Part shown: positions 1 through 61,406 of the stretch, one piece after another
Numbering within the stretch: the stretch's first letter is position 1
How the letters are laid out: each line of letters begins with the position of its first letter
IMG/VR virus record: IMGVR_UViG_3300032323_001121
Span: 1 to 61,406 of that record
Reading direction: 5' to 3' (one strand)
Source of the DNA: a virus
DNA: 61,406 nt
Notes under the pieces: model-generated
Databases searched by the model: none
Told to the model about the DNA's origin: nothing
What the model saw: only the letters and a program-made list of their open reading frames with translations
Made by a program: the position numbers and the translations under genes

Positions 1-1
1 A

Positions 2-3000
2 GTTCAAGGTGTTCAGGGAGTTCAAGGAACTATAGGTATCGGTTCTACTGGTGCTCAAGGAACTCAAGGAACTCAAGGAACACAGGGTACTCAGGGTGTT
101 CAAGGAGTTCAAGGAACTCAAGGAGTTCAAGGTGTTCAAGGAATTACTGGTCCAGTAGCAGGTTCTGCTAATCAAGTTGTTTATAAAGATGTTTCAAATA
201 ATCCTGCTGGTTCAGGAAACTTAACATTTGATGGTTCCAATCTTTTTGTTGGTGGAAACATTACTATCGGTGGTACATCAGCATTCCTTGCTGTTAATGA
301 ACTTAGAGTTAAAGATAAAGATATTATACTTGGAATTACAACCAATGCCTCCAATCAGGATGTTTCTACTGATACAACAGCAAATCACGGTGGTATTGCT
401 ATTGCTTCCACAGAAGGCACCCCATTAATTGATATTAATGCTGGTTTACCTACTGATAGCATTCCAACCACATATAAGCAAATTATGTGGTTAAAGTCTG
501 GTTCTTTTACTGGATTGAATACAGATGCTTGGATATTTAATTATGGAGTTGGTATTGGTTCTACTCAAGTTCCTTATGGAGTTAGACTTGCTGCTGGTGC
601 TATTAATGTTTTAGACAATAAACTAAATGTAAACGGTGATATTGATTTTAGTGGATCATTCTACCAAAATGGAAGTCCATTTGTAGCATCAAGATGGTCT
701 GCTGGAACTGGAGATAATATTTACAGATTGAATGGTAATGTTGGTATAGGAACCATAAATCCCCAATCAGCATTAGATGTTCGTGGTGCAATTACCGTTG
801 GTGTAGGAACGGTTGGTATAAATTCCATCACATCAACAACTGATATTCAATCTTGGCATTACACTAACAAATCAAAAACTCCTGGTGATGATACTTCACC
901 ACAAGCAATTTATGTTGGTGCAGCAGGAACTGCAATGTTCATGGTCGGTGATAGTGGAAATGATGTTAATCAATACACACTTTCAACACCTTATGATGTA
1001 AGCACTGCTGGTGTTTCTGTTGGAGTATTCTCTGTTGCAACACAAGAAACTAATCCACTTGGAATTGACTTTAATCCAAGTGGAACAAAAATGTTTATTA
1101 GTGGGCAAACTGGTGTTGCTCCTCTAATTGTAGGTGGTGAATATGTTCACGAATATTCATTATCAACTGCTTGGACGGTATCTAGTGCTGGATACACTAC
1201 GAGTTTTAATGTAACGGCACAAGATACTGCTCCACAAGGAGTTACTTTTGGTGATAGTGGTTCCAAGATGTATGTGGTTGGTGCTACAAATGATGCTGTC
1301 TATCAATATTCACTTTCTACACCATACAGTATTGCTTCTGGTGTAACTTATGATAGTATTTCACTGATCTTAGGAACAAACCCACTTATATTAGAAACTG
1401 CACCAATTGATATTTCATTCAATTCCACAGGAACTGTATTGTGGGTTGTTGGAAGCACTAATGATAGAATTTATGAATTCCGTTTAGGAACTGCTTGGGA
1501 TATTTCTACTGCTGTATTTTATGATGATGTTTATGTTGGATTTAATGAAATCACAGTAACGGGACTTCATGTAATACCAGAACAAAATGTTGCTTATATT
1601 GTTGGTTCTAGTAGTGATACAATATATCAATATTCTACAAATACACCAGCAATTCAGATTGCTTCTAGTGGTATTTCAAGTGAGTCTTCAATTGTCCTGA
1701 ATAATGAAACCAGAGTAAAAGATAAGTTATATGTCAAAGGACTTGCACATTTTGATAATAGCATTCTTACGCAATCAGATCTTACAGTTAATAGTGGTGC
1801 AACTGTTGCTGGTACTGTAACCGCAGGTGCTGTAACTGTAACTGGTACATTAACTGGAAATGCTGCAGTAACTTTTGATACAACCACATCCAATATTAAC
1901 CTAGCAACCTCACAAACCACAGGAACTCTTATACTTGGAGGAACTACAACAGCAACTGGTACAATCACGGTAGGAAGAGGAACAACATCACAAACCACCA
2001 ATATTCAAGCAGGTGTTACAGTTTCAGGTCAACAAAAGACAATCAACTTTGGTACTGGTGGTGCTTCTGGGTCAAGAACTTTAATCACTGTTGGTTCTGC
2101 GACTGCTGGTGCTGCAAGTACTGTTGCAATCAATCCGGGAACTAATTTAATTCTTGGTTTAACAACAGCAACTCCAACAGGAACAACATTACAACCACTT
2201 CAAGTTGGTAGTGCATCAAGTGTTCAAGGTGCTTATGTTTCTGGTAATCTTGGAGTTGGTGTTACAAATCCAGCATATAATATTGATGTAACTGGAAGTG
2301 TTGGAATTACAACAACATCTGGTGATATTTTAATTTTATCTTCTACTCTCTCTAACGGTAGAACCTCAATTATATTAAACACAAATGGAAATGACTGGGA
2401 ATTAGGTTCAAGAGGTTCTGGTGCCTCTCCTATAAACTCTTTCTACATTTATGATAGAAATGCTAGTGCTTATAGACAAGTTATTGACCCATCTGGTAAT
2501 GTTTTATTAGGTGGTACAACAGCAGCAACAGGAACAGCATCACAACCACTTCAAGTATTTGGTGGTGCTTATGTTTCTGGTAATCTTGGAGTTGGTAATA
2601 CTAATGGTGAGGGAATAAAATTATTTGTTTCTCAAGGTGCTCCTGCTGCTAATAGACCTGTTGCTTTAATCACAGACGATGGCACAATACCCACAATGAC
2701 TAGTGGGGCAACTTTAAGAATTTCAAATGATGGTAGTGGTAGTACTTTTGCTTTATTGGAAGCTGAATCTAATGCTGGAAAATTAGTTTTTACTAATGCC
2801 GGTAATCTTGGAGTTGGAACCACCAATCCAAGTTCTACTTTGGATGTTCGTGCTACTGGTGCAACAATAAGAGTACAAAATCCAGCAGTATCAAATTATA
2901 GTGTATTACTTGATGCAAATACTGGTGGTCCAAAAATATCAATTGGACAAAATGGAGATAATGTTTTTATAGACTTTGGTGCTTATACTGGCATCAACAA

Positions 3001-5080
3001 CCTTGATACTAAAAACAGAGACCTAAGAATATTCTCCACTGCCGCACCAAATGCTTTCACTTTACAACAAAGCACAGGAAATATTGGTATAAACACCACA
3101 AATCCATCAGACCCATTAGATGTAAATGGAAATATAAGAGTTCGTTCTGGCCTTAAAGATTATTATGGAAATGTAGGTGCTGCTGGATCTATTTTAACTG
3201 TTGTGGGTGCTGGTGTTGGTGTTTCTTGGACCACTCCATTTGCTGCTGGTCTTCAAGGTGTTCAAGGTACTCAAGGAGTACAAGGTCTTCAAGGACTTCA
3301 AGGTACTCAAGGAACTATAGGTATTGGTTCTACTGGTGCTCAAGGTATCCAAGGAACTCAGGGTCTTCAAGGTCTTCAAGGACTTCAAGGAACTATAGGT
3401 ATTGGTTCTACTGGTGCTCAAGGAGTACAAGGTCTTCAAGGACTTCAAGGACTTCAAGGAACTATAGGTATTGGTTCTACTGGTGCTCAAGGAGTACAAG
3501 GTCTTCAAGGACTTCAAGGTACTCAAGGAACTATAGGTATTGGTTCTACTGGTGCTCAAGGTATCCAAGGAACTCAGGGTACTCAAGGTACTTCTGGTCC
3601 TTCTACAACTATTAATGCTGATGATGATACTTCAACCACAACTCTTTATCCAGTTATGGTTGGGGCAACTGGAAGCAATCAAACTGCAAAAGCAAGAAGT
3701 ACTGCTACTGCACTTAGTTTTAATGCAAGTACTAATGTATTAACTGCTTCTCAACTTGATTTATCGGCAAATGCAACGGCAAATGACTCCGTTCTTTACT
3801 TGTCTGGTACTCCAACTTCAGCAAGTGGTACAAATGGACTCTTTGGTATTGGAGCACTCAATTTCTCTGATACTGATATTATTGCTAATTTTACACATAA
3901 TGTAAATGGTTATGCACAAGTAGTTGTACAAAATAAAAATAGTGGTGCTAGTTCTTCTGCCGATATTATTGTTAATAATGACCGTGCTGCTGGTACAACT
4001 TATTATGGTGACTTTGGTATTAATGGAACCACCTTCTCTGCTGGTGGTGTATTTGGAGATGTTGATGGTACTTATCTTTATGCTGCTGGTGGTACTCTTA
4101 CATTAGGTTCTTTGAATGATTATGCTGTTAAAATTGCTACAAACAATACAGAAAGAGTAAGAATTAATGCAACTGGTGTTGGTATTGGGACCACAAATCC
4201 TCAATCGCAACTTCATATAACAGGGCAGTTCCAATCCACACAAGCAAACTCCACAACAACTGGTGGTGGACAAATCTACCTGAATGGTGCTACAGGAAAT
4301 AGAATTGATTTTAATACGAATGGTGTTGCTGCTCCTGCATTCACAACAAGAAGTGCAGGAACTAAGTTAGTTTTATATCCCAGTATTAGTGGTTCAGGAG
4401 TTGATTTTGCATTTGGTATTCAAAGTGCAACTTTGTGGTCTTCAGTTCCAGAATTTGTATCTGCATACCAATTCCGTTGGTATGGTGGAACCACACAACT
4501 CGCAGACCTCAAAGGAACTGGTGAGTTCTTATTAGGTTCTTCAACTCTCACAGGAACCGCAACACAAAGACTTCAAGTTACTGGTGGTGCTTATGTTTCT
4601 GGTAATCTTGGAGTTGGTGTTACTAATCCAGCATCAAATACCCAAGTCGCAATCGCAGGAACATTTGGTATTAGTGAGGTTGGTGGTGCTGGAACAAGAA
4701 CTTTATTTACTTCAAGCGTTTCTGGGTTCACTCTAAATCATAATGATAATAGTCAAATTACATTCCAGACATTAGGAACTAATAGACTTACATATTCTCA
4801 TTCTTCTAACTTCTGGACTATTCCTGCTGGTATTCCATTCCTTGTAGGAACAGGAACTTCAACAGGAACCGCATCACAAAGACTTCAAGTTGATGGTGGT
4901 GCTTATGTTTCTGGTTCTGTTGGTATTGGAACTGCAAGTCCAGCATTCACAGCAGATATTGCAGGAGACGCAAGAGTAACCTCCACAAACAAAATGAGAT
5001 TTGGTGGAACTGCAGGAACCACAAACTTCTATATACAGTACAACTCAACTGCAAATAGTTTGGACTTTGTAGCAGGATAA
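2..5080 (+). CDS. Long tail-fibre/adhesin with collagen-like GXQ repeats (5' end outside window)
   Basis: Open from the first complete codon of the window, so the N-terminus is missing; an internal ATG at 485 is not the start. About 1690 residues are visible. Collagen-like Gly-X-Gln triplets (GVQG, GLQG, GTQG, with the unit GTIGIGSTGAQG) occupy about residues 1-50 and 1080-1200. Between and after them are beta-rich fibre segments with recurring motifs GGAYVSGNLGVG and VGIGTTNPxSxLDV, which are typical of phage fibre shafts upstream of S74 chaperones. The collagen part lacks proline, so it differs from hydroxyproline collagen. It is followed after 4 bp by another fibre gene, suggesting one late operon. 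Family: host-recognition fibre (known type); exact receptor unknown. Confidence 0.85.
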   Translation, partial: VQGVQGVQGTIGIGSTGAQGTQGTQGTQGTQGVQGVQGTQGVQGVQGITGPVAGSANQVVYKDVSNNPAGSGNLTFDGSNLFVGGNITIGGTSAFLAVNELRVKDKDIILGITTNASNQDVSTDTTANHGGIAIASTEGTPLIDINAGLPTDSIPTTYKQIMWLKSGSFTGLNTDAWIFNYGVGIGSTQVPYGVRLAAGAINVLDNKLNVNGDIDFSGSFYQNGSPFVASRWSAGTGDNIYRLNGNVGIGTINPQSALDVRGAITVGVGTVGINSITSTTDIQSWHYTNKSKTPGDDTSPQAIYVGAAGTAMFMVGDSGNDVNQYTLSTPYDVSTAGVSVGVFSVATQETNPLGIDFNPSGTKMFISGQTGVAPLIVGGEYVHEYSLSTAWTVSSAGYTTSFNVTAQDTAPQGVTFGDSGSKMYVVGATNDAVYQYSLSTPYSIASGVTYDSISLILGTNPLILETAPIDISFNSTGTVLWVVGSTNDRIYEFRLGTAWDISTAVFYDDVYVGFNEITVTGLHVIPEQNVAYIVGSSSDTIYQYSTNTPAIQIASSGISSESSIVLNNETRVKDKLYVKGLAHFDNSILTQSDLTVNSGATVAGTVTAGAVTVTGTLTGNAAVTFDTTTSNINLATSQTTGTLILGGTTTATGTITVGRGTTSQTTNIQAGVTVSGQQKTINFGTGGASGSRTLITVGSATAGAASTVAINPGTNLILGLTTATPTGTTLQPLQVGSASSVQGAYVSGNLGVGVTNPAYNIDVTGSVGITTTSGDILILSSTLSNGRTSIILNTNGNDWELGSRGSGASPINSFYIYDRNASAYRQVIDPSGNVLLGGTTAATGTASQPLQVFGGAYVSGNLGVGNTNGEGIKLFVSQGAPAANRPVALITDDGTIPTMTSGATLRISNDGSGSTFALLEAESNAGKLVFTNAGNLGVGTTNPSSTLDVRATGATIRVQNPAVSNYSVLLDANTGGPKISIGQNGDNVFIDFGAYTGINNLDTKNRDLRIFSTAAPNAFTLQQSTGNIGINTTNPSDPLDVNGNIRVRSGLKDYYGNVGAAGSILTVVGAGVGVSWTTPFAAGLQGVQGTQGVQGLQGLQGTQGTIGIGSTGAQGIQGTQGLQGLQGLQGTIGIGSTGAQGVQGLQGLQGLQGTIGIGSTGAQGVQGLQGLQGTQGTIGIGSTGAQGIQGTQGTQGTSGPSTTINADDDTSTTTLYPVMVGATGSNQTAKARSTATALSFNASTNVLTASQLDLSANATANDSVLYLSGTPTSASGTNGLFGIGALNFSDTDIIANFTHNVNGYAQVVVQNKNSGASSSADIIVNNDRAAGTTYYGDFGINGTTFSAGGVFGDVDGTYLYAAGGTLTLGSLNDYAVKIATNNTERVRINATGVGIGTTNPQSQLHITGQFQSTQANSTTTGGGQIYLNGATGNRIDFNTNGVAAPAFTTRSAGTKLVLYPSISGSGVDFAFGIQSATLWSSVPEFVSAYQFRWYGGTTQLADLKGTGEFLLGSSTLTGTATQRLQVTGGAYVSGNLGVGVTNPASNTQVAIAGTFGISEVGGAGTRTLFTSSVSGFTLNHNDNSQITFQTLGTNRLTYSHSSNFWTIPAGIPFLVGTGTSTGTASQRLQVDGGAYVSGSVGIGTASPAFTADIAGDARVTSTNKMRFGGTAGTTNFYIQYNSTANSLDFVAG

Positions 5081-5084
5081 TATT

Positions 5085-5864
5085 ATGGGTGTTGTAGGAA
5101 GATTAGACCAATATGCATCAATGCTCGCAACTGAGTTTGATGATTACTCTATGAGTGAGAACTTAGTTACTGATAATGCAACAGATTTTAATTATTCTTT
5201 TAATAATCAAATAATAGCAACTGCAAATGATATTGCTCCTGATGGCAGAACAGTTTTATGTAAGCACGATTTAACAGGTGCATCCTCACCATTTCTTAAT
5301 TGTAGAGCAAATCTAACATTAACTGCGGGCACTTATACGATGTCTATGTACTTGAAAGGCACTACAAGTTATAGTGCTTCTTTTGCTTTTGTTGGTGAAA
5401 CTACAAATGAGATATACTCAAATACAGCAAATATAACAACTGCGTGGCAAAGATTTACTCTAACTTTCACTTTGATTGCAACTCAAACTTCATCAAGACT
5501 TCAATTATTTTTTAGTACTCAAGGACAGGGAAAAGTTGTTTCTGTTTTGGAGGCACAATTGGAAAGAGGTTCAGTAGCAACGGACTATACATCAAGACCA
5601 TCAGGTACAGCAATCAATAGAGTTTTACCAGCAACAACAAACACAAACATCACAGGACTTGGAACATATTATAGTTCTGGATTTGATGAGAATGTTGGTT
5701 TTACTACTTTTCTTTCTGCAAATATCTTTCCTCCTTATGACCTTGTATATGATGAATTTGGAGGAACTCTATTTGGTGCAGGGCAAGGAAGATATATGAG
5801 ACAAAATACTGATAAGTCGGTGATTGTTTATAATGAGATTGATGAAGTCACAACTATTTACTAA
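5085..5864 (+). CDS. Fibre-associated protein with lectin/CBM-like beta-sandwich
   Basis: 259 residues starting 4 bp after the large fibre gene. Residues ~75-165 read as a jelly-roll carbohydrate-binding type domain: alternating Thr/Ser-rich strands, the segment AWQRFTLTFT, and the ending EAQLERGSVATDYTSRP, which is common in phage tail proteins at the edge of such domains. The C-terminus (GAGQGRYMRQNTDKS and an acidic tail) is not recognised. Probably a distal fibre or tip component that binds glycans; assignment rests on motif style and position, not on a search. Confidence 0.65.
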   Translation: MGVVGRLDQYASMLATEFDDYSMSENLVTDNATDFNYSFNNQIIATANDIAPDGRTVLCKHDLTGASSPFLNCRANLTLTAGTYTMSMYLKGTTSYSASFAFVGETTNEIYSNTANITTAWQRFTLTFTLIATQTSSRLQLFFSTQGQGKVVSVLEAQLERGSVATDYTSRPSGTAINRVLPATTNTNITGLGTYYSSGFDENVGFTTFLSANIFPPYDLVYDEFGGTLFGAGQGRYMRQNTDKSVIVYNEIDEVTTIY

Positions 5865-5866
5865 CA

Positions 5867-5874
5867 CATAAATA
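5867..5874 (+). promoter_or_regulatory. T4-type late promoter CATAAATA
   Basis: CATAAATA lies 21 nt upstream of the ATG at 5896. The same NATAAATA octamer stands 16-24 nt before many late genes here. It matches the T4 gp55/gp33-dependent late promoter consensus TATAAATA. Confidence 0.6.
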
Positions 5875-5895
5875 TAACAAAGGTATTCATTAATT

Positions 5896-8800
5896 ATGGC
5901 AAGAAAGGCAATACTGGAAACTGGATATACATTCACTCCTTCCACAAATACTATCGTTATTCCTCGTGTTATACCAAGGGAACGATTAATACTGATTACC
6001 AATGTAACGACGAACACGGTAATCTATAATTTCTCTGACTCAAACCTAAAAGCAAATACTTATACTGTATCAACGACTGGTGGTACGAATACAACCACAT
6101 TAGTATTGAATTATAATACTTCTGGAATGTTGAGTACTGATAAACTTCAAATCACCGTAGATGAGTATGATGAGAAGTTTACACCTTCTGAAGTATATGT
6201 AGACCCAGTAAACAAGTTCCGTACATCATCACCACAAGCACTGATTGATACTGACTTTGAGTATGGTACTCAAATCTCCAAGTGGGAGAATATTGCAATG
6301 ATTAACAATCGTCCTTTTGCCTTTCCTTCCTCAGTAGGTATAACTGGAATTGGTACAATGACACTACCAACCAATTCCAGAACAGTCACAGTTTTAGTTG
6401 GTGCGAGTGGAACTACAACCGTTCCTGGAATTGGAACAGCAATTACGGTACAGGATACTTATTTGAATATTGCAAATGGAAACTTCATTATAGAAAGTGT
6501 TGGTGCTGGTAGAACAAACTTTACATATACCGCAAGAGCAACAAATACTGGATTAGTCACTAGTATTTTTGATCCTAATAAGACTGGTATTTTTAGTGGA
6601 ACAGTTTATTCTGGTGCTGCGATTGGGGGAACTCCAACATTTACCTCTGTTGGAACTGCGGTCACTGTAACTACATCAGTTCCTCACGGACTTGCAATTG
6701 GAAATGAGGTTTCGATTGTTGGAACTTCACAGACAAATGCAAATGGTTCTCATATTGTTTCTGGTATTACAAGTTCAAGAACCTTTACTTATTATACAAA
6801 TACTGCACCAGGAGGAGCTCCAAGTGGTGGTTTAGTTTATGTAAGACCACAAGGACAATTTTTACATAGACCATTTGATGGTGGAGTATTCTTTACAAGT
6901 AATGCAAATGGTAACTTTGAGACGGCAACTCGTCAAACAAGAAGATATTTCCGTTATCAATCTGGTAAGGGTCTTCAAGTTAGTTCTGGTACAATTATCA
7001 AACCAAATCTACAAATTGATTCACTAACTGCTACTGGAATCAGTATTGGTAGTACAATTAATGTACAAACAAAAGAACAACACAATATTCAGGCAGCAAC
7101 TCCAGGAACTCAAATCACAATTATTGGTGCAGACCAAACTGGATATAATCAAACTTATAGTGTAACTTCTGTAACTGGTTATAATACTTTCCAAGTGACT
7201 GCAACTGCAGGACTTACAACTACAACAGCATCTGGTAATTATAGTTGTAATGTTGCGAGTTGGTATGGATGTGCAAATCGTCTTGGAATATTTGATTCTC
7301 AAAACGGCATTTTCTTTGAGTTTGATGGACAAACACTCTTTGCAGTTCGTAGAAGTTCTACCTTCCAACTCGCAGGTAAAGTAACTGTAACGAGTGGAAT
7401 CAATACAGTAACACAAACAAATGCGTCATTCCCAACGGCATTTTCAAAACAACTGAATATTGGAGATTTTGTTGTTCTTCGTGGTCAATCCTATCGTGTT
7501 GTTGATATTGCAAGTGATACAAGTTTGACGATTTCTCCTTCTTATAGAGGAGCATCGGCAGAATACGTCATTATGTCAGAAACAATTGATACAAAATATC
7601 CACAATCATCCTGGAATATTGATAAGTGTGATGGTACTGGACCTTCTGGTTATAACATTGACCTCACCAAGATGCAGATGTTCTATATGGACTATTCTTG
7701 GTATGGTGCTGGATTTATTCGTTGGGGATTTAGAGGTCCAGATGGTAATGTATTTTATTGTCATAAAGTTATAAACAATAATGTCAATACCGAAGCATAT
7801 ATGCGTTCTGGCAACCTACCAGCACGTTATGAAAGTGAAAGCAGACCACCAACAACTCAAATCAATACTTCTTTAGGTGCATCTGATACTACTGTTGGTG
7901 TAGCAAGTACTGCAGGTTTCCCACCTGCTGGAACATTACTGATTAGAAATGCAGAAATTTATGAGTATGTGAATTATACTGGTATTGGTACAACTGCATT
8001 TACTGGATTAACCAGAGGAAAATCTGGTAATACTTCTCTTGCTCTTACGGTTGCAGCAAGTTCAAATGTAGCAACTGCAACTACAACAAACCTACAAGTT
8101 GGGCAAAGAATTATAGGTGCTGGAAACACAGGTTTCCCCGAGGGTACTTATATTAGTGCTATTGGTTCTGGAACTATCACATTAAGTAATGCAGCAACAG
8201 GAGTAAACCCAACAGTGCGAGCAGTTCCAATGGGTTCACCAGTTGGAGTAGCATTTACTTATTCTCCAACTGACCCTGTTGCTGTTGAACTTGCATTCCC
8301 AACTTATGGGCCTTCTATTTCTCACTGGGGTACTAGTGTGATTATGGATGGACGATTTGATGATGATAAATCTTTGGTCTTTGTTTATGGTCAGTCTAAT
8401 GCACTTGCTATTGGAGCAAGTTCAACCAGAGCACTATTTTCAATTCGTGTATCACCTTCTGTTGATAATGGTATCTCTGCAGGATTTGGTTCAAGAGAAT
8501 TGATTAATAGAATGCAATTAACACTTAGGGCACTTGATGTTGCTGCAATTCCTCAATCAGGTAATGCAAACTTACTTGTTCAGGCATTTTTGAATGGAAC
8601 TCCAAGTACTGCAACAACTTGGACAAATGCTGTTGGTAATGTTACTGGTCGTATCAATTCATCTCTTGCACAAATTGCAGATTATGCTGGTATTACTACT
8701 ACAACTGTAAGTGGTGGTGAGGTTACTGCTGGTTTCTTCGTGGGTTCTGGTGCAAACTCAATTGACCTTTCACAAGTTAGAGATCTTGGTAATTCAATTA

Positions 8801-8937
8801 TTGGTGGTGGAGGAACTACTGCTAATACTCAAATTTATCCAGACGGACCTGACACACTATCAATTGTGGTTACTAACCTTACATCAATACCTTGTAATGT
8901 GTTTGGTCGTTTATCCTGGACAGAGGCACAAGCATAA
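5896..8937 (+). CDS. Large virion structural protein (fibre/baseplate-associated)
   Basis: 1013 residues, Ser/Thr/Gly-rich and beta-strand-rich throughout, with no enzyme motif and no collagen or propeller repeats. The N-terminus (MARKAILETGYTFTPS) is followed by several Ig-like or beta-sandwich segments with repeated TVTSVTGYNTFQVTA-like strands, and the C-terminus ends FGRLSWTEAQA. Proteins of this style occur in the fibre regions of T4-type cyanophages as virion structural proteins; precise function unknown. It has its own late promoter and ends 3 bp before the S74 gene. Confidence 0.7.
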   Translation: MARKAILETGYTFTPSTNTIVIPRVIPRERLILITNVTTNTVIYNFSDSNLKANTYTVSTTGGTNTTTLVLNYNTSGMLSTDKLQITVDEYDEKFTPSEVYVDPVNKFRTSSPQALIDTDFEYGTQISKWENIAMINNRPFAFPSSVGITGIGTMTLPTNSRTVTVLVGASGTTTVPGIGTAITVQDTYLNIANGNFIIESVGAGRTNFTYTARATNTGLVTSIFDPNKTGIFSGTVYSGAAIGGTPTFTSVGTAVTVTTSVPHGLAIGNEVSIVGTSQTNANGSHIVSGITSSRTFTYYTNTAPGGAPSGGLVYVRPQGQFLHRPFDGGVFFTSNANGNFETATRQTRRYFRYQSGKGLQVSSGTIIKPNLQIDSLTATGISIGSTINVQTKEQHNIQAATPGTQITIIGADQTGYNQTYSVTSVTGYNTFQVTATAGLTTTTASGNYSCNVASWYGCANRLGIFDSQNGIFFEFDGQTLFAVRRSSTFQLAGKVTVTSGINTVTQTNASFPTAFSKQLNIGDFVVLRGQSYRVVDIASDTSLTISPSYRGASAEYVIMSETIDTKYPQSSWNIDKCDGTGPSGYNIDLTKMQMFYMDYSWYGAGFIRWGFRGPDGNVFYCHKVINNNVNTEAYMRSGNLPARYESESRPPTTQINTSLGASDTTVGVASTAGFPPAGTLLIRNAEIYEYVNYTGIGTTAFTGLTRGKSGNTSLALTVAASSNVATATTTNLQVGQRIIGAGNTGFPEGTYISAIGSGTITLSNAATGVNPTVRAVPMGSPVGVAFTYSPTDPVAVELAFPTYGPSISHWGTSVIMDGRFDDDKSLVFVYGQSNALAIGASSTRALFSIRVSPSVDNGISAGFGSRELINRMQLTLRALDVAAIPQSGNANLLVQAFLNGTPSTATTWTNAVGNVTGRINSSLAQIADYAGITTTTVSGGEVTAGFFVGSGANSIDLSQVRDLGNSIIGGGGTTANTQIYPDGPDTLSIVVTNLTSIPCNVFGRLSWTEAQA

Positions 8938-8940
8938 TAG

Positions 8941-9348
8941 ATGGCAAAACTTAAATCTGGCACACGAATTTACGGAACCGCAACGATTGATACGAGTGTT
9001 GTTGTAGGTTCTGGTGTTACTATTACAACAAATGGAATTAATGTAGTTGGTGTTGTAACTGCTACTGATTTCAACTCAGCATCAGATTTAAGTTTAAAAA
9101 CTAATATACAATCAATATCAAATCCAATTGATAAAATTCTTCAAATTAATGGTGTAACATTTAATTGGAGGGAGAGCAACAAACCTTCTGTTGGTATTAT
9201 TGCACAAGAGATTGAAAAAGTTTTTCCAGAATTAGTAAATGGAGAAAATCCAAAAACAGTGAATTATAATGGATTGATTGGATTATTAATTGAAGCAATC
9301 AAGGAACAACAAACTGAAATAAATAATCTTAAAGATAAACTAAAATAA
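8941..9348 (+). CDS. Short fibre-tip protein with S74 intramolecular chaperone domain
   Basis: 135 residues. Residues 1-42 are a short beta stub. From about residue 43 the protein shows the S74 chaperone signature SASDLSLKTNI (family consensus SDxRLKxNI, with the cleavage-site Ser and the Lys), then GVTFNWRES, VGIIAQEIEKVFPELV and a C-terminal helix rich in Q/E/K. In phage fibres this domain trimerises the shaft and is autocleaved. Here it is almost free-standing rather than fused to a large fibre, so it may cap its own short stub or act on neighbouring fibres; the latter is inference. Confidence 0.8.
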   Translation: MAKLKSGTRIYGTATIDTSVVVGSGVTITTNGINVVGVVTATDFNSASDLSLKTNIQSISNPIDKILQINGVTFNWRESNKPSVGIIAQEIEKVFPELVNGENPKTVNYNGLIGLLIEAIKEQQTEINNLKDKLK

Positions 9349-9367
9349 AAAATTTGATTAAATTATT

Positions 9368-10342
9368 ATGAGTTTCGCAAAACTTGCATTAGAAAATGGT
9401 GGAAGTATTCATCCATTAATTATTCCCGCACATTTAACAAATGGGACAGGAATAATGAACCCATCAGTTTTTGTTGATGGAGATAAAATTCTTTTAAATT
9501 TACGTCACGTTAATTATACTTTTTATCATTCGGAAGAAAAACTTTTTCAGCATCAATTTGGTCCATTAACTTACGTGCATCCAGAGCACGATATGCATTT
9601 GAGGACTGATAATTATTATTTGGAATTAAATGATAATTTTGAGATTACTAGATACAATAAAGTCGATACTTCTAAATTTGATACATATGAACCTCAATGG
9701 GAATTTGTTGGACTAGAAGATGCAAGAATATTTCGTTGGGAAGATAAACTTTATCTTTCTGGTGTTCGTAGAGATACTACTACAAATGGTGAGGGAAGAA
9801 TGGAACTCTCTGAAATTGTAGTCAAAGAAAATACAGTAGAAGAAGTTTCAAGATTTCGTATTCCTCCACCAAATGACCCGAATTCTTATTGTGAAAAAAA
9901 TTGGATGCCTTTTTTAGATATTCCCTATCATTATGTGAAATGGTCTAATCCAACTGAAGTAGTAAAGGTAGACCCAGAAAAACAAACTTCACAAACAGTT
10001 CATATGGGAGAATGGATTAATCTTCCCAGAGATTTGAGGGGTGGTTCTCAAATTATTACTTCTGGTGATTATTATATTACCATTACACATGAAGTAGATT
10101 TATTCAATAGTGAAGTTGGAAGAAAAGATGCTGTTTATAGGCATCGTTTTGTTGTATGGGATAAGAAATGGAATATGGTAAAGTATTCTAAAGATTTTTC
10201 ATTTATGACTGGGCACGTTGAATTTTGCGTAGGACTAGCAGAATATAAGGATGATGTATTAATTACGTTTAGTTTTCAGGACAATGCAGCATATTTACTT
10301 CGTTGCCCCATTCAAGTTATAGAGGATTTTATTGATGAATAA
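9368..10342 (+). CDS. Predicted five-bladed beta-propeller carbohydrate enzyme (GH130/GH43-like)
   Basis: 324 residues. Blade-like motifs occur in order: NGTGIMNPSVFVDGD (~25-40), FVGLEDARIFRWEDKLYLSGVR (~117-138; the GLEDAR motif resembles the G-x-E-D-x-R of GH130-type propellers), EKNWMPF (~177), LRGGSQ (~220) and GHVEFCVGLAEY (~280). These suit a glycoside phosphorylase/hydrolase or related propeller that handles host surface glycans. The gene lies between the fibre genes and a glycosyltransferase, whose start overlaps it by 8 bp. Fold fairly likely; reaction not assignable. Confidence 0.6.
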   Translation: MSFAKLALENGGSIHPLIIPAHLTNGTGIMNPSVFVDGDKILLNLRHVNYTFYHSEEKLFQHQFGPLTYVHPEHDMHLRTDNYYLELNDNFEITRYNKVDTSKFDTYEPQWEFVGLEDARIFRWEDKLYLSGVRRDTTTNGEGRMELSEIVVKENTVEEVSRFRIPPPNDPNSYCEKNWMPFLDIPYHYVKWSNPTEVVKVDPEKQTSQTVHMGEWINLPRDLRGGSQIITSGDYYITITHEVDLFNSEVGRKDAVYRHRFVVWDKKWNMVKYSKDFSFMTGHVEFCVGLAEYKDDVLITFSFQDNAAYLLRCPIQVIEDFIDE

Positions 10343-11651
10343 GTTTCAAAACTTTCCTCCAGTATATTATATTTCTCTTGAGGATTCATACGAAAGACAA
10401 AATAGTATGAATCTTCAATTAGATTCATTGGGTATTACAAATAAAACAATGATTACTGCTTATGATGGAAGAAATGTAGATTATAAAGACAATGAATTGG
10501 TTGAAGGACTGCATTTCAATCAAATGGATTCAGTTCAAATTGCTGCTTCATTGTCTCACGTAAAAGCAATTAAACAATGGTATTATGAATCTAACACTCC
10601 ATATGCTTTTTTCTTTGAAGATGATGTGACTTTTAAATCAAGTCAATATTGGAATTTTACTTGGGATGATTTGCTGATTAGTCTTCCTAAAAATTGGAAA
10701 GTGATACAACTTGCATTAATTAAGGAAGATGGTATAAAAGAAACAGATATGAAGTTTCATTCAAGAAATTGGTGGAATTGGTCTGCTGGTGCTTATTTGA
10801 TTACAAGAGAATATGCAAAAGTATTAATAGATAATTTCTGTAATGAAAATAGATATAAATTAAAAATCAATAAAGATTTAAGATTAATCCCTTTGGTTGA
10901 AAATGTAATTTATATTACAGCAGGAACCGATTCATATACTTTTCCGTTATTTACAGAAGATACAAAGCACCCATCAACAATAAGAAAAGAAAATTCAGGT
11001 CAAAATATTCACGATAAGAATTCTCAATTTATTTTAAATTGGTGGAAAACAAATGGAAAAACATTTAAACTCCAAGAACACAACACAGAAGAAGATAAAA
11101 TAAATATACTTCTTTATAATTACATTCAAAATCCAGAACTTGCTGAAAATAATTTCAATCTTGCAATTTATTATGAAAATATAGGTCAAACTGCATCAGC
11201 AGTTTCTTATTATCTAAGAACAGCAGAAAGAACACAAGATAAACTATTACAATATGAATGTTTACTTCGTGCTTCGATTTGTTTTGATAAACAAGGTTCT
11301 AGAAATTTTACGGTAAAGGGATTATTACAAAATGCAATTTCAATTCTTCCCAAAAGACCAGAAGGATATTATTTACTTGCAAAGTTTTATAGTAAAGAAA
11401 ATAAAGATGGTTGTTGGAATGATTGTTATTTGATTTCTACAATTGCAGAAAGTATAGTTGATAAAGATTGTAAAGAATTAAACAATAATGTTTCTTACTC
11501 AGGATTTCATAATATTCTTTATTATAAAGCAATTTCAAGTTGGTGGTGCGGATTATGTAGTGAATCTAAAAAAATATTTACTAAAATTTTGATTGATTAT
11601 GATATGAGTGAAAGTGAAATTCAAGTATGTAAAGAATACTTGAATAAATAA
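10335..11651 (+). CDS. GT25-like glycosyltransferase with C-terminal TPR-like region
   Basis: 438 residues from the ATG at 10335 (a TTG one codon earlier is possible). N-terminal ~200 residues: YYISLEDSYERQNSM (nucleotide-sugar binding start of family GT25), the acidic FFFEDDV motif (DxD-like, ~residue 96), and SAGAYLITREYA near 150, all expected of GT25. This family includes LPS galactosyltransferases and collagen galactosyltransferases. Residues ~250-438 are helical with TPR-like spacing (AVSYYLRTAERTQDKL). It may glycosylate phage fibres or host glycans; the target is unknown. Confidence 0.75.
   Translation: MNKFQNFPPVYYISLEDSYERQNSMNLQLDSLGITNKTMITAYDGRNVDYKDNELVEGLHFNQMDSVQIAASLSHVKAIKQWYYESNTPYAFFFEDDVTFKSSQYWNFTWDDLLISLPKNWKVIQLALIKEDGIKETDMKFHSRNWWNWSAGAYLITREYAKVLIDNFCNENRYKLKINKDLRLIPLVENVIYITAGTDSYTFPLFTEDTKHPSTIRKENSGQNIHDKNSQFILNWWKTNGKTFKLQEHNTEEDKINILLYNYIQNPELAENNFNLAIYYENIGQTASAVSYYLRTAERTQDKLLQYECLLRASICFDKQGSRNFTVKGLLQNAISILPKRPEGYYLLAKFYSKENKDGCWNDCYLISTIAESIVDKDCKELNNNVSYSGFHNILYYKAISSWWCGLCSESKKIFTKILIDYDMSESEIQVCKEYLNK
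11643..11650 (+). promoter_or_regulatory. T4-type late promoter AATAAATA
   Basis: AATAAATA overlaps the end of the GT25 gene and lies 24 nt before the ATG at 11675, the spacing seen at the other late promoters of the window. Confidence 0.5.
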
Positions 11652-11674
11652 CTAAAAGCCGAGTGTAAACGAAG

Positions 11675-13231
11675 ATGGCTATTAAGGTATCAAACACTAC
11701 TGTTATTGATGATAGTAAGAATATACAAAACATTGGTATCGCAACTATTACCAGTACATTGAATGTGGGAACTGGTGGTACAGTTATTACCACAACTGCT
11801 GCTGGTTTGGTTGGTATTGGAACAACAGTACCAGCATACACATTACATGTTCAAGGTAATGCAAGAGTTACTGGTGCTTTTAGAGACTCTACGAACTCAC
11901 CAGGAACAACAGGTCAAGTTCTTCAATCAACAGTATCAGGAACTCAATGGGCAACTGCTGCTGGTGGTTCTGGTAAGTTTGATACAAGTATTGATAATGT
12001 ACTTTACGTTCAACCAACAGGAACTTTAGATATTGTTGGGGTTGGAACAACAACATCTCAAATCACAACACTTCCTGCTGGTTCAAATAAGTATCTAGTT
12101 CATTCACTACACGTCACTAATATATCAAACGGTGATGCAGAAATCACTGCTGGGTTTATAATAAATAATAGAAAAGTTCCAGCATCTATTTCAGTCAGTG
12201 CTGGTTCAAGTGGTGGTCCAGGTATTCATACATTTACTGTAGGTTCTGCAAGTAGCATTACTGTTGGTATGGCAGTCACTGGAACAGGTAATATTGGTGA
12301 AACGACAGGTATTGGTACAACTGCTGGATTCCAATACAATACTTATGTAACCAGTGTCGATGGTAACAATATCACACTTAGCAAACCAATGAGTGGTCGT
12401 GCAACTGGTACTTTATTCTTCTCACCAGTATCTGATGTTGTATCAAGACTTCCAGTTCCTGTTGGTTCTGCTGTTGAACTCCTAAAACAACCGATGGTCT
12501 TGGATGCATTAGACAGTATTGTACTACAATCTACTGGTGCAGGTACTGGTATTGGTACAACATCAACTGCTGTATTTTCACAAACAGCAAACTCTGGAAT
12601 TATAACTTGTACTGTTGGTGCTGCAATTACTAATTTTATATCTGCGGGTCAATTAGTTCAAGGTACAGGAACGAATACTGGTATTCAAACGAATACATTT
12701 ATTGGTGTTGGATATACATCAGGTTCAAACATTATTCCACTCACAAGACCAGCAACATCTACATTAACAGGACAAATACTTTCATTCACAGAAGTTGTTG
12801 TTCCACAAGATGGTGCATTACAAGTCACGGTTGTTTATCAGTCATCAACTGATACTTCATATCAAAATGGTACTGGAACTGTTGCTGGAATTTCTTCAAA
12901 CACTACTTCAGTAACTGCTGGTCTTTCATCAACTCCAATTGCTTATTATGGAACAGGAAATACCTATCCATCAATCATTCAGTCTATCAGAGTTTCAAAT
13001 ATCTCTGATGGTTCTATCTATCCTGGTGGTGATTATCCAGTATCCGTAGGTATTGGCAATACTGATACAATCTTCTCATATTTGGCATATAATATGGTGA
13101 TTCCAAAGAACTCTTCTATTGAACTTTGCGAATCACCAAAAAGATTGGGAATCGGACAATCAATCTTTGCAACTACTAACACACCATATGCAATTGAAAT
13201 ACAAATCGCAGGAAAACAAAAAACTACTTAA
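11675..13231 (+). CDS. Fibre/virion structural protein
   Basis: 518 residues, Gly/Ser/Thr-rich and beta-rich. The N-terminal third carries the shaft motif LVGIGTTVPAYTLHVQGNARV followed by TTGQVLQSTVSG, as in the first fibre gene. The rest is a series of beta-sandwich-like segments with repeated SxSSITVGMAVTGTG-type strands. The C-terminus (MVIPKNSSIELCESPKRLG) resembles the receptor-proximal part of small cyanophage structural proteins. Preceded by a late promoter and 3 bp upstream of a glycosyltransferase. Confidence 0.7.
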   Translation: MAIKVSNTTVIDDSKNIQNIGIATITSTLNVGTGGTVITTTAAGLVGIGTTVPAYTLHVQGNARVTGAFRDSTNSPGTTGQVLQSTVSGTQWATAAGGSGKFDTSIDNVLYVQPTGTLDIVGVGTTTSQITTLPAGSNKYLVHSLHVTNISNGDAEITAGFIINNRKVPASISVSAGSSGGPGIHTFTVGSASSITVGMAVTGTGNIGETTGIGTTAGFQYNTYVTSVDGNNITLSKPMSGRATGTLFFSPVSDVVSRLPVPVGSAVELLKQPMVLDALDSIVLQSTGAGTGIGTTSTAVFSQTANSGIITCTVGAAITNFISAGQLVQGTGTNTGIQTNTFIGVGYTSGSNIIPLTRPATSTLTGQILSFTEVVVPQDGALQVTVVYQSSTDTSYQNGTGTVAGISSNTTSVTAGLSSTPIAYYGTGNTYPSIIQSIRVSNISDGSIYPGGDYPVSVGIGNTDTIFSYLAYNMVIPKNSSIELCESPKRLGIGQSIFATTNTPYAIEIQIAGKQKTT

Positions 13232-13234
13232 TTT

Positions 13235-13888
13235 ATGAGTATTCTTATATCATTACCTTGTTATGGTGGATTGGTGAATGAAAAAACCACAACATCACTC
13301 TTTAATCTTGGTAAACTTTTAGTTCGTAATAACATAGACCACGGCATTATGACTGTGGCAAATGAGTCTTTGATTACTCACGGACGGTCAAGAATTGCTA
13401 ATTTCTTTGTGAATAATACAGAGTTTGAGTATTTGTTCTGTCTAGATGCTGATGTTGCATTTTCACCAGAAGATATGTTGAAGTTATATTCATATCAAAA
13501 ACCAATTGTGTCTGCATCTTATCCGATGAAGACAATTCCAATTCGACACTGTTATGAACTTTATAATCCTGTAAAGTTATGTGGAAGTCTAGTCAAGATT
13601 GGTGGAATTGGTATGGGATTTGTGTTGATACATAGAAGTGTATTTGAGAAACTAAATAAACATTATAGTGAATTAAAGTATTTTCCAGGATTGAATAATT
13701 CAAACTATCCAATTACTGAAAAAGAATATCATAACTCTTACCACTACTTTGCAGAAATGAATAAGGAAGGAAAATACTTGGGAGAAGATATGAGTTTCTT
13801 TCATCGTGTGAGTGATATTGGTTATGATGTTTGGATGGATACAAGTATAGAATTACAACACATCGGTTCTCACGTATTCGGTAAGTAA
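13235..13888 (+). CDS. GT2-like (GT-A fold) glycosyltransferase
   Basis: 217 residues. Starts MSILISLPCYGGLV, then THGRSRIANFFV and FEYLFCLDADVAFSPEDM: the DAD is the metal/nucleotide-sugar DxD motif, at about residue 72. GIGMGFVLIHRSVFEKL and GEDMSFFHRV (ED before the C-terminal His region) complete the GT-A pattern. Much shorter than host GT2 enzymes and without membrane segments, so cytosolic. It lies 1 bp before the first repeat adhesin, suggesting co-expression and possibly modification of that adhesin (inference). Confidence 0.75.
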   Translation: MSILISLPCYGGLVNEKTTTSLFNLGKLLVRNNIDHGIMTVANESLITHGRSRIANFFVNNTEFEYLFCLDADVAFSPEDMLKLYSYQKPIVSASYPMKTIPIRHCYELYNPVKLCGSLVKIGGIGMGFVLIHRSVFEKLNKHYSELKYFPGLNNSNYPITEKEYHNSYHYFAEMNKEGKYLGEDMSFFHRVSDIGYDVWMDTSIELQHIGSHVFGK

Positions 13889-13889
13889 A

Positions 13890-15815
13890 ATGGCAATTGG
13901 AGTATTTGGTCTACAAGTTGCTTATAAATTGAAAAGACTTGAGGTGATGAGTACTGATGATACTCACGGTTGGTTTGGTGGTGGTTCTACTCCTACAACA
14001 GTAGCAACAGTAGACCGTATAGATTTCTCTAATGATACTGGAACTGCAAATGTTAGAGGTCCATTAAGTCAAGTAAGAAGTAATTCAGCAGCAACAGGAA
14101 ACTCTAATTATGGTTGGTTTGGTGGTGGTTTTCCTGGTCCTGGTGCAATATCAAGAGTAGACCGTATAGATTTTTCTAATGATTCTGGAACAGTATCAGT
14201 AAGAGGTCCATTAAGTTTAGCAAGATTTAGTTTAGCAGCAACAGGAAACTCTAACTATGGTTGGTTTGGTGGTGGTGCTCCTTCACCATCTGTAATAACA
14301 GACAGAGTAGACCGTATAGATTTCTCTAATGATTCTGCAACAGCATTACTGAGAGGTTCATTAAGTTCAGAAAGATACAGATTAGCAGCAACAGGAAACT
14401 CTAACTATGGTTGGTTTGGTGGTGGTGCTAATCCAAGTGCTCCTTTCACAAAATCAACAGTAGAACGTATAGATTTTTCTAATGATTCCTCAACAGCATC
14501 AGTAAGAGGTCGATTAAGTGCAGCAAGAGGATATAATTTTGGAGCAACAGGAAACTCTAACTATGGTTGGTTTGGTGGTGGCAGAGCTGGTTCTCCAGTA
14601 GCAACAGTATCAACAGTAGAACGCATAGATTTCTCAAATGATTCTGCAACAGCATCTGTTAGAGGTTCATTAAGTCAAGCAAGACAATCTGTAACAGCAA
14701 CAGGAAATTCCAATTATGGTTGGTTTGGTGGTGGTTTTAATCCAACACCAGCAGAAGTATCAACAGTAGACCGCATAGATTTTTCTAATGATTCTGTATC
14801 AGCATCACCAAGAGGTCCATTAAGTTTGGCAAGATATAGTTTAGCAGCAACATCAGGGCAAGCAAGGTCTTCAAGTGTTCGTCTACAAAAAGCAGGGAAT
14901 TATGGTTGGTTTGGTGGTGGTAAAGCGGTATCACCACTACCACTTCCAGTATATTCAACAGTAGACCGTATAGATTTCTCAAATGATTCTGTAACAGCAT
15001 CACCAAGAAGTCCATTAAGTTTACAAAGATATGATTTAGCAGCAACAGGAAACTCTAATTATGGTTGGTTTGCTGGTGGCAATAGTATTGCGAGCCCACG
15101 TACTACTCAAGCAAGAGTAGACCGTATAGATTTCTCAAATGATTCTACAACAGCATCAATAAGAGGTCCATTAAGTGGAGTAAGATATGCTATGTCAGCA
15201 ACAGGAAACTCTAATTATGGTTGGTTTACTAACGGATATGATAACGCAACTTCAGTAAGAACAGCACTTCGTATAGATTTCGCAAATGATTCTTCAACAA
15301 CATCACCAAGAACGTTGATGCCTGTTTATATGATATCTAGTGCAGCAACCGGAAACTCTAATTATGGTTGGTTTGGTGGTGGTGCAAATGGGAATCCTTT
15401 ATCTACAATTTCAACTGTACAACGTATTGATTTTTCAAATGATGGCACATCTCCATTAAGTAGGGGTCCATTAAGTCAACAAAGATTTAGTTTAGCAGCA
15501 ACAGGAAACTCTAACTATGGTTGGTTTGGTGGTGGTTATAGTGGTGGATATTGGAAATTAGTAGACCGTATAGATTTTTCGAATGATTCAGTTCAAGCAT
15601 CTGTTAGAGGTCCATTAAATAATTATAAATATGGTTTAGCAGCAACAGGAAACTCTAATTATGGTTGGTTTGGTGGTGGTCAATTTCCATCATCAACAGT
15701 ATTAGCAACAGTAGACCGCATAAACTTCTCTAATGATGCAGTAACAGCATCACCAAGAGGTTCATTGAGTCTAGAAAGGGAAAACCCAGCAGCAACCTCA
15801 AACACCCCAACATAA
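13890..15815 (+). CDS. 12-repeat kelch-like adhesin (paralogue 1 of 3)
   Basis: 641 residues. After a ~27-residue leader there are 12 tandem units of ~46-52 residues. Each reads NYGWFGGG, a loop of variable length and sequence, VDRIDFSND, a Ser/Thr-Ala strand, RGPLSxxRY and LAATGNS. Units 1-6 and 7-12 are separated by a linker, SGQARSSSVRLQKAGNYG. The GGG after aromatic residues plus four strand-like segments per unit is kelch-like, and 6+6 suggests two six-bladed propellers (inference). Unit 9 is divergent (WFTNG). Flanked by a glycosyltransferase and an oxygenase. Likely receptor-binding or capsid/tail decoration protein. Confidence 0.75.
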   Translation: MAIGVFGLQVAYKLKRLEVMSTDDTHGWFGGGSTPTTVATVDRIDFSNDTGTANVRGPLSQVRSNSAATGNSNYGWFGGGFPGPGAISRVDRIDFSNDSGTVSVRGPLSLARFSLAATGNSNYGWFGGGAPSPSVITDRVDRIDFSNDSATALLRGSLSSERYRLAATGNSNYGWFGGGANPSAPFTKSTVERIDFSNDSSTASVRGRLSAARGYNFGATGNSNYGWFGGGRAGSPVATVSTVERIDFSNDSATASVRGSLSQARQSVTATGNSNYGWFGGGFNPTPAEVSTVDRIDFSNDSVSASPRGPLSLARYSLAATSGQARSSSVRLQKAGNYGWFGGGKAVSPLPLPVYSTVDRIDFSNDSVTASPRSPLSLQRYDLAATGNSNYGWFAGGNSIASPRTTQARVDRIDFSNDSTTASIRGPLSGVRYAMSATGNSNYGWFTNGYDNATSVRTALRIDFANDSSTTSPRTLMPVYMISSAATGNSNYGWFGGGANGNPLSTISTVQRIDFSNDGTSPLSRGPLSQQRFSLAATGNSNYGWFGGGYSGGYWKLVDRIDFSNDSVQASVRGPLNNYKYGLAATGNSNYGWFGGGQFPSSTVLATVDRINFSNDAVTASPRGSLSLERENPAATSNTPT

Positions 15816-15818
15816 ATA
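15811..15818 (+). promoter_or_regulatory. T4-type late promoter CATAAATA
   Basis: CATAAATA directly after the stop codon of the first repeat adhesin and 22 nt before the ATG at 15840. The following text up to the ATG closely matches that at 23194-23222, so this leader is duplicated in the window. Confidence 0.6.
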
Positions 15819-15839
15819 CTTCAAACTACATTATTACTG

Positions 15840-16451
15840 ATGAAGCAGAACATTATTATTGTTGATAATTTCTATGAGAATCCATATGAAGTTCGTCAAT
15901 ATGCACTAAATCTTGAATATCCACAACCACAAGACGGTTATACATATCCAGGAAGAAACTCAAAAGGAACTTTTTACAATCAAGAGATTCACGATAAGTT
16001 TGAGAATCTAATTGGAAGACATTTAGTTCCTGCTGATTGTGGTAATCATGGAGATTTTAGATTATCATTAGAGGCAGATACATTCCAACAAGATATTCAT
16101 ATTGACCCAATCTGGGAATGGGGTTGTGTTCTTTATATGAATCTACCACATCAGTGTATTGATGAGGCAGGAACATCTTTCTGGAAACATAAGAAACTGG
16201 GATGGGAAAGATGCCCAGAACAACAAGAAGCATCGTGGTTTGGTTATACTTCTTATGATGAAATTCGTGATGGTATCATCTATGGTGATGGACTTGACCG
16301 TTCCAAGTGGGAGAGATACTGTCTTGCGAATATGAGGTATAATAGAGCAGTTATATTTGACCCAAAACTCTGGCATTCGCACGGAGCAAACTTTGGAGAT
16401 AGTTTAGAAAATGGTAGATTAGTTCAATTGTTCTTCTTTAATAATGCATAA
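15840..16451 (+). CDS. Fe(II)/2-oxoglutarate oxygenase-like protein (DUF6445 type)
   Basis: 203 residues. IIIVDNFYENPYEVRQYAL at the N-terminus and a later jelly-roll core with HIDPIWEWGCVLYMNL (H-x-D iron ligands, ~residues 81-83), WHSHGANFGD (distal His) and GRLVQLFFF (Arg for 2-oxoglutarate) match the DUF6445 family of predicted 2OG oxygenases. Cytosolic. Placed between a repeat adhesin and a sulfotransferase that overlaps it by 8 bp, so it may hydroxylate a fibre residue that is then modified further. Substrate unknown. Confidence 0.7.
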   Translation: MKQNIIIVDNFYENPYEVRQYALNLEYPQPQDGYTYPGRNSKGTFYNQEIHDKFENLIGRHLVPADCGNHGDFRLSLEADTFQQDIHIDPIWEWGCVLYMNLPHQCIDEAGTSFWKHKKLGWERCPEQQEASWFGYTSYDEIRDGIIYGDGLDRSKWERYCLANMRYNRAVIFDPKLWHSHGANFGDSLENGRLVQLFFFNNA

Positions 16452-17274
16452 GACTTATTTTTTTGAGAGTGGATTACCTCGTTCTGGTTCTACATTACTT
16501 TCTGCAATTCTAAATCAAAATCCAGACATTCACTGCGGTGCTATATCTCCGGTGTTGGAGATTATGTATTATACAGAGCAATACTTTGAGGGGTCAGAGC
16601 AGGCACTTGCATATCCAAAACCAGCACAGCATCATAAGATTATTTCAAGTGTAATTGATAATTATTATGATGATATTGATAAACCAATTATATTTGATAA
16701 ATGCCGTGCCTGGCCCAATAATGTTGACCGACTACAAGAATACATCACAAAGACACCAAAGATTCTGTGTCCTGTAAGAGATGTGGTAGAGATTCTTGCA
16801 TCTTTTATTCAAATGATTCATCGCAATCTTAATCAAGTATCATTTCTAGATAAGGCACTCATAGATAAAGGATATGAACCAACAGACGACAATCGTTGTG
16901 ATTACCTAATGTGCCCTGAAGGTATTGTAGACCAGTCATTATATGCCTTTGGAGAGGGGTTTAGAAAGGGTTGTGAGAAGTATATGCACATGATTGAGTA
17001 TAATGACTTGGTGAACCGTCCAGAAGACACTATGCGTAAGGTTTATAAGTTTTTAGAGATTCCTGAATATAAACACGACTTTGGTAATGTAAGTCATAAA
17101 TACAGAGAGAAAGATAATGAGATTTATGGGCTGAGTGATATGCACGAAGTTCGTAAGCAAGTGAAAAGAACTTCTAAAAGACCTGAGGAAGTTTTGAGTG
17201 ATTATGTTTTGAATAAGTATTCTGGTATGGAATTTTGGAGAAAGGCAAAACAACCCATCAGTCTTTTCATATAA
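16444..17274 (+). CDS. Sulfotransferase family protein
   Basis: 276 residues. The start TYFFESGLPRSGSTLLSAIL contains the 5'-phosphosulfate-binding loop (LPRSGSTLL) of PAPS-dependent sulfotransferases. CPVRDVVEILASFIQM (~residue 115) fits the 3'-phosphate-binding motif region (RD...S). No signal peptide or membrane segment. It overlaps the oxygenase gene by 8 bp and is followed by the second repeat adhesin after 4 bp. Predicted to sulfate a sugar or tyrosine; whether the acceptor is a virion protein or host glycan cannot be told. Confidence 0.75.
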   Translation: MHKTYFFESGLPRSGSTLLSAILNQNPDIHCGAISPVLEIMYYTEQYFEGSEQALAYPKPAQHHKIISSVIDNYYDDIDKPIIFDKCRAWPNNVDRLQEYITKTPKILCPVRDVVEILASFIQMIHRNLNQVSFLDKALIDKGYEPTDDNRCDYLMCPEGIVDQSLYAFGEGFRKGCEKYMHMIEYNDLVNRPEDTMRKVYKFLEIPEYKHDFGNVSHKYREKDNEIYGLSDMHEVRKQVKRTSKRPEEVLSDYVLNKYSGMEFWRKAKQPISLFI

Positions 17275-17278
17275 GTAA

Positions 17279-19198
17279 ATGACAATCAATAATAACAATA
17301 TATTTGGAGCATTTACTCTTAATGAAGCAAGAGGGTCAAGACTGACTGGTGATTGGTTGCATACAGATACGATTGCGAATTATGGTTGGTTTGGTGGTGG
17401 TGCTAATTTTCCTGCAAATTATTCAACAGTAGACCGTATAGATTTCTCTAATGATACTGGAACTGCAAATATTAGAGGTCCTTTAAGTTCAGTAAGATAT
17501 GCTATGGGAGCAACAGGAAACTCCAACTATGGTTGGTTTGGTGGTGGTCTTATTCCTGGATCAGTAGTAGTAGCAACAGTAGACCGCATAGATTTTTCTA
17601 ATGATTCTGCACCAGCATCAGTTAGAGGTTCATTAAGTTTAGCAAGACGAGATTTAGCAGCAACAGGAAACTCTAACTATGGTTGGTTTGGTGGTGGTAT
17701 TAATCCTACTCCAGCAATATTTTCAACAGTAGACCGTATAGATTTTTCTAATGATTCTTCAACAGCATCAGTTAGAGGTCCATTAATCGTAGAAAGATTA
17801 CGTTTAGCAGCAACAGGAAACTCTAATTATGGTTGGTTTGCTGGTGGTAATGGTCCAGTATCAACAGTAGATCGTATAGATTTCTCTAATGATTCTTCCA
17901 CAGCATCACCAAGAGGTCCTTTAAGTTTAGCAAGATTTGCTGTAGAAGCAACAGGAAACTCTAACTATGGTTGGTTTGGTGGTGGTATTATTCCTGGACC
18001 AGCAGTAGTAGCAACAGTAGACCGCATAGATTTTTCTAATGATTCTGTATCAGCATCAGTTAGAGGTCCATTAACTTCTGTAAGATATAATTCATCAGCA
18101 ACAGGAAACTCTAACTATGGTTGGTTTGGTGGTGGTGCTACTCCTACAAAAGTAGCAACAGTAAATCGCATAGATTTTTCTAATGATTCTGTAACGGCAT
18201 CACCAAGAGGTCCATTAGGTGCAGCAAGATATAATATAGGTGCAACATCAGGAGTTCTCAATATTCGCAGACAAAAAGCAGGGAATTATGGTTGGTTTGG
18301 TGGTGGATATGCTCCAGCAACAGCAAGGTCAACAGTAGACCGTATAGATTTCTCTAATGATTCTGCATTAGCATTAGTAAGAGGTCCATTAAGTTCTCCA
18401 GCAGGAAGACGATATGGTTTTGCAGCAACAGGAAATTCTAACTACGGATGGTTTGGTGGTGGAGATATTCCAGTAGTAGCAACAGTAGACCGTATAGATT
18501 TCTCTAATGATTCACCATCAGCATTAGTAAGAGGTCCATTAAGTCAAGCAAGAAGAGGTTTATCGGCAACAGGAAACTCTAACTATGGTTGGTTTGGTGG
18601 TGGGTTTGATCCAGCATTACCAATTCCTCAACGAACATTAGCAACAGTAGACCGTATAGATTTTTCTAATGATTCTGCATTAGCATTACTGAGAGGTCCA
18701 TTAAGTTCAGTAAGATATGCTTCAGCAGCAACAGGAAATTCCAATTATGGTTGGTTTTTTAATGGATCAAATCCATCATTAATTCCAAACGAACAATCAA
18801 CAGTAGACCGTATAAATTTTTCTAATGATTCTGTATCAGCATTGCCAAGAGCTCTAACACCTTCACCAGCAAAAGAAAAACATGCAGCAACAGGAAACTC
18901 TAACTTTGGTTGGATTGGTGGTGGTAGTAGTCCAGCAACATCAAAAGTATTTCGTATAAATTTTTCTAATGATTCTGCATTAGCATTACTGAGAGGTCCA
19001 TTAAATGCTCCATCAGGAAGAACTGAATTAGCAGCAACAGGAAACTCTAACTATGGTTGGTTTGGTGGTGGTGGGCCTGGACCAGGAGCATTAGTAGACC
19101 GTATAGATTTCTCTAGTGATTCTGTATCAGCATCACCAAGAGGTCTATTAAGTTTAGGAAGAACTGAATTAGCAGCAACATCAAATACTAACAAATAA
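17279..19198 (+). CDS. 12-repeat kelch-like adhesin (paralogue 2 of 3)
   Basis: 639 residues with the same plan as the gene at 13890. A ~36-residue unique leader is followed by 12 units of NYGWFGGG-loop-VDRIDFSNDS-RGPLS-AATGNS, split 6+6 by the linker SGVLNIRRQKAGNYG. Loop lengths after GWFGGG range from about 3 to 15 residues, while the rest of each unit is nearly invariant, also at DNA level. Units 10 and 11 are the most divergent (WFFNG, FGWIGGG). Lies between a sulfotransferase and a glycosyltransferase. Likely a surface-exposed virion adhesin. Confidence 0.75.
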   Translation: MTINNNNIFGAFTLNEARGSRLTGDWLHTDTIANYGWFGGGANFPANYSTVDRIDFSNDTGTANIRGPLSSVRYAMGATGNSNYGWFGGGLIPGSVVVATVDRIDFSNDSAPASVRGSLSLARRDLAATGNSNYGWFGGGINPTPAIFSTVDRIDFSNDSSTASVRGPLIVERLRLAATGNSNYGWFAGGNGPVSTVDRIDFSNDSSTASPRGPLSLARFAVEATGNSNYGWFGGGIIPGPAVVATVDRIDFSNDSVSASVRGPLTSVRYNSSATGNSNYGWFGGGATPTKVATVNRIDFSNDSVTASPRGPLGAARYNIGATSGVLNIRRQKAGNYGWFGGGYAPATARSTVDRIDFSNDSALALVRGPLSSPAGRRYGFAATGNSNYGWFGGGDIPVVATVDRIDFSNDSPSALVRGPLSQARRGLSATGNSNYGWFGGGFDPALPIPQRTLATVDRIDFSNDSALALLRGPLSSVRYASAATGNSNYGWFFNGSNPSLIPNEQSTVDRINFSNDSVSALPRALTPSPAKEKHAATGNSNFGWIGGGSSPATSKVFRINFSNDSALALLRGPLNAPSGRTELAATGNSNYGWFGGGGPGPGALVDRIDFSSDSVSASPRGLLSLGRTELAATSNTNK

Positions 19199-19203
19199 AC
19201 ATT

Positions 19204-20937
19204 ATGAAATCAGGAGCAAGTGAAAGTTCTTATTATTTTCTTGAAGAATATTATAAGTTTCCAGAAAACATTATAGTTTCTCATTTACCACAAGAACTTC
19301 AACAATCAAATAAACCAGTCAAAGTATTGTGGTCGCAACATTCTTACGACCAACCAGTATATCTTAACTTTGATTTTTCAATTTGTGATTTAATTGTTTC
19401 TCCATCCAACTGGTGTAGAGAACAATTCATTAAGTATCATCATATTCCCGAAGATAAAATCGTCACAATTCCAACAGGAGTATCAAAGAAATTCACATAC
19501 TCCAACAAAAAATCAAAGACATTTATCTATACTTCCATACCATATAAAGGTCTTGAAGTTCTTGCAAAAATCATCCCTCATATTCCAGAGGCAACATTCA
19601 AGATTTTCTCTGCAATGAATCTTTATGATATTGAAGAAGACCCATATACAGAACTTTATGAGTATCTCAAATCACTTCCAAATGTAATCTACTCACCAGC
19701 AGTAGACCAAGCAGAACTGATAGAGCACTTACAAGATGCAGCATTCTTTATTCATCCAAACATCTGGGAAGAAACATTCTGTGTTTCTCTTGCCGAGGCT
19801 ATGTCTTGTGGATGCTTTCCAATTCTTACAGATATTGGAGCACTTCCAGAAGTATCAAATGAGATTGCAAATATTGTTCCTATGGAAGGAACAAGAACCT
19901 CCAAAGGATATGAAGTTACAGACAACTTCCTAAATAACTTTATAGATGCCTGTAAGTCTGCATTATACTTTTTTGATACTGATAGGCAGTACTACGACCA
20001 AATTTCACAATCTGTTTCACATTATGCTACTGAAACTTATGATTGGAAAAAAATTGCAAACGTTTGGAAACAAACATTAGAACCATTTAGTAAACAAACT
20101 ATGACTGAAAATTGTAATCAACTGCAAATTATTTCCCCAGAGGAAGCAGTAAATAACGAAGAATATCTAAAACAAGCATTTCAAGAAGTGCTTCGTTGGG
20201 AAGATGCAGATAAAGAACTCGCACAAGGAAGAACCAATTTCCAGATTGAAAAGTTCTTTCTGTTAGAGCAATACACAGTTCCAGCAGCATTCCAGGCAGC
20301 AATTAAGAATCGTCGCATTCTTGCCGAAGGTTATATGCAGAAACTGATTGAGATGAAAGAAAAAGTTCGTGAGTTTGAGTATCGTTGGAAAGATAAGAAT
20401 ACTGATGAACCCGTAGAGTGGCACACATCTGGACCTAGTGGTGGTTCAACAAAACTCTATTGGCACGATTTGGATTCAATTTCAACTCAAAACTACTTGA
20501 AGTCTTGTGAGTTGGAGATTCGTGACCGTATTCAGCAAATGAATTTCTTTGATAAGATTATTAATCGTTTGATTGAACTGAATGGTGGTAAGACAGTCAC
20601 CAAAGAACAGTTTGAGAATGAGGACCATATCTATTGGGAACGCAGATTTGCAGAGCAATCTCTGGATGAAATGGTAAGTTCCAAGACTGGTATTAGTATC
20701 GGTAATCTTCACTCAATGAGAAGAGGAACTGCTCCTACATTAGTGAGTGATGATACTAACCGAATCAAGAATGGTTATGGTGCTCTTGCTGATGCTATTA
20801 ATGACCCAGATAAATTCCTAAATACTCTGCAAGAGAAAGTTCTTCGTGGTATTGAAGAAGTGACGAATACTGATTTAGGTTTGCTTGCACCTGGAACAGA
20901 ACAACATCAACAACTTTTAGAATCCAGAAACTCATAA
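19204..20937 (+). CDS. GT4-like glycosyltransferase fused to an unrecognised helical domain
   Basis: 577 residues. Residues ~1-295 read as a GT-B glycosyltransferase: WSQHSYDQPVY, LIVSPSNWCREQFIKYH, IPTGVSKKF, IYTSIPYKGLEVL and HPNIWEETFCVSLAEAMSCG (the E...E of GT4-type enzymes), ending in a helical YDWKKIANVWKQTL. Residues ~300-577 are a different, charged, largely helical region starting MTENCNQ; it contains FQIEKFFLLEQYTVPAAF and LLAPGTEQHQQLLES. An in-frame ATG at 20101 marks the junction, so the C-terminal part could once have been, or still be, a separate product. Next to repeat adhesins. Confidence 0.75.
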   Translation: MKSGASESSYYFLEEYYKFPENIIVSHLPQELQQSNKPVKVLWSQHSYDQPVYLNFDFSICDLIVSPSNWCREQFIKYHHIPEDKIVTIPTGVSKKFTYSNKKSKTFIYTSIPYKGLEVLAKIIPHIPEATFKIFSAMNLYDIEEDPYTELYEYLKSLPNVIYSPAVDQAELIEHLQDAAFFIHPNIWEETFCVSLAEAMSCGCFPILTDIGALPEVSNEIANIVPMEGTRTSKGYEVTDNFLNNFIDACKSALYFFDTDRQYYDQISQSVSHYATETYDWKKIANVWKQTLEPFSKQTMTENCNQLQIISPEEAVNNEEYLKQAFQEVLRWEDADKELAQGRTNFQIEKFFLLEQYTVPAAFQAAIKNRRILAEGYMQKLIEMKEKVREFEYRWKDKNTDEPVEWHTSGPSGGSTKLYWHDLDSISTQNYLKSCELEIRDRIQQMNFFDKIINRLIELNGGKTVTKEQFENEDHIYWERRFAEQSLDEMVSSKTGISIGNLHSMRRGTAPTLVSDDTNRIKNGYGALADAINDPDKFLNTLQEKVLRGIEEVTNTDLGLLAPGTEQHQQLLESRNS

Positions 20938-20948
20938 GGAGAAAGTAG

Positions 20949-23198
20949 ATGCCAGCAGGAGACGTATTTGGTCTTGATGGATTTTTTCTAAACGTATCAA
21001 ATCCCATTACGGTTTCTGCTGTAGACATTAATTCTACTGCTACAGGTGCTGGTGTTACTGTTGTGAGTGGAGTTTTAGATTCTACTGCTGGTATTGCAAC
21101 TCTTACTCTTTCAACTGCTGCTGGTCTCACAACAACACCTTTTTATACTGGAGCAAAGATTGCAGTTTCTGGTATTGGTTCTACAACAGGAATAGCATAT
21201 ACTGGATATAATGGAAATTTTGTAGTCACAGGATTTGCAGGAACTACAACAGTTTCTTATGCGACTACTGGTTATGTTGGTAATGTAACTGCTGGTATTA
21301 CCACAACTGGTTTGGTAATGTTAGTGACTGATGGGAATGTCACGAATACCACTTGGAGTACCTCTCAAACTCACGGTTGGTTTGGTGGTGGTTTTTCGTT
21401 TCCAGGACCCATAACTTATTCAACAGTAGACCGTATAGATTTCTCTAATGATACTGGAACTGCAAGTATAAGAGGTCCATTAAGTTCAGCAAGATACAGA
21501 TTAGCAGCAACAGGAAACTCTAACTATGGTTGGTTTGGTGGTGGTATTCCTGGACCAGTATCAAGAGTAGACCGTATAGATTTCTCAAATGATTCTTCTA
21601 CTGCATCAGTCAGAGGTCCATTAAGTTTAGTAAGAAATAGTTTAGCAGCAACAGGAAACTCTAACTATGGTTGGTTTGGTGGTGGTGGTGGTATTCCTGG
21701 AGCATTCTCAACAGTAGACCGTATAGATTTCTCGAATGATTCTGGAACAGCATCAACAAGAGGTCCATTAGTTTTAGAAATATATAGTTTAGCAGCAACA
21801 GGAAACTCTAACTATGGTTGGTTTGGTGGTGGACTTGTATTCATACCAACAGTGAAATTATCAAGAGTAGAACGCATAGATTTCTCAAATGATTTTTCAG
21901 CATCATCAATAAGAGGTCCATTAAGTGCTTCAAAATATGTTTTAGCAGCAACAGGAAACTCTAACTATGGTTGGTTTGGTGGTGGAAGAGCTGTTCCATC
22001 ATCAACCTACTTATCAACAGTAGACCGTATAGATTTCTCTAATGATTCTGCAGCAGCATCAGTTAGAGGTCCATTAAGTTCTGAAAGACAAAGATTATCA
22101 GCAACAGGAAACTCTAACTATGGTTGGTTTGGTGGTGGATATGGATCATCACTACCATATCAAGCAACAGTAGACCGTATAGATTTCTCTAATGATTCTA
22201 CATCAGTATCAGTGAGAGGTCCATTAAGTTCAGCAAGAGGATATCATGCAGCAACATCAGGACAGGCAAGGTCTTCAAGTGTTCGTCTTGCAAAAACTTT
22301 TGGATATGGATGGTTTGCTGGTGGTTTTCCTGGACCATCAGTATCAACAGTAGACCGTATAGATTTCTCTAATGATTCTTCTACTGCATCAGTTAGAGGT
22401 CCATTAAGTCAAGCAAGAAGAGATTTAGCAGCAACAGGAAACTCTAACTATGGTTGGTTTGGTGGTGGTCTTATTCCTGGATCAACAGCAACAGTAAACC
22501 GTATAGATTTCTCTAATGATTCTACATCAGTATCAGTGAGAGGTCCATTAAGTTTAGCAAGATATGCTTTAGCAGCAACAGGAAACTCTAACTATGGTTG
22601 GTTTGGTGGTGGTAGTCCTGGTGTAGTAGCAACAGTAGACCGTATAGATTTCTCTAATGATTCTGCAACAGCATCACCAAGAGGTCCATTAAGTTCGGCA
22701 AGAGATGGTTTAGCAGCAACAGGAAACTCTAACTATGGTTGGTTTGGTGGTGGTATTGATTTAGCACCAACTCCAGACTTATATTATGCAACAGTAAACC
22801 GTATAGATTTCTCTAATGATTCTCCATCAGCATTAGTAAGAGGTCCATTAAGTTTGGCAAGATATTATCTTACTGCAACAGGAAACTCTAACTATGGTTG
22901 GTTTGGTGGTAGCAAAGCTGGTTCCCCACCAACAGCAGTAGCAACAGTAGACCGTATAGATTTCTCAAATGATTCTTCAACAGCATCAGTAAGAGGTCCA
23001 TTAAGTTCGGCAAGATATAATTCTACTGCAACAGGAAACTCTAACTATGGTTGGTTTGGTGGTGGTTTTTTTCCTGGTGTAGTAGCAACAGTAGACCGTA
23101 TAGATTTCTCAAATGATTCTTCCACAGCATCAGTAAGAGGTCCATTAAGTTTAGCAAGAAGTACTTTAGCAGCAACAGGAAACACACCAATAGGATAA
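20949..23198 (+). CDS. 12-repeat kelch-like adhesin with N-terminal virion domain (paralogue 3 of 3)
   Basis: 749 residues. Residues ~1-140 are a Gly/Thr-rich beta domain (NPITVSAVDINSTATGAG, TGYNGNFVVTGFAGTT) resembling cyanophage virion proteins, possibly the attachment part. From residue ~141 there are 12 kelch-like units, again 6+6 around the linker SGQARSSSVRLAKTFGYG. Unit loops are rich in Pro and Gly (IPGP, FPGP, SPGV). Preceded by a good ribosome-binding site (AAGGAGA) 8 nt before the ATG. Followed by a late promoter and a prolyl-hydroxylase-like gene. Confidence 0.75.
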   Translation: MPAGDVFGLDGFFLNVSNPITVSAVDINSTATGAGVTVVSGVLDSTAGIATLTLSTAAGLTTTPFYTGAKIAVSGIGSTTGIAYTGYNGNFVVTGFAGTTTVSYATTGYVGNVTAGITTTGLVMLVTDGNVTNTTWSTSQTHGWFGGGFSFPGPITYSTVDRIDFSNDTGTASIRGPLSSARYRLAATGNSNYGWFGGGIPGPVSRVDRIDFSNDSSTASVRGPLSLVRNSLAATGNSNYGWFGGGGGIPGAFSTVDRIDFSNDSGTASTRGPLVLEIYSLAATGNSNYGWFGGGLVFIPTVKLSRVERIDFSNDFSASSIRGPLSASKYVLAATGNSNYGWFGGGRAVPSSTYLSTVDRIDFSNDSAAASVRGPLSSERQRLSATGNSNYGWFGGGYGSSLPYQATVDRIDFSNDSTSVSVRGPLSSARGYHAATSGQARSSSVRLAKTFGYGWFAGGFPGPSVSTVDRIDFSNDSSTASVRGPLSQARRDLAATGNSNYGWFGGGLIPGSTATVNRIDFSNDSTSVSVRGPLSLARYALAATGNSNYGWFGGGSPGVVATVDRIDFSNDSATASPRGPLSSARDGLAATGNSNYGWFGGGIDLAPTPDLYYATVNRIDFSNDSPSALVRGPLSLARYYLTATGNSNYGWFGGSKAGSPPTAVATVDRIDFSNDSSTASVRGPLSSARYNSTATGNSNYGWFGGGFFPGVVATVDRIDFSNDSSTASVRGPLSLARSTLAATGNTPIG

Positions 23199-23201
23199 AT
23201 A
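23194..23201 (+). promoter_or_regulatory. T4-type late promoter GATAAATA
   Basis: GATAAATA spans the stop codon of the third repeat adhesin and lies 22 nt before the ATG at 23223, in the same arrangement as at 15811. Confidence 0.55.
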
Positions 23202-23222
23202 CTTTCAACTACATTATTACTA

Positions 23223-23873
23223 ATGAATTTATTATCAAAAGTTTTGATTGCACCAAAAGTCATCAGTCAAGAAGGTATTGATGCACTGGTAAATCATATG
23301 AAAACTTCCAAGACAGAAGACCTTTCAGTATTTGACCCAGACAAATCCAATCAGACACGAGGAACTGAATGGATTACTGATAAGAGAACAAGAGATACTC
23401 AAATAGCACCAATTGAACCTGTATTTCCACAGGTCAATGAACTGATGCATCATATTGTAAAGCAAGTCATCAATCCTTTTTATCAGTTTGAAGTGGATAG
23501 TAGTGAAGTTCCACAACTTCTTTGTTATGATGTAGGAGGACACTACCAACCTCATATTGACGGTGAAGGTGTATGGACTGCACCAGACCAAACACAACTA
23601 TGGAGAAAGACAGTAGACCGTGATTTGTCTATGGTCTTATATTTGAATGATGGTTTTGAGGGTGGAGATTTTGTATTTCCAGACCTTCATATTCGTGTTC
23701 GTCCTGAACCTGGACTTTTAGTGTGCTTTCCTTCTAATCGTTATTATAGACACGGTGTAGAACCAGTCACCAAAGGAAACAGATATTCTATGGTGACTTG
23801 GATGACTGTGAAAGGATTTGAGAGTATGGAAACACAATCTAATAACCTCAAAGCTAAATATGGAGTATGCTAA
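23223..23873 (+). CDS. Prolyl 4-hydroxylase-like Fe(II)/2-oxoglutarate oxygenase
   Basis: 216 residues. PQLLCYDVGGHYQPHIDGEG gives the H-x-D iron ligands (~residues 109-111); LSMVLYLNDGFEGGDFVFP is the jelly-roll core; RHGVEPVTKGNRYSMVTW gives the distal His and the Arg that binds 2-oxoglutarate. This order is typical of P4H-alpha-type enzymes carried by cyanophages. Soluble, late-promoter driven. It follows a repeat adhesin with Pro-rich loops, which are plausible but unproven substrates; the collagen-like repeats in the window contain no proline. Confidence 0.85.
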   Translation: MNLLSKVLIAPKVISQEGIDALVNHMKTSKTEDLSVFDPDKSNQTRGTEWITDKRTRDTQIAPIEPVFPQVNELMHHIVKQVINPFYQFEVDSSEVPQLLCYDVGGHYQPHIDGEGVWTAPDQTQLWRKTVDRDLSMVLYLNDGFEGGDFVFPDLHIRVRPEPGLLVCFPSNRYYRHGVEPVTKGNRYSMVTWMTVKGFESMETQSNNLKAKYGVC

Positions 23874-23879
23874 GAACCG

Positions 23880-24395
23880 ATGATTACTTATACTTGGAGT
23901 ATTTCTAAACTAGATTGTGCCCCAGCAGAAAATGGACTCACTAATATTGTAAAAGTTATTCACTGGGGACTTACAGGAGTAGATGAGAGTGGTGTATCCG
24001 CATCTATAAATAATTCTTATCCTCTCCCCTCACCAAGTCCAGAAGCATTTGCCGATTATTCAACTCTCACACAAGAAACTGTGATTAGTTGGTTAGAAAG
24101 CAACCTTGATGTTGGGTATATAAAATCAAGACTTTCTAATGAGATTGCGTCTCAATATAATCCTCCAATCACTTCATTACCTCTTCCTTGGATAAGAGTA
24201 GAAGAACCTGTTGTGGTTGAAGAAGAAACTACAACTACTGAAGAAACTACAACTACTGAAGAAACTACAACTACTGAACAGACACTAGAAGAAAAGATTG
24301 CTGATGGTTATAATCCTGACGCAAGAGATGGCGATGAAGACGGTATAGTTCAAGAAGGTACTAAATGGGAAAGACCAGTAGGAACTGAGCTATAA
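23880..24395 (+). CDS. Small virion-associated protein with Thr/Glu tandem repeat and acidic tail
   Basis: 171 residues. An N-terminal domain (ITYTWSISKLDCAPAENG, NIVKVIHWGLTG) resembles a family common next to cyanophage structural genes. It is followed by WIRVEEPVVVEEE, three copies of the hexapeptide-like ETTTTE encoded by an 18-bp tandem DNA repeat (about 24230-24280), and an EF-hand-like acidic segment DARDGDEDGIVQEGT near the C-terminus. Last gene of the late fibre module. Role unknown; a virion protein is likely from context. Confidence 0.65.
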   Translation: MITYTWSISKLDCAPAENGLTNIVKVIHWGLTGVDESGVSASINNSYPLPSPSPEAFADYSTLTQETVISWLESNLDVGYIKSRLSNEIASQYNPPITSLPLPWIRVEEPVVVEEETTTTEETTTTEETTTTEQTLEEKIADGYNPDARDGDEDGIVQEGTKWERPVGTEL

Positions 24396-24451
24396 TTTAT
24401 CTTCAAACCCAACAGAGTGATTTTAGACAGGTTTTGATATCTTGTCAACAC

Positions 24452-24480
24452 TTGACACCTAAAAGTCTTTGATGTATGAT
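24452..24480 (+). promoter_or_regulatory. Sigma-70-type promoter TTGACA-N17-TATGAT
   Basis: TTGACA (24452-24457) and TATGAT (24475-24480) are exactly 17 bp apart. No ORF with a start follows before the strong terminator at 24559-24584, so the promoter seems to serve a short untranslated RNA. Confidence 0.7.
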
Positions 24481-24486
24481 GTATAA

Positions 24487-24584
24487 GTCTTCGCAACTTT
24501 GTATCTTTGAGTTGTAAGACCCGTCCTTGTGGTGGTGGACGGTTTCTATGGTGGTACAAGGGGGGGCAACTGCCCCCTTTTTTT
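24487..24584 (+). ncRNA. Candidate small RNA between promoter and terminator
   Basis: About 98 nt run from the predicted start after TATGAT to a U-tract terminator. There is no convincing ORF. Two internal stems are visible: GTCTT-CAACT pairing with AGTTG-AAGAC (about 24489-24525), and CCGTCC pairing with GGACGG (about 24527-24542). The 3' end is a GC-rich hairpin followed by T7. Located at the border of the late module and the VWA/CobS unit. Function unknown; no resemblance to a known RNA family was recognised by eye. Confidence 0.5.
24559..24584 (+). terminator. Intrinsic terminator
   Basis: A G-run and C-run stem (GGGGGGCA / TGCCCCC) with a 2-nt loop, followed by seven or more T. Separates the upstream unit from the VWA gene. 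Confidence 0.85.
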
Positions 24585-24585
24585 C

Positions 24586-24594
24586 TGCTATGAT
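24586..24594 (+). promoter_or_regulatory. Extended -10 promoter TGCTATGAT
   Basis: TGC plus TATGAT directly after the terminator and 26 nt before the ATG at 24620. The hairpin-then-extended-minus-10 layout is the repeated cassette seen throughout the early region. Confidence 0.6.
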
Positions 24595-24619
24595 TACGGA
24601 GTAGTCAAAAGCACCCCCG

Positions 24620-26782
24620 ATGCCCGTTAATTTAGAAGTTAAAGGAATGCTGGCTAAATGCCTTGCGATGGAAAATATTATCATTGAGCATAAAAAAGTT
24701 CCAACTGCTATGTTTGATGTAGACCGTAGAATTCTCACTTTACCGACTTGGGATAAAGCTAGTAATACTGTATATGACCTTTTGGTCGCCCATGAAGTAG
24801 GCCATAGTTTATTCACAAATAATGTGGATTGGACTATTGATTACCCAGAAGTCCCCAAAGATTTTATGAATGTTTTGGAGGATGTGCGAGTAGAGAAACT
24901 AATGAAGAAAAAGTATGCTGGTCTTTCCAGGACTTTCTTCAATGGTTATAACGAACTCAATAGTGATGATTTCTTCTCCACAAAAGAAGAAAATCTTGAT
25001 GAACTATCTTTTATTGACCGTATCAATCTTTATTACAAGATTGGAGCATTTCATAATATTGCTTTCAACGATGATGAAGAGCAGTTCCTAACTCGTGCTG
25101 GTCAAACCGAAACGTTTGATGATGTGCTAAAACTTGCTCGTGAGATTGTAGAGTTTGTGAAATACAAACGTCAAAAGGTAAATAACCTTCCTGAAAATGA
25201 TATGGAGCAATCTTCTAGTCCTGGTGGTGAGGAAGTAGAAACTCCCAAACCTAATCAAGGTTCTGGTAGTGATACTCAAAACGACCAAGAAGGTCAAGAT
25301 GAAGGTGAAGGTGAAGGTGGGGGTCAAGATGAAGGTGAAGGAGGTGAACTTTCTAAATCTATGGAAGCACCAGAAGGTGGTGGAAATGGTGTTGACCCAA
25401 GCAATAAGCACGGGGAAATGAATGAATTGGAGTCCAAAACTTCAAAGTCTTTTGATGAAAAATCCAAAGACCTTGTAGATAGGTATTCCCAGGAAACCAA
25501 CTATGTGGAACTTCCTGAAATGATTCTTGAGAATATGATTATTCCTAATGAGTTCATTCACAGTAAAGCAAAGGAAGAGTATTCTAGGAATGATGTGAAT
25601 AAGGATTACTTTGCTCTTGCTTGTAAAGAGTATGCTACTTACAAGAAATCAGCAGAGAAAGAAGTATCTTATCTGGTAAAAGAGTTTGAGTGTAAGAAGT
25701 CTGCCGACCAATATGCTCGTGCCTCTACTGCCCGTACAGGGGTTCTAGACACGCAGAAACTTCATACCTATAAGTTCAACGAGGACTTGTTTAAGAAGGT
25801 CTCTGTGGTCCCTGACGGTAAGAATCACGGTCTAATCTTTATTCTAGATTGGTCTGGTTCTATGAATAACTTTATTCTGGATGCTTATAAGCAACTGTTG
25901 AATTTGGTTTGGTTCTGCCGTAAGGTGAATATTCCTTTTGAGGTTTATGCTTTTACTTTGGAATGTAATTCTTATATGGAAGTACAACCAAATCACCCTC
26001 TTACTTATAAGAAAGTAGCAGGTGTTATCGCACCAGAAGCATCATTCCGTTTGATGAACTTTTTCACCAGCAAAACGAATAATCGTGTTCTAGAAGAGCA
26101 ACTCAAGAATATCTGGACTGCTTGTTATGCTTATCAATGTCATAGGGGTGTTGTTCCTCGTCATCTTGAACTCTCTGGTTCTCCTATTGGTGAAAGCATT
26201 ATGGCTCTTCATTCTTTGATTCCTGATTTTCAGGCAAAGAATAAACTTCAAAAGGTTAATGTAGTCTTCTTGACTGATGGTGAAGGATACCAAAATCCTG
26301 TAACCAAAGAGAAGAAAGGTCACTATGATGATACTTATATTGGTATGACGAGATACAACAAAACTTCTATTCGTGATCGCAAAAGTGGTCGTGTCTATCG
26401 TAGTTTTGATTACAATAGTTTCTCCCAATATGCTAAAATCCTTCTGGAAACGGTCAAAGATAGGTTCTCTACTGTAAATCTTATCAACTTCCGTATCACT
26501 CCTGGTCGTGATTTCCAAAACTGCTACCGTTGGTATGGTAGTGGGTATGATAATTATGAGAGTGCGAAAGTAGAATACAGGAAGAACCACTGTATTAGTT
26601 TCAGCAATACTGGTTTTGACCAATTCCATGTGATTGCTGCTAGTTCTCTCGCACAAGATGAGGACTTCAAAGTAGAAGAAGGTGCTTCCAAAGCACAAAT
26701 CAAAACTGCTTTTGTGAAGATGTTAGGTAAGAAAAAGACCAACAAAAAACTTCTGGGTTCTTTTGTTGACCTGATTTCTTGA
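24620..26782 (+). CDS. VWA-domain protein with zincin motif (CobT-like partner of CobS)
   Basis: 720 residues. VAHEVGHSLF (H-E-x-x-H, ~residues 56-60) is a zinc-protease-type motif. A central acidic low-complexity region (EGQDEGEGEGGG, ~residues 220-250) precedes a C-terminal VWA domain with HGLIFILDWSGSMNNF (MIDAS DxSxS, ~residue 408) and VVFLTDGEGY. This order resembles CobT/VWA partners of MoxR-type ATPases; T4-type cyanophages carry such a gene near cobS. It is separated from cobS here only by an HNH gene. Probably forms a remodelling complex with CobS; the cellular target is unknown. Confidence 0.8.
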   Translation: MPVNLEVKGMLAKCLAMENIIIEHKKVPTAMFDVDRRILTLPTWDKASNTVYDLLVAHEVGHSLFTNNVDWTIDYPEVPKDFMNVLEDVRVEKLMKKKYAGLSRTFFNGYNELNSDDFFSTKEENLDELSFIDRINLYYKIGAFHNIAFNDDEEQFLTRAGQTETFDDVLKLAREIVEFVKYKRQKVNNLPENDMEQSSSPGGEEVETPKPNQGSGSDTQNDQEGQDEGEGEGGGQDEGEGGELSKSMEAPEGGGNGVDPSNKHGEMNELESKTSKSFDEKSKDLVDRYSQETNYVELPEMILENMIIPNEFIHSKAKEEYSRNDVNKDYFALACKEYATYKKSAEKEVSYLVKEFECKKSADQYARASTARTGVLDTQKLHTYKFNEDLFKKVSVVPDGKNHGLIFILDWSGSMNNFILDAYKQLLNLVWFCRKVNIPFEVYAFTLECNSYMEVQPNHPLTYKKVAGVIAPEASFRLMNFFTSKTNNRVLEEQLKNIWTACYAYQCHRGVVPRHLELSGSPIGESIMALHSLIPDFQAKNKLQKVNVVFLTDGEGYQNPVTKEKKGHYDDTYIGMTRYNKTSIRDRKSGRVYRSFDYNSFSQYAKILLETVKDRFSTVNLINFRITPGRDFQNCYRWYGSGYDNYESAKVEYRKNHCISFSNTGFDQFHVIAASSLAQDEDFKVEEGASKAQIKTAFVKMLGKKKTNKKLLGSFVDLIS

Positions 26783-26791
26783 TTTGAAAAA

Positions 26792-26826
26792 ACAGACGTT
26801 ATCATATAAATAGTGATAACGTCTGT
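26792..26826 (+). promoter_or_regulatory. Late promoter TATAAATA in the loop of a perfect 13-bp inverted repeat
   Basis: ACAGACGTTATCA (26792-26804) is the exact reverse complement of 26814-26826. The 9-nt loop is TATAAATAG, a perfect T4-type late promoter. It lies 10 nt before the HNH start at 26837. In read-through RNA the arms can pair; a transcript started at the late promoter would carry only the right arm. Confidence 0.7.
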
Positions 26827-26836
26827 ATTACTAAAA

Positions 26837-27376
26837 ATGGCAAATGAAATTAGAAATGAGAAAGAAAGAGAAAGATATAAAAGTAAAATAAAAGATGAAG
26901 CATTTAAAGAAAATAAAAGAAAAAGAGATTTAGCATACTATCACAAGACAAAAGAAGTAAGAGTTGCTAAACAAATTGAAAGAAGAAAAGAACTTTTATT
27001 TGAAGCAAAAGAAAAATTGGGTGGAAAATGTATATGGTGTGAAACAACTGAAAATCTTCAATTTGACCATATTGATGATTCAATAAAAGAATATAACGTA
27101 GCAAATGCTGTAAGAAATACTAGAAAAGTTTTTTGGGATGAAGTTGAAAAATGCCAACTACTTTGCTACAAATGTCATAATAAAAAATCAGCAGCACAAA
27201 GAAAAGCAAAACAAGACCTTTGGTTATCTCTTCCGTTTGATGAAAGAGAAAAACTACTGAACCAAGTGCTTGGGACACCTGATGGACCGTCCATTGGGGG
27301 CAGACAGGAGACCCCAAATGCCCTATACTGTAAGGGTAGTCAAGACAGACCAACTTATTATGGAAAACGCAATTGA
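26837..27376 (+). CDS. HNH homing endonuclease
   Basis: 179 residues using the ATG at 26837 after the hairpin promoter (an upstream in-frame start at 26813 lies inside the hairpin). A very basic N-terminus (RERYKSKIKDEAFKENKRKR) is followed by the zinc-bound HNH core: CIWCETTENLQFDHID and CQLLCYKCHNKKSAAQ. The ORF reads on through a promoter cassette (tail TPDGPSIGGRQETPNA) and overlaps the cobS start by 17 bp. Similar in plan to the HNH gene at 43425. Free-standing mobile gene inserted between the VWA gene and cobS. Confidence 0.8.
   Translation: MANEIRNEKERERYKSKIKDEAFKENKRKRDLAYYHKTKEVRVAKQIERRKELLFEAKEKLGGKCIWCETTENLQFDHIDDSIKEYNVANAVRNTRKVFWDEVEKCQLLCYKCHNKKSAAQRKAKQDLWLSLPFDEREKLLNQVLGTPDGPSIGGRQETPNALYCKGSQDRPTYYGKRN
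27268..27329 (+). promoter_or_regulatory. Promoter cassette with -10 TATACT
   Basis: Shows the repeated cassette wording (GGACACCTGATGG..., a G/C-run hairpin, ...AAATGCCCTATACT). -10 is 27324-27329, 31 nt before cobS. Embedded in the 3' end of the HNH reading frame. Confidence 0.5.
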
Positions 27377-28460
27377 ACTGCTGAAATTAAAATTTGGCAC
27401 AGAATTTGGAGCAGACGCAGTTCGTGCTGTTGCTGATGAGTTGAACACAACTTATGCCACTCTTTCTAAAAAACTTTCTCAATATAAAACTTCTAGGGGT
27501 AAATGGAATTTGGAAATCACCAAAGAAAAAATTGATGAACTTGAAGAAACTTATGCCTCACCTGCCGTGAATCCTATTTCTATTGTTGAAAGTGTAAAAC
27601 AAAACCTTATTCCCGAAAAGGACAATACTTTTGTTTCTTTTGGTAACTTTACTGATGTTAAAAAAATTATCCAATCTGGTATTTTTTACCCTACCTTTAT
27701 CACTGGGTTGTCTGGTAATGGTAAAACTTTTTCTGTGGAGCAAGCTTGTTCTCAACTGAAAAGGGAATATATCCGTGTCAACATTACTCTAGAATCTGAT
27801 TCTGATGATTTGCTCGGTGGTTTCCGGCTTGTCAACGGAGAAACTGTATGGCATAATGGTCCTGTGGTTGAAGCAATGGAACGTGGGGCAATCCTTCTTC
27901 TTGATGAGATTGACCTTGCTTCTAATAAGATTATGTGTCTTCAATCTGTTCTGGAAGGTAAAGGTGTCTTCCTGAAAAAGATTGGTGTACACGTTGCTCC
28001 CAAGGCAGGTTTCAACGTCTTTGCGACTGCGAATACCAAAGGTAAGGGTAGTGATGATGGTCGTTTCATCGGCACTAACGTGTTGAATGAAGCATTCCTG
28101 GAACGTTTCCCAATTACCTTTGAGCAACAGTATCCTACGATTTCTATTGAGACCAAAATCTTGACGAATGTTGCTCAATCACTTAAAATTCCTATGATTG
28201 GTGAGCACACCGATTTCATCAAGCACCTGTGTAATTGGTCTGACATTATCCGTAAGACCTTTGCTGATGGTGGTATTGATGAAGTGATTTCTACTCGTCG
28301 TCTGGTTCATATTATCAAAGCATATTCTATCTTTGGTAAGAAAGACAAAGCACTCAAAGTTTGTCTGAATCGTTTTGATGACGAGACGAAAGCAACATTT
28401 GTAGAACTCTACGACAAAATTGACGCAGAGTTTCAACAAAACAACACAGAAGAGGGGTAA
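27360..28460 (+). CDS. cobS: CobS-like AAA+ ATPase (MoxR/CbbQ type)
   Basis: 366 residues from the ATG at 27360. Residues ~1-75 are helical and HTH-like (AVADELNTTYATLSKKLSQY). The AAA+ core follows: Walker A GLSGNGKT (~121), Walker B ILLLDEID (~180), sensor 1 FNVFATANT (~220) and an arginine-finger region EAFLERFP (~247). This matches the cobS genes of T4-type cyanophages, named after cobaltochelatase subunit CobS. With the VWA/zincin protein it likely forms an ATP-driven chelatase- or chaperone-like pair; the true phage role is unproven. Confidence 0.85.
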   Translation: MENAIELLKLKFGTEFGADAVRAVADELNTTYATLSKKLSQYKTSRGKWNLEITKEKIDELEETYASPAVNPISIVESVKQNLIPEKDNTFVSFGNFTDVKKIIQSGIFYPTFITGLSGNGKTFSVEQACSQLKREYIRVNITLESDSDDLLGGFRLVNGETVWHNGPVVEAMERGAILLLDEIDLASNKIMCLQSVLEGKGVFLKKIGVHVAPKAGFNVFATANTKGKGSDDGRFIGTNVLNEAFLERFPITFEQQYPTISIETKILTNVAQSLKIPMIGEHTDFIKHLCNWSDIIRKTFADGGIDEVISTRRLVHIIKAYSIFGKKDKALKVCLNRFDDETKATFVELYDKIDAEFQQNNTEEG

Positions 28461-28508
28461 TTCCCTTTTCGGTGATATATAGAACAACCTTTGCCACTTT
28501 TTCTTCCT

Positions 28509-28643
28509 ATGACACAACTTTTTCTAGATAAAGACGCAGATACAATCTACGATGAACTTCACGAAGGCTATTTTGAAGATAATCAAGAGGAGGAGTATAG
28601 AGAGGATAGAATGGACCAAATGATTTCAAGGTATGGGTACTGA
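28509..28643 (+). CDS. Small acidic protein, unknown
   Basis: 44 residues, MTQLFLDKDADTIYDELHEG onward, rich in Asp/Glu/Tyr, ending MDQMISRYGY. Starts 48 bp after cobS and stops 1 bp before the next ATG, so translational coupling is likely. Too short for the usual ORF cutoff but compactly arranged. Confidence 0.6.
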   Translation: MTQLFLDKDADTIYDELHEGYFEDNQEEEYREDRMDQMISRYGY

Positions 28644-28644
28644 T

Positions 28645-28800
28645 ATGACAGACACAAACATTGCTAATCAGGAAACAAGACAGTTTATTAACAAAAGAGA
28701 AGATTTTGAGCAGTTTGCCAAATATCTTGGTTTAGATTACGATGACTACATTGCTTTTTACGAAGAAAAAGTCATTGACTTTGACGATTACTCAAAGTAA
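28645..28800 (+). CDS. Small acidic protein, unknown
   Basis: 51 residues beginning MTDTNIANQETRQFINKRED, with a Tyr/Asp-rich C-terminus (LGLDYDDYIAFYEEKVIDF). Starts 1 bp after the previous stop and ends 5 bp before a terminator hairpin. Function not recognised. Confidence 0.6.
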   Translation: MTDTNIANQETRQFINKREDFEQFAKYLGLDYDDYIAFYEEKVIDFDDYSK

Positions 28801-28805
28801 AATGT

Positions 28806-28826
28806 AAGAGGGAACTTTCCCTCTTT
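28806..28826 (+). terminator. Intrinsic terminator
   Basis: AGAGGGAA / TTCCCTCT stem with a short loop and a T-rich end, placed between the small acidic gene and tRNA-Arg. Confidence 0.6.
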
Positions 28827-28828
28827 AT

Positions 28829-28901
28829 GGGCATATAGTGAAGTGGACTATCACACGGCTCTTCTAAAGCCTTATCCCTGGTTCAAATCCAGGTATGCCT
28901 G
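28829..28901 (+). tRNA. tRNA-Arg(TCT)
   Basis: Acceptor GGGCATA/TATGCCT, D stem GTGA/TCAC, anticodon loop CTTCTAA (TCT), T arm CCTGG-TTCAAAT-CCAGG. Isolated from the main tRNA cluster. Confidence 0.85.
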
Positions 28902-28922
28902 CTTGTTTACATTATAATGCTT

Positions 28923-29087
28923 ATGAATACTGACGGATATATTAGTAGTGATAGAATGTGGGCAGCAGTGCCCTGGTATAGTAAAAGGTATGTTTCCATT
29001 TATAATGGTGAACAGATTTGTACTCATAACAGTCTTGAAACAGCAAAAAAATTTATTCAAAAGGAAACTCGTAGAAAAAATGATTAG
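28923..29087 (+). CDS. Small basic protein, unknown
   Basis: 54 residues: MNTDGYISSDRMWAAVPWYS onward, ending IQKETRRKND. A TATAAT box lies only 5 nt upstream of the ATG. Overlaps the next gene's ATG (29080) by 8 bp. Function unknown. Confidence 0.5.
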   Translation: MNTDGYISSDRMWAAVPWYSKRYVSIYNGEQICTHNSLETAKKFIQKETRRKND

Positions 29088-29343
29088 TGTAATTGAAACC
29101 TTTCAACAAGATGGAAATGACATCTATGTTCGTGGTATTGTGGAAGATGTGATTGAAATTTATCCAGCAACACTACAAGACCCACCAGAATATGGTCCTG
29201 CTCTTTGTGAAGCAAGTTTTGTGTTGGATGAAGATGAAATTGTCCCCAAAGGTGAAGATGCTTTACTTGATTATCTCAATGAACTTTATCTTGATTGGAG
29301 GATTATAGATACAAGTGATTATAATCACGGATTTACTGAATGA
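29080..29343 (+). CDS. Conserved small acidic protein, unknown
   Basis: 87 residues from the ATG at 29080. Reads MISVIETFQQDGNDIYVRGI and continues with a beta-type pattern and an acidic Glu/Asp-rich middle (SFVLDEDEIVPKGED). Overlaps its neighbours at both ends (8 bp and ATGA). No family recognised. Confidence 0.65.
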   Translation: MISVIETFQQDGNDIYVRGIVEDVIEIYPATLQDPPEYGPALCEASFVLDEDEIVPKGEDALLDYLNELYLDWRIIDTSDYNHGFTE

Positions 29344-29579
29344 CTTCCTACTATTTTTGGTTTGGAATTTTTATGTTTGTTGGATACTTAATCGTAACTG
29401 ATAATAGTGCTGCTTATGCTTTCGCATTAGTATTGAAACTCATAAAATTTCAATACGAAAAACAAAAGTGGTGGTTGTTGAATAATCCACGCAACATTAT
29501 AGTTCGTTGGATGATTGATAGAAACTCTATGAAAATGGCAAAAGAACTTATGAAAGAGTTTGAGGAGAAGAATAAATAA
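29340..29579 (+). CDS. Small membrane protein
   Basis: 79 residues starting in an ATGA overlap. Residues ~4-36 are hydrophobic and aromatic (YYFWFGIFMFVGYLIV, then AAYAFALVLKLI), giving one or two transmembrane segments. A basic, Trp-containing cytoplasmic tail follows and ends with a charged helix (ELMKEFEEKNK). Likely inner-membrane; function unknown. Confidence 0.65.
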   Translation: MTSYYFWFGIFMFVGYLIVTDNSAAYAFALVLKLIKFQYEKQKWWLLNNPRNIIVRWMIDRNSMKMAKELMKEFEEKNK

Positions 29580-29589
29580 TAGTGCTTGT

Positions 29590-29656
29590 CTGTGGTTATT
29601 CAAGCAGAAGAGGGGCAGAAATGTCCCTTTTCTTGTATAAATAATACTAACCACAG
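29590..29656 (+). promoter_or_regulatory. Homing-endonuclease leader: inverted repeat enclosing terminator and late promoter
   Basis: CTGTGGTTA (29590-29598) pairs with TAACCACAG (29648-29656). Between them lie a hairpin GGGGCA-GAAA-TGTCCC with a T-rich end and TATAAATA at 29636-29643. The same order recurs before four other homing genes with different arm sequences. Confidence 0.65.
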
Positions 29657-29665
29657 TCAAAGCAG

Positions 29666-30412
29666 ATGGAATACTACACTTACGCATATTTGCGTGAAGA
29701 TAAGACACCTTATTATATTGGTAAGGGTAAATGTAATAGGGCATATAGAAGACGCAAGACAGATATTAAACCACCAAAAGACAAATCAAGAATACTTATT
29801 TTAAAACAAAACTTAACCGAAGAAGAAGCATTCAATCACGAAATCTATATGATTGCTGTCTTTGGTAGAAAAGATTTAGGAACAGGTATTCTTCATAATA
29901 AAACTGATGGTGGTGAAGGTGCAAGTGGTAAAATTTTAAGTGAAGAAACTAAAAAAAAATTAAGCATTGTAAATAAAGGTAAAAATCATTCAGAAGAAAC
30001 TAAAAGAAAAATTGGAGAAGCATCAAAAAATAGAAGTGAAGAAACAAGAATAAAATTGAGTGTAGCACTAAAAGGTAAAAATCTTGGAAAAATTCGTTCG
30101 GTTGAGACACGAAAAAAAATTAGTGAGGCTCTTAAAAAAAGAATAATAACTGATAAGATGCGAAAAAAAAGAAGTGAATATTTTAAAGGAGATAAAAATC
30201 CATCAAAAAATCCTGAAATTATTGAAAAAAGAAAGCAAGCAATGACTGGAAAATCACTTCCACCAGAACATTGCAAAAATATAGGTAAATCCAAAAAAGG
30301 TGTTAAGTGGTGGAATAATGGAAAAGAAACTAAATTTTGTATGGAATGTCCTGGAGAAGGGTGGAATATTGGAAGAATAATTACTTGGCAAATGAAGAAA
30401 AAAGTGATATAA
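29666..30412 (+). CDS. GIY-YIG homing endonuclease with NUMOD3-like repeats
   Basis: 248 residues. The N-terminal GIY-YIG core is variant: YTYAYLREDKTPYYIGKGK (residues ~3-23), then EEAFNHEIYMIAVFG with the catalytic-type Glu, and LHNKTDGGEG. Residues ~92-200 are basic NUMOD3-like DNA-binding repeats (SEETKKKLS, SEETKRKIGE, SVETRKKISEAL), and the C-terminus has VKWWNNGKETK...CPGEGW. Very similar to the gene at 58830. Late promoter in the leader; mobile free-standing gene. Confidence 0.85.
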   Translation: MEYYTYAYLREDKTPYYIGKGKCNRAYRRRKTDIKPPKDKSRILILKQNLTEEEAFNHEIYMIAVFGRKDLGTGILHNKTDGGEGASGKILSEETKKKLSIVNKGKNHSEETKRKIGEASKNRSEETRIKLSVALKGKNLGKIRSVETRKKISEALKKRIITDKMRKKRSEYFKGDKNPSKNPEIIEKRKQAMTGKSLPPEHCKNIGKSKKGVKWWNNGKETKFCMECPGEGWNIGRIITWQMKKKVI

Positions 30413-30413
30413 T
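30405..30413 (+). promoter_or_regulatory. Extended -10 promoter TGATATAAT
   Basis: TGA plus TATAAT overlaps the stop codon of the GIY-YIG gene and lies 30 nt before the ATG at 30443. The stop TAA sits inside the -10 hexamer, as at several other unit borders. Confidence 0.5.
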
Positions 30414-30442
30414 TAGTAGTGTCCAATCAATAAGGACTTAAA

Positions 30443-30664
30443 ATGGCAAGAACTAATCGCAATCTTGAAGGAATGCATCGTTACGCACTTCGTTTTCCTC
30501 ATACATTCAACGAAATTAAACAGTTGGATGGAATTTTACACGAAGAAGACTTGGAGGGTCTTCCAGTTTCTGGATTAAATCACATGAAATCCAGGGAGCA
30601 CAACTTACCAACTGCTTGGGACGATAAAGTAATTTCAGCATATTATGAGGCAGACACACAATAA
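30443..30664 (+). CDS. Small protein, unknown
   Basis: 73 residues, MARTNRNLEGMHRYALRFPH onward, soluble and mixed-charge, with an AGGACTT ribosome-binding region before the ATG. First gene after the GIY-YIG insertion; ends just before a hairpin/promoter cassette. No family recognised. Confidence 0.6.
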   Translation: MARTNRNLEGMHRYALRFPHTFNEIKQLDGILHEEDLEGLPVSGLNHMKSREHNLPTAWDDKVISAYYEADTQ

Positions 30665-30675
30665 AGTGTCCTTCA

Positions 30676-30708
30676 CCTCTTCCCGTTTTCGGGAGGGGGT
30701 GTTATAAT
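30676..30708 (+). promoter_or_regulatory. Promoter cassette: hairpin plus TGTTATAAT
   Basis: A 10-bp stem CCTCTTCCCG/CGGGAGGGGG with a TTTT loop, directly followed by the extended -10 TGTTATAAT (TATAAT 30703-30708). Drives the small-gene unit from 30733. Confidence 0.65.
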
Positions 30709-30732
30709 ATGGAGAGAATACCAGGAGCACCT

Positions 30733-30840
30733 ATGACTGAAAAGTACTTGACTCATGAGGAAATGTTAGAAATAGCAGCACAACGAGAAGCAGCAAACGA
30801 ACAAGAAGAAGAAACAACCGAAGAAGATGAAACCAAATGA
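30733..30840 (+). CDS. Very small acidic protein, unknown
   Basis: 35 residues: MTEKYLTHEEMLEIAAQREA, then Glu/Thr-rich to the end. AGGAG ribosome-binding site 5 nt before the ATG. ATGA overlap with the next gene. The start resembles that of the gene at 59675 (THEEMIEEAARRE), suggesting a shared short helical module. Confidence 0.6.
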   Translation: MTEKYLTHEEMLEIAAQREAANEQEEETTEEDETK

Positions 30841-31079
30841 AAAAGAAAGAACAAACGATTGAGTTTCCTCACGCACAGTTTCCTATTCTTATTATACATA
30901 ACGATGGAAAGGAAATGAAGGACACTAAAAAGTGTTATTTTCAAAATATGAATCATGCTGAAAAATACATTGAAAAATGTAAATTCAAGAAAACAGATTA
31001 TCAATCATTCGTTAAACCTGGAACAAATGTGGAAACTATGGTCTCTAGCACTGGGCGAAAAAGCAAGCAAAAAAAATAA
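30837..31079 (+). CDS. Small basic protein, unknown
   Basis: 80 residues, Lys-rich, starting in an ATGA overlap. Beta-like start EFPHAQFPILIIHNDGKEMK, C-terminus basic (STGRKSKQKK). Its 3' end overlaps the membrane-protein gene at 31027 by 53 bp in another frame. Function unknown. Confidence 0.55.
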   Translation: MKKKEQTIEFPHAQFPILIIHNDGKEMKDTKKCYFQNMNHAEKYIEKCKFKKTDYQSFVKPGTNVETMVSSTGRKSKQKK

Positions 31080-31233
31080 CGAAGCAGATTGTGTTGCGGT
31101 CCTTCGTACTGTTATTTTTCTAACTTATCTTACTACAAATATTTTTATAATAAGTGGCGTGATAAGGCATTGGAATGACAACCCCAAAATTTACATTCAA
31201 ATTGATGGAGCTAAAATTGGAAAACCTTTATGA
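31027..31233 (+). CDS. Small membrane protein of a cyanophage-type family
   Basis: 68 residues from the ATG at 31027. MWKLWSLALGEKASKKNNEA is followed by one hydrophobic segment (VLRTVIFLTYLTTNIFIISG, residues ~26-45) and IRHWND. I recall similar short single-span proteins in T4-type cyanophages. Overlaps both neighbours in other frames, so compaction is extreme here. Function unknown. Confidence 0.6.
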   Translation: MWKLWSLALGEKASKKNNEADCVAVLRTVIFLTYLTTNIFIISGVIRHWNDNPKIYIQIDGAKIGKPL

Positions 31234-31423
31234 TGATGGTGCGTTTTATGTGGAACAATCTAATTGGAAAACTTGGAAAAGTTTTGATAAGGACGGGAAC
31301 GCACTTGTTACTTCACTCGCACAAGAGACTTGTGTTGCCGCCACTCGTTACTATCTCAAGGGAAAACAGGAAGGTTGGGGAGAAACCAAAACTTACTCTG
31401 GTAAAGTAGATGGTAAATTATGA
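31175..31423 (+). CDS. Small protein, unknown
   Basis: 82 residues, MTTPKFTFKLMELKLENLYD onward, with Trp-rich middle (WKTWKSFDKDGNALVTS) and a basic C-terminus. Starts inside the preceding membrane-protein gene (59-bp overlap); a later ATG at 31205 is an alternative start. ATGA overlap with the next gene. Confidence 0.6.
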   Translation: MTTPKFTFKLMELKLENLYDDGAFYVEQSNWKTWKSFDKDGNALVTSLAQETCVAATRYYLKGKQEGWGETKTYSGKVDGKL

Positions 31424-31557
31424 GTGATACTGACCCTACTGCTCCTTGGTACGAATTTTTATCCTACTGCCGTTGTTGTGAGAGTCTAGATAGACCAGTA
31501 AGTATTGGTAGTTTTATGAGATATAGAGCATATCTTAGGGAGATAGGAATATTATGA
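31420..31557 (+). CDS. Very small Cys-containing protein, unknown
   Basis: 45 residues: MSDTDPTAPWYEFLSYCRCC and a basic, Arg-rich rest. The CRCC cluster could bind metal. ATGA overlaps with both neighbours. Confidence 0.55.
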   Translation: MSDTDPTAPWYEFLSYCRCCESLDRPVSIGSFMRYRAYLREIGIL

Positions 31558-31838
31558 AAATGTTTAATTGGTTTAATAAAATTGTTAAAGAATATGAGAA
31601 ACCTGAAAATTATGAATTTTTAGTTACTGATACTAATGGAGACAAACATAGTCTTGTTGGACTTTGTGCATCACTTGCAAAAGAAGTTTTAAAACTGGAA
31701 AAACGCATCATAAAACTGGAAGAAGAAAATGTAGAAACAACTAACTGCCTCTATGAAATAGAAAATCGTCTTCAATCACAGATTGACAATATTCATCCAG
31801 TGACTTATAATCTCAAAAACACTAATTGGGATCAGTAA
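31554..31838 (+). CDS. Small coiled-coil protein, unknown
   Basis: 94 residues. FLVTDTNGDKHSLVGLCASL precedes a heptad-like stretch (AKEVLKLEKRIIKLEEENVE, ~residues 43-62). Ends exactly where the next ATG begins. Function unknown. Confidence 0.65.
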   Translation: MKMFNWFNKIVKEYEKPENYEFLVTDTNGDKHSLVGLCASLAKEVLKLEKRIIKLEEENVETTNCLYEIENRLQSQIDNIHPVTYNLKNTNWDQ

Positions 31839-32087
31839 ATGACGACAGCAAAACAAGCAAAGGATGAGTTTTTATACCCAACTCCTCCCATCAATCCAGA
31901 TGCAGATGTAAGTTTTCTGGATATTGCAACAATCAATAATCTGAATAATTTTACACATCATGTTAGTTATTTGACTAACATGGCAATTGGTGGTAAGATG
32001 AGACCAAATGATGCTTTTGATGAAATTAAAAAACTTTATAAGGCAATGAAACAATCTCATAAGACATTGAGAGGTTCTTGGTTCTGA
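31839..32087 (+). CDS. Small protein, unknown
   Basis: 82 residues, MTTAKQAKDEFLYPTPPINP onward, with a helical C-terminal half (DAFDEIKKLYKAMKQSHKTL). Abuts the preceding gene without a gap and overlaps the next by 1 bp. No family recognised. Confidence 0.65.
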   Translation: MTTAKQAKDEFLYPTPPINPDADVSFLDIATINNLNNFTHHVSYLTNMAIGGKMRPNDAFDEIKKLYKAMKQSHKTLRGSWF

Positions 32088-32251
32088 TGGAAGATTCACT
32101 TAAGATTGTGGAACAACCTGATGGAAGTTTCCAAATAGAATGGGACAAGGACGACCAGAAGTGGAACTGGTTAAACGGCAAGACTTCTGCCGAAATTTCT
32201 GCTATAGTAGAACAAGCAATCCAAGATAGACTGAACCAAAATGACGACTAA
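32087..32251 (+). CDS. Very small acidic protein, unknown
   Basis: 54 residues, MEDSLKIVEQPDGSFQIEWD onward: a two-strand beta start then a helix (AEISAIVEQAIQDRLNQ). TGATG start overlap with the preceding gene; 11-bp overlap with the next. Function unknown. Confidence 0.6.
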   Translation: MEDSLKIVEQPDGSFQIEWDKDDQKWNWLNGKTSAEISAIVEQAIQDRLNQNDD

Positions 32252-32810
32252 TTACCAAAAAATTTGGAACACGATGAATGAACTTGAGATGGTGACATCC
32301 AAGATTTGTTCTGCCCGTGAGATTCTGGATAGTGCTGTTGATAGACTTCAAGAGCACCAGTATGATAAAGCAGAAACTCTTTTGTATGCTGCGGATGAAT
32401 TTCTTCAGTATTATCTTGAAGACTTTGATAGGAAATTTAAGGATGCCTGGAAAGAAACCGTAGTCAAACTGAAAGAAGAAGACCCTTGTATGCCGCCTTG
32501 GGGACACAGTGATTTGGAATATCTTTCTAAACTACCCCCAGAAGAACCTAAGCAAGATAAAGTAGTAAAGTGGCAACTTCCTGTTGAGGAAGAAAATGAT
32601 GTTATAACAGGAGAAAAAGAATACTTTATCACCTTTCCAGATGACTTGTTGGAAGCAGCAAATCTTAAGCAAGGTGATGATGTAGAATGGGTGGATAGGA
32701 ATGATGGTAGTTTTCTTCTCCGAAAAACTACACAACCAAAAACTTATGATGGAATGGTTGCGGCAGGATATACTATGACTGCTGATGGTTTCTTGATTAA
32801 GGAGAACTGA
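32241..32810 (+). CDS. Helical protein with C-terminal AbrB-like swapped-hairpin domain
   Basis: 189 residues. The first ~75 are helical (MTTNYQKIWNTMNELEMVTS, leucine and Glu/Asp rich). From ~residue 125, EKEYFITFPDDLLEAANLKQ followed by GDDVEWVDRNDGSFLLRK is a typical SpoVT/AbrB beta-hairpin. The last part reads TYDGMVAAGYTMTADGFLIK. AbrB-type domains bind DNA or form toxin/antitoxin-like regulators, so a transcriptional role is possible. Confidence 0.65.
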   Translation: MTTNYQKIWNTMNELEMVTSKICSAREILDSAVDRLQEHQYDKAETLLYAADEFLQYYLEDFDRKFKDAWKETVVKLKEEDPCMPPWGHSDLEYLSKLPPEEPKQDKVVKWQLPVEEENDVITGEKEYFITFPDDLLEAANLKQGDDVEWVDRNDGSFLLRKTTQPKTYDGMVAAGYTMTADGFLIKEN

Positions 32811-32811
32811 A

Positions 32812-33036
32812 ATGGCACTATCACAATCGGTTGAAGAAAATTTAAAAGATGCAGAACAATCTTTGAGAGCAGCACTTGCCTTTGCTGCACGACAAGAACG
32901 ACCTGTAGTATGTTCGGTAATTTCTGACTTGATTAGTCGTATTGAAAGTGTAATGAATACTGATAAACTTCTGGATAAACTGGAGAGTCGTAAATTTGGT
33001 GATACTGGATTCTTTGGAACTGTGTTTGGGGAATAA
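32812..33036 (+). CDS. Small helical protein, unknown
   Basis: 74 residues, MALSQSVEENLKDAEQSLRA onward; amphipathic helices with a conserved-looking Cys (RPVVCSVISDLISRIE). GGAG ribosome-binding site before the ATG. Likely soluble; function unknown. Confidence 0.65.
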   Translation: MALSQSVEENLKDAEQSLRAALAFAARQERPVVCSVISDLISRIESVMNTDKLLDKLESRKFGDTGFFGTVFGE

Positions 33037-33038
33037 CT

Positions 33039-33398
33039 ATGATTGAACCAAATGAGTTTGGTAAATCCCTACAAGAATGGTGGGATTCTGATGAATGTAA
33101 ACAAATTGAAAAAGCAAGTGAAGAAGCAAAGCAACGTGCAGTAGGAAAGTATTTTATGCTTTCCGAATCTGATAAACTTGATATGGTTCAGGCAATCTGC
33201 CTTATTATGTGTAAGGCAGAGAAAGAAGGAACCAGTCACAGAGGACTGCAAGATGCTCTAGGAATCTATCCTACTGGGTTCTGGGTAGACCATCTTATGG
33301 AAGTTCATAATGCTCTGTGGTCTTATTATCACGATAAAAAACAAAAGCAAGAATTAGAAAAAGATATAGAAAACTTACAAGACTTTATGGAAACCTAA
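33039..33398 (+). CDS. Small helical protein, unknown
   Basis: 119 residues, MIEPNEFGKSLQEWWDSDEC onward, helical with a Lys/Glu-rich coiled-coil end (KKQKQELEKDIENLQDF). A middle segment (SHRGLQDALGIYPTGFWVDH) suggests a folded helical domain. No enzyme motif seen. Confidence 0.65.
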   Translation: MIEPNEFGKSLQEWWDSDECKQIEKASEEAKQRAVGKYFMLSESDKLDMVQAICLIMCKAEKEGTSHRGLQDALGIYPTGFWVDHLMEVHNALWSYYHDKKQKQELEKDIENLQDFMET

Positions 33399-33456
33399 AG
33401 ATATTCTTAAGGAAATACCATATTCATAGATAGTGTGTTAGGATTGCAACACATAT

Positions 33457-33627
33457 ATGAAAACCCCTATGGAATTAAGCACCGAAGAATGGAACGAACT
33501 GGTAGCATTAAAAGAAGCAATCAATTATAATCCAGCATCAGTTCATCCGCAGAAGATGGAACTATTCACAGAACTTCTTGTGAGGTCTTGGAGTGAAAAA
33601 ACAGAAGTTATGACCTTTGATAAATAA
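33457..33627 (+). CDS. Very small protein, unknown
   Basis: 56 residues, MKTPMELSTEEWNELVALKE onward, helical. Its stop codon lies inside the loop of the following hairpin. Plausible from start context and codon usage; function unknown. Confidence 0.55.
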   Translation: MKTPMELSTEEWNELVALKEAINYNPASVHPQKMELFTELLVRSWSEKTEVMTFDK

Positions 33628-33645
33628 TCAAAGGTCTTTTTGTAT
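33612..33645 (+). terminator. Terminator hairpin with a late promoter in its loop
   Basis: GACCTTTGAT/ATCAAAGGTC perfect 10-bp stem, 5-nt loop AAATA, then CTTTTTG. The loop and stem contain GATAAATA (33619-33626), a late-promoter match 24 nt before the ATG at 33650. One element could thus end early transcription and start late transcription. Confidence 0.7.
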
Positions 33646-33649
33646 CTAA

Positions 33650-34339
33650 ATGATTTCGGAAGCAAGTAAGAGAGAAAAGATTGCTAATGCTGTTCTTGGT
33701 GCAACATTTGCATTAAGTGCGGCACAATCTCCTAAAGACTTTGTAAGAACAGGAAATATTGAAAGTCCTGGTGCTGCTCTGATGCAAACTTGGGGAAGAA
33801 AAAGAGGAGAAGCAGAAAGAAATCTAGATAGTGGTAGAGTTTCACATCCAGCAAGAAATAAAAAAATGAAGAAAACACTTAAAGAGTTTTTGGAAGAAGC
33901 ATACCTTTACGAGATGCGTAAAGAAGATAAAGTCAAGGGGAAGCAAAAAACTCCTATGTATTTGGCAAGAACTTCGGGAAGTGTGAAAAAAACTCCAGAA
34001 GGTAAGTGGGAATTGGAGAAAATGAAACTTAAGAGACCTAATCCAGATGCGGTGATAGGAAGAATGCGTCAAGGAATGACACCTAAACCTGGAGATGCTC
34101 CACACCCAGGATGGGGAAGTGAGAGAGAACAACTTCGCAGACATGAGCACGGAGGTGGTGGAAGTGGTGCTAAAGACAATAAACCAGGTGAACTTCGTGG
34201 TAAGAAGAAAGTTCCAGGGGCAAAGGTAGAACGCAATTGGAATACCGATGGTCCAAGTCCACAAATGAAAGTGGGTTGGGCAAAATCAGCTAGAGCAAAT
34301 AAAGGGAAGGATATTTTCAGTAGAAAAACAACACTATAG
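33650..34339 (+). CDS. Basic internal head protein candidate with embedded capsid-targeting-like peptide
   Basis: 229 residues. N-terminal ~72 residues include IANAVLGATFALSAAQSP. At residue 73 a second ATG (33866) begins MKKTLKEFLEEAYLYEMRK, which resembles the capsid-targeting sequence of T4 internal proteins (MKTYQEFIAEA, cut after the Glu by the prohead protease). The rest is Lys/Arg/Gly-rich and basic. The late-promoter spacing favours 33650 as start, while the targeting peptide favours 33866; both may be used. Likely packaged in the head. Confidence 0.6.
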   Translation: MISEASKREKIANAVLGATFALSAAQSPKDFVRTGNIESPGAALMQTWGRKRGEAERNLDSGRVSHPARNKKMKKTLKEFLEEAYLYEMRKEDKVKGKQKTPMYLARTSGSVKKTPEGKWELEKMKLKRPNPDAVIGRMRQGMTPKPGDAPHPGWGSEREQLRRHEHGGGGSGAKDNKPGELRGKKKVPGAKVERNWNTDGPSPQMKVGWAKSARANKGKDIFSRKTTL

Positions 34340-34343
34340 TAGA

Positions 34344-34988
34344 ATGAAAACTTTTCAAAAGTTTATTGCTGAAGCATATTTGATTGAGGGAAGAAGATTT
34401 GTTCCCAAAGACGAAGCACAAGCAAAACTTGATAAAATGTCTCCAGAAGAAAGAGAGAAAAGATCTCTTAGAAATTCAGGAGCAAATCGAGGTGGATGGG
34501 GAACAAAATTAAAAGATTCACTTAAAAAACAAAAGAAAAGAAGATCTGAAACATTAAATCCACTAACAAAAAATGAATTAGAAAGTCAAGCAAAAAAAGA
34601 TTTGTCAAGGAAAAACCCAAGTGAACTAGCTTCTATTGCGTTTGACCGTGAAGAAGATGCAAGAAAAAAGAAAAAAGAAGCAGCAAGAAGATTGACGAAA
34701 AAAACTGGAATCAAACACGTTCAAGATCATATTCAACCACTTCAACAAGATAAGAGGAACCCTAAATACCGAAAACGATTCGAAAGAGCAAGTCCTGGTG
34801 ATGTTGCATCAAACCTTCAAGTAACGTCAGAACCAAAAAATTTAATAAAGGGATCTAAACCTCCTAAAAAAGGACAACGTGGTTACGGTACAACAAGATC
34901 TGGTGCAATTAGACAAAGACTAGATAAAGCACAAAAGTTTTCGGACAAATTAGATAGACTTATATCTAGTGTAAGGTCGCAAGGATAA
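34344..34988 (+). CDS. Capsid-targeted internal protein with HNH-nuclease-like motif
   Basis: 214 residues. Begins MKTFQKFIAEAYLIEGRR, a near-exact T4-type capsid-targeting sequence with predicted cleavage FIAE/A. The body is very basic with long Lys/Arg helices. Residues ~128-175 read KTGIKHVQDHIQPLQQ, then NLQVTSEPKNLIKGSK, which follows the HNH pattern (DHIxPL ... NLQ ... N-x-x-KG). It therefore looks like a nuclease packaged in the head and injected with the DNA. No cysteines, so a metal-structural site is absent. Nuclease activity is inferred from motif only. Confidence 0.7.
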   Translation: MKTFQKFIAEAYLIEGRRFVPKDEAQAKLDKMSPEEREKRSLRNSGANRGGWGTKLKDSLKKQKKRRSETLNPLTKNELESQAKKDLSRKNPSELASIAFDREEDARKKKKEAARRLTKKTGIKHVQDHIQPLQQDKRNPKYRKRFERASPGDVASNLQVTSEPKNLIKGSKPPKKGQRGYGTTRSGAIRQRLDKAQKFSDKLDRLISSVRSQG

Positions 34989-34990
34989 AT
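34983..34990 (+). promoter_or_regulatory. T4-type late promoter GATAAATA
   Basis: GATAAATA overlaps the end of the preceding gene and lies 15 nt before the ATG at 35006. Late expression suits a packaged internal protein. Confidence 0.5.
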
Positions 34991-35005
34991 AACTAAAAAA
35001 GATAT

Positions 35006-35836
35006 ATGAAAACCTTTCAAGAGTTTATTACCGAAGCAAAGAAGTGCTGGCCTGGTTATAAGAAAAAAGGCACCAAAAAACTATTTGGAAAGACTTATAA
35101 TAATTGTGTAAAAGAAGAAGTTGAATTGGAAGAAAGTTCAACTGGTGAAAGAAGTAGAGGACGAGCTACTTTAGGTCGTGCTGGAAATAAGATGGACCGA
35201 GGAGAAAGATCTGTTGCTGCAATTGCAAAGAAAGCAGGATTGAAAGGAACTGGTAAGTATTCCACTAAAGATTTGAGAACGAGAGCAAGAGATTATACAA
35301 CTTATGATAGTGATGATGATATGGATGATGCTGGAAGCACAAAACAAGACCATTTCATTCGCACATATTCATCAGCAAGAAAGGCAGCAAAGGCTGAAAG
35401 ACTTATTAGTAAGGTAAAACCAGCAGGAAGAAATGCATCTGGTATGACTAAACTCAAAACTGCACCTTCAAGTGAAAGTGTAAGAAGAGTGAAAGATTTG
35501 AGAAAGCAGATGGTCAAATCAGGTGCTTCTAAAACTGGAAAAGTTCATACTGTAGATATTATGCATCGTGATAGTGATGTTGGTAAAGGTGATAGAAACC
35601 AACGAATGGAAAGGGGTAGAAACTTTATTCAAGCAGTTAAAGATACTCCAAAACAATTGAAGAAAGCAGGAGCAAAGAAAGGTGATACTGTAATTGGAAA
35701 ACCAACAGCAGTTATGCCTGGTGAAGATAAGAAAACTGGTGAAGAAAAGAGAGGAAAACTTTATAAAAAGATTTTTGGTAAGAAATCTACCAAAGCAAGT
35801 CCCAAAACAGGATTAATGGTAGGAAAAGTAGATTAA
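35006..35836 (+). CDS. Capsid-targeted basic internal protein
   Basis: 276 residues. Starts MKTFQEFITEAKKCWPGYKK: capsid-targeting sequence with predicted cut FITE/A, then a Cys-containing basic module (KKLFGKTYNNCVKEE). The middle is Lys/Arg/Ser/Gly-rich. The C-terminal ~110 residues form a possible domain: KVHTVDIMHRDSDVGKGD, NFIQAVKDTPKQLKKAGAKK, GDTVIGKPTAVMPGED. Late promoter upstream. Probably injected into the host with the genome; target unknown. Confidence 0.7.
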   Translation: MKTFQEFITEAKKCWPGYKKKGTKKLFGKTYNNCVKEEVELEESSTGERSRGRATLGRAGNKMDRGERSVAAIAKKAGLKGTGKYSTKDLRTRARDYTTYDSDDDMDDAGSTKQDHFIRTYSSARKAAKAERLISKVKPAGRNASGMTKLKTAPSSESVRRVKDLRKQMVKSGASKTGKVHTVDIMHRDSDVGKGDRNQRMERGRNFIQAVKDTPKQLKKAGAKKGDTVIGKPTAVMPGEDKKTGEEKRGKLYKKIFGKKSTKASPKTGLMVGKVD

Positions 35837-36135
35837 TGAAAACATTTAGAGAGTTTTTATATGAGGCATCTACAACACAGAGATTGAAAATTGCAACAGC
35901 AAAGTTAATTGCAAAAAATCCAAATAATTCTGTATATAAAACTCTATTGAATAGAATTAGGGAAAGGCAAGCACCACTATATCCAGATTATCCAGGAAGA
36001 GAATCTGCCAGAAAAGATAAGACCCTAATTCCATCTGGAAGAACATCAAGTTTTCCAGAACTTGAAGGAATATCTACAAGAACTAAAAATCCCAAGAAGT
36101 TAAGAAAACAAAAAGCATTAGGTGAGTTATCATAA
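35836..36135 (+). CDS. Small capsid-targeted basic protein
   Basis: 99 residues, starting MKTFREFLYEASTTQRLK, again a capsid-targeting peptide (predicted cut FLYE/A), followed by a short basic body ending KKLRKQKALGELS. Start overlaps the previous stop by 1 bp (TAATG). Candidate packaged protein. Confidence 0.65.
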   Translation: MKTFREFLYEASTTQRLKIATAKLIAKNPNNSVYKTLLNRIRERQAPLYPDYPGRESARKDKTLIPSGRTSSFPELEGISTRTKNPKKLRKQKALGELS

Positions 36136-36138
36136 ATA

Positions 36139-36146
36139 TATAAATA
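36139..36146 (+). promoter_or_regulatory. T4-type late promoter TATAAATA
   Basis: Perfect TATAAATA 21 nt before the ATG at 36168; a second match, CATAAATA, lies at 36131-36138. Confidence 0.65.
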
Positions 36147-36167
36147 AATACAAAACCATTTGTAGCA

Positions 36168-36755
36168 ATGAACTCACAAGAACTTAACAATCTTCACGAA
36201 GCTTACTTGGATGTCTACACAGATATTGATGAAGAGAGAGCAGAAGGTGTAAGACCTTATAAAGCAGGACCAACTCAAGCAGAAGTTAGAGCAGACGCAA
36301 AAAAATCAGAAAAATCAAAACAAGACAAAGACAAAGACAAAGCAGGTTATGGTCCTGAAGACAAGTTTAAGAGTGATTGGAAGCTAAGAGCAGTACCCTC
36401 TTCGACAAGTAAGAGAAAAACAGGAGAAACAGAAACTGTTTCTCAAAGAATGAATAGAGAAGCTCCATATAAAACAAGACCATTCTCTCCATTATTCACA
36501 AAACAGGGAAGTCGCACTGCTTCTGCTGTAACTAGAGCAACTGAAGGACCAGGTGAACCACAATCAGTTACAATGCCTAGAATGAAGTCAAAAGCATCAA
36601 AGGAAATCGTTAGAAAAAATCTAAACAATTCTTATGACCTCTATGATGTAATCCTTTCATATCTTCTTGATGAAGGATATGCTGATACTTTTGAAAGTGC
36701 AGAAGCAATTATGGTGAATATGAGTGAAGAGTGGAGAGACAGCATCATCGGTTGA
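36168..36755 (+). CDS. Late protein with DLYDxILSxLLDEGYA C-terminal module
   Basis: 195 residues. N-terminus MNSQELNNLHEAYLDVYTDI, then a long charged, disordered-looking middle (KKSEKSKQDKDKDK). The C-terminal ~40 residues read YDLYDVILSYLLDEGYADTF and IMVNMSEEWRDSI. The same module ends or punctuates the protein at 39395. I recall such modules in cyanophage virion-associated proteins. Late promoter upstream, so probably virion-related. Confidence 0.65.
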   Translation: MNSQELNNLHEAYLDVYTDIDEERAEGVRPYKAGPTQAEVRADAKKSEKSKQDKDKDKAGYGPEDKFKSDWKLRAVPSSTSKRKTGETETVSQRMNREAPYKTRPFSPLFTKQGSRTASAVTRATEGPGEPQSVTMPRMKSKASKEIVRKNLNNSYDLYDVILSYLLDEGYADTFESAEAIMVNMSEEWRDSIIG

Positions 36756-36778
36756 TACCACTTCCCAAACCGGCACAA

Positions 36779-36812
36779 GACCCCTCCCAGGGGTCTTTTT
36801 TTATGCTATGAT
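36779..36812 (+). promoter_or_regulatory. Promoter cassette: terminator hairpin plus TGCTATGAT
   Basis: AGACCCCT-CCC-AGGGGTCT with T7, followed by extended -10 TGCTATGAT (TATGAT 36807-36812), 20 nt before the ATG at 36833. Confidence 0.7.
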
Positions 36813-36832
36813 ACTGGAAACCAAAGAACACT

Positions 36833-37243
36833 ATGGAACTCACAATCGTTGCTTACAAACTTGAAAATGGGATGTGGGCATTTGACCACCCCCATAACAA
36901 TACAGTTCAAGAACTACTCCTAAATGGAACCGAAGAAGCAATTGACGAGCACTTTTACTTTGAAAGTGGACGATATCCAGTTGAAAAGGACCAAATGGAA
37001 ATCATTTTGAATACAGAAGAACCTGATGATTACGATACTCTGCTTGTAAAAGAAGTTGGTGATGATGATGGAACGACTTATACTGATACAACACTTTGTG
37101 CTCCTGTGTGGCTTTGTAACTGGAACCAAGGATACTTTGGATTTGTGCCCGAAGAACTTTATGTAAAAGTGCGTCCCATCAATAAAGGTTTGGAAGGATT
37201 TGTAAATAGGACTGGGATGCGAGGTCTTTTGAACCGTCCCTGA
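36833..37243 (+). CDS. DUF6717-like protein
   Basis: 136 residues. IVAYKLENGMWAFDHPHNNT and LLLNGTEEAIDE followed by CAPVWLCNWNQGYFGFVPEE fit a small beta-rich family (DUF6717) known from cyanobacteria and their phages. Soluble, acidic. Driven by the hairpin/TGCTATGAT cassette. Role unknown. Confidence 0.6.
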   Translation: MELTIVAYKLENGMWAFDHPHNNTVQELLLNGTEEAIDEHFYFESGRYPVEKDQMEIILNTEEPDDYDTLLVKEVGDDDGTTYTDTTLCAPVWLCNWNQGYFGFVPEELYVKVRPINKGLEGFVNRTGMRGLLNRP

Positions 37244-37277
37244 CCCCTTGCTGGACCCCCAGAGGACATAAAATTTA

Positions 37278-37655
37278 TTATTTGGATATAGAATAACCTA
37301 AAGAAGTTAGATAATCTATTGCCCAATTTTCTTTATCTACATATTCAGTAAAAATTACTCTATTTTTACTATTTTCTGATTTAGATGTCCATTCTAAATT
37401 TTCAATATTGTAATTGCTTCTATTTCTGTCTTTGTGATTTACTTCAGGTAATAAATTTGGATTTGCGATATAATATTCTGCGACCAATCTATGAATTGCT
37501 TTCATTCTCCATTTTCCACAATCATCTTTGATTGTTACTACAGGATAACCAAATGAATTTAATGAGGGTTTTAGACTTTTTCCCTTTCCTAATGAAGAAT
37601 ATACATCTCCATTCATATAAATTTTGTAATTTGAAAAACCTTCTATAATTTTCAT
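37278..37655 (-). CDS. HNH homing endonuclease (NUMOD4-HNH type)
   Basis: 125 residues on the minus strand. FSNYKIYMNGDVYSSLGKGK is the NUMOD4-type N-terminus. AIHRLVAEYYIANPNLLPEV, NHKDRNRSNYNIENLEWTS is the HNH core (H...N-H-K-D...N...N-L-E-W). It converges with the upstream gene and is the only minus-strand gene before 44 kb. Preceded on its strand by TATAAATA and a hairpin. Confidence 0.85.
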   Translation of the reverse strand: MKIIEGFSNYKIYMNGDVYSSLGKGKSLKPSLNSFGYPVVTIKDDCGKWRMKAIHRLVAEYYIANPNLLPEVNHKDRNRSNYNIENLEWTSKSENSKNRVIFTEYVDKENWAIDYLTSLGYSISK

Positions 37656-37689
37656 ATAACTATGATAATGTTAATCATAGTTATTTATA
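37656..37689 (-). promoter_or_regulatory. Late promoter plus 11-bp hairpin before minus-strand HNH gene
   Basis: Reading the minus strand: TATAAATA (37682-37689), then a perfect 11-bp inverted repeat (37674-37684 with 37656-37666, 7-nt loop) that ends directly at the ATG. Here the promoter precedes the hairpin rather than lying in its loop. Confidence 0.55.
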
Positions 37690-37743
37690 CGAGTGTGCCA
37701 CTCATAGAACTGACACAAGGTCCTTCCGCAGCACCCCAAAACG

Positions 37744-37752
37744 TGTTATAAT
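37744..37752 (+). promoter_or_regulatory. Extended -10 promoter TGTTATAAT
   Basis: TGT plus TATAAT (37747-37752) at the end of a cassette beginning around 37708 (ACTGACACAAGG...). 28 nt before the ATG at 37781. Confidence 0.6.
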
Positions 37753-37780
37753 TACTAGGTAATCAAATGAATGGGGCACG

Positions 37781-38011
37781 ATGGAAGTTCTTGAGATTAG
37801 CACCTCTGGTGCGATTGCTAAACTTTCTTTTAATGACGAAGACAACACTGTTGGTGTTGCTTACACTTACAAACCTGATAAGTTTTATGTCTTCAAGTGT
37901 GATAGTATTGAAGGTTTCAAAGGCAAACTTCGCAACACCTTTAATGCTGGTGAAAGTGTTGGTAAGATGATTTCTCAAATGAAGAAAGATGGTGTCCTTG
38001 TGACTGTCTAA
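37781..38011 (+). CDS. Small KTSC-like protein
   Basis: 76 residues. MEVLEISTSGAIAKLSFNDE, VGVAYTYKPDKFYVFKCDSI and ESVGKMISQ give a short beta-beta-helix pattern like the KTSC fold. No catalytic motif. Own promoter cassette; followed by tRNA-Met. Function unknown. Confidence 0.55.
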   Translation: MEVLEISTSGAIAKLSFNDEDNTVGVAYTYKPDKFYVFKCDSIEGFKGKLRNTFNAGESVGKMISQMKKDGVLVTV

Positions 38012-38026
38012 ATCTTTATTTTTTCT

Positions 38027-38100
38027 GCTCGTTTAGCAATCTGTTTGAATGCAGCGTTCTCATAAAGCGCCGAAGGTGGGTTAGATTCCCACAACGAGCA
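38027..38100 (+). tRNA. tRNA-Met(CAT) or tRNA-Ile2
   Basis: Acceptor GCTCGTT/AACGAGC with A73, anticodon loop CTCATAA (CAT), T arm GTGGG-TTAGATT-CCCAC. The paired 1-72 bases argue against an initiator. C34 could be lysidinylated to read AUA, which the sequence alone cannot decide. Confidence 0.75.
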
Positions 38101-38184
38101 CTCGCCGTGGTTCAAAACTTTAGATGAGAGCAGTGGGGCACTTATCAAAAAGGTTTGATTTAGATTCACAACCACACGGCACAC

Positions 38185-38213
38185 TTGACTATTGTGATTT
38201 TTTGAGTTATGAT
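38185..38213 (+). promoter_or_regulatory. Sigma-70-type promoter TTGACT-N17-TATGAT
   Basis: TTGACT (38185-38190) and TATGAT (38208-38213) with a 17-bp spacer; predicted start a few bases before tRNA-Leu. Confidence 0.75.
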
Positions 38214-38225
38214 AGTCTTATACAA

Positions 38226-38507
38226 GCGAGTATGGTGGAATCGGTAGACACACCAGACTTATGAAAATTGAGCCTCATTTAGGAAACTTTATGAGTGTAA
38301 TTCCTCAAATTCGGTGAAACCTGTAAAATGGCAATACCGAGCCAAGCATCGCAAGATGAAGGTGTAGAGACTAGACGGGGAACATCTAAACCAAAAGGTA
38401 TGATGAAGGTATAGTCCAGACCACAAACCGAAAGGGTAGTGAAAACTATAGTGGTAAGAAAATCTGTTGGGCGTATGCCCGTGGGAGTTCAAGTCTCCCT
38501 ACTCGCA
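38226..38507 (+). tRNA. tRNA-Leu(TAA) interrupted by a group I intron
   Basis: Exons 38226-38260 and 38459-38507. Acceptor GCGAGTA/TACTCGC, D loop with GG, anticodon stem CAGA/TCTG, long variable arm GGGC-GTAT-GCCC, T arm GGGAG-TTCAAGT-CTCCC. The anticodon TAA is split after its first base, the site of the classic cyanobacterial tRNA-Leu(UAA) intron. Own sigma-70-type promoter. CCA is not encoded. Confidence 0.9.
38261..38458 (+). other. Group I intron (tRNA-Leu UAA type)
   Basis: 198 nt with no ORF. Core elements are visible in order: AATTGAGCC at the 5' end, P-like AAATTCGGTGAAACCTG, Q-like AATACCGAGCC, R-like GTAGAGACTAGACGG and S-like GGTATAGTCCAG (ACTA/TAGT gives P7). The 5' exon ends ...CTT, whose last U can form the U-G pair with the internal guide GAG; the intron ends in G. 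This matches the tRNA-Leu introns of cyanobacteria and plastids. Likely self-splicing. Confidence 0.85.
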
Positions 38508-38528
38508 TTATATAATAAAAAAAGTTAT

Positions 38529-39368
38529 ATGAAACAGTTCCCATTAAAGACGGCCTTAAGATATCCTGGAGGCAAGAGCAAAGCACTCAAAACACTTGCT
38601 CCTTGGTTTCCAAGTGATTTCAAAGAGTTTCGTGAACCCTTCTTGGGTGGTGGAAGTATTTCTTTAATGGTTTCGCAGAACTACCCAAAAGTTCCTATCT
38701 GGGTAAACGACAAGTATTATTACTTGTATAACTTTTGGGTTCAACTTCGTGATAATGGACAAGTTCTCAAAGATAAATTAAGAGCAATCAAAGAAAAAGT
38801 TCTTAATGACGACAACGCACACCAAGAACTCTTTAATGATTACTCTCATACGATTGGTAATCTTGAACCATTAGAACAAGCAGTTGCGTTCTTTGTGATG
38901 AATAAGTGTTCTTATTCTGGTCTTACAGAGAACTCAACATTTTCAGTTCAAGCATCACGTTCTAACTTCTCGTTAGTTGGTATTGATAAACTTCCACGAT
39001 ATTCTTATATCATCAAAGACTGGAAGATTACTAATATTGATTATGAGGAAGTAATGAACGCAGAGGGTGATGGTGTGTTTGTATTTCTTGACCCACCTTA
39101 TGATATTAAGGATTTCCTTTATGGAACTGGTAGAAAACTTCACTCATCATTCTCTCACGAAAGATTTGCTGATGATGTGGATAAATGCCCTCATCGTTTT
39201 ATGATTACTTACAATCTTAATGATTGGATATTAAGTCGTTATAAAGAGTATAATATAGATGAATGGAAGTTGAGGTATTCTATGGTTCATCGTGGTGAGA
39301 AAGGAACACAAGATAATGTGAAAACCGAATTGCTGATTACGAATTATAAACTTGATACAGTTTTATAA
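38529..39368 (+). CDS. DNA adenine methyltransferase (Dam/D12 class)
   Basis: 279 residues using the ATG at 38529; a longer reading would run back into tRNA-Leu. LRYPGGKSKALKTLAPWFP near the N-terminus and FREPFLGGGSISLMV give the SAM-binding FxGxG-type motif I; FVFLDPPYDI is the catalytic DPPY. This order (motif I first) is that of Dam-type N6-adenine methyltransferases. No cognate nuclease adjacent. Likely protects phage DNA or alters expression; recognition site not deducible. Confidence 0.85.
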   Translation: MKQFPLKTALRYPGGKSKALKTLAPWFPSDFKEFREPFLGGGSISLMVSQNYPKVPIWVNDKYYYLYNFWVQLRDNGQVLKDKLRAIKEKVLNDDNAHQELFNDYSHTIGNLEPLEQAVAFFVMNKCSYSGLTENSTFSVQASRSNFSLVGIDKLPRYSYIIKDWKITNIDYEEVMNAEGDGVFVFLDPPYDIKDFLYGTGRKLHSSFSHERFADDVDKCPHRFMITYNLNDWILSRYKEYNIDEWKLRYSMVHRGEKGTQDNVKTELLITNYKLDTVL

Positions 39369-39371
39369 ATA
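39364..39371 (+). promoter_or_regulatory. T4-type late promoter TATAAATA
   Basis: Perfect TATAAATA overlapping the methylase stop codon and 23 nt before the ATG at 39395. Confidence 0.65.
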
Positions 39372-39394
39372 CTTTGATAGAACTGTAAAAGCAA

Positions 39395-40138
39395 ATGAAT
39401 TATAGGGACTTACAAAACATTTCAAATCTCTCTCAAGAAATTTTAATTGAGGGAGCAAAGGAAGAGCACAACGTGCTGAACCGTTGGCCTTATACTTCTC
39501 CTTATCTTCAAGAATCAACTGAAGTTGAAGAAGGATATAAAGACCTTGGTGATAAAGCAAGAGATAAGGGACATCAATTATTAAATAAATCAAAAAAAAC
39601 TGCTACTCGTGGAAATATGTATGCTGGAACACTCCCCAGCAATACTCCCGAAGGTGAAAATTTAAAACAAAGAGCAAGTCAGCAATTTGCTGTTAGTGCG
39701 TTTCACAATCCAGAAAAGGCACAAGCAAAGGCAGCAGCAAACAAAGCAAAAGGTGAGAATAGGAAAAAGGCGTTTGGAAATAGGTTAATGAGAAGTGATG
39801 GGCAAGGTATTCGTGATAGTTATGAGTATGACCTCTACGACATCATTCTTTCACACCTTCTTGATGAAGGATATGCTGAAACACAAGAACAAGCAGAAGT
39901 CATTATGGTGAATATGAGTGAGGGTTGGAGAGAGAGTATTATGGAAGGTGAAGAAGATTATAAACCACTTCCAAGAAGAAAAATGCTCAATAAATCAAAT
40001 AAACTTCGTAAGTCTGGTGATGTTAATAAAAAGGCTAGATCTGCTGATATTGAACATCAGTTAAGAGCACATTCTCCAGAAGCTTCTAAAACATCAAGTT
40101 ATGTGAATAGAGCATATGGTCGTGGTAGCGACAATTGA
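39395..40138 (+). CDS. Late protein with DLYDxILSxLLDEGYA module
   Basis: 247 residues. N-terminus MNYRDLQNISNLSQEILIEG; charged middle with Ala/Lys-rich helix (KAQAKAAANKAKGENRKKAF). Residues ~148-185 repeat the module found at the end of the gene at 36168: YDLYDIILSHLLDEGYAETQ and IMVNMSEGWRESI. A basic tail follows. Late promoter upstream. Likely virion-associated; function unknown. Confidence 0.65.
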   Translation: MNYRDLQNISNLSQEILIEGAKEEHNVLNRWPYTSPYLQESTEVEEGYKDLGDKARDKGHQLLNKSKKTATRGNMYAGTLPSNTPEGENLKQRASQQFAVSAFHNPEKAQAKAAANKAKGENRKKAFGNRLMRSDGQGIRDSYEYDLYDIILSHLLDEGYAETQEQAEVIMVNMSEGWRESIMEGEEDYKPLPRRKMLNKSNKLRKSGDVNKKARSADIEHQLRAHSPEASKTSSYVNRAYGRGSDN

Positions 40139-40160
40139 TACCACTTCCCAAACTGACACA

Positions 40161-40189
40161 AGACCCCTCCAAGGGGTCTTTTTTATGAT
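40161..40189 (+). promoter_or_regulatory. Promoter cassette: terminator hairpin plus TATGAT
   Basis: AGACCCCT-CCA-AGGGGTCT with T6, then TATGAT (40184-40189). The text before it (ATACCACTTCCCAAACTGAC) nearly repeats that at 36755. Confidence 0.6.
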
Positions 40190-40209
40190 ATAGTGTTTAT
40201 ACATAACAT

Positions 40210-40238
40210 TTGACAAAACTCTAAAAAACTGGTATATA
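40210..40238 (+). promoter_or_regulatory. Sigma-70-type promoter TTGACA-N17-TATATA
   Basis: TTGACA (40210-40215) with TATATA at 40233-40238, 22 nt before the small ORF at 40260. Confidence 0.65.
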
Positions 40239-40259
40239 TAATATACACAAGAACAAACA

Positions 40260-40358
40260 ATGACTAATCTCCATTCACAACCAAAGAGTGATTATCCGAT
40301 GAACCGCTGGTTTATTGGAGAGACCCTCTTGGTTGCGAATATGATAAGTCAAAGTTAA
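40260..40358 (+). CDS. Very small protein, unknown
   Basis: 32 residues: MTNLHSQPKSDYPMNRWFIG and then ETLLVANMISQS. It sits between a consensus promoter and an intrinsic terminator, so a dedicated short transcript is likely. It could also be a small RNA with an incidental ORF. Confidence 0.5.
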   Translation: MTNLHSQPKSDYPMNRWFIGETLLVANMISQS

Positions 40359-40383
40359 AAGACAAATCATAAAAAGCAACGAA

Positions 40384-40417
40384 GAGGGAGAATCCAAAAG
40401 ATTCCCCCTCTTTTTTT
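40384..40417 (+). terminator. Intrinsic terminator
   Basis: GAGGGAGAATC / GATTCCCCCTC hairpin with a short A-rich loop and T7. Confidence 0.75.
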
Positions 40418-40541
40418 ATGGTCTTGTGCCACTTGTGCTACTGGCACACTCAAAGAGCACGGACCTCAAAACGTGGTATTCTTAAAGGGTGGTTGAGAGA
40501 CCACCAGCACCTTGACAACTGAATAATTACCATATTTTATT

Positions 40542-40614
40542 GGGTCGTTGGCAGATCGGTTTTATGCACCCGGCTTTTAACCGGTAGAGAGAGGTTCAAC
40601 TCCTCTACGACCCA
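40542..40614 (+). tRNA. tRNA-Lys(TTT)
   Basis: Acceptor GGGTCGT/ACGACCC, anticodon loop CTTTTAA, T arm GAGG-TTCAACT-CCTC. First of the main cluster; TTGACA at 40512 may belong to its promoter. Confidence 0.85.
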
Positions 40615-40652
40615 TTGACCGCCGTAGTTCGGTCATTAAACATAAACTATTC

Positions 40653-40735
40653 GGGTAGGTGTCCGAGTGGTTGAAGGAGGGAGACTGTAAATCTCTTGGT
40701 TCTGTCCATCGTTGGTTCGAATCCAACCCTACCCA
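40653..40735 (+). tRNA. tRNA-Tyr(GTA)
   Basis: Acceptor GGGTAGG/CCTACCC, anticodon loop CTGTAAA, long variable arm, T arm TTGG-TTCGAAT-CCAA. Confidence 0.85.
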
Positions 40736-40739
40736 CCTT

Positions 40740-40811
40740 GACTCTATAATGAAGTGGTTATCATACTTCTCTGTCTAAGAAGAATCACGAGTTCGAATCT
40801 CGTTAGAGTCG
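40740..40811 (+). tRNA. tRNA-Asp(GTC)
   Basis: Acceptor GACTCTA/TAGAGTC, anticodon stem CTTCT/AGAAG with loop CTGTCTA, T arm ACGAG-TTCGAAT-CTCGT; G73. Confidence 0.85.
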
Positions 40812-40815
40812 TCGT

Positions 40816-40887
40816 GTTCCTGTCGTCTAATGGTTAGGACGATGCCCTTTCAAGGCATAAACGAGGGTTCAAATCCCTTCAGGAATA
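40816..40887 (+). tRNA. tRNA-Glu(TTC)
   Basis: Acceptor GTTCCTG/CAGGAAT (G1-T72 wobble), anticodon stem TGCC/GGCA with loop CTTTCAA, T arm AGGG-TTCAAAT-CCCT. Confidence 0.85.
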
Positions 40888-40890
40888 CTT

Positions 40891-40964
40891 GGGAACATAG
40901 CTCCAATTGGTAGAGCACTTGATTGAAGATCAAGGTGTTATCGGTTCAAATCCGATTGTTCCCA
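40891..40964 (+). tRNA. tRNA-Phe(GAA)
   Basis: Acceptor GGGAACA/TGTTCCC, anticodon stem CTTGA/TCAAG with loop TTGAAGA, T arm ATCGG-TTCAAAT-CCGAT. Confidence 0.85.
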
Positions 40965-40968
40965 CCTT

Positions 40969-41041
40969 GGAAACATAGCTTAGTTGGTAAAGCATTCGAC
41001 TGATAATCGAAAGACCACTGGTTCAAGTCCAGTTGTTTCCA
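40969..41041 (+). tRNA. tRNA-Ile(GAT)
   Basis: Acceptor GGAAACA/TGTTTCC, anticodon stem TCGA/TCGA with loop CTGATAA, T arm ACTGG-TTCAAGT-CCAGT. Confidence 0.85.
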
Positions 41042-41044
41042 CTT

Positions 41045-41134
41045 GGGAGAGCACCTTGGATGGTGAGCACGACGGTGTTAGAGACGGTTCGATTCCGTCC
41101 TTTGGCAATGGTGGTTCGATTCCACCTTCTCCCC
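41045..41134 (+). tRNA. Unusual tRNA-like element with two T-arm-like hairpins
   Basis: 90 nt with acceptor-like ends GGGAGAG/TTCTCCC and a good T arm GGTGG-TTCGATT-CCACC next to the 3' end. A D-like stem CACC/GGTG is present. The middle has a second hairpin of T-arm form, GACGG-TTCGATT-CCGTC. Read as an anticodon arm that hairpin would give CGA (Ser), but extra bases precede it. Either a fused or rearranged tRNA or a decayed one. Identity undetermined. Confidence 0.4.
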
Positions 41135-41138
41135 ACTT

Positions 41139-41226
41139 GGAAGATTGGCTGAGTGGCCGAAAGCAGCGGTTTGCTAAACCGCCGAGGGGAAAAACCCCTC
41201 CGAGGGTTCGAATCCTTCATCTTCCG
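41139..41226 (+). tRNA. tRNA-Ser(GCT)
   Basis: Acceptor GGAAGAT/ATCTTCC, anticodon stem CGGT/ACCG with loop TTGCTAA, long variable arm GAGGGG/CCCCTC, G73. Confidence 0.85.
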
Positions 41227-41230
41227 CCTT

Positions 41231-41302
41231 GGCAGTATAGTTCAGTGATAGAACAGAAGATTCATACCCTTCTCGTCGGTGGTTTGATTCCATCTACTGC
41301 CT
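41231..41302 (+). tRNA. tRNA-Met(CAT)
   Basis: Acceptor GGCAGTA/TACTGCC, anticodon loop TTCATAC with one A-C mismatch in the stem, T arm GGTGG-TTTGATT-CCATC. A second CAT tRNA besides 38027. Confidence 0.75.
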
Positions 41303-41303
41303 T

Positions 41304-41377
41304 GTGTCGGTAGCATAATTGGTTAATGCGCTAGATTGTGAATCTAGTTTATGCGGGTTCAAGTCCCGTCCTTCACC
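41304..41377 (+). tRNA. tRNA-His(GTG)
   Basis: Anticodon stem CTAGA/TCTAG with loop TTGTGAA, T arm GCGGG-TTCAAGT-CCCGT and C73, the bacterial His discriminator. The acceptor GTGTCGG/CCTTCAC has two adjacent mismatches, so function is probable but weakened. Confidence 0.75.
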
Positions 41378-41380
41378 TTT

Positions 41381-41452
41381 GCCCTTATAGCTCAGTGGTA
41401 GAGCAACTCACTAGTAATGAGTAGGTCGCTAGTTCAAATCTAGTTGAGGGCT
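41381..41452 (+). tRNA. tRNA-Thr(AGT)
   Basis: Acceptor GCCCTTA/TGAGGGC, anticodon stem ACTCA/TGAGT with loop CTAGTAA, giving anticodon AGT. A at position 34 is rare for bacterial Thr tRNAs. Confidence 0.8.
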
Positions 41453-41455
41453 CTC

Positions 41456-41480
41456 AACTATCTGGAAATTCCAGATAGTT
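41456..41480 (+). repeat. Perfect inverted repeat between tRNAs
   Basis: AACTATCTGG, loop AAATT, CCAGATAGTT: a 10-bp stem between tRNA-Thr and tRNA-Cys. No T-run follows, so it is more likely a processing or stability element than a terminator. Confidence 0.5.
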
Positions 41481-41486
41481 CAATAT

Positions 41487-41560
41487 GTCTAGGTGGCAGA
41501 GTGGTCGAATGCGGAAGTCTGCAAAACTTCTTATCGTGGGTTCGAATCCCACCCTAGACT
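41487..41560 (+). tRNA. tRNA-Cys(GCA)
   Basis: Acceptor GTCTAGG/CCTAGAC, anticodon stem GAAGT/ACTTC with loop CTGCAAA, T arm TGGG-TTCGAAT-CCCA. Confidence 0.85.
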
Positions 41561-41586
41561 CTTGGTTCTTTATGAATCATATTTAA

Positions 41587-41659
41587 TCCCAAGTAGTGTA
41601 ATTGGAAACACGTCTGATTTTGGCTCAGAAGAGTCCAGGTTCGAGCCCTGGCTTGGGAA
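41587..41659 (+). tRNA. tRNA-Gln(TTG)
   Basis: Acceptor TCCCAAG/CTTGGGA (T1-A72 as in bacterial Gln), anticodon stem TCTGA/TCAGA with loop TTTTGGC, T arm CCAGG-TTCGAGC-CCTGG. Confidence 0.85.
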
Positions 41660-41662
41660 CTC

Positions 41663-41738
41663 GTCCGTGTATCCCAACCTGGCAGAGGAGCAACCCTGAG
41701 AAGGTTGTAATGTGGAGGTTCAAATCCTCTCACGGACA
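41663..41738 (+). tRNA. tRNA with anticodon GAG (Leu), short variable loop
   Basis: Acceptor GTCCGTG/CACGGAC, anticodon stem CAACC/GGTTG with loop CTGAGAA, T arm GGAGG-TTCAAAT-CCTCT. The variable region is about 5-6 nt, unlike the long arm normal for bacterial tRNA-Leu. Confidence 0.7.
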
Positions 41739-41780
41739 TTGACTTCTGGGATATCTCTGGTATTCTATGAAAGTCATTAA

Positions 41781-41855
41781 GGGCGTGTAGCGCAATTGGT
41801 AGGAGGCACCAGACTTAGAATCTGTACAGTGGAGGTTCAAATCCTCTCACGCCCA
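41781..41855 (+). tRNA. tRNA with anticodon TAG (Leu), short variable loop
   Basis: Acceptor GGGCGTG/CACGCCC, anticodon stem CAGA/TCTG with loop CTTAGAA, T arm GGAGG-TTCAAAT-CCTCT identical to that of the preceding tRNA. Variable loop only about 5 nt. Confidence 0.75.
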
Positions 41856-41858
41856 TAT

Positions 41859-41932
41859 GCCGAAGTAATCCAATTGGTAGAGGTGTTCGCCTCAAAAGCG
41901 AAATGTTGTGGGTTCAAATCCCACCTTCGGTA
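41859..41932 (+). tRNA. tRNA with anticodon CAA (Leu), short variable loop
   Basis: Acceptor GCCGAAG/CTTCGGT, anticodon stem TTCGC/GCGAA with loop CTCAAAA, T arm GTGGG-TTCAAAT-CCCAC. Third Leu-anticodon tRNA without a long variable arm. Confidence 0.75.
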
Positions 41933-41953
41933 TTGGATTTTATATCCAAACAC

Positions 41954-42025
41954 GTTGGGATGGTGTAATTGGTAGCACGAAGGTCTCCAAAACTTTTAGT
42001 TAGGGTTCAAGTCCCTATCCCTTCG
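41954..42025 (+). tRNA. tRNA-Trp(CCA)
   Basis: Anticodon loop CTCCAAA on stem AAGGT/ACTTT, D stem GTGT/GCAC, T arm TAGGG-TTCAAGT-CCCTA, G73 as in bacterial Trp. Acceptor GTTGGGA/TCCCTTC has two T-T mismatches. Confidence 0.75.
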
Positions 42026-42031
42026 CCAAAT

Positions 42032-42106
42032 GTCCGATTAGCTCAGTCTGGATAGAGCAGGATTCTACGAAAATCAAGGTCATCCGTTCAAATCGGATAT
42101 CGGACT
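42032..42106 (+). tRNA. tRNA-Arg(ACG)
   Basis: Acceptor GTCCGAT/ATCGGAC, anticodon stem GATT/AATC with loop CTACGAA, T arm ATCCG-TTCAAAT-CGGAT. A34 is normal for this isoacceptor and is expected to become inosine. Confidence 0.85.
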
Positions 42107-42130
42107 TGTTGTATAAATACAAATGCCTGA

Positions 42131-42203
42131 GTTGAGTGGTATCTTTTCAGGTCGGAGGAGGCAGAAATGCCTCTTTCCTGTATAAATAGTATTACCACTC
42201 AAC
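42131..42203 (+). promoter_or_regulatory. Homing-endonuclease leader: inverted repeat enclosing terminator and late promoter
   Basis: GTTGAGTGGTA (42131-42141) is the exact reverse complement of 42193-42203. Enclosed are hairpin GAGGCA-GAAA-TGCCTC plus TTT and TATAAATA at 42181-42188. The gene starts 15 nt after the right arm. Confidence 0.7.
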
Positions 42204-42218
42204 TTCAAGAGCAGAGTT

Positions 42219-42923
42219 ATGCAACTACGTATCTACACGTATAAGATTACGTTTATTGATACTCCATATTATTACTATGGAGTTCATAAAGAAAAATATT
42301 TTGATGAAGAATATTGGGGGTCTCCAATAACAAATAAATGGTGTTGGGAACTATACGAACCAGTAAAACAAATACTAGAATTCTTTAACTATTCAGATGA
42401 AGGTTGGTTAAAAGCAAATCAAATAGAAAAACAACTTATAAAACCATTTTACAATACTGATAAATGGTGTTTGAATGGAAATTGCGGTGGAATTATAACC
42501 TCCGAAATTCTTAGAAAATTTGCTACTGGAAGAACTCACCAGTGTGGAGAAAAAAATAGTCAATATGGAAAAATATGGATTAATGATGGAAACATATCTC
42601 GTAAGATATTGAAAAGTCAAATCATTCCGTATGGATACATAAGAGGGAGATGTAAAACTCAAACTCAAAACTATTGTGTAGACTGTAAAGTTCAAATTGG
42701 GGTTTCGCATTCTAGATGTAATAAATGTTCCTCAATAAAAAGAGGAATGAAATCTAGAAAATTTGAAATATCCAAAGAAGAATTGATGAATCTTATACAA
42801 AATTATCCTATAACTAAAGTTGGAAAAATTTTAGGAGTTAGTGATAATGCTGTAAGAAAACGTTGTAAAACTCTTGGAATTTCTAATTATAATAGATTTT
42901 CACATAAATCTAATAGAAATTGA
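42219..42923 (+). CDS. GIY-YIG-like homing endonuclease with zinc ribbon and HTH
   Basis: 234 residues. The N-terminal nuclease part (YTYKITFIDTPYYYYGVHKE, then EYWGSP, WCWELYEP, KQLIKPFYN, NCGG) is a variant GIY-YIG domain shared with the gene at 55528. The middle has KIWINDGN. Two CxxC pairs (CVDC ... CNKC, ~residues 150-170) form a likely zinc ribbon. The C-terminal ~35 residues (NYPITKVGKILGVSDNAVRK) are a helix-turn-helix DNA-binding module. Inserted inside the tRNA cluster. Confidence 0.8.
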   Translation: MQLRIYTYKITFIDTPYYYYGVHKEKYFDEEYWGSPITNKWCWELYEPVKQILEFFNYSDEGWLKANQIEKQLIKPFYNTDKWCLNGNCGGIITSEILRKFATGRTHQCGEKNSQYGKIWINDGNISRKILKSQIIPYGYIRGRCKTQTQNYCVDCKVQIGVSHSRCNKCSSIKRGMKSRKFEISKEELMNLIQNYPITKVGKILGVSDNAVRKRCKTLGISNYNRFSHKSNRN

Positions 42924-42950
42924 AAAAAGTTCAAATCCTACAGAAGACGC

Positions 42951-42979
42951 TTGACTATCTCTTATAGATAGTCTATACT
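42951..42979 (+). promoter_or_regulatory. Sigma-70-type promoter TTGACT-N17-TATACT
   Basis: TTGACT (42951-42956), 17-bp spacer, TATACT (42974-42979), just upstream of tRNA-Ser(TGA). The spacer holds the palindrome-like CTCTTATAGATAG. Confidence 0.75.
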
Positions 42980-42987
42980 TGATACAT

Positions 42988-43072
42988 GGAAGGTTGACCG
43001 AGTGGTTTATGGTGATAGTCTTGAAAACTATTGAGGGTAAAACCTCCCAGAGTTCGAATCTCTGACCTTCCT
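42988..43072 (+). tRNA. tRNA-Ser(TGA)
   Basis: Acceptor GGAAGGT/ACCTTCC, anticodon stem ATAGT/ACTAT with loop CTTGAAA, long variable arm GAGGG/CCTCC, T arm AGAG-TTCGAAT-CTCT. Confidence 0.85.
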
Positions 43073-43103
43073 TTGTGCCAGTCCTATGAGTGGCACACAA
43101 CAC

Positions 43104-43132
43104 TTGACATAATACTCGTTATGTATTATACT
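43104..43132 (+). promoter_or_regulatory. Sigma-70-type promoter TTGACA-N17-TATACT
   Basis: TTGACA (43104-43109), 17-bp spacer, TATACT (43127-43132). Drives the structured RNA and then tRNA-Gly and tRNA-Val. Confidence 0.8.
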
Positions 43133-43138
43133 TCACTT

Positions 43139-43225
43139 GTGTGAAGGCAAGTGCTGAGAGTGATGCCAAAAGTAAGGCACCCCGACAAGGGATACAGTAG
43201 AAGGATGCGAAACCTTCCACTCTCA
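43139..43225 (+). ncRNA. Structured non-coding RNA in the tRNA cluster, family unknown
   Basis: About 87 nt between a consensus promoter and tRNA-Gly, without an ORF. A closing stem GAGAGTG/CACTCTC encloses TGCC/GGCA, CCC/GGG and GAAGG/CCTTC hairpins with unpaired GACAAGGGATACAG, that is, a multi-branch junction. Not a tRNA: no anticodon or T arm. Candidates to test are the phage-associated manA and wcaG motifs or a small ribozyme; I could not match any by eye. Confidence 0.55.
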
Positions 43226-43231
43226 CAAAAT

Positions 43232-43303
43232 GCGAAATTAATTCAGCGGTAGAATGTCTGCCTTCCAAGCAGAACGTCAGGAGTTCGAATCTCCTATTTC
43301 GCT
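43232..43303 (+). tRNA. tRNA-Gly(TCC)
   Basis: Acceptor GCGAAAT/ATTTCGC, anticodon stem TCTGC/GCAGA with loop CTTCCAA, T arm AGGAG-TTCGAAT-CTCCT. Confidence 0.85.
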
Positions 43304-43306
43304 CCA

Positions 43307-43379
43307 GGGAGATTGGCGCAGTGGTTAGAGTATTTGATTTACATTCAAAGAGTCCACAGTTCGAATCTGTGATTTCCCA
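43307..43379 (+). tRNA. tRNA-Val(TAC)
   Basis: Acceptor GGGAGAT/ATTTCCC, anticodon stem TTTGA/TCAAA with loop TTTACAT, T arm CACAG-TTCGAAT-CTGTG. Confidence 0.85.
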
Positions 43380-43380
43380 T

Positions 43381-43413
43381 AAAGTTCAAATCATATAAAT
43401 AGATTTGAACTTT
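43381..43413 (+). promoter_or_regulatory. Late promoter TATAAATA in the loop of a perfect 12-bp inverted repeat
   Basis: AAAGTTCAAATC (43381-43392) is the exact reverse complement of 43402-43413; the loop is ATATAAATA. Same construction as at 26792 with entirely different arms, and again before an HNH gene. Confidence 0.7.
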
Positions 43414-43424
43414 AACAAAATGCT

Positions 43425-43754
43425 ATGCCTGCCAAAGATATGAAAACATACCAAAAAGAATGGTATGAAAAAAAGAAAGATTCTGGATTTGATGTTGCTG
43501 CTCAATCAAAAATTGCTAGACAACGGAAAAGAGAATGGTATAATACCATTATGTCAGATAAATCTTGTGGCAGATGTGGAGAAAGTGATAATGCTTGTTT
43601 AGACTGGCATCACATTGACCCATCACAAAAAGAGGCATCAGTAGGATATATGCTATGTAATAATAGCAAAAAAACAATTATGGAAGAAATACAAAAATGT
43701 ATTTGTCTGTGTTCTAATTGTCACAGAAAACTCCATTACTATAACCGGGATTAG
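43425..43754 (+). CDS. HNH homing endonuclease
   Basis: 109 residues. Basic N-terminus (MKTYQKEWYEKKKDSG), then the zinc-bound HNH core: CGRCGESDNACLDWHHIDPS (~residues 48-67) and CICLCSNCHRKLHYY at the C-terminus. Close in plan to the gene at 26837. The last 10 bp overlap tRNA-Pro, so the mobile gene abuts its neighbour without damage to the tRNA. Confidence 0.85.
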   Translation: MPAKDMKTYQKEWYEKKKDSGFDVAAQSKIARQRKREWYNTIMSDKSCGRCGESDNACLDWHHIDPSQKEASVGYMLCNNSKKTIMEEIQKCICLCSNCHRKLHYYNRD

Positions 43755-43819
43755 CGCAGTTTGGTTAGCGCATCTGCTTTGGGAGCAGAGGGTCGCAGGT
43801 TCGAATCCTGCATCTCGGA
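43745..43819 (+). tRNA. tRNA-Pro(TGG)
   Basis: Acceptor CCGGGAT/ATCTCGG, anticodon stem TCTGC/GCAGA with loop TTTGGGA, T arm GCAGG-TTCGAAT-CCTGC. Its 5' end overlaps the HNH stop codon. Confidence 0.85.
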
Positions 43820-43860
43820 CTTGGAGACTAAATATCTCCAAAATCTATATTATTCTTTTT

Positions 43861-44016
43861 ATGTCTCTTATTTCACAACAAGACCGAGAACTTGCTATTG
43901 AAGCATTGGATTTCTACCTCTTCAGTAAAGGTAACGACTTCACTGAAGCAAAGAGAGCAGAAGTAAATGCTCTTCTTAATTGGATTAAAATTGAGAAATC
44001 TAAGCATGAACATTAA
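43861..44016 (+). CDS. Very small helical protein, unknown
   Basis: 51 residues: MSLISQQDRELAIEALDFYL then FSKGNDFTEAKRAEVNALLN and a basic end. Overlaps the next ATG by 11 bp. Located between tRNA-Pro and tRNA-Asn. Confidence 0.6.
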   Translation: MSLISQQDRELAIEALDFYLFSKGNDFTEAKRAEVNALLNWIKIEKSKHEH

Positions 44017-44173
44017 ACTCTGGTATTGCGATTCAATGAAACAATGGCGTTGGACATTAACAGATTGTTCTCGTCCAATCATCAAACAAGAATCAGGACA
44101 ACAACCAGATTTGAGAGATGCTATGAATGATGTAGCAACAACAGTTGAGTTTATGTTAGACCATAAACTTTAA
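44006..44173 (+). CDS. Small conserved cyanophage-type protein, unknown
   Basis: 55 residues from the ATG at 44006: MNIKLWYCDSMKQWRWTLTD, then a helical end (RDAMNDVATTVEFMLD). I recall similar Trp-rich short proteins in T4-type cyanophages. Function unknown. Confidence 0.65.
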   Translation: MNIKLWYCDSMKQWRWTLTDCSRPIIKQESGQQPDLRDAMNDVATTVEFMLDHKL

Positions 44174-44183
44174 ACTTTTATAA

Positions 44184-44255
44184 TCCCCTGTAGTTCAGTG
44201 GTAGAACTCAAAACTGTTAATTTTGCTGTCTCTGGTTCGAATCCAGACGGGGGAG
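44184..44255 (+). tRNA. tRNA-Asn(GTT)
   Basis: Acceptor TCCCCTG/CGGGGGA, anticodon stem AAAA/TTTT with loop CTGTTAA, T arm TCTGG-TTCGAAT-CCAGA, G73. Followed by a perfect palindromic hairpin TTGAAGTC/GACTTCAA (about 44256-44275). Confidence 0.85.
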
Positions 44256-44308
44256 TTGAAGTCTTAAGACTTCAAATAACGCAGACGAGTGTAAAGGTAG
44301 CACTCGAT

Positions 44309-44908
44309 TTAATTTGATAAATTCTTACAATTTTCAAAGTGCCATCTTTTCATTGCTCGTTCACCTCCAAGTTTATGGCAATGAGGACACTTAATTGTAT
44401 TTTGTTTCTTATCAATTAAAGACAAAGATATCTTCATCTTTGTCTCTTCGGATAGGTTTATATTACCATCATTAAAACGACACAAAGCATTTTTTCTTGC
44501 TTGCGTAGAATTTCCTTTCATATAATTATTTTTAGACATTTTTTCTCTTGTTTCTGGTGATACTGGTCTATCTTTAATTTTTAGGGAAATTTTATCTTTC
44601 GTTTCTTTTGTATGAGTTTTATTTAAAAAATGAGGACCACCTTCTCCTCCAACTCCAATATTATAAGTATTTTTATCTTTTACTAATTCTTCATTGACAA
44701 GTTCTTTTTCTTTATTGTTCATATCTTGTTCTGTGTGGAATACATATAAAATTTCTTTTTTGAAATTTTCTTTTCCATATTTTTTAATTGATTTTATTAA
44801 TTTTGCACCGGACCCGATATATCCATCATTCAAATTTTCTGTTTGATGTTTTCCAATATAATACTTGTCATTTATTAAATTTGTAGTTTTGTAGATGGTA
44901 TAAAACAT
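44309..44908 (-). CDS. GIY-YIG homing endonuclease with NUMOD3-like repeats
   Basis: 199 residues on the minus strand using the ATG at 44908; a longer ORF start lies upstream of the promoter. YTIYKTTNLINDKYYIGKHQ is the GIY-YIG core, followed by GYIGSGAKLIKSIKKYG and the catalytic-type EEL region, then YNIGVGGEGG. NUMOD3-like segments (TKETKDKISLKIKD, SPETREKMSK, SEETKMKISLSL) follow. The C-terminus has a zinc-finger-like CPHC...H...C (CPHCHKLGGERAMKRWHFEN). TATAAATA lies on the minus strand at 44926-44933. Confidence 0.85.
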   Translation of the reverse strand: MFYTIYKTTNLINDKYYIGKHQTENLNDGYIGSGAKLIKSIKKYGKENFKKEILYVFHTEQDMNNKEKELVNEELVKDKNTYNIGVGGEGGPHFLNKTHTKETKDKISLKIKDRPVSPETREKMSKNNYMKGNSTQARKNALCRFNDGNINLSEETKMKISLSLIDKKQNTIKCPHCHKLGGERAMKRWHFENCKNLSN

Positions 44909-44925
44909 ATATTTACCTTTATATA

Positions 44926-44933
44926 TATTTATA
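44926..44933 (-). promoter_or_regulatory. T4-type late promoter TATAAATA (minus strand)
   Basis: TATTTATA on the + strand reads TATAAATA on the minus strand, 17 nt upstream of the GIY-YIG ATG at 44908. Confidence 0.6.
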
Positions 44934-45007
44934 AGAGCAGAGAGTTTTGTGCTAACCATTACTTAATATTATGTAATGGGACGGAGTTCAATTCTCTGGT
45001 CTGCCAC

Positions 45008-45080
45008 GGGGGCATAGCTCAATTGATAGAGCATTCGGTTTGCAACCGAAAGGTTTCGAGTTTGAACCTCGATGCTTCCA
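45008..45080 (+). tRNA. tRNA-Ala(TGC)
   Basis: Acceptor GGGGGCA/TGCTTCC (two G-T pairs), anticodon stem TCGG/CCGA with loop TTTGCAA, T arm CGAG-TTTGAAC-CTCG. Confidence 0.85.
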
Positions 45081-45083
45081 TAC

Positions 45084-45112
45084 TTGACTTATAAAACTCT
45101 TTATGCTACTAT
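45084..45112 (+). promoter_or_regulatory. Sigma-70-type promoter TTGACT-N17-TACTAT
   Basis: TTGACT (45084-45089), 17-bp spacer, TACTAT (45107-45112), directly upstream of the tmRNA. Confidence 0.7.
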
Positions 45113-45363
45113 ATAAAGAGTTCAAGAGGATAAACCTCTATATTCCAACACATCGGGGCAGTACCGATTATCTCCATTTCAAGGGGATAAAATAGAATCG
45201 ACTGGGATGTATGTATTATCTGTTGACGGAACAAACAAACAAACGCAAACAACATTGTTGCTTTCTCTCGTCAAACAGTTTCTGTTTGAACTAAACGAGT
45301 GAGGGGGTTATAAGTTTCCTTCTTACCCAAAACTTACAAGGAGGTGTAATGCCTCCTATTTTT
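45113..45363 (+). ncRNA. ssrA: Permuted (two-piece type) tmRNA with altered tag
   Basis: Order in the transcript: a 5' acceptor part with T arm ATCGG-GGCAGTA-CCGAT (45152-45168) and acceptor strand TATCTCC-A (45169-45176); a 6-nt linker; then the coding part starting GGGGATA (45183-45189), which pairs with TATCTCC, and GAATCGAC (45195-45202), the tmRNA D-loop signature. The tag frame at 45245-45289 reads ANNIVAFSRQTVSV-stop. After it come the hairpin CAAACAG/CTGTTTG, a pseudoknot (GGGT/ACCC and TAAGTTT/AAACTTA, 45305-45336) and a GGAGG/CCTCC terminator. Permutation is the form known in marine picocyanobacteria, whose tag ends ...APVAA. The T loop is not TTCRA, so the acceptor half is less certain. 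Confidence 0.75.
45339..45363 (+). terminator. Intrinsic terminator of the tmRNA
   Basis: AGGAGG/CCTCCT hairpin followed by ATTTTT. Confidence 0.7.
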
Positions 45364-45371
45364 GTGCCTTG

Positions 45372-45428
45372 TGCCACTATGGGGACTGACACACGATACC
45401 CCCATAGCACTCAAAGACCTGCTATGAT
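45372..45428 (+). promoter_or_regulatory. Promoter cassette: hairpin plus TGCTATGAT
   Basis: CTATGGGG/CCCCATAG stem, then extended -10 TGCTATGAT (TATGAT 45423-45428). 45 nt before the nuclease gene at 45474. Confidence 0.6.
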
Positions 45429-45473
45429 TATGGAGTAATCAAAACAATTGACGGAAATCGTCAGAAAAACATT

Positions 45474-46097
45474 ATGACAAATTTGAATCAATTTTTCAAA
45501 GAAATTCTTGAACTTGATTTTGTGTCTGGAGGTTATCAAGTATCAGAACACGAAATTGCTGTAGAAAATGCTTTGATTTCTAATGGATTTTTGAAATCAA
45601 AAATTAAAAAAATTACAAAATTACAACGTGATTTGGCACTTAATGGTGGTGATATTTTTGATTTAAAGGAGGGAGAATACATTTCACAACCGACAGGAAA
45701 AAATGATAGTCCAGATTTTATTATAAGGTATAAAGGAAAACTTTATTTTATTGAATGTAAATCTTCCAACAAGACTTATCCCGTTTATAATGGTGGACTT
45801 CCAAAAGAAGAATATATCTACATCTTTACGAGTAAAGCAACTAATGAGACTACAATTTTTTATGGTAAAGATGTAGTGTCATTAGAAAAGAGAGAACTAT
45901 ATTCAAAATTGCTTGTGGAATTAAATGAAATTCTGCATAAATATCAAAACATGCCAGAATGGAAAGATGATTCTCGTGGATTTGACTATTATATTAGAAA
46001 TATGTATACTCAATCTGGTGGGTCTGAAAAGACTGATTACTTTACACACAAAGAGAGGTTAATCTGTGAACAAAACGTTCTCAATTCTATTAGGTGA
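45474..46097 (+). CDS. PD-(D/E)XK nuclease, candidate restriction endonuclease
   Basis: 207 residues. SPDFIIRYKGKLYFIECKSS (~residues 81-100) is the PD-(D/E)XK catalytic core: D, then E-C-K. A helical N-terminus (FFKEILELDFVSGGYQVSEH) and a C-terminal helical tail flank it. It overlaps the following DNA methyltransferase gene by 32 bp, the layout of a type II restriction-modification pair. No close family recognised, so the cutting site is unknown. It could also be a DNA-repair-type nuclease, but the coupling favours restriction. Confidence 0.65.
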   Translation: MTNLNQFFKEILELDFVSGGYQVSEHEIAVENALISNGFLKSKIKKITKLQRDLALNGGDIFDLKEGEYISQPTGKNDSPDFIIRYKGKLYFIECKSSNKTYPVYNGGLPKEEYIYIFTSKATNETTIFYGKDVVSLEKRELYSKLLVELNEILHKYQNMPEWKDDSRGFDYYIRNMYTQSGGSEKTDYFTHKERLICEQNVLNSIR

Positions 46098-46953
46098 TTC
46101 TAAAGAAGTGTTATCTAATTACGAAGATAATACTTTTCATAGTTGTATCACCGATCCCCCTTATGGAATGAATATGGACCATTGGGATCATTCAGTTCCT
46201 TCCGTAGACATCTGGGTTGAAGTGTTTCGCACACTTCGCCCAGGTGCTTTTTGCTTAGCATTTTGTTCTCCAGAACTTTATCATCGTCTGGCATGTAATG
46301 TAGAGGATGCTGGATTTAAAATTAAAGATCAAATTATGTGGATGACCACTACTAAAATGCCCAAACATAATAGATTGAAACCAGCACATGAACCAATAGT
46401 AGTAGCACAAAAACCATATCAAGGAACACTTCAAAATAATTTTGAGAAGTGGGGATGTGGTTTAATTGATACTGAAAATACTAGAGTGCCATGGGATAAG
46501 AAACCACCAACAGGTTGGGTAAAAGATGGTGCTAAACGTCGTACATTTGGACGTGATGGAAAAACTACAGGAACACAAGAAGAGTTTGGAACTGTAGATG
46601 CTAACCCTGCTGGTAGATATCCTTCTAATATCATTGGTGATGTATTACCAGAACATCAAAAATATTTTTATGCTCCTCGTGCCACAAGAAAAGAAAAGGG
46701 ATCAGATAATGACCATCCAACAGTTAAACCAATTGACTTGATGGCATATTTGATTAAAGTGTATTCTCCAAAAGAAACTATAGTATTAGATCCTTTTTGT
46801 GGAAGTGGATCTACTGGTGTTGCTGCTCTTCAAGAAAACAGAAAGTTTGTTGGAATAGATTTATCTTCACATTATGTTGACATTTCAACAAAAAGGTGTG
46901 CAGACTTGGAACTGGCACACAAGACCTCCAATGCCCTTGCAGACCTGCTATAA
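46066..46953 (+). CDS. DNA methyltransferase (beta-class N4-cytosine/N6-adenine)
   Basis: 295 residues from a GTG start with GAGAGG 7 nt upstream. ILLGDSKEVLSNYEDNTFHS, then TDPPYGMNMDHW (catalytic DPPY, residues ~31-34) and, much later, ILDPFCGSGSTGVAALQEN-type motif I (~residues 243-260): this order is beta class. ENRKFVGIDLSSHYVDIS follows. The last residues (LELAHKTSNALADLL) and the stop codon lie within the next promoter cassette. Probably protects DNA from the overlapping nuclease. Confidence 0.85.
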   Translation: MNKTFSILLGDSKEVLSNYEDNTFHSCITDPPYGMNMDHWDHSVPSVDIWVEVFRTLRPGAFCLAFCSPELYHRLACNVEDAGFKIKDQIMWMTTTKMPKHNRLKPAHEPIVVAQKPYQGTLQNNFEKWGCGLIDTENTRVPWDKKPPTGWVKDGAKRRTFGRDGKTTGTQEEFGTVDANPAGRYPSNIIGDVLPEHQKYFYAPRATRKEKGSDNDHPTVKPIDLMAYLIKVYSPKETIVLDPFCGSGSTGVAALQENRKFVGIDLSSHYVDISTKRCADLELAHKTSNALADLL

Positions 46954-46954
46954 T
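46946..46954 (+). promoter_or_regulatory. Extended -10 promoter TGCTATAAT overlapping a stop codon
   Basis: TGC plus TATAAT (46949-46954). The methyltransferase stop TAA (46951-46953) lies inside the hexamer. 24 nt before the next ATG at 46978. Confidence 0.65.
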
Positions 46955-46977
46955 TACAGAGTAATCAAACAAAGCAA

Positions 46978-47388
46978 ATGAGTACAAGGTCACGCATCGG
47001 TATTGAACTCTCTGATGGTTCTGTATTATCTTCTTATCACCATTGGGATGGATACCCATCTTGGTTGGGTCGTATTCTTACTACTCACTACAACTCCAAA
47101 TCTCTTGCCGAAGAACTGATTGATGGTGGTGATATGAGTTCTTGCTGGACTGATACTCCATTTGATTGTGATGGTAAAGCATCCAAGTATGGTCCAAATT
47201 ATTATTCCCTCCGTGGTGAAAATTCTCCTCCTCGTCTTGATGCTAATCTCAATGAGTATCTTGAAAATGGTGAAGAGTATGCTTATCTCTTTGTAAATGG
47301 AGAATGGGTATGCTATGATTGTTATAAGTATGAAGACGGAAAAACGTTTGAAGTCGTTGAAATTCCTAATGGAGCACTTGCTGTATGA
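46978..47388 (+). CDS. Conserved phage protein of unknown function (MSTRSRIG family)
   Basis: 136 residues. MSTRSRIGIELSDGSVLSSY, then HHWDGYPSWLGRIL: this start is widespread in phage small proteins. Rich in Tyr, Asp and Gly with several Cys (WVCYDCYKYEDG). Soluble. ATGA overlap with the next gene. Function unknown. Confidence 0.7.
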   Translation: MSTRSRIGIELSDGSVLSSYHHWDGYPSWLGRILTTHYNSKSLAEELIDGGDMSSCWTDTPFDCDGKASKYGPNYYSLRGENSPPRLDANLNEYLENGEEYAYLFVNGEWVCYDCYKYEDGKTFEVVEIPNGALAV

Positions 47389-47594
47389 TGACTAAAATCA
47401 AACGTAAAATGGTAAATGTGGAACCTATTTCTGCGAAAGCAAAAAATAGGTTTGTAAATATTTTGGATTCACTACACGGATGCCATGTAGAACAAGAAAA
47501 AGATGATATGCTGTTTCTTGCTTCTCTCAACAAGAAATACTTTATGTGGTTGCCTAAAACTGGAAATGAACATTGGAGGATTTTGACTAAATGA
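47385..47594 (+). CDS. Small basic protein, unknown
   Basis: 69 residues starting in an ATGA overlap (a second ATG follows at once). FVNILDSLHGCHVEQEKDDM, then YFMWLPKTGNEHWRILTK, a beta-strand-rich end. ATGA overlap downstream as well. Function unknown. Confidence 0.65.
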   Translation: MMTKIKRKMVNVEPISAKAKNRFVNILDSLHGCHVEQEKDDMLFLASLNKKYFMWLPKTGNEHWRILTK

Positions 47595-47755
47595 TGGTAG
47601 AACTAAACAAACCGGAGATTGATGCTATTCTTTCTTCACTTCAATTGCTTTCTAAACAAAACCAAGTGATTGTGGAAGATTGCCTTTCAATTTCTATCAA
47701 TCAATTGTATAATAAACTTACAAGCATTCAAGAACAACTTTATTATTCTCGGTAA
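47591..47755 (+). CDS. Very small helical protein, unknown
   Basis: 54 residues: MMVELNKPEIDAILSSLQLL, then SKQNQVIVEDCLSISINQLY; leucine-rich helices. Starts in an ATGA overlap. Confidence 0.55.
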   Translation: MMVELNKPEIDAILSSLQLLSKQNQVIVEDCLSISINQLYNKLTSIQEQLYYSR

Positions 47756-47761
47756 TTTCAA

Positions 47762-48190
47762 ATGACCTGCGAAGCAAAAATCACTCTCAAATTTGATTCC
47801 ACTTGGGAACAAACTGGAGGCATCTATGATGAGACTCTTCCAGAAGAGCACATTACTTTTGAGTGCCCTGCTCAAGACCTGAATACCATTCAACTCTTTC
47901 AGTTCTTTGCGAGGTTTGCTGGCACGATGGGTCATAATGAAATAGGTATTGCTAAAGGTGCTTGCTATGTCGCATTCAACGAAATGCGTAGTCAAGAAGA
48001 TATGCGTAAGACTGCCGAGGAGTATGACCTGAAACTGGTTGAGGATTATCGTGATGAAGTGTGTAAGTTGGAGGCAGAAGTTCGTGACCTGAAGGCAAAA
48101 CTTTCTCGTCTTGAGCAACCTGATAATCCCAATTATACTGATGAGGAAATGGAGGCAATGAGTATGGAGGCAATGAGTAATGAAACCTAA
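47762..48190 (+). CDS. Small protein with C-terminal coiled coil, unknown
   Basis: 142 residues. N-terminal beta-rich half (CEAKITLKFDSTWEQTGGIY), then a helical half with heptads (KLEAEVRDLKAKLSRLEQ, ~residues 101-118) and a Glu/Met-rich tail. Overlaps the next gene by 11 bp. No family recognised. Confidence 0.7.
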   Translation: MTCEAKITLKFDSTWEQTGGIYDETLPEEHITFECPAQDLNTIQLFQFFARFAGTMGHNEIGIAKGACYVAFNEMRSQEDMRKTAEEYDLKLVEDYRDEVCKLEAEVRDLKAKLSRLEQPDNPNYTDEEMEAMSMEAMSNET

Positions 48191-48356
48191 ATTTCGTGTA
48201 ATATTGGACCAGGCACTTGAAGAAGGTGTCCTTCGTGGTTATCGTCGTGCTTTTAAGCATATAGAGGACCCAACTGAAGAATCTATTTGTCAGCACATTG
48301 AGGAGCAGGTAATCTCTTCTTTGTATGAATACTTTGACTTTGAGGATGAAGAATGA
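48180..48356 (+). CDS. Small helical protein of a cyanophage-type family
   Basis: 58 residues: MKPKFRVILDQALEEGVLRG, YRRAFKHIEDPTEESICQHI and an acidic aromatic end (YEYFDFEDEE). I recall this short family from T4-type cyanophages. ATGA overlap downstream. Function unknown. Confidence 0.65.
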   Translation: MKPKFRVILDQALEEGVLRGYRRAFKHIEDPTEESICQHIEEQVISSLYEYFDFEDEE

Positions 48357-48550
48357 CTGAAAGAGCACAAGAGTTTATGAACGCAATCTGGGATTGTAGA
48401 AACAATCAAGGTGCCGATACTGAAGAGAAACTGGTTTCCGCAATTCTACAAGTTGCCGCAGAAACTGTAAGGTCTTATAATGCTCAAGACAATTTGATTG
48501 TTCTTGATAAAAATGATATGCTACAACTCGCACAGGAAATAGTAGAATGA
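48353..48550 (+). CDS. Small helical protein, unknown
   Basis: 65 residues, MTERAQEFMNAIWDCRNNQG onward. The start and helical pattern are shared with the gene at 50621 (MTERAQRIYRAWEDKW), and both end LAxE/LADE-L, pointing to duplicated paralogues. ATGA overlaps at both ends. Confidence 0.65.
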   Translation: MTERAQEFMNAIWDCRNNQGADTEEKLVSAILQVAAETVRSYNAQDNLIVLDKNDMLQLAQEIVE

Positions 48551-48798
48551 AACTAATTGATTATTACAAGAAAGAAGATTACGGGGTGGAGCATATATTT
48601 ACTCTACTCAAAGCTAAAAGAAGGTCTTTTATTCAAGTAAGTTTTGATTGGAGTGACTATCCTACTGGTCCTTATCTTCAAATCTCATTTGGAAACAATC
48701 GTTTGATTGATATTCTCTTCTGGTGTTGGAAGGCAGGATTTTGCGTTGAATTGTTTGGTTTCACTTGGGACAGTTGGGACAGAAAAGAAAATGTATAG
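48547..48798 (+). CDS. Small aromatic-rich protein, unknown
   Basis: 83 residues, MKLIDYYKKEDYGVEHIFTL onward, with many Trp/Phe/Tyr (LFWCWKAGFCVELFGFTWDS). Possibly a compact beta-barrel-like domain; hydrophobic stretches are broken by charges, so not clearly membrane-bound. Overlaps the next ATG by 8 bp. Confidence 0.6.
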   Translation: MKLIDYYKKEDYGVEHIFTLLKAKRRSFIQVSFDWSDYPTGPYLQISFGNNRLIDILFWCWKAGFCVELFGFTWDSWDRKENV

Positions 48799-49174
48799 CA
48801 CACTAATTAGAGGAACAAACACAAAAAAAATAAAATTATCTTGGTTTGATTATTACTTTTCACACTGCTGGATGACTGGATGGCAGAGTATTGGTGGAGC
48901 ATTTCGTATCTGGGCAGACCTGATGGGTAGTAACTATAAAGATTATGCTTTACCCAGAACAGTAGAAGACCCAGAAGAAGAATGTATTTCTTGGTTCTGG
49001 GGAACTCTTGGAGAAGATGAGGTTTATCCCAAAGAGTTCCTTGAGTATCTATTACAAATGTGTGCTGATATTGATAGTGGTAAAGTGGAGACAGTTCCAC
49101 TCACCGAAGATTTCTTTGATAGACTAAAAGACCTTGTTGAAGATGTTTACCTAGAAGATGAAGACCTTACCTAA
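48791..49174 (+). CDS. Small acidic protein, unknown
   Basis: 127 residues from the ATG at 48791: MYSTLIRGTNTKKIKLSWFD, then WMTGWQSIGGAFRIWADLMG and a strongly acidic helical C-terminus. Soluble. Last gene of its unit, followed by TATAAT at 49180. Confidence 0.65.
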   Translation: MYSTLIRGTNTKKIKLSWFDYYFSHCWMTGWQSIGGAFRIWADLMGSNYKDYALPRTVEDPEEECISWFWGTLGEDEVYPKEFLEYLLQMCADIDSGKVETVPLTEDFFDRLKDLVEDVYLEDEDLT

Positions 49175-49179
49175 TGCTG

Positions 49180-49185
49180 TATAAT
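49180..49185 (+). promoter_or_regulatory. Promoter -10 TATAAT
   Basis: TATAAT preceded by TGCTG, 32 nt before the ATG at 49218. No hairpin in this copy. Confidence 0.5.
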
Positions 49186-49217
49186 GACCTTATGAACATC
49201 AACCCCACTGACTGATT

Positions 49218-49520
49218 ATGAGTTTCACTAAAACTATTTCTGCTGTTGCCGCACTCGCAAGTATCTTTGGTGTGAGTATTGCTGGTTATAAACTTGCTGA
49301 AGGTTCTACAAATACTCCTTCACCAATACTTGAGGAGAAGATTATTCAACTTGAGAAACAACTGGAAGAAGTGACATCACAAAAGCCAGTTGTAGAAGTG
49401 GCACAACCACTACAACTTCCAGCACCAGAACCTGTTATACTACCTCCAGTAACACCAACACCCAAAGAAGTTTACTGTTCACAACTCCCACAACCACACC
49501 CTGATTGTAACGTAGAATGA
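49218..49520 (+). CDS. Membrane-anchored protein with coiled coil and Pro-rich tail
   Basis: 100 residues. Residues ~7-26 (ISAVAALASIFGVSIAGYKL) form a signal-anchor type hydrophobic segment. A heptad region follows (LEEKIIQLEKQLEEV, ~38-52), then a Pro/Val-rich stretch and two Cys near the C-terminus. The plan (anchor, coiled coil, Pro-rich tail) is compatible with an inner-membrane envelope protein, possibly lysis- or exclusion-related; no homology was recognised. Confidence 0.65.
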   Translation: MSFTKTISAVAALASIFGVSIAGYKLAEGSTNTPSPILEEKIIQLEKQLEEVTSQKPVVEVAQPLQLPAPEPVILPPVTPTPKEVYCSQLPQPHPDCNVE

Positions 49521-49771
49521 GATTTCGTAACATTGAGTTCCGTTGGAGCACCTATAACAAAAAGCACGAACTCGTCAAGTGGTATAAGGCAGAGGAGAGG
49601 AATTATTGTTATGCGATTGCTTTATTTGATAAAACCAATTCGGGTTATGATATGCGGACTGTGGGTGATAGGTTCTTTGAGGATAAAGACGCATTCGTAG
49701 TAGGAAAATACGCAATTGAGTTTCTAAATGAAATCTTTGAGATTGAAAAGAATGAGGAGGAACTGAAATGA
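49517..49771 (+). CDS. Small protein, unknown
   Basis: 84 residues starting in an ATGA overlap: MRFRNIEFRWSTYNKKHELV, then ERNYCYAIALFDKTNSGYDM (beta hairpins) and an acidic helical tail. Function unknown. Confidence 0.65.
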   Translation: MRFRNIEFRWSTYNKKHELVKWYKAEERNYCYAIALFDKTNSGYDMRTVGDRFFEDKDAFVVGKYAIEFLNEIFEIEKNEEELK

Positions 49772-50046
49772 AAGTTTATTCACTCTATCACAACGAAACT
49801 TATGTTGCTTCCTTTCCAAATAAGGAAGATGCTATTTTCTATGGTAAGCAGTTCTATGAGGATGGATGGTCTTGTAATATTATTGAAGAGTATTTGAGTA
49901 AATCTCCATTCACTTATAATATTGGTTCTCCTTATACTCCTCTCACTCCTCCTAATACTATTCCTTGTGTTTCTCCCGTAATCTCAAAACCACCTGTGAA
50001 ATATCCTGATACTTATCCTCATATCTATTGTAATGGAACCAAATGA
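49768..50046 (+). CDS. Small protein with Pro-rich tail, unknown
   Basis: 92 residues, ATGA overlap at the start. MKVYSLYHNETYVASFPNKE, then an extended Pro/Thr-rich C-terminal half (GSPYTPLTPPNTIPC). Confidence 0.6.
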   Translation: MKVYSLYHNETYVASFPNKEDAIFYGKQFYEDGWSCNIIEEYLSKSPFTYNIGSPYTPLTPPNTIPCVSPVISKPPVKYPDTYPHIYCNGTK

Positions 50047-50225
50047 CTAATCAAGAAATCTCAAAATTGATTACCCCAGAATTTATTTCAACACTTAAAA
50101 CTGTTCTTAATCATCTTTACGAATGTCCCAACAAACTAGGTTTGGATTTTGATGAAATTGATTTTCTTCCTAGTGTTATTGAGGATATGAGAACTGGTGA
50201 GTATTATGATGAGGATGAAGAATGA
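50043..50225 (+). CDS. Small acidic protein, unknown
   Basis: 60 residues, ATGA overlap. MTNQEISKLITPEFISTLKT, then a helical acidic rest ending YYDEDEE. Confidence 0.6.
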   Translation: MTNQEISKLITPEFISTLKTVLNHLYECPNKLGLDFDEIDFLPSVIEDMRTGEYYDEDEE

Positions 50226-50440
50226 CTACTACAAAAGATACTTACGAATATTGTGAAAATCTCATTCAAAAAGAAATTGATGAGGTATTTGTGACTGTTA
50301 GTAGTTGGAGTAGAGAATGTGCCGACCATAATGAAGAGTTTATTTCTTTCAAACAAAGAAAAAGTGAAGAACTCAAAAACCTCTACGAACATTTGGATAA
50401 CATTCAAAAACTGAAAACCTCTTATCTTACTGGACGATAA
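50222..50440 (+). CDS. Small helical protein, unknown
   Basis: 72 residues, ATGA overlap. MTTTKDTYEYCENLIQKEID, then a long amphipathic helix. Overlaps the next ATG by 1 bp (TAATG). Confidence 0.6.
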   Translation: MTTTKDTYEYCENLIQKEIDEVFVTVSSWSRECADHNEEFISFKQRKSEELKNLYEHLDNIQKLKTSYLTGR

Positions 50441-50628
50441 TGACTAAAACTAAACTCACAGCATTAGACCTTTATATTCTCACAGACACTATGCTCCACT
50501 CTTTACAATTTGGTAACAGTTGGAGTGGTCGTGCTACACAAGAAGCAAGAGACGGTATGCTCAAAAAACTTCAAAAGATTATGAGTGAAATGGAAGTAGA
50601 ACTATCTGTGGAGAAACCAAATGACTGA
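50440..50628 (+). CDS. Small helical protein (paralogue of 52019 gene)
   Basis: 62 residues: LTALDLYILTDTMLHSLQFG, then EARDGMLKKLQKIM. The gene at 52019 has the same core (LTALDLYIITDTLLHSL, EARDGVLKKLQIIM), so the two arose by duplication. Function unknown. Confidence 0.65.
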   Translation: MTKTKLTALDLYILTDTMLHSLQFGNSWSGRATQEARDGMLKKLQKIMSEMEVELSVEKPND

Positions 50629-50842
50629 AAGAGCACAAAGAATTTATCGTGCTTGGGAAGATAAGTGGGTGGAAAGTAATAAGTTTCCAAATCACGAAGA
50701 ACTTTCTCTTGCTGCTGCTATTCGTGAGATTGTGAATGAGTTTCAGTATTACCAGTGTTGTGAAGAGGAAGGTGTAGAAGATATGGTAGTTGATGCTCGG
50801 GTGCTTTATGACCTTGCTGATGAATTGGAGAAACTGGAATGA
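50621..50842 (+). CDS. Small helical protein (paralogue of 48353 gene)
   Basis: 73 residues: MTERAQRIYRAWEDKWVESN onward, ending VDARVLYDLADELEKLE. Overlaps both neighbours. Shares start and tail with the 48353 gene. Confidence 0.6.
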   Translation: MTERAQRIYRAWEDKWVESNKFPNHEELSLAAAIREIVNEFQYYQCCEEEGVEDMVVDARVLYDLADELEKLE

Positions 50843-51102
50843 CTGACCTTTCCAGAAAGACTGAACCAAAATTGGAAAGTATTAAAGAAATCGCAGATTA
50901 TTTGAATCTAAAATACAAAACAAGTCTTCTTTGGGCAAACTTCACAAGAGAAAAAAGAAATGATGAATGGTATAAGAAAAATACTCCAACTACATCACCC
51001 TTTGTAAATCAAAATGACGGACTAATAATTGACCTTTCCAGAAAGACTGAACCAAAATTGGAAAGTATTAAAGAAATCGCAGATTATTTAGAGGCATTAT
51101 GA
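50839..51102 (+). CDS. Small protein with internal 20-residue duplication
   Basis: 87 residues. DLSRKTEPKLESIKEIADYL occurs at residues ~3-22 and again at ~65-84, encoded by an almost identical ~60-bp direct DNA repeat (50842-50901 and 51028-51089). The middle is basic and aromatic (SLLWANFTREKRNDEWYKK). Function unknown. Confidence 0.65.
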   Translation: MTDLSRKTEPKLESIKEIADYLNLKYKTSLLWANFTREKRNDEWYKKNTPTTSPFVNQNDGLIIDLSRKTEPKLESIKEIADYLEAL

Positions 51103-51269
51103 CTGAAAATACTTCATTTGAGGAAGTTGCTGAATGGATTAGGAAGACCTATTATAAAACTGTAAGTTATAGTGATGTAGGTAGATGGCACCAAATTTAT
51201 GGGGAAATGAATACAATTACCGATATTATTAGAATTCTAAAACAAAAACAGAAAGAGGAACTGAAATGA
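51099..51269 (+). CDS. Small helical protein, unknown
   Basis: 56 residues: MTENTSFEEVAEWIRKTYYK, then VGRWHQIYGEMNTITDIIRI and a basic end. ATGA overlaps at both ends. Confidence 0.6.
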   Translation: MTENTSFEEVAEWIRKTYYKTVSYSDVGRWHQIYGEMNTITDIIRILKQKQKEELK

Positions 51270-51490
51270 AAGTTAAGGAACTGATTGAGCAACTTAAGAA
51301 GTTCCCCGAAGACCTAGAAGTTGTGGGTCAGTGGAGGGATGTTGACTACGGTTTGGATATAACTCAAGAGATTAGTGTTTATGTGGCAACTGTAAAAAAC
51401 ACAAACGGAATTTATGGTCTGGGTCCAATTTTCCAATACGATAAAGAACTTCCTTCAACTGATGTGGAAGTTTTGATTATTGATGTTTGA
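51266..51490 (+). CDS. Small protein, unknown
   Basis: 74 residues. MKVKELIEQLKKFPEDLEVV is a start common in phage and bacterial small proteins (KVxELIEQLKxxPxDxEV); a beta-rich rest follows (DVEVLIIDV). Soluble. Confidence 0.7.
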   Translation: MKVKELIEQLKKFPEDLEVVGQWRDVDYGLDITQEISVYVATVKNTNGIYGLGPIFQYDKELPSTDVEVLIIDV

Positions 51491-51507
51491 GGACACTTGA
51501 GAAACCG

Positions 51508-51547
51508 TCACAAGGGCACTCCAAAGTCCCTGAAAATGCCTTATAAT
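51508..51547 (+). promoter_or_regulatory. Promoter cassette with TATAAT
   Basis: Cassette text from the stop codon (GGACACTTGAGAAACCGTCA) through GGGCACTCCAAAGTCCC to TATAAT at 51542-51547. 24 nt before the ATG at 51571. Confidence 0.6.
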
Positions 51548-51570
51548 ACATTCATAGACACAGACACCTG

Positions 51571-51831
51571 ATGAAACTCTTTCAATACGATAAAAAAGTT
51601 TGGGATGATAGTGAAGTAAATCACACTTGGCAGTTTGGTATTGTCAAGAATACTTCACTGCTTTGGGTGAATTATGAGAACCCCAGTAGTTTAGTTCATA
51701 GTAATGGTGGATTTCACATCCTGCTCTCATTTCTTACTTCTTCTTCTTTTCTTGGAGTAGATTTTCAAGTTGGTAAGGTTGGTTTGAGTTTTAACTTTTT
51801 TACTGAATATTTTGATGGGTGGGAAGAATGA
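51571..51831 (+). CDS. Small protein, unknown
   Basis: 86 residues: MKLFQYDKKVWDDSEVNHTW, then alternating strands with FLGVDFQVGKVGLSFNFFTE. Overlaps the next ATG (ATGA). Confidence 0.6.
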   Translation: MKLFQYDKKVWDDSEVNHTWQFGIVKNTSLLWVNYENPSSLVHSNGGFHILLSFLTSSSFLGVDFQVGKVGLSFNFFTEYFDGWEE

Positions 51832-52022
51832 CTTTACTTGAAACACTTGAATACTTTCTCATAGAAACCGCAGCAGATATGGATGGTTTGTCTTGGGAAA
51901 TCCGTGAAGAAACTAACTTTGAGGACAACAACATAGAGCATTTGACTGAATGTTATGATTTTGAAAAACAACTTTATGATAATCTCAAACAAATCAAATC
52001 TATTATTGAGGAACTAAAATGA
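51828..52022 (+). CDS. Small acidic helical protein, unknown
   Basis: 64 residues from the ATG at 51828: MTLLETLEYFLIETAADMDG, acidic, ending QIKSIIEELK. ATGA overlaps at both ends. Confidence 0.6.
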   Translation: MTLLETLEYFLIETAADMDGLSWEIREETNFEDNNIEHLTECYDFEKQLYDNLKQIKSIIEELK

Positions 52023-52222
52023 AACTCACAGCACTTGACCTTTATATTATCACAGACACTCTACTTCATTCTTTAAGTCAGGGTGAGTATTGGACTGGTT
52101 CTGCTAAAAAAGAAGCACGGGATGGTGTCCTCAAAAAACTTCAAATCATTATGAATGATATGAGTGTAGAGATTATCACAGACAAAGCAGAATTCACAAT
52201 TGATGCCGACGCAGGTATTTAA
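52019..52222 (+). CDS. Small helical protein (paralogue of 50440 gene)
   Basis: 67 residues: MKLTALDLYIITDTLLHSLS, then TGSAKKEARDGVLKKLQIIM. Same core as the 50440 gene. Starts in an ATGA overlap. Confidence 0.65.
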   Translation: MKLTALDLYIITDTLLHSLSQGEYWTGSAKKEARDGVLKKLQIIMNDMSVEIITDKAEFTIDADAGI

Positions 52223-52223
52223 A

Positions 52224-52451
52224 ATGACTAACCAACAAATAGCAGAAGAAATCTTACGGGTTCTGTCTAATACCGAATATCATAATACTGCGTGGGCACT
52301 CAAAGAAGTTCTTGAAAAACTACGGGAACTTATTTCTGGGACAAATGAAAATGTGGATTGGCAAGATGAACTAAATGTAATGTATGTGAATGGTTGGGAC
52401 GATGCTCTCAAACAGATTGATGCTGTATGTGATGAACTGGAGGCACTCTAA
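52224..52451 (+). CDS. Small helical protein, unknown
   Basis: 75 residues from the ATG at 52224: MTNQQIAEEILRVLSNTEYH, ending NGWDDALKQIDAVCDELEAL. The NGWDDAL/GYNDAL motif recurs in several genes of this region (52451, 54662, 56418). Overlaps the next ATG by 1 bp. Confidence 0.65.
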   Translation: MTNQQIAEEILRVLSNTEYHNTAWALKEVLEKLRELISGTNENVDWQDELNVMYVNGWDDALKQIDAVCDELEAL

Positions 52452-52807
52452 TGTTTGGTATTGAAAAGGACATCCAAGATATAATGAAAGTAGTTTATGG
52501 ACCTCTTAACAAAGATAAAATGACTAACGAAGTAGACATCTCAACCGTCCTCATAGAAGGAGATATAGCAACCATTATGGGGGTTAAATATCAACGTATC
52601 ATAGAACCTCAAAGTTTTTATGATAAACTCTATGGATTGCTAAAACCTAATCTTGATGAACGTGTTGATTTCCACGATATGACTATTAGAGTGCTGGATT
52701 TGATTAGGGAGAATATTCCTGAATATAAAAAAGGTGTTGGACTACCAGAGTATTCTGTTGGTTATAATGATTGTATTCGTGAAGTAAATGAAAACTTATT
52801 CAAATGA
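52451..52807 (+). CDS. Small protein, unknown
   Basis: 118 residues: MFGIEKDIQDIMKVVYGPLN, a helical body with FYDKLYGLLKPNLDERVDFH, and the recurring end SVGYNDCIREVNENL. ATGA overlap downstream. Confidence 0.65.
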   Translation: MFGIEKDIQDIMKVVYGPLNKDKMTNEVDISTVLIEGDIATIMGVKYQRIIEPQSFYDKLYGLLKPNLDERVDFHDMTIRVLDLIRENIPEYKKGVGLPEYSVGYNDCIREVNENLFK

Positions 52808-53100
52808 CTAAAAAACAATACCCGATAGAAGATTGGGAGTTTGTTGATGAGATTGAAACATTCTTCAACGAATGGTTTTATTCCAATCATACTGACTATT
52901 CTTTCAAAAACGAATACTTTTATGGAGATTGTGCCGTTGAAGACCCAAAGACCCGTGAAGACCTGATGAGAAAATGGATATATGCGAGTTTTTATTCTGG
53001 TTATAATATAGGAAAATTGAGTGAAACTAAAATAGAAGAAACAAGGACACCTGATGAACTGGCACAAGGACTTCCCACAGGGGCCCCAGATGCCTTATAA
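52804..53100 (+). CDS. Small protein whose C-terminus is encoded by a promoter cassette
   Basis: 98 residues. MTKKQYPIEDWEFVDEIETF, an acidic aromatic body with YASFYSGYNIGKLSE, then TPDELAQGLPTGAPDAL-stop. That tail is the cassette sequence itself, and the stop TAA lies inside TATAAT. Compare the tail TLDELAQDPTNPPVDAL of the 59998 gene. Confidence 0.65.
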   Translation: MTKKQYPIEDWEFVDEIETFFNEWFYSNHTDYSFKNEYFYGDCAVEDPKTREDLMRKWIYASFYSGYNIGKLSETKIEETRTPDELAQGLPTGAPDAL

Positions 53101-53101
53101 T
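53046..53101 (+). promoter_or_regulatory. Promoter cassette with TATAAT overlapping a stop codon
   Basis: Cassette GGACACCTGATGAACTGGCA...CCCACAGGGGCC...GATGCCTTATAAT; TATAAT at 53096-53101. 22 nt before the ATG at 53124. Confidence 0.65.
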
Positions 53102-53123
53102 AGTCTCATAAGCAACCAAACCG

Positions 53124-53453
53124 ATGATTGACCTTTCTCAACTGACAGAAGACCAAATCGACGAACTTGAACTTCAAATCCAAAAGCATAAGGAACAACA
53201 GAATGTGAAGAATGCTTTGGAAAATCTAAAAGGTTATAGAGTAACTTTTTATGTGAGGTTTGACCCTGAAAAGCATAAGGATAATGATATGCTTACAGAT
53301 GACGGAGAACTTGACCCTAACATTTTTGCTGATTATCTGTGTGATAATGTTGCCTCAAAACTGATTATGGATTTTGACTTTGGTGATTATGAAGATGTGA
53401 GTTATCCTATTGTGTTCTTAGCAACAAAACAAGAAATTGAAGAGGAATTTTGA
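53124..53453 (+). CDS. Small acidic protein, unknown
   Basis: 109 residues. A helical start (MIDLSQLTEDQIDELELQIQ), then a beta-type segment GYRVTFYVRFDPEKHKDNDM and an acidic end. Soluble, function unknown. Confidence 0.65.
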   Translation: MIDLSQLTEDQIDELELQIQKHKEQQNVKNALENLKGYRVTFYVRFDPEKHKDNDMLTDDGELDPNIFADYLCDNVASKLIMDFDFGDYEDVSYPIVFLATKQEIEEEF

Positions 53454-53496
53454 GGAACTGAAATGAATGACTACCACCTGATAATGAGGATGAAGA

Positions 53497-53694
53497 ATGA
53501 GAATTGAAATCACTTATACCCCACATCCAACCAAAGGATACACGGCAACAATCTGGGATGGACCAGATGGAATAGATGAAGATAGTTTTGTTTGCTGTTC
53601 TCTTGGAGAATGTTTTGAACAGATTGTAATGTGGAGAACCCTCAACGCACAACATTATTATGGAGAAACTGAAGTAGAAAACGATAATAAATAA
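53497..53694 (+). CDS. Small beta-rich protein, unknown
   Basis: 65 residues: MRIEITYTPHPTKGYTATIW, then DGPDGIDEDSFVCCSLGECF. Followed directly by the leader of the HNH gene at 53803. Confidence 0.6.
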   Translation: MRIEITYTPHPTKGYTATIWDGPDGIDEDSFVCCSLGECFEQIVMWRTLNAQHYYGETEVENDNK

Positions 53695-53702
53695 GAATGT
53701 CT

Positions 53703-53793
53703 GTTGGAACGGCAATTCTCTACAGATAAAGATTGGGTGCTTTCGGGCACCTTTTCTATTATAAACTTATATAAATAGTAATGCCGTTTCAAC
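53703..53793 (+). promoter_or_regulatory. Homing-endonuclease leader: inverted repeat enclosing terminator and late promoter
   Basis: 53703-53714 pairs with 53782-53793 (12 positions, one G-T). Enclosed: hairpin GGTGC-TTTCGG-GCACC plus TTTT (53736-53755) and TATAAATA (53770-53777). Confidence 0.7.
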
Positions 53794-53802
53794 AAGATAG
53801 AA

Positions 53803-54594
53803 ATGAACTATCTAAAGCATTATTGTAATCTTATCAGGAAAGCAGAGAACAGAATTTCTCCTGAAGGATATACAGAAAAGCATCATACATTTCCAGTAAG
53901 TATATTTGGAAAAAATAAAAGAATTGTAGTGCTTACAGCAAGAGAGCATTATGTTGCTCACGCATTATTGGAGAAAGCATTTATAAAGAGATATGGATTA
54001 CATCATTATAGAACTCAAAAAATGAACTTCGCACATAGTGCTATGAAATGTAAAAATCAATACACTAATTCATATCTGTATGAAAATGCGAGAAAGAGAA
54101 GAACTGAAATAATGAAAGAGCAAAAAATGAATTGCGGAGAAAAAAATCCTATGTATGGAAGAAAACATTCTCCAGAAACTATTGAAAAAATGATAAAGGT
54201 CAAAAAAGAAACTGATATAGATATTATTTTTAGTAGAACAAGTAATGCTGGGAAAAAAGCATATGAAATGAAAGTAGGAGTTCATAACCGGACAAAGGAG
54301 CAAATAAAAAAAGATAGTAGTAAAGGAGGTCAAAAAAATATTGAAACTGGACAAATTATAGAATTGGGAAAAGAGATGGGACAAAAACATTATGAAAATG
54401 GAACTGGTATTTTTTCACTAACAGAGGAACAAAAATTTGAAAGGTCAAGTAAAGGAGGAAAAATATCAGGCAAAATTGTTTCTTCTCAAAGGTGGATATG
54501 TCTTGAAACCGGACATATTTCTACACCGGGAGGACTTGCTAGATTTCAAAACGCAAGAGGTATAGACACTTCTAAACGAAAAAGAATAGCATAG
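53803..54594 (+). CDS. HNH-type homing endonuclease with shared C-terminal DNA-binding modules
   Basis: 263 residues. YTEKHHTFPVSIFGKNKRIV, then LTAREHYVAHALLEKAF (residues ~23-62) is an HNH variant (HH...H...A-L). MNCGEKNPMYGRKHSPETIE is NUMOD3-like. YEMKVGVHNRTKEQIKKDSS and repeats follow. The C-terminal ~35 residues (SSQRWICLETGHISTPGGLA, GIDTSKRKR) are nearly identical to the end of the GIY-YIG gene at 55528, so the DNA-binding tail is shared by two nuclease classes. Confidence 0.8.
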   Translation: MNYLKHYCNLIRKAENRISPEGYTEKHHTFPVSIFGKNKRIVVLTAREHYVAHALLEKAFIKRYGLHHYRTQKMNFAHSAMKCKNQYTNSYLYENARKRRTEIMKEQKMNCGEKNPMYGRKHSPETIEKMIKVKKETDIDIIFSRTSNAGKKAYEMKVGVHNRTKEQIKKDSSKGGQKNIETGQIIELGKEMGQKHYENGTGIFSLTEEQKFERSSKGGKISGKIVSSQRWICLETGHISTPGGLARFQNARGIDTSKRKRIA

Positions 54595-54601
54595 GACACT
54601 T

Positions 54602-54654
54602 CCCAAACAGGCACAAGGGCACTTTACAAATGCCCCCTTTTGATGTAGGATACT
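54602..54654 (+). promoter_or_regulatory. Promoter cassette (degenerate -10)
   Basis: TCCCAAACAGGCACAAGGGC, then GGGCA/TGCCC hairpin with a C/T-rich end and TAGGATACT; ATG at 54662. The -10 is weaker than in the other copies. Confidence 0.45.
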
Positions 54655-54661
54655 CTTATAG

Positions 54662-55102
54662 ATGAAAACTCAAATGCCTTTCAACAACGAAATTGAAAAA
54701 ACTAAACAAGAGATTGAAGTTTTGACCGCAAAATTAGAACTTCTCAAAGAAATTGAGAAGCACAAATCACCAGTAGAAGAGGCATATAAAAGAGTTTATG
54801 GATTTTATCCTGAAACTTATGAAGATGAAGATAATTGGAGTTCTTTTCAAGATGGTTATAATGCCGCACAGAAAGATTATAAGGTAGGAGAGTATCAACC
54901 AACTCCACAAGAACCAGCAAAAGATAAAGTGCCTCTTTACACACGATTTACAGGTGAGAGTGCTTATGGTCAAATATATTTTGATGATGCCCTTAGAGTT
55001 GTAAGGAGTTTCCTTTTGGACGAGGCAGTTATAGAAAACGAAGACCACGAATACATTACATTCACTCTACAAAAATCTCTACTGGAAGTTACTAATGACT
55101 GA
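54662..55102 (+). CDS. Coiled-coil protein with SPVEEAYKRVYGFYP module
   Basis: 146 residues. N-terminal coiled coil (EIEKTKQEIEVLTAKLELLK, residues ~10-29), then KSPVEEAYKRVYGFYPETYE, DGYNAAQKDYKV and a C-terminal beta/helix part. The SPVEEAYKRVYGFYP module is duplicated in the next gene. Overlaps it by 8 bp. Confidence 0.65.
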   Translation: MKTQMPFNNEIEKTKQEIEVLTAKLELLKEIEKHKSPVEEAYKRVYGFYPETYEDEDNWSSFQDGYNAAQKDYKVGEYQPTPQEPAKDKVPLYTRFTGESAYGQIYFDDALRVVRSFLLDEAVIENEDHEYITFTLQKSLLEVTND

Positions 55103-55427
55103 AACTATTCAACAACTCAAAGAAGATATTGCTATTCTTCAAGAGAAACTACAAAAACTTGAAGAACTTCAACGAACAAAATCACCAGTAGAAGAGGCAT
55201 ATAAAAGAGTTTATGGATTTTATCCTGATACTGGTATTTGTAATGGGATGTCTTATGTCTGGTGGGATGTTTTCTGTAATGGTTATAATGCCTCAAAGGA
55301 AGATTATAAGGTAGAAGAACCCAAAAAAGAACAAAAATGGGGGGATATTGTTCGTGAGAGTGTAAAATGGTGTAAGGAGCATCCTGATGAGAGTGTGGAA
55401 GATTATCTAAGTGGTCCGTATAAATAA
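55095..55427 (+). CDS. Coiled-coil protein, paralogue of the preceding gene
   Basis: 110 residues. Coiled coil LKEDIAILQEKLQKLEEL (~residues 8-25), then KSPVEEAYKRVYGFYPDTGI and NGYNASKEDYKVEE. DNA around the module is almost identical to the gene at 54662. The coiled coil also matches the start of the 56418 gene. Confidence 0.65.
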   Translation: MTETIQQLKEDIAILQEKLQKLEELQRTKSPVEEAYKRVYGFYPDTGICNGMSYVWWDVFCNGYNASKEDYKVEEPKKEQKWGDIVRESVKWCKEHPDESVEDYLSGPYK

Positions 55428-55439
55428 TAGTGCTCTAAT

Positions 55440-55510
55440 GAGTTCGCATCCATAAGAGTGGAAAAGGTGTCTTCGGGCACCTTTTCTTGTATAAATAGTA
55501 TTGCGAACTC
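55440..55510 (+). promoter_or_regulatory. Homing-endonuclease leader: inverted repeat enclosing terminator and late promoter
   Basis: GAGTTCGCA (55440-55448) pairs with TGCGAACTC (55502-55510). Enclosed: GGTGT-CTTCGG-GCACC plus TTTTCTT and TATAAATA (55490-55497). Confidence 0.7.
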
Positions 55511-55527
55511 AATTTAGAAGCAGAACT

Positions 55528-56349
55528 ATGACTTCACAAAGTCCAAGAATATACTTATATAAAATTACCTTTGAAGAAGTTCCATATTACTATTATGGAA
55601 TTCATAAGGAAAAGGTATTTGGTGAAGAGTATTGGGGTTCTCCAAAAACAAACAAGTGGTGCTGGGAACTTTATACTCCAAAGAAACAAATACTTCAACT
55701 CTTTGACTTTACAGATGAAGGTTGGTTAGAAGCAAAAAAAGTTGAGACAAAAGTAATAAAACCATTTCTCAATATGGATAAATGGTGTCTAAATGAAAAT
55801 TGTGGTGGAATTGTTTCGTTAGAAGTTTTGAGACAAAGTGGTAATAAATGTTATGAACTTGGATTGGGAGTTCATTCACTAACCAAAGAGCAAAGAAGTG
55901 AAAATGGTAAAAGAACTGGTAAAATTTATGGAAAAATTGGAGGTAGAAGAGCATATGAACTTGGAGTTGGTGCTCACGGAAGAACAAGAAAAAAAATGAG
56001 TGAAGATGGTAAAATAGGTGGTAAAATTACATATGAAAATAAAATAGGAATACACGTAAGAACCAAAGAAGAAATGATTGAAAATGGAAGGAAATGTGGA
56101 TATAGGACTTATGAACTTGGTATTGGTATTCACGGACAAAGTAAAGAGCAAATGACTGAAAATGGTAGAAAAGGTGGTAAGATTGGAGGCAAATTAGGTT
56201 CTAAAGAAGATAAAAGTAAGGCAGCAAAAAAAGCAAACTCACAACGATGGATATGCCTTGAAACTGGATATGTCTCAAATGCTGGTGGTCTTTCAAATTA
56301 TCAAAGAGTAAGAGGTATAGACACTTCTAAAAGAAAACGAATGGAGTAA
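55528..56349 (+). CDS. GIY-YIG-like homing endonuclease with tandem C-terminal repeats
   Basis: 273 residues using the ATG at 55528; a TTG in the same frame lies in the promoter. The nuclease domain (YLYKITFEEVPYYYYGIHKE, EYWGSP, WCWELYTP, VIKPFLN, NCGG) matches the gene at 42219. Residues ~115-225 are four copies of a ~30-residue unit (YELGxGVHxxTKEQxxENGx). The end SQRWICLETGYVSNAGGLSN, GIDTSKRKR is shared with the HNH gene at 53803. Late promoter in the leader. Confidence 0.8.
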   Translation: MTSQSPRIYLYKITFEEVPYYYYGIHKEKVFGEEYWGSPKTNKWCWELYTPKKQILQLFDFTDEGWLEAKKVETKVIKPFLNMDKWCLNENCGGIVSLEVLRQSGNKCYELGLGVHSLTKEQRSENGKRTGKIYGKIGGRRAYELGVGAHGRTRKKMSEDGKIGGKITYENKIGIHVRTKEEMIENGRKCGYRTYELGIGIHGQSKEQMTENGRKGGKIGGKLGSKEDKSKAAKKANSQRWICLETGYVSNAGGLSNYQRVRGIDTSKRKRME

Positions 56350-56407
56350 GGACACTTGAAGAACCGGCACAAGGGCACTTGAAAACAGGTGTCCTTTGTG
56401 GTATGAT
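56350..56407 (+). promoter_or_regulatory. Promoter cassette with TATGAT
   Basis: GGACACTTGAAGAACCGGCA, repeated inner hairpin text and TATGAT at 56402-56407, 10 nt before the ATG at 56418. Confidence 0.55.
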
Positions 56408-56417
56408 ACTCTTATAG

Positions 56418-57194
56418 ATGAAATCCAAGATGACTGAAACTATTCAAACTCTCAAAGAGGATATTGCTATTCTTCAAGAGAAACTACGGAAACTTGAAGA
56501 ACAAGACCCTGAAATGCTACTATTGCGTCAAGGAAAGGTTGATGTTGTTGATTATGATGGAAAGAAGTATTTTAGGATTGAATATACGGATAGTTTTGCT
56601 GGTGTGTATAGTTGGTATGTGCGGAAAGTTGGAGAAGATGCTATCCGTCCAGTTAGGGATGTAAATGTTTATGCTCCTCTTGAAGAACTTTACCAGAAAG
56701 AAGTAGTGAAACAAAAAGACGATTATCCTTATAAAAAATACACACCAGAAGAAACCGCAGAGGGTCTTCGTAATGCTATGAGGAAAGCAAAGAAAGATGG
56801 AGTGTTTGATGAACCCACAAAACCTATGAATGAGGTTCTGGATAGGTTGGAGAATAAGTATAAGGATGCGGAAGAGAATGCTGCTTCTTATATGACTGAT
56901 GAAGTTGTGAATAGAATGTTGAAGAGATGGGAGACCGACCCACCTTCATTTCTTCGTTTTGAATTATCTAAAACTCTTGAAGCACTCATTACTCGTTGGT
57001 GGGATGATGTATTATATGGTGGTATTCATCAAGATTGGGCGATTGATGACTTGATAGACCAGATACAACTTTGGTTGCCTCGTGAGCAATCACACGAAGG
57101 AACTCAAAGTGCTTCTGTAATTGACCTTGTAGATGGATATAATGACGCACTCACCAAAATCAAATCAAAGTTGAGGAATAAGAAGGACACTTGA
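56418..57194 (+). CDS. Coiled-coil protein with C-terminal helical domain, unknown
   Basis: 258 residues (an ATG at 56430 is an alternative start). N-terminal coiled coil TLKEDIAILQEKLRKLEEQ is shared with the 55095 gene. A beta-rich part follows (KYFRIEYTDSFAGVYSWYVR), then a charged linker and a helical C-terminus with LITRWWDDVLYGGIHQDWAI and DLVDGYNDALTKIKSKL. The GYNDAL motif recurs in nearby genes. No enzyme motif seen. Confidence 0.65.
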   Translation: MKSKMTETIQTLKEDIAILQEKLRKLEEQDPEMLLLRQGKVDVVDYDGKKYFRIEYTDSFAGVYSWYVRKVGEDAIRPVRDVNVYAPLEELYQKEVVKQKDDYPYKKYTPEETAEGLRNAMRKAKKDGVFDEPTKPMNEVLDRLENKYKDAEENAASYMTDEVVNRMLKRWETDPPSFLRFELSKTLEALITRWWDDVLYGGIHQDWAIDDLIDQIQLWLPREQSHEGTQSASVIDLVDGYNDALTKIKSKLRNKKDT

Positions 57195-57242
57195 TGAACT
57201 GGCACAAGGACACTCCACAGATGCCCTTTGAGGTGCTATAAT
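57186..57242 (+). promoter_or_regulatory. Promoter cassette with TGCTATAAT
   Basis: GGACACTTGATGAACTGGCA, CTCCACAGATG and extended -10 TGCTATAAT (TATAAT 57237-57242). 21 nt before the ATG at 57264. Confidence 0.65.
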
Positions 57243-57263
57243 ACACTCATACGAAACAAACCG

Positions 57264-57506
57264 ATGAAAAACCATCAGTTCAAACCACAAATCTGTTTAT
57301 GGAAACGAAAAGAACTAACCCTCAAATGTTGGATTTTTCGTTTTCTCACTCCTGTTGCCGGACTACTTGATGCTCTCATCACAATTTGTTCTTTCACTAT
57401 TCTAGTAAGCAACTTTGAGATGGAGGTGGTTACACTTCACACATACGAATACTTCAAAGCACTTAAAAAACAACAAACACAAAGGAACTCCAATGACGCT
57501 TTCTAA
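57264..57506 (+). CDS. Small membrane protein
   Basis: 80 residues from the ATG at 57264. A basic N-terminus (MKNHQFKPQICLWKRKELTL) is followed by one hydrophobic segment (LTPVAGLLDALITICSFTIL, ~residues 28-47) and a charged helical tail. Probably inner-membrane. Overlaps the next gene by 14 bp. Confidence 0.65.
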   Translation: MKNHQFKPQICLWKRKELTLKCWIFRFLTPVAGLLDALITICSFTILVSNFEMEVVTLHTYEYFKALKKQQTQRNSNDAF

Positions 57507-57687
57507 CGAAGATTTGATTTTTACCTTTATGAGTGTATATCCTGTCTCTGGAAAGTATGCTTGGATGGGTGAGAGATTGGGAATGGCAGCAGTGCTGAAA
57601 CTTATTGCAAGTGAATTGATTGAAGAAGTCTCCCCCGTAGAGGCACTTCTGGAAATTGCCGATAAACTTGAATCTCTGGACACTTGA
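57493..57687 (+). CDS. Small helical protein, unknown
   Basis: 64 residues from the ATG at 57493: MTLSNEDLIFTFMSVYPVSG, then RLGMAAVLKLIASELIEEVS. AAGGAACTCC ribosome-binding region before the ATG. Ends at the next promoter cassette. Confidence 0.65.
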   Translation: MTLSNEDLIFTFMSVYPVSGKYAWMGERLGMAAVLKLIASELIEEVSPVEALLEIADKLESLDT

Positions 57688-57735
57688 AGAACCGGCACAG
57701 ACACCCCACCACAGGGGCATCTGATGCCTTATAAT
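57680..57735 (+). promoter_or_regulatory. Promoter cassette with TATAAT
   Basis: GGACACTTGAAGAACCGGCA, CCCCACCACAGGGG hairpin and TATAAT at 57730-57735. 23 nt before the ATG at 57759. Confidence 0.65.
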
Positions 57736-57758
57736 AGTCTCATACACACAAAGACATT

Positions 57759-57941
57759 ATGACTGAACGCAACCTAAAACGGCAATTGTCTTATTACACC
57801 TATACCGATATGGAGGATGGTGCTGATATTGGAAGTATTGACTATTGTGCTTTGATTGAAATTATTGACGATTTGTATGATAAAATTGAGACACTTGAAA
57901 GAGACAACCAGTTGTTAAAGTCTTATGCGTGGGAAGTATGA
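57759..57941 (+). CDS. Small acidic protein, unknown
   Basis: 60 residues: MTERNLKRQLSYYTYTDMED, then ALIEIIDDLYDKIETLERDN, a short coiled coil. ATGA overlap with the next gene. Confidence 0.6.
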   Translation: MTERNLKRQLSYYTYTDMEDGADIGSIDYCALIEIIDDLYDKIETLERDNQLLKSYAWEV

Positions 57942-58177
57942 CTAACGAAATTAAAACTTGCCGTAGTTGTAAGCACTACAAAGATTATGATGGTATCTTT
58001 GATTGGATAAGTTCTCGTATCTTTGGATTTCCTACTCTACAAAGGTGTTATCATCCAGACCGATGGAAGAGTGTTGATTATGTGGATGGAACTACCGACC
58101 CTTATGGTTTTTGTTCTGTTGAAAGACGCACTGGTTCTTGTAGAAAGGAAGGAAAAAACTGGGAGGAAAGGAAATGA
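57938..58177 (+). CDS. Small Cys-rich, possibly zinc-binding protein
   Basis: 79 residues from the ATG at 57938. CRSCKHYKDYDGIFDW, then CYHPDRW, FCSVERRTGSC: five to six Cys and two His in a compact array suggest a zinc-bound fold. ATGA overlaps at both ends. Function unknown. Confidence 0.6.
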   Translation: MTNEIKTCRSCKHYKDYDGIFDWISSRIFGFPTLQRCYHPDRWKSVDYVDGTTDPYGFCSVERRTGSCRKEGKNWEERK

Positions 58178-58347
58178 CTAACGAACAACAAGAACTTCTA
58201 AACTCTTTCCAAGAAGAAGTTGAGAAGTGCTTCGTAATCGCACAAAAACTTGATGCTCTCAATCCTGAACTTGCCCGTGCTTTTACTGGAACTCCAAGTT
58301 TGAGAATTACACGACAACTTTATGCTCTTGGTATTCTAAATGACTGA
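58174..58347 (+). CDS. Small helical protein, unknown
   Basis: 57 residues: MTNEQQELLNSFQEEVEKCF, then VIAQKLDALNPELARAFTGT. ATGA overlap at the start; overlaps the next gene by 8 bp. Confidence 0.6.
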   Translation: MTNEQQELLNSFQEEVEKCFVIAQKLDALNPELARAFTGTPSLRITRQLYALGILND

Positions 58348-58534
58348 TGCCCAAATATGCGAAATGGTTAATATGCACCGATACCTTATGATGTGTGAGA
58401 TTAAACACGCATTTCATAAATTTTGTGCTGAAAATGGGAACCAAGATTACAGTGCTGCCAATCGTTCAGAAACATTTAATGATAAAGAATGGATTAAATT
58501 TGCCCAATGGTTCAAGGTGATACGAGATGACTGA
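58340..58534 (+). CDS. Small helical protein, unknown
   Basis: 64 residues: MTDAQICEMVNMHRYLMMCE, then IKHAFHKFCAENGNQDYSAA; helical with Cys and His. Overlaps both neighbours by 8 bp. Confidence 0.6.
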   Translation: MTDAQICEMVNMHRYLMMCEIKHAFHKFCAENGNQDYSAANRSETFNDKEWIKFAQWFKVIRDD

Positions 58535-58721
58535 AGAATACACAGACGAACAAATCCAAGAGTGGAACAAAGAGGGCTTTGGAAATCTTCCAGATGGTTT
58601 CTTTCTATCTCAAAGTGAAATTGACGAGTTGAGAAAGTCCAAAAGAGAACTCACGGATTATGCTAAACAAAAATTGAAAGAACTTATAGAAAAACAGGAT
58701 AGAGAAAATACTGATAAATAA
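58527..58721 (+). CDS. Small acidic helical protein, unknown
   Basis: 64 residues: MTEEYTDEQIQEWNKEGFGN, then a charged helix (ELTDYAKQKLKELIEKQDRE). Last gene before a homing-endonuclease leader. Confidence 0.6.
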   Translation: MTEEYTDEQIQEWNKEGFGNLPDGFFLSQSEIDELRKSKRELTDYAKQKLKELIEKQDRENTDK

Positions 58722-58727
58722 AAATGT

Positions 58728-58822
58728 CTATGTGAACCGCAATTCTCTACAGACAAAGATTAGGTGCTTTCGGGCACCTTTTCTATTGTAAACTCTTATA
58801 AATAGTATTGCGGTTAACATAG
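58728..58822 (+). promoter_or_regulatory. Homing-endonuclease leader: inverted repeat enclosing terminator and late promoter
   Basis: 58728-58743 pairs with 58807-58822 at 15 of 16 positions. Enclosed: GGTGC-TTTCGG-GCACC plus TTTT (about 58763-58782) and TATAAATA (58797-58804). Confidence 0.7.
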
Positions 58823-58829
58823 AATAGAA

Positions 58830-59594
58830 ATGGTAAATCCTAACAGGTTTTATACTTACGCATATTTGCGGGAAGATAAGACACCTTATTACATAGGTAA
58901 AGGTAAAAAATTTAGAGCATATAGTATATGGAGAAAAGGACTAAAACCACCTAAAGATAAATCCAGAATAATCTTCCTTAAACAAAATCTAACTGAAGAA
59001 GAAGCATTCAAGCACGAAATTTATATGATTTCTATATTTGGTAGAAAAGATTTAGGAACTGGTATTCTCCATAATAGAACTATTGGTGGTGAAGGTGCTT
59101 GTGGATATAATCATACTGAAGAAACAAAAATTTTAATAAGCAATTTACATAAAGGAAAAAAATTAACAGAAGGGCACAAGAAAAAGGTTGGAGATTCTTT
59201 ACGAGGAAAGAAGAAAAAACCTTTATCTGATGAAACTAAGAAAAAATTAAGTGAGGCAAATAAAGGTAAAAATAACCCAAATTATGGTAAATCATTTTCT
59301 GAAGAACACCGAAGAAAAATGAGTGAAGCACATAAAGGTAAAACTCGTTCAGAAGAACATAGAAGAAAAAATAGTGAAGCAAAAAAAGGAGAAAATCATC
59401 CTTTTTATGGTAAAAAAGGAAAAAATCATCCTGCCTATGGTAGGTCACATTCAAAAGAAGCAAAAACAAAATTAAGTATAATAAATAAAGGACTAAAATG
59501 GTGGAATGATGGTAATGGAAACAATAAAAGGTCAATAGAATGTCCTGGAGAAGGTTGGGTTCCTGGAATGACGAAAAGAGTAAGAGTATCATAA
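58830..59594 (+). CDS. GIY-YIG homing endonuclease with NUMOD3-like repeats
   Basis: 254 residues. YTYAYLREDKTPYYIGKGKK is the GIY-YIG core, nearly identical to the gene at 29666 over the first ~95 residues, including EEAFKHEIYMISIFGRKDLG. Repeats SDETKKKLSEANKGK, SEEHRRKMSEAHKGK and SKEAKTKLSIINKG are NUMOD3-like. The end GLKWWNDGNGNNK, CPGEGW matches too. Recent duplication or repeated invasion is likely. Confidence 0.85.
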   Translation: MVNPNRFYTYAYLREDKTPYYIGKGKKFRAYSIWRKGLKPPKDKSRIIFLKQNLTEEEAFKHEIYMISIFGRKDLGTGILHNRTIGGEGACGYNHTEETKILISNLHKGKKLTEGHKKKVGDSLRGKKKKPLSDETKKKLSEANKGKNNPNYGKSFSEEHRRKMSEAHKGKTRSEEHRRKNSEAKKGENHPFYGKKGKNHPAYGRSHSKEAKTKLSIINKGLKWWNDGNGNNKRSIECPGEGWVPGMTKRVRVS

Positions 59595-59596
59595 AG

Positions 59597-59653
59597 GACA
59601 CTTGACGAACTGGAACAAGGTGCCTTTACGGGGCACCTTTTTTGCTGTATAAT
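59597..59653 (+). promoter_or_regulatory. Promoter cassette: terminator hairpin plus TATAAT
   Basis: GGACACTTGACGAACTGGAA, GGTGCC-TTTACG-GGGCACC with T6 (59619-59642) and TGTATAAT (TATAAT 59648-59653). 21 nt before the ATG at 59675. Confidence 0.7.
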
Positions 59654-59674
59654 AAGGGAAATCAAAAGAAACTT

Positions 59675-59998
59675 ATGAACGACAATCCTACCCACGAAGA
59701 AATGATTGAAGAAGCAGCACGGAGAGAAAAAAGTAATCGTATTCTTCAACGGTATAATGACTTTTATAACCTTGAATGTTCTGGGCTTCCACACGGAACT
59801 CCTATCACACCAGAACAGCAACAAATTATCGCATTTCAGTCTATGATTGATGCTCTCCGTTGTGAGAACCTAAACAGGGAGTATAATGAGATTGCGATTG
59901 CTGATATTGAGGACTTGATTGAGGCACTTTATCAACAATCAATTTCATTCCTTGAAAGAGTAAAAGAATTCAAAGATAGTGCGGAGGGTGTGGCATAA
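59675..59998 (+). CDS. Small helical protein, unknown
   Basis: 107 residues from the ATG at 59675: MNDNPTHEEMIEEAARREKS, a helical body with PEQQQIIAFQSMIDALRCEN and DIEDLIEALYQQSISFLERV. The start resembles the 30733 gene. Overlaps the next ATG by 1 bp. Confidence 0.65.
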   Translation: MNDNPTHEEMIEEAARREKSNRILQRYNDFYNLECSGLPHGTPITPEQQQIIAFQSMIDALRCENLNREYNEIAIADIEDLIEALYQQSISFLERVKEFKDSAEGVA

Positions 59999-60267
59999 TG
60001 TTATCACCCGCAGATAGGATTGTAGAAGCAACGATGTCTCATACTCTCCGTCCAAAAGGAAATGATAGGGAGAAAGTAATTGCTGCTGCTCTGGAATTTG
60101 TAATTGAAGAGTATGGGTATGATGATGAATATGGACTTCCAGGAACTATGAGACATGATGTAGTAGATATTGAAGACATTAGAAACCTGATTGATGAACT
60201 GAAATCAACTGTGACACTTGACGAACTGGCACAAGACCCCACCAATCCCCCTGTGGATGCCCTATAA
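59998..60267 (+). CDS. Small protein whose C-terminus is encoded by a promoter cassette
   Basis: 89 residues: MLSPADRIVEATMSHTLRPK, helical body with IEDIRNLIDELKSTV, then TLDELAQDPTNPPVDAL-stop from the cassette. The stop TAA lies inside TATAAT. Parallel to the 52804 gene. Confidence 0.65.
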   Translation: MLSPADRIVEATMSHTLRPKGNDREKVIAAALEFVIEEYGYDDEYGLPGTMRHDVVDIEDIRNLIDELKSTVTLDELAQDPTNPPVDAL

Positions 60268-60268
60268 T
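60213..60268 (+). promoter_or_regulatory. Promoter cassette with TATAAT overlapping a stop codon
   Basis: GACACTTGACGAACTGGCAC to TATAAT (60263-60268). 27 nt before the ATG at 60296, with AAGGAACTCC between. Confidence 0.65.
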
Positions 60269-60295
60269 AGTCTCATACACACAAAGGAACTCCAA

Positions 60296-60643
60296 ATGAC
60301 TAAAGTTGTTTATAATGCCTGCTACGGTGGGTTCGGTCTTTCTGATAATGCGATGGATAGGATGGTGGAACTTGGTTATGATTTGAAACTAAACCCAAAG
60401 TATAATCCAAATGCCAAAAGTAAGTATGATGATACTGCTAGAAAATATGAATGTTGGGGGTATGTGGATTGCCCTCGTCACGACCCTATTCTGGTTCAAG
60501 TTGTAGAAGAACTTGGAGACAAAGCAAGTGATGACTGTGCTAACCTTCGTATTGAAGAAGTGTATGGTTCTTATCGTATTGATGAGTATGATGGACTTGA
60601 ACGTGTAATGACTGCTCCCGATTATGATTGGGTCACTCCCTGA
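60296..60643 (+). CDS. Conserved phage protein of unknown function
   Basis: 115 residues from the ATG at 60296. MTKVVYNACYGGFGLSDNAM is a start seen in many cyanophage and other phage proteins. RKYECWGYVDCPRHDPILVQ and NLRIEEVYGSYRIDEYDGLE follow. Soluble; role unknown. Confidence 0.75.
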   Translation: MTKVVYNACYGGFGLSDNAMDRMVELGYDLKLNPKYNPNAKSKYDDTARKYECWGYVDCPRHDPILVQVVEELGDKASDDCANLRIEEVYGSYRIDEYDGLERVMTAPDYDWVTP

Positions 60644-60688
60644 ACTGGCACAGACACCCCTCCACAGGGGCACCAGATGCCTTATAAT
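60641..60688 (+). promoter_or_regulatory. Promoter cassette with TATAAT
   Basis: CTGAACTGGCACAGACACCC, CCCCTCCACAGGGG hairpin and TATAAT at 60683-60688. 26 nt before the ATG at 60715. Confidence 0.65.
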
Positions 60689-60714
60689 AAACAGGTAAAC
60701 ACAAAGAAACACAA

Positions 60715-61146
60715 ATGAACGTCAACGGATACGAAATCAAACCCTTTGCTTACCTTCGGGGTGCTAATCTTGTGAATGCTAACCTTCGGGGTGCTAATCT
60801 TGTGAATGCTTACCTTGTGGGTGCTGACCTTCGGGATGCTTACCTTGTGGGTGCTGTCCTTCGGGATGCTAATCTTGTGGGTGCTGACCTTGCGGGTGCT
60901 GTCCTTGCGGGTGCTGACCTTGCGGGTGCTGACCTTGTGGGTGCTGACCTTGTGGGTGCTGACCTTGCGGGTGCTGACCTTGCGGGTGCTAACTTTAGGG
61001 GTGCTAACCTAACTGGAACCATTCTTGAGAAGGAAGAAGTTACTCAAGATAACACTTCACTTTCTCAGAGAGTCAAAGAACTTGAGGAAGAACTGAAGAA
61101 ATATAAGGATACCCTCAAGTCTCTTAAGGCACTGTTGAACACCTGA
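60715..61146 (+). CDS. Pentapeptide-repeat protein with C-terminal coiled coil
   Basis: 143 residues. Residues ~12-102 are about 18 tandem A(D/N)LxG-type pentapeptides ([15 protein letters not shown]), predicted to form a right-handed quadrilateral beta helix. Residues ~108-140 are a coiled coil ([20 protein letters not shown]). The repeats are encoded by almost identical 15-bp DNA units. The family includes DNA-mimic gyrase binders, but many members have unknown roles. Confidence 0.8.
60742..61010 (+). repeat. 15-bp tandem DNA repeats within the pentapeptide gene
   Basis: Units of the form GGTGCT(G/A)ACCTT(G/C)(C/T)GG repeat about 18 times, keeping frame. Prone to slippage, so repeat number may vary between isolates. 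Confidence 0.75.
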
Positions 61147-61194
61147 AGAACTGGCACAGACACCCCTCCATAGGGGCATCAGATGCCTTATAAT
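61144..61194 (+). promoter_or_regulatory. Promoter cassette with TATAAT
   Basis: GAAGAACTGGCACAGACACC, CCCCTCCATAGGGG hairpin and TATAAT at 61189-61194. 23 nt before the ATG at 61218. Confidence 0.65.
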
Positions 61195-61217
61195 AGTCTC
61201 ATACACACAGAACTCCA

Positions 61218-61406
61218 ATGACTTTTCAACCTTACAATATCGTTCCCGGAACTCAAATTGTTCATACTTTGACCGACTGCTACGAACTCACCGATGAACT
61301 AGAGGAAATGGTTTATCGTGTAGAACTAAATGCTGATAATGATGGAATTTACATTCGTTCAAGTGAAAAAGGACTTGAGGAAGGTTCTAAAAACATCACC
61401 GAAGAT
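61218..61406 (+). CDS. Protein of unknown function (3' end outside window)
   Basis: 63 residues visible, no stop before the window end: MTFQPYNIVPGTQIVHTLTD, then YELTDELEEMVYRVELNADN. Beta-rich start, acidic. Driven by the last cassette. Confidence 0.6.
   Translation, partial: MTFQPYNIVPGTQIVHTLTDCYELTDELEEMVYRVELNADNDGIYIRSSEKGLEEGSKNITED

Follow-up and report, generated by a model that had tools for sequence, protein, structure and literature searches.

Ribosomes that become stuck are freed by tmRNA. In E. coli, the final two alanines of its tag are reported to be the main determinant of recognition by ClpXP, and changing either of them raises KM (PMC7652416). Work in H. pylori with DD or minimal-tag mutants reports that rescue is separable from tag-directed degradation, with the wobble pair, the resume codon and the SmpB site all being essential (PMC2584231). 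Phages carry tmRNA genes as well, and two-piece forms made up 53 of the 133 unique phage tmRNA structures reported in one survey (PMC9004378). In the parts of the open literature available to us, those of PMC9004378 included, we found no discussion of the tag end of phage two-piece tmRNAs.

Here we analysed a 61,406-base IMG/VR virus record (the window), the DNA of which matches Synechococcus phages, for example S-PM2, S-SRM01 and S-CREM1. The window holds a permuted (two-piece), cyanobacterial-type tmRNA gene in a phage, and both the gene and its tag are real.

A permuted tmRNA gene behind a phage tRNA cluster

A sequence-only reading of this DNA had proposed a permuted phage tmRNA and had suggested a search with the cyanobacterial covariance models. 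Both Rfam models scored above their curated cut-offs (RF01851 at 45103-45355, 83 bits against 70, E = 1e-20; RF04321 at 45126-45289, 60.5 bits against 47). ARAGORN, run over the window, reported no tmRNA at this locus. Model score, acceptor arrangement, and a tag frame with resume codon, stop codon and host-like body all place the gene with the permuted cyanobacterial tmRNAs, whereas the usual T- and D-loops and the Ala-Ala end, neither being a formal criterion of the family, are absent. A 247,112-base contig of the same lineage (L156) carries a permuted tmRNA scoring 47.9 bits against the cut-off of 47, and so almost escapes Rfam as well as ARAGORN.

The gene lies directly after a cluster of 23 tRNA genes (40541-45080), the last of which is tRNA-Ala (Table 1). 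Host contamination was considered and rejected: the sequence comes from an IMG/VR virus record with cyanophage matches, and the host tmRNAs group apart in a single clade.

Table 1. Features of the tmRNA locus, in window positions.
Feature	Position	Strand	Basis
tRNA-Ala	45008-45080	+	adjoins tmRNA in window and nearly all relatives inspected
Sigma70-like promoter, TTGACT - 17 nt - TACTAT	45084-45112	+	sequence; recurrence in relatives
Acceptor piece, ending in discriminator A, CCA not encoded	45120-45176	+	RF01851/RF04321 matches, sequence
T-arm, 5-bp stem, non-canonical loop GGCAGUA (45157-45163)	45152-45168	+	
Acceptor stem 3' strand UAUCUCC, U70 at 45173	45169-45175	+	
Intervening sequence, 6 nt, predicted to be removed on maturation	45177-45182	+	homology to RF01851
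Acceptor stem 5' strand GGGGAUA, start of coding piece, G3 pairs with U70	45183-45189	+	
D-loop signature AGAAUCGAC, CGAC kept, usual GG-UU altered	45194-45202	+	
Long helix P2, 5' strand pairing with 3' strand	45139-45147 with 45203-45211	+	
Tag frame ANNIVAFSRQTVSV-stop, resume codon GCA	45245-45289	+	
Hairpin P5, holding tag end and stop codon	45267-45299	+	
Pseudoknot, stem GAGGGG/CCUUCU plus AAGUUU with AAACUU	45301-45335	+	
Terminator-like 3' hairpin (45339-45357) with T-run	45339-45364	+	

Most parts that the sequence-only reading had picked out were recovered. Its pairing of TATCTCC with GGGGATA forms a 7-bp acceptor stem that includes G3·U70, reported as the alanine identity pair (PMC3968760), and its T-arm-like hairpin has a 5-bp T-stem; an unconstrained fold of this domain returned exactly these two helices (z = -3.95; whole RNA, z = -2.68). 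Across 23 relatives, compensatory changes were seen in every T-stem pair (5 of 5) and in 3 of the 7 acceptor pairs, and G3·U70 was kept in all 23; this alignment is the independent evidence for the G·U pair, which had served as a filter in the parsing of T-loops. The tag frame, tag-end hairpin and pseudoknot are also present, and in the same relatives 95.7% of cells are paired in P5 and 100% in the AAGUUU/AAACUU helix of the pseudoknot. A terminator-like hairpin with a T tail follows, as had been proposed. The promoter claim held in part: TTGACT-17-TACTAT is present, and most relatives sharing the tRNA-like domain have TACTAT preceded, at equal spacing, by a TTGA..-like box, but promoter-like sites in the stretch are no commoner than in shuffles, so the call rests mainly on recurrence in relatives.

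Several other elements were seen in the window. A group I intron match (RF00028, 63.5 bits) lies at 38251-38440 (+), with tRNA-Met (38027-38101) just upstream. Among the open reading frames inside the tRNA cluster, one (44309-44959, -) matches NUMOD3 and, weakly, SegE GIY-YIG, and is of homing endonuclease type; another (42219-42923, +) has a weak HTH_50 match only; and that at 43425-43754 (+) is without a Pfam match and HNH-like by eye. An N6/N4 DNA methyltransferase (PF01555; 46066-46953, +) overlaps the end of an unmatched 207-aa open reading frame (45474-46097); the former is possibly a modification gene and the latter its partner.

Tag ends and selection in cyanophages and hosts

Using the same tag-body pattern with the tag end left unconstrained, and one genome per species, we found an Ala-Ala end in 110 of 110 genuine host tags among the matches listed, mostly as AAPVAA or TAPVAA. 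The window tag instead ends in TVSV, as the sequence-only reading had noted. Tags of the ANNIVAFSRQTVSV type with this end occur in 11 other viral contigs from 11 metagenomes; because independent contigs repeat the tag and its stop codon, a local sequencing error can be ruled out. In 8 of these 11 contigs (L010, L011, L015, L024, L025, L027, L028 and L029), GTA (Val) takes the place of GCA (Ala) as resume codon, and the tag reads VNNIVAFSRQTVSV.

Tags ending in AA in related phages would, according to the sequence-only reading, have pointed to an error in this one. An AA end is absent from the close relatives of the window, which end in TALV, TSLV, SVLV or PVLV, and the whole window lineage ends in Val. 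Other cyanophage tags end in APVAV, ELATV, QLATV, AVAV, AVA, LATA, LVTA, LALA, VAA, AIAA, VAAL or SCA. Scanning viral contigs for sequence patterns and searching isolate phages by BLAST yielded 54 distinct cyanophage tmRNAs (window included). AA ends 11 of them and Val 34; the Val share is inflated by the use of window-lineage-specific sequence in one phage scan, unlike the host-phage contrast. Counted as distinct phage tags, the figures are 9 and 15 of 33, respectively. On a tree from which the variable tag end was left out, hosts form one clade and the Val label needs about five changes, at least three of them forced by well-supported branches.

The sequence-only reading had also held that the phage took a host tmRNA and changed its end. 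The tag of the window lineage does resemble a host …TAPV-AA tag lacking the final two codons: TALV and TVSV can be aligned to the TA-P-V of hosts, short of the two Ala codons, and loss of exactly these two would be the simplest path. The history is more complex, however, since phage tmRNA genes are diverse, hosts stand apart as one clade, Ala-Ala has been altered several times and the tRNA-like half of the window gene was replaced by a non-canonical one. In isolate phages, the tmRNAs of S-CAM1, S-CAM3, S-CRM01, S-SSM7, Sf-FS3 and S-CBWM1 are unannotated or filed under 'hypothetical protein' in their records, and S-SRM01 gave no permuted tmRNA match. Direct BLAST of the tRNA-Ala/tmRNA stretch of the window against isolate phages matched the tRNA-Ala end only, so a close counterpart is lacking from that isolate collection.

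Selection on the tag frame is purifying. In 17 distinct tag regions from the window lineage, the tag frame has a pN/pS of 0.24, against 2.21 and 1.35 in the other two frames, a value of 0.24 or less being reached by 2 of 500 column shuffles; in the GGCAGUA T-loop group alone it was 0.26. Each of the 14 distinct tag sequences of the lineage closes with Val, encoded by GTT or GTC, and synonymous variants of TALV are kept (ACC/ACT GCA/GCT TTG/TTA GTT/GTC). The low pN/pS argues that the peptide is selected, though P5 constrains the same bases, and selection on the nucleotides of the tag end is not purely on the peptide.

A tRNA-like domain with an unusual T-loop

The T-loop reads UUC(G/A)ANU in 104 of 104 parsed host genes among the matches listed and in 46 phage contigs, and GGCAGUA in the window and 24 other viral contigs. 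In the GGCAGUA form, U54, U55 and A58 are gone and C56 stays, all four being positions of the tRNA elbow (as described in PMC7912444). The D-loop is AGAAUCGAC in the window versus the usual GGUUUCGAC, with CGAC kept. SmpB binding is reported to need interactions between the D- and T-loops (PMC3968760), so a tRNA-like domain with this loop may work poorly. Within the GGCAGUA group, acceptor pair A5-U68 becomes G5-C68; acceptor and T-stem pairs co-vary between the GGCAGUA and canonical forms, and G3·U70 is invariant. Neither this T-loop nor the weak-degron nature of Val-ending tags had figured in the sequence-only reading.

The TVSV tag domain is found with either tRNA-like domain (L003/L007 versus the window/L008), as is the ANKIV…TALV tag domain (L151/L154 versus L152/L157), so the tRNA-like half has been exchanged as a module. 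Despite this exchange, the tmRNA remains adjacent to tRNA-Ala. One further contig (L231, around 8346, +) combines a GGCAGUA tRNA-like domain with another tag domain, which is divergent and ends in AVAV-stop.

Predicted function and comparison with known systems

We assign a probability of about 0.58 to a functional phage tmRNA that would work with host SmpB and AlaRS, rescue ribosomes and add an attenuated degron. Such a tmRNA, encoded at the 3' end of the tRNA cluster, would be expressed from a promoter of its own, processed into two pieces and provided with CCA. Host AlaRS would charge it with alanine through G3·U70 and host SmpB would bind it; we assign the host protein because no SmpB was found in the 12 phage records searched, some of them fragments, and since ClpP was likewise not found in 11 such records, again including fragments, host SmpB and host proteases would have to serve. 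In the window gene the wobble pair, a resume codon and CGAC are all preserved. The phage tmRNA would then enter ribosomes stalled on broken mRNA, for example on host messages degraded during infection, and add ANNIVAFSRQTVSV. With Val in place of Ala-Ala at its end, this tag should be recognised poorly by host ClpXP, so that ribosomes would be recycled and rescued products degraded slowly or not at all, probably to the benefit of the phage, whose tmRNA would compete with that of the host for SmpB and stalled ribosomes.

The sequence-only reading went further, to rescue without marking the product for proteolysis, which is too strong. In Synechocystis, EYFP fusions to three tags are reported to rank LVA > AAV > ASV, with AAV and ASV still acting as degradation tags (PMC3446811), and GFP-AAV in Bacillus thuringiensis has a reported half-life of about 15 min (PMC5732988). 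As these tags are still degraded elsewhere, we predict a degron that is attenuated, not absent. Such residual degradation of Val-ending tags in other systems, and the AA still found at the end of some cyanophage tags, count against our explanation.

The same reporters, destabilised as they are by Val-ending ssrA variants (PMC5732988, PMC3446811), lend something to a reading that we consider rather unlikely, namely that the tag is still an effective degron, acting via ClpX, ClpC or a looser protease, and that the phage boosts ordinary trans-translation and amino-acid recycling; the host-like ANNIV.FSRQ body and the hydrophobic end of the phage tag would fit it too. Yet the constancy of AA in the 110 host tags among the matches listed suggests that hosts need it, recognition by ClpXP in E. 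coli is reported to hinge mainly on Ala-Ala (PMC7652416) and ASV is reported as the weakest of the three tags in Synechocystis (PMC3446811). It seems improbable to us that the tag end is simply free to vary, with Val emerging from an AU-rich P5 and a shortened tag and having no function of its own. Phage tag ends are indeed highly diverse and lie inside a co-varying hairpin, but the synonymous TALV variants and the pN/pS of 0.24 argue for a selected peptide, and Val ends recur in separate lineages while AA is missing from all close relatives of the window.

The non-canonical T-loop, shared by 24 relatives, raises the question of an inhibitory RNA that would titrate away SmpB or occupy stalled ribosomes, an idea put forward for the tmRNA of mycobacteriophage DS6A; a molecule similar to the DS6A RNA is reported to inhibit tmRNA strongly (PMC4131195). 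The DS6A RNA is without a tag, whereas here a tag frame is present and under purifying selection even in the GGCAGUA group, and G3·U70, discriminator A and CGAC are all kept, making an inhibitor very improbable.

We thus prefer a working tmRNA with an attenuated degron. More tentatively, cyanophages may have repeatedly evolved tmRNAs that, through removal of the Ala-Ala degron, rescue without destruction, one lineage with an elbow lacking the canonical U54-A58 and U55-G18 contacts and perhaps escaping or outcompeting host SmpB control. A natural, repeatedly evolved change of this kind would uncouple rescue from destruction, the two outputs of trans-translation; to our knowledge, such uncoupling is otherwise represented by laboratory mutants only. 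A Val-ending phage tmRNA allows a clear test of what a phage gains from carrying a tmRNA, and the non-canonical T-loop is informative about the extent to which SmpB and AlaRS depend on the tRNA elbow. As such genes escape ARAGORN, phage tmRNAs are probably under-counted.

Like the two-piece tmRNAs of RF01851 and RF04321, the window gene has the permuted order, the acceptor and T arm, G3·U70, the D-loop CGAC, the tag body ANNIV.FSRQ, hairpin P5 and the pseudoknot; unlike them, it has a tag two codons shorter that ends in TVSV without Ala-Ala, GGCAGUA instead of UUCGANU as its T-loop, and a 6-nt intervening sequence. With the two-piece tmRNAs of aquatic phages (Melnitz, Mosig and AG-345-P14, as reported in PMC9004378) it shares a marine or aquatic phage carrier and the lack of a phage SmpB, here in the cyanophages searched. 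Unlike the tmRNAs reported in that survey, it escapes ARAGORN, the tool used there, and the Rfam matches of the window include no glutamine riboswitch, in contrast to the aquatic-phage forms. The mycobacteriophage DS6A tmRNA, consisting of a tRNA-like domain only, is likewise a phage variant that departs from the host form, but it is without the tag that the window tmRNA keeps as a selected frame. Engineered ssrA AAV, ASV and SsrA-DD similarly combine rescue with a weakened or missing degradation signal; these are laboratory constructs, whereas the window tag is natural and conserved. Two-piece tmRNAs of phages were already known, and what is new is the lineage-wide loss of Ala-Ala, its repeated alteration elsewhere and the GGCAGUA domain.
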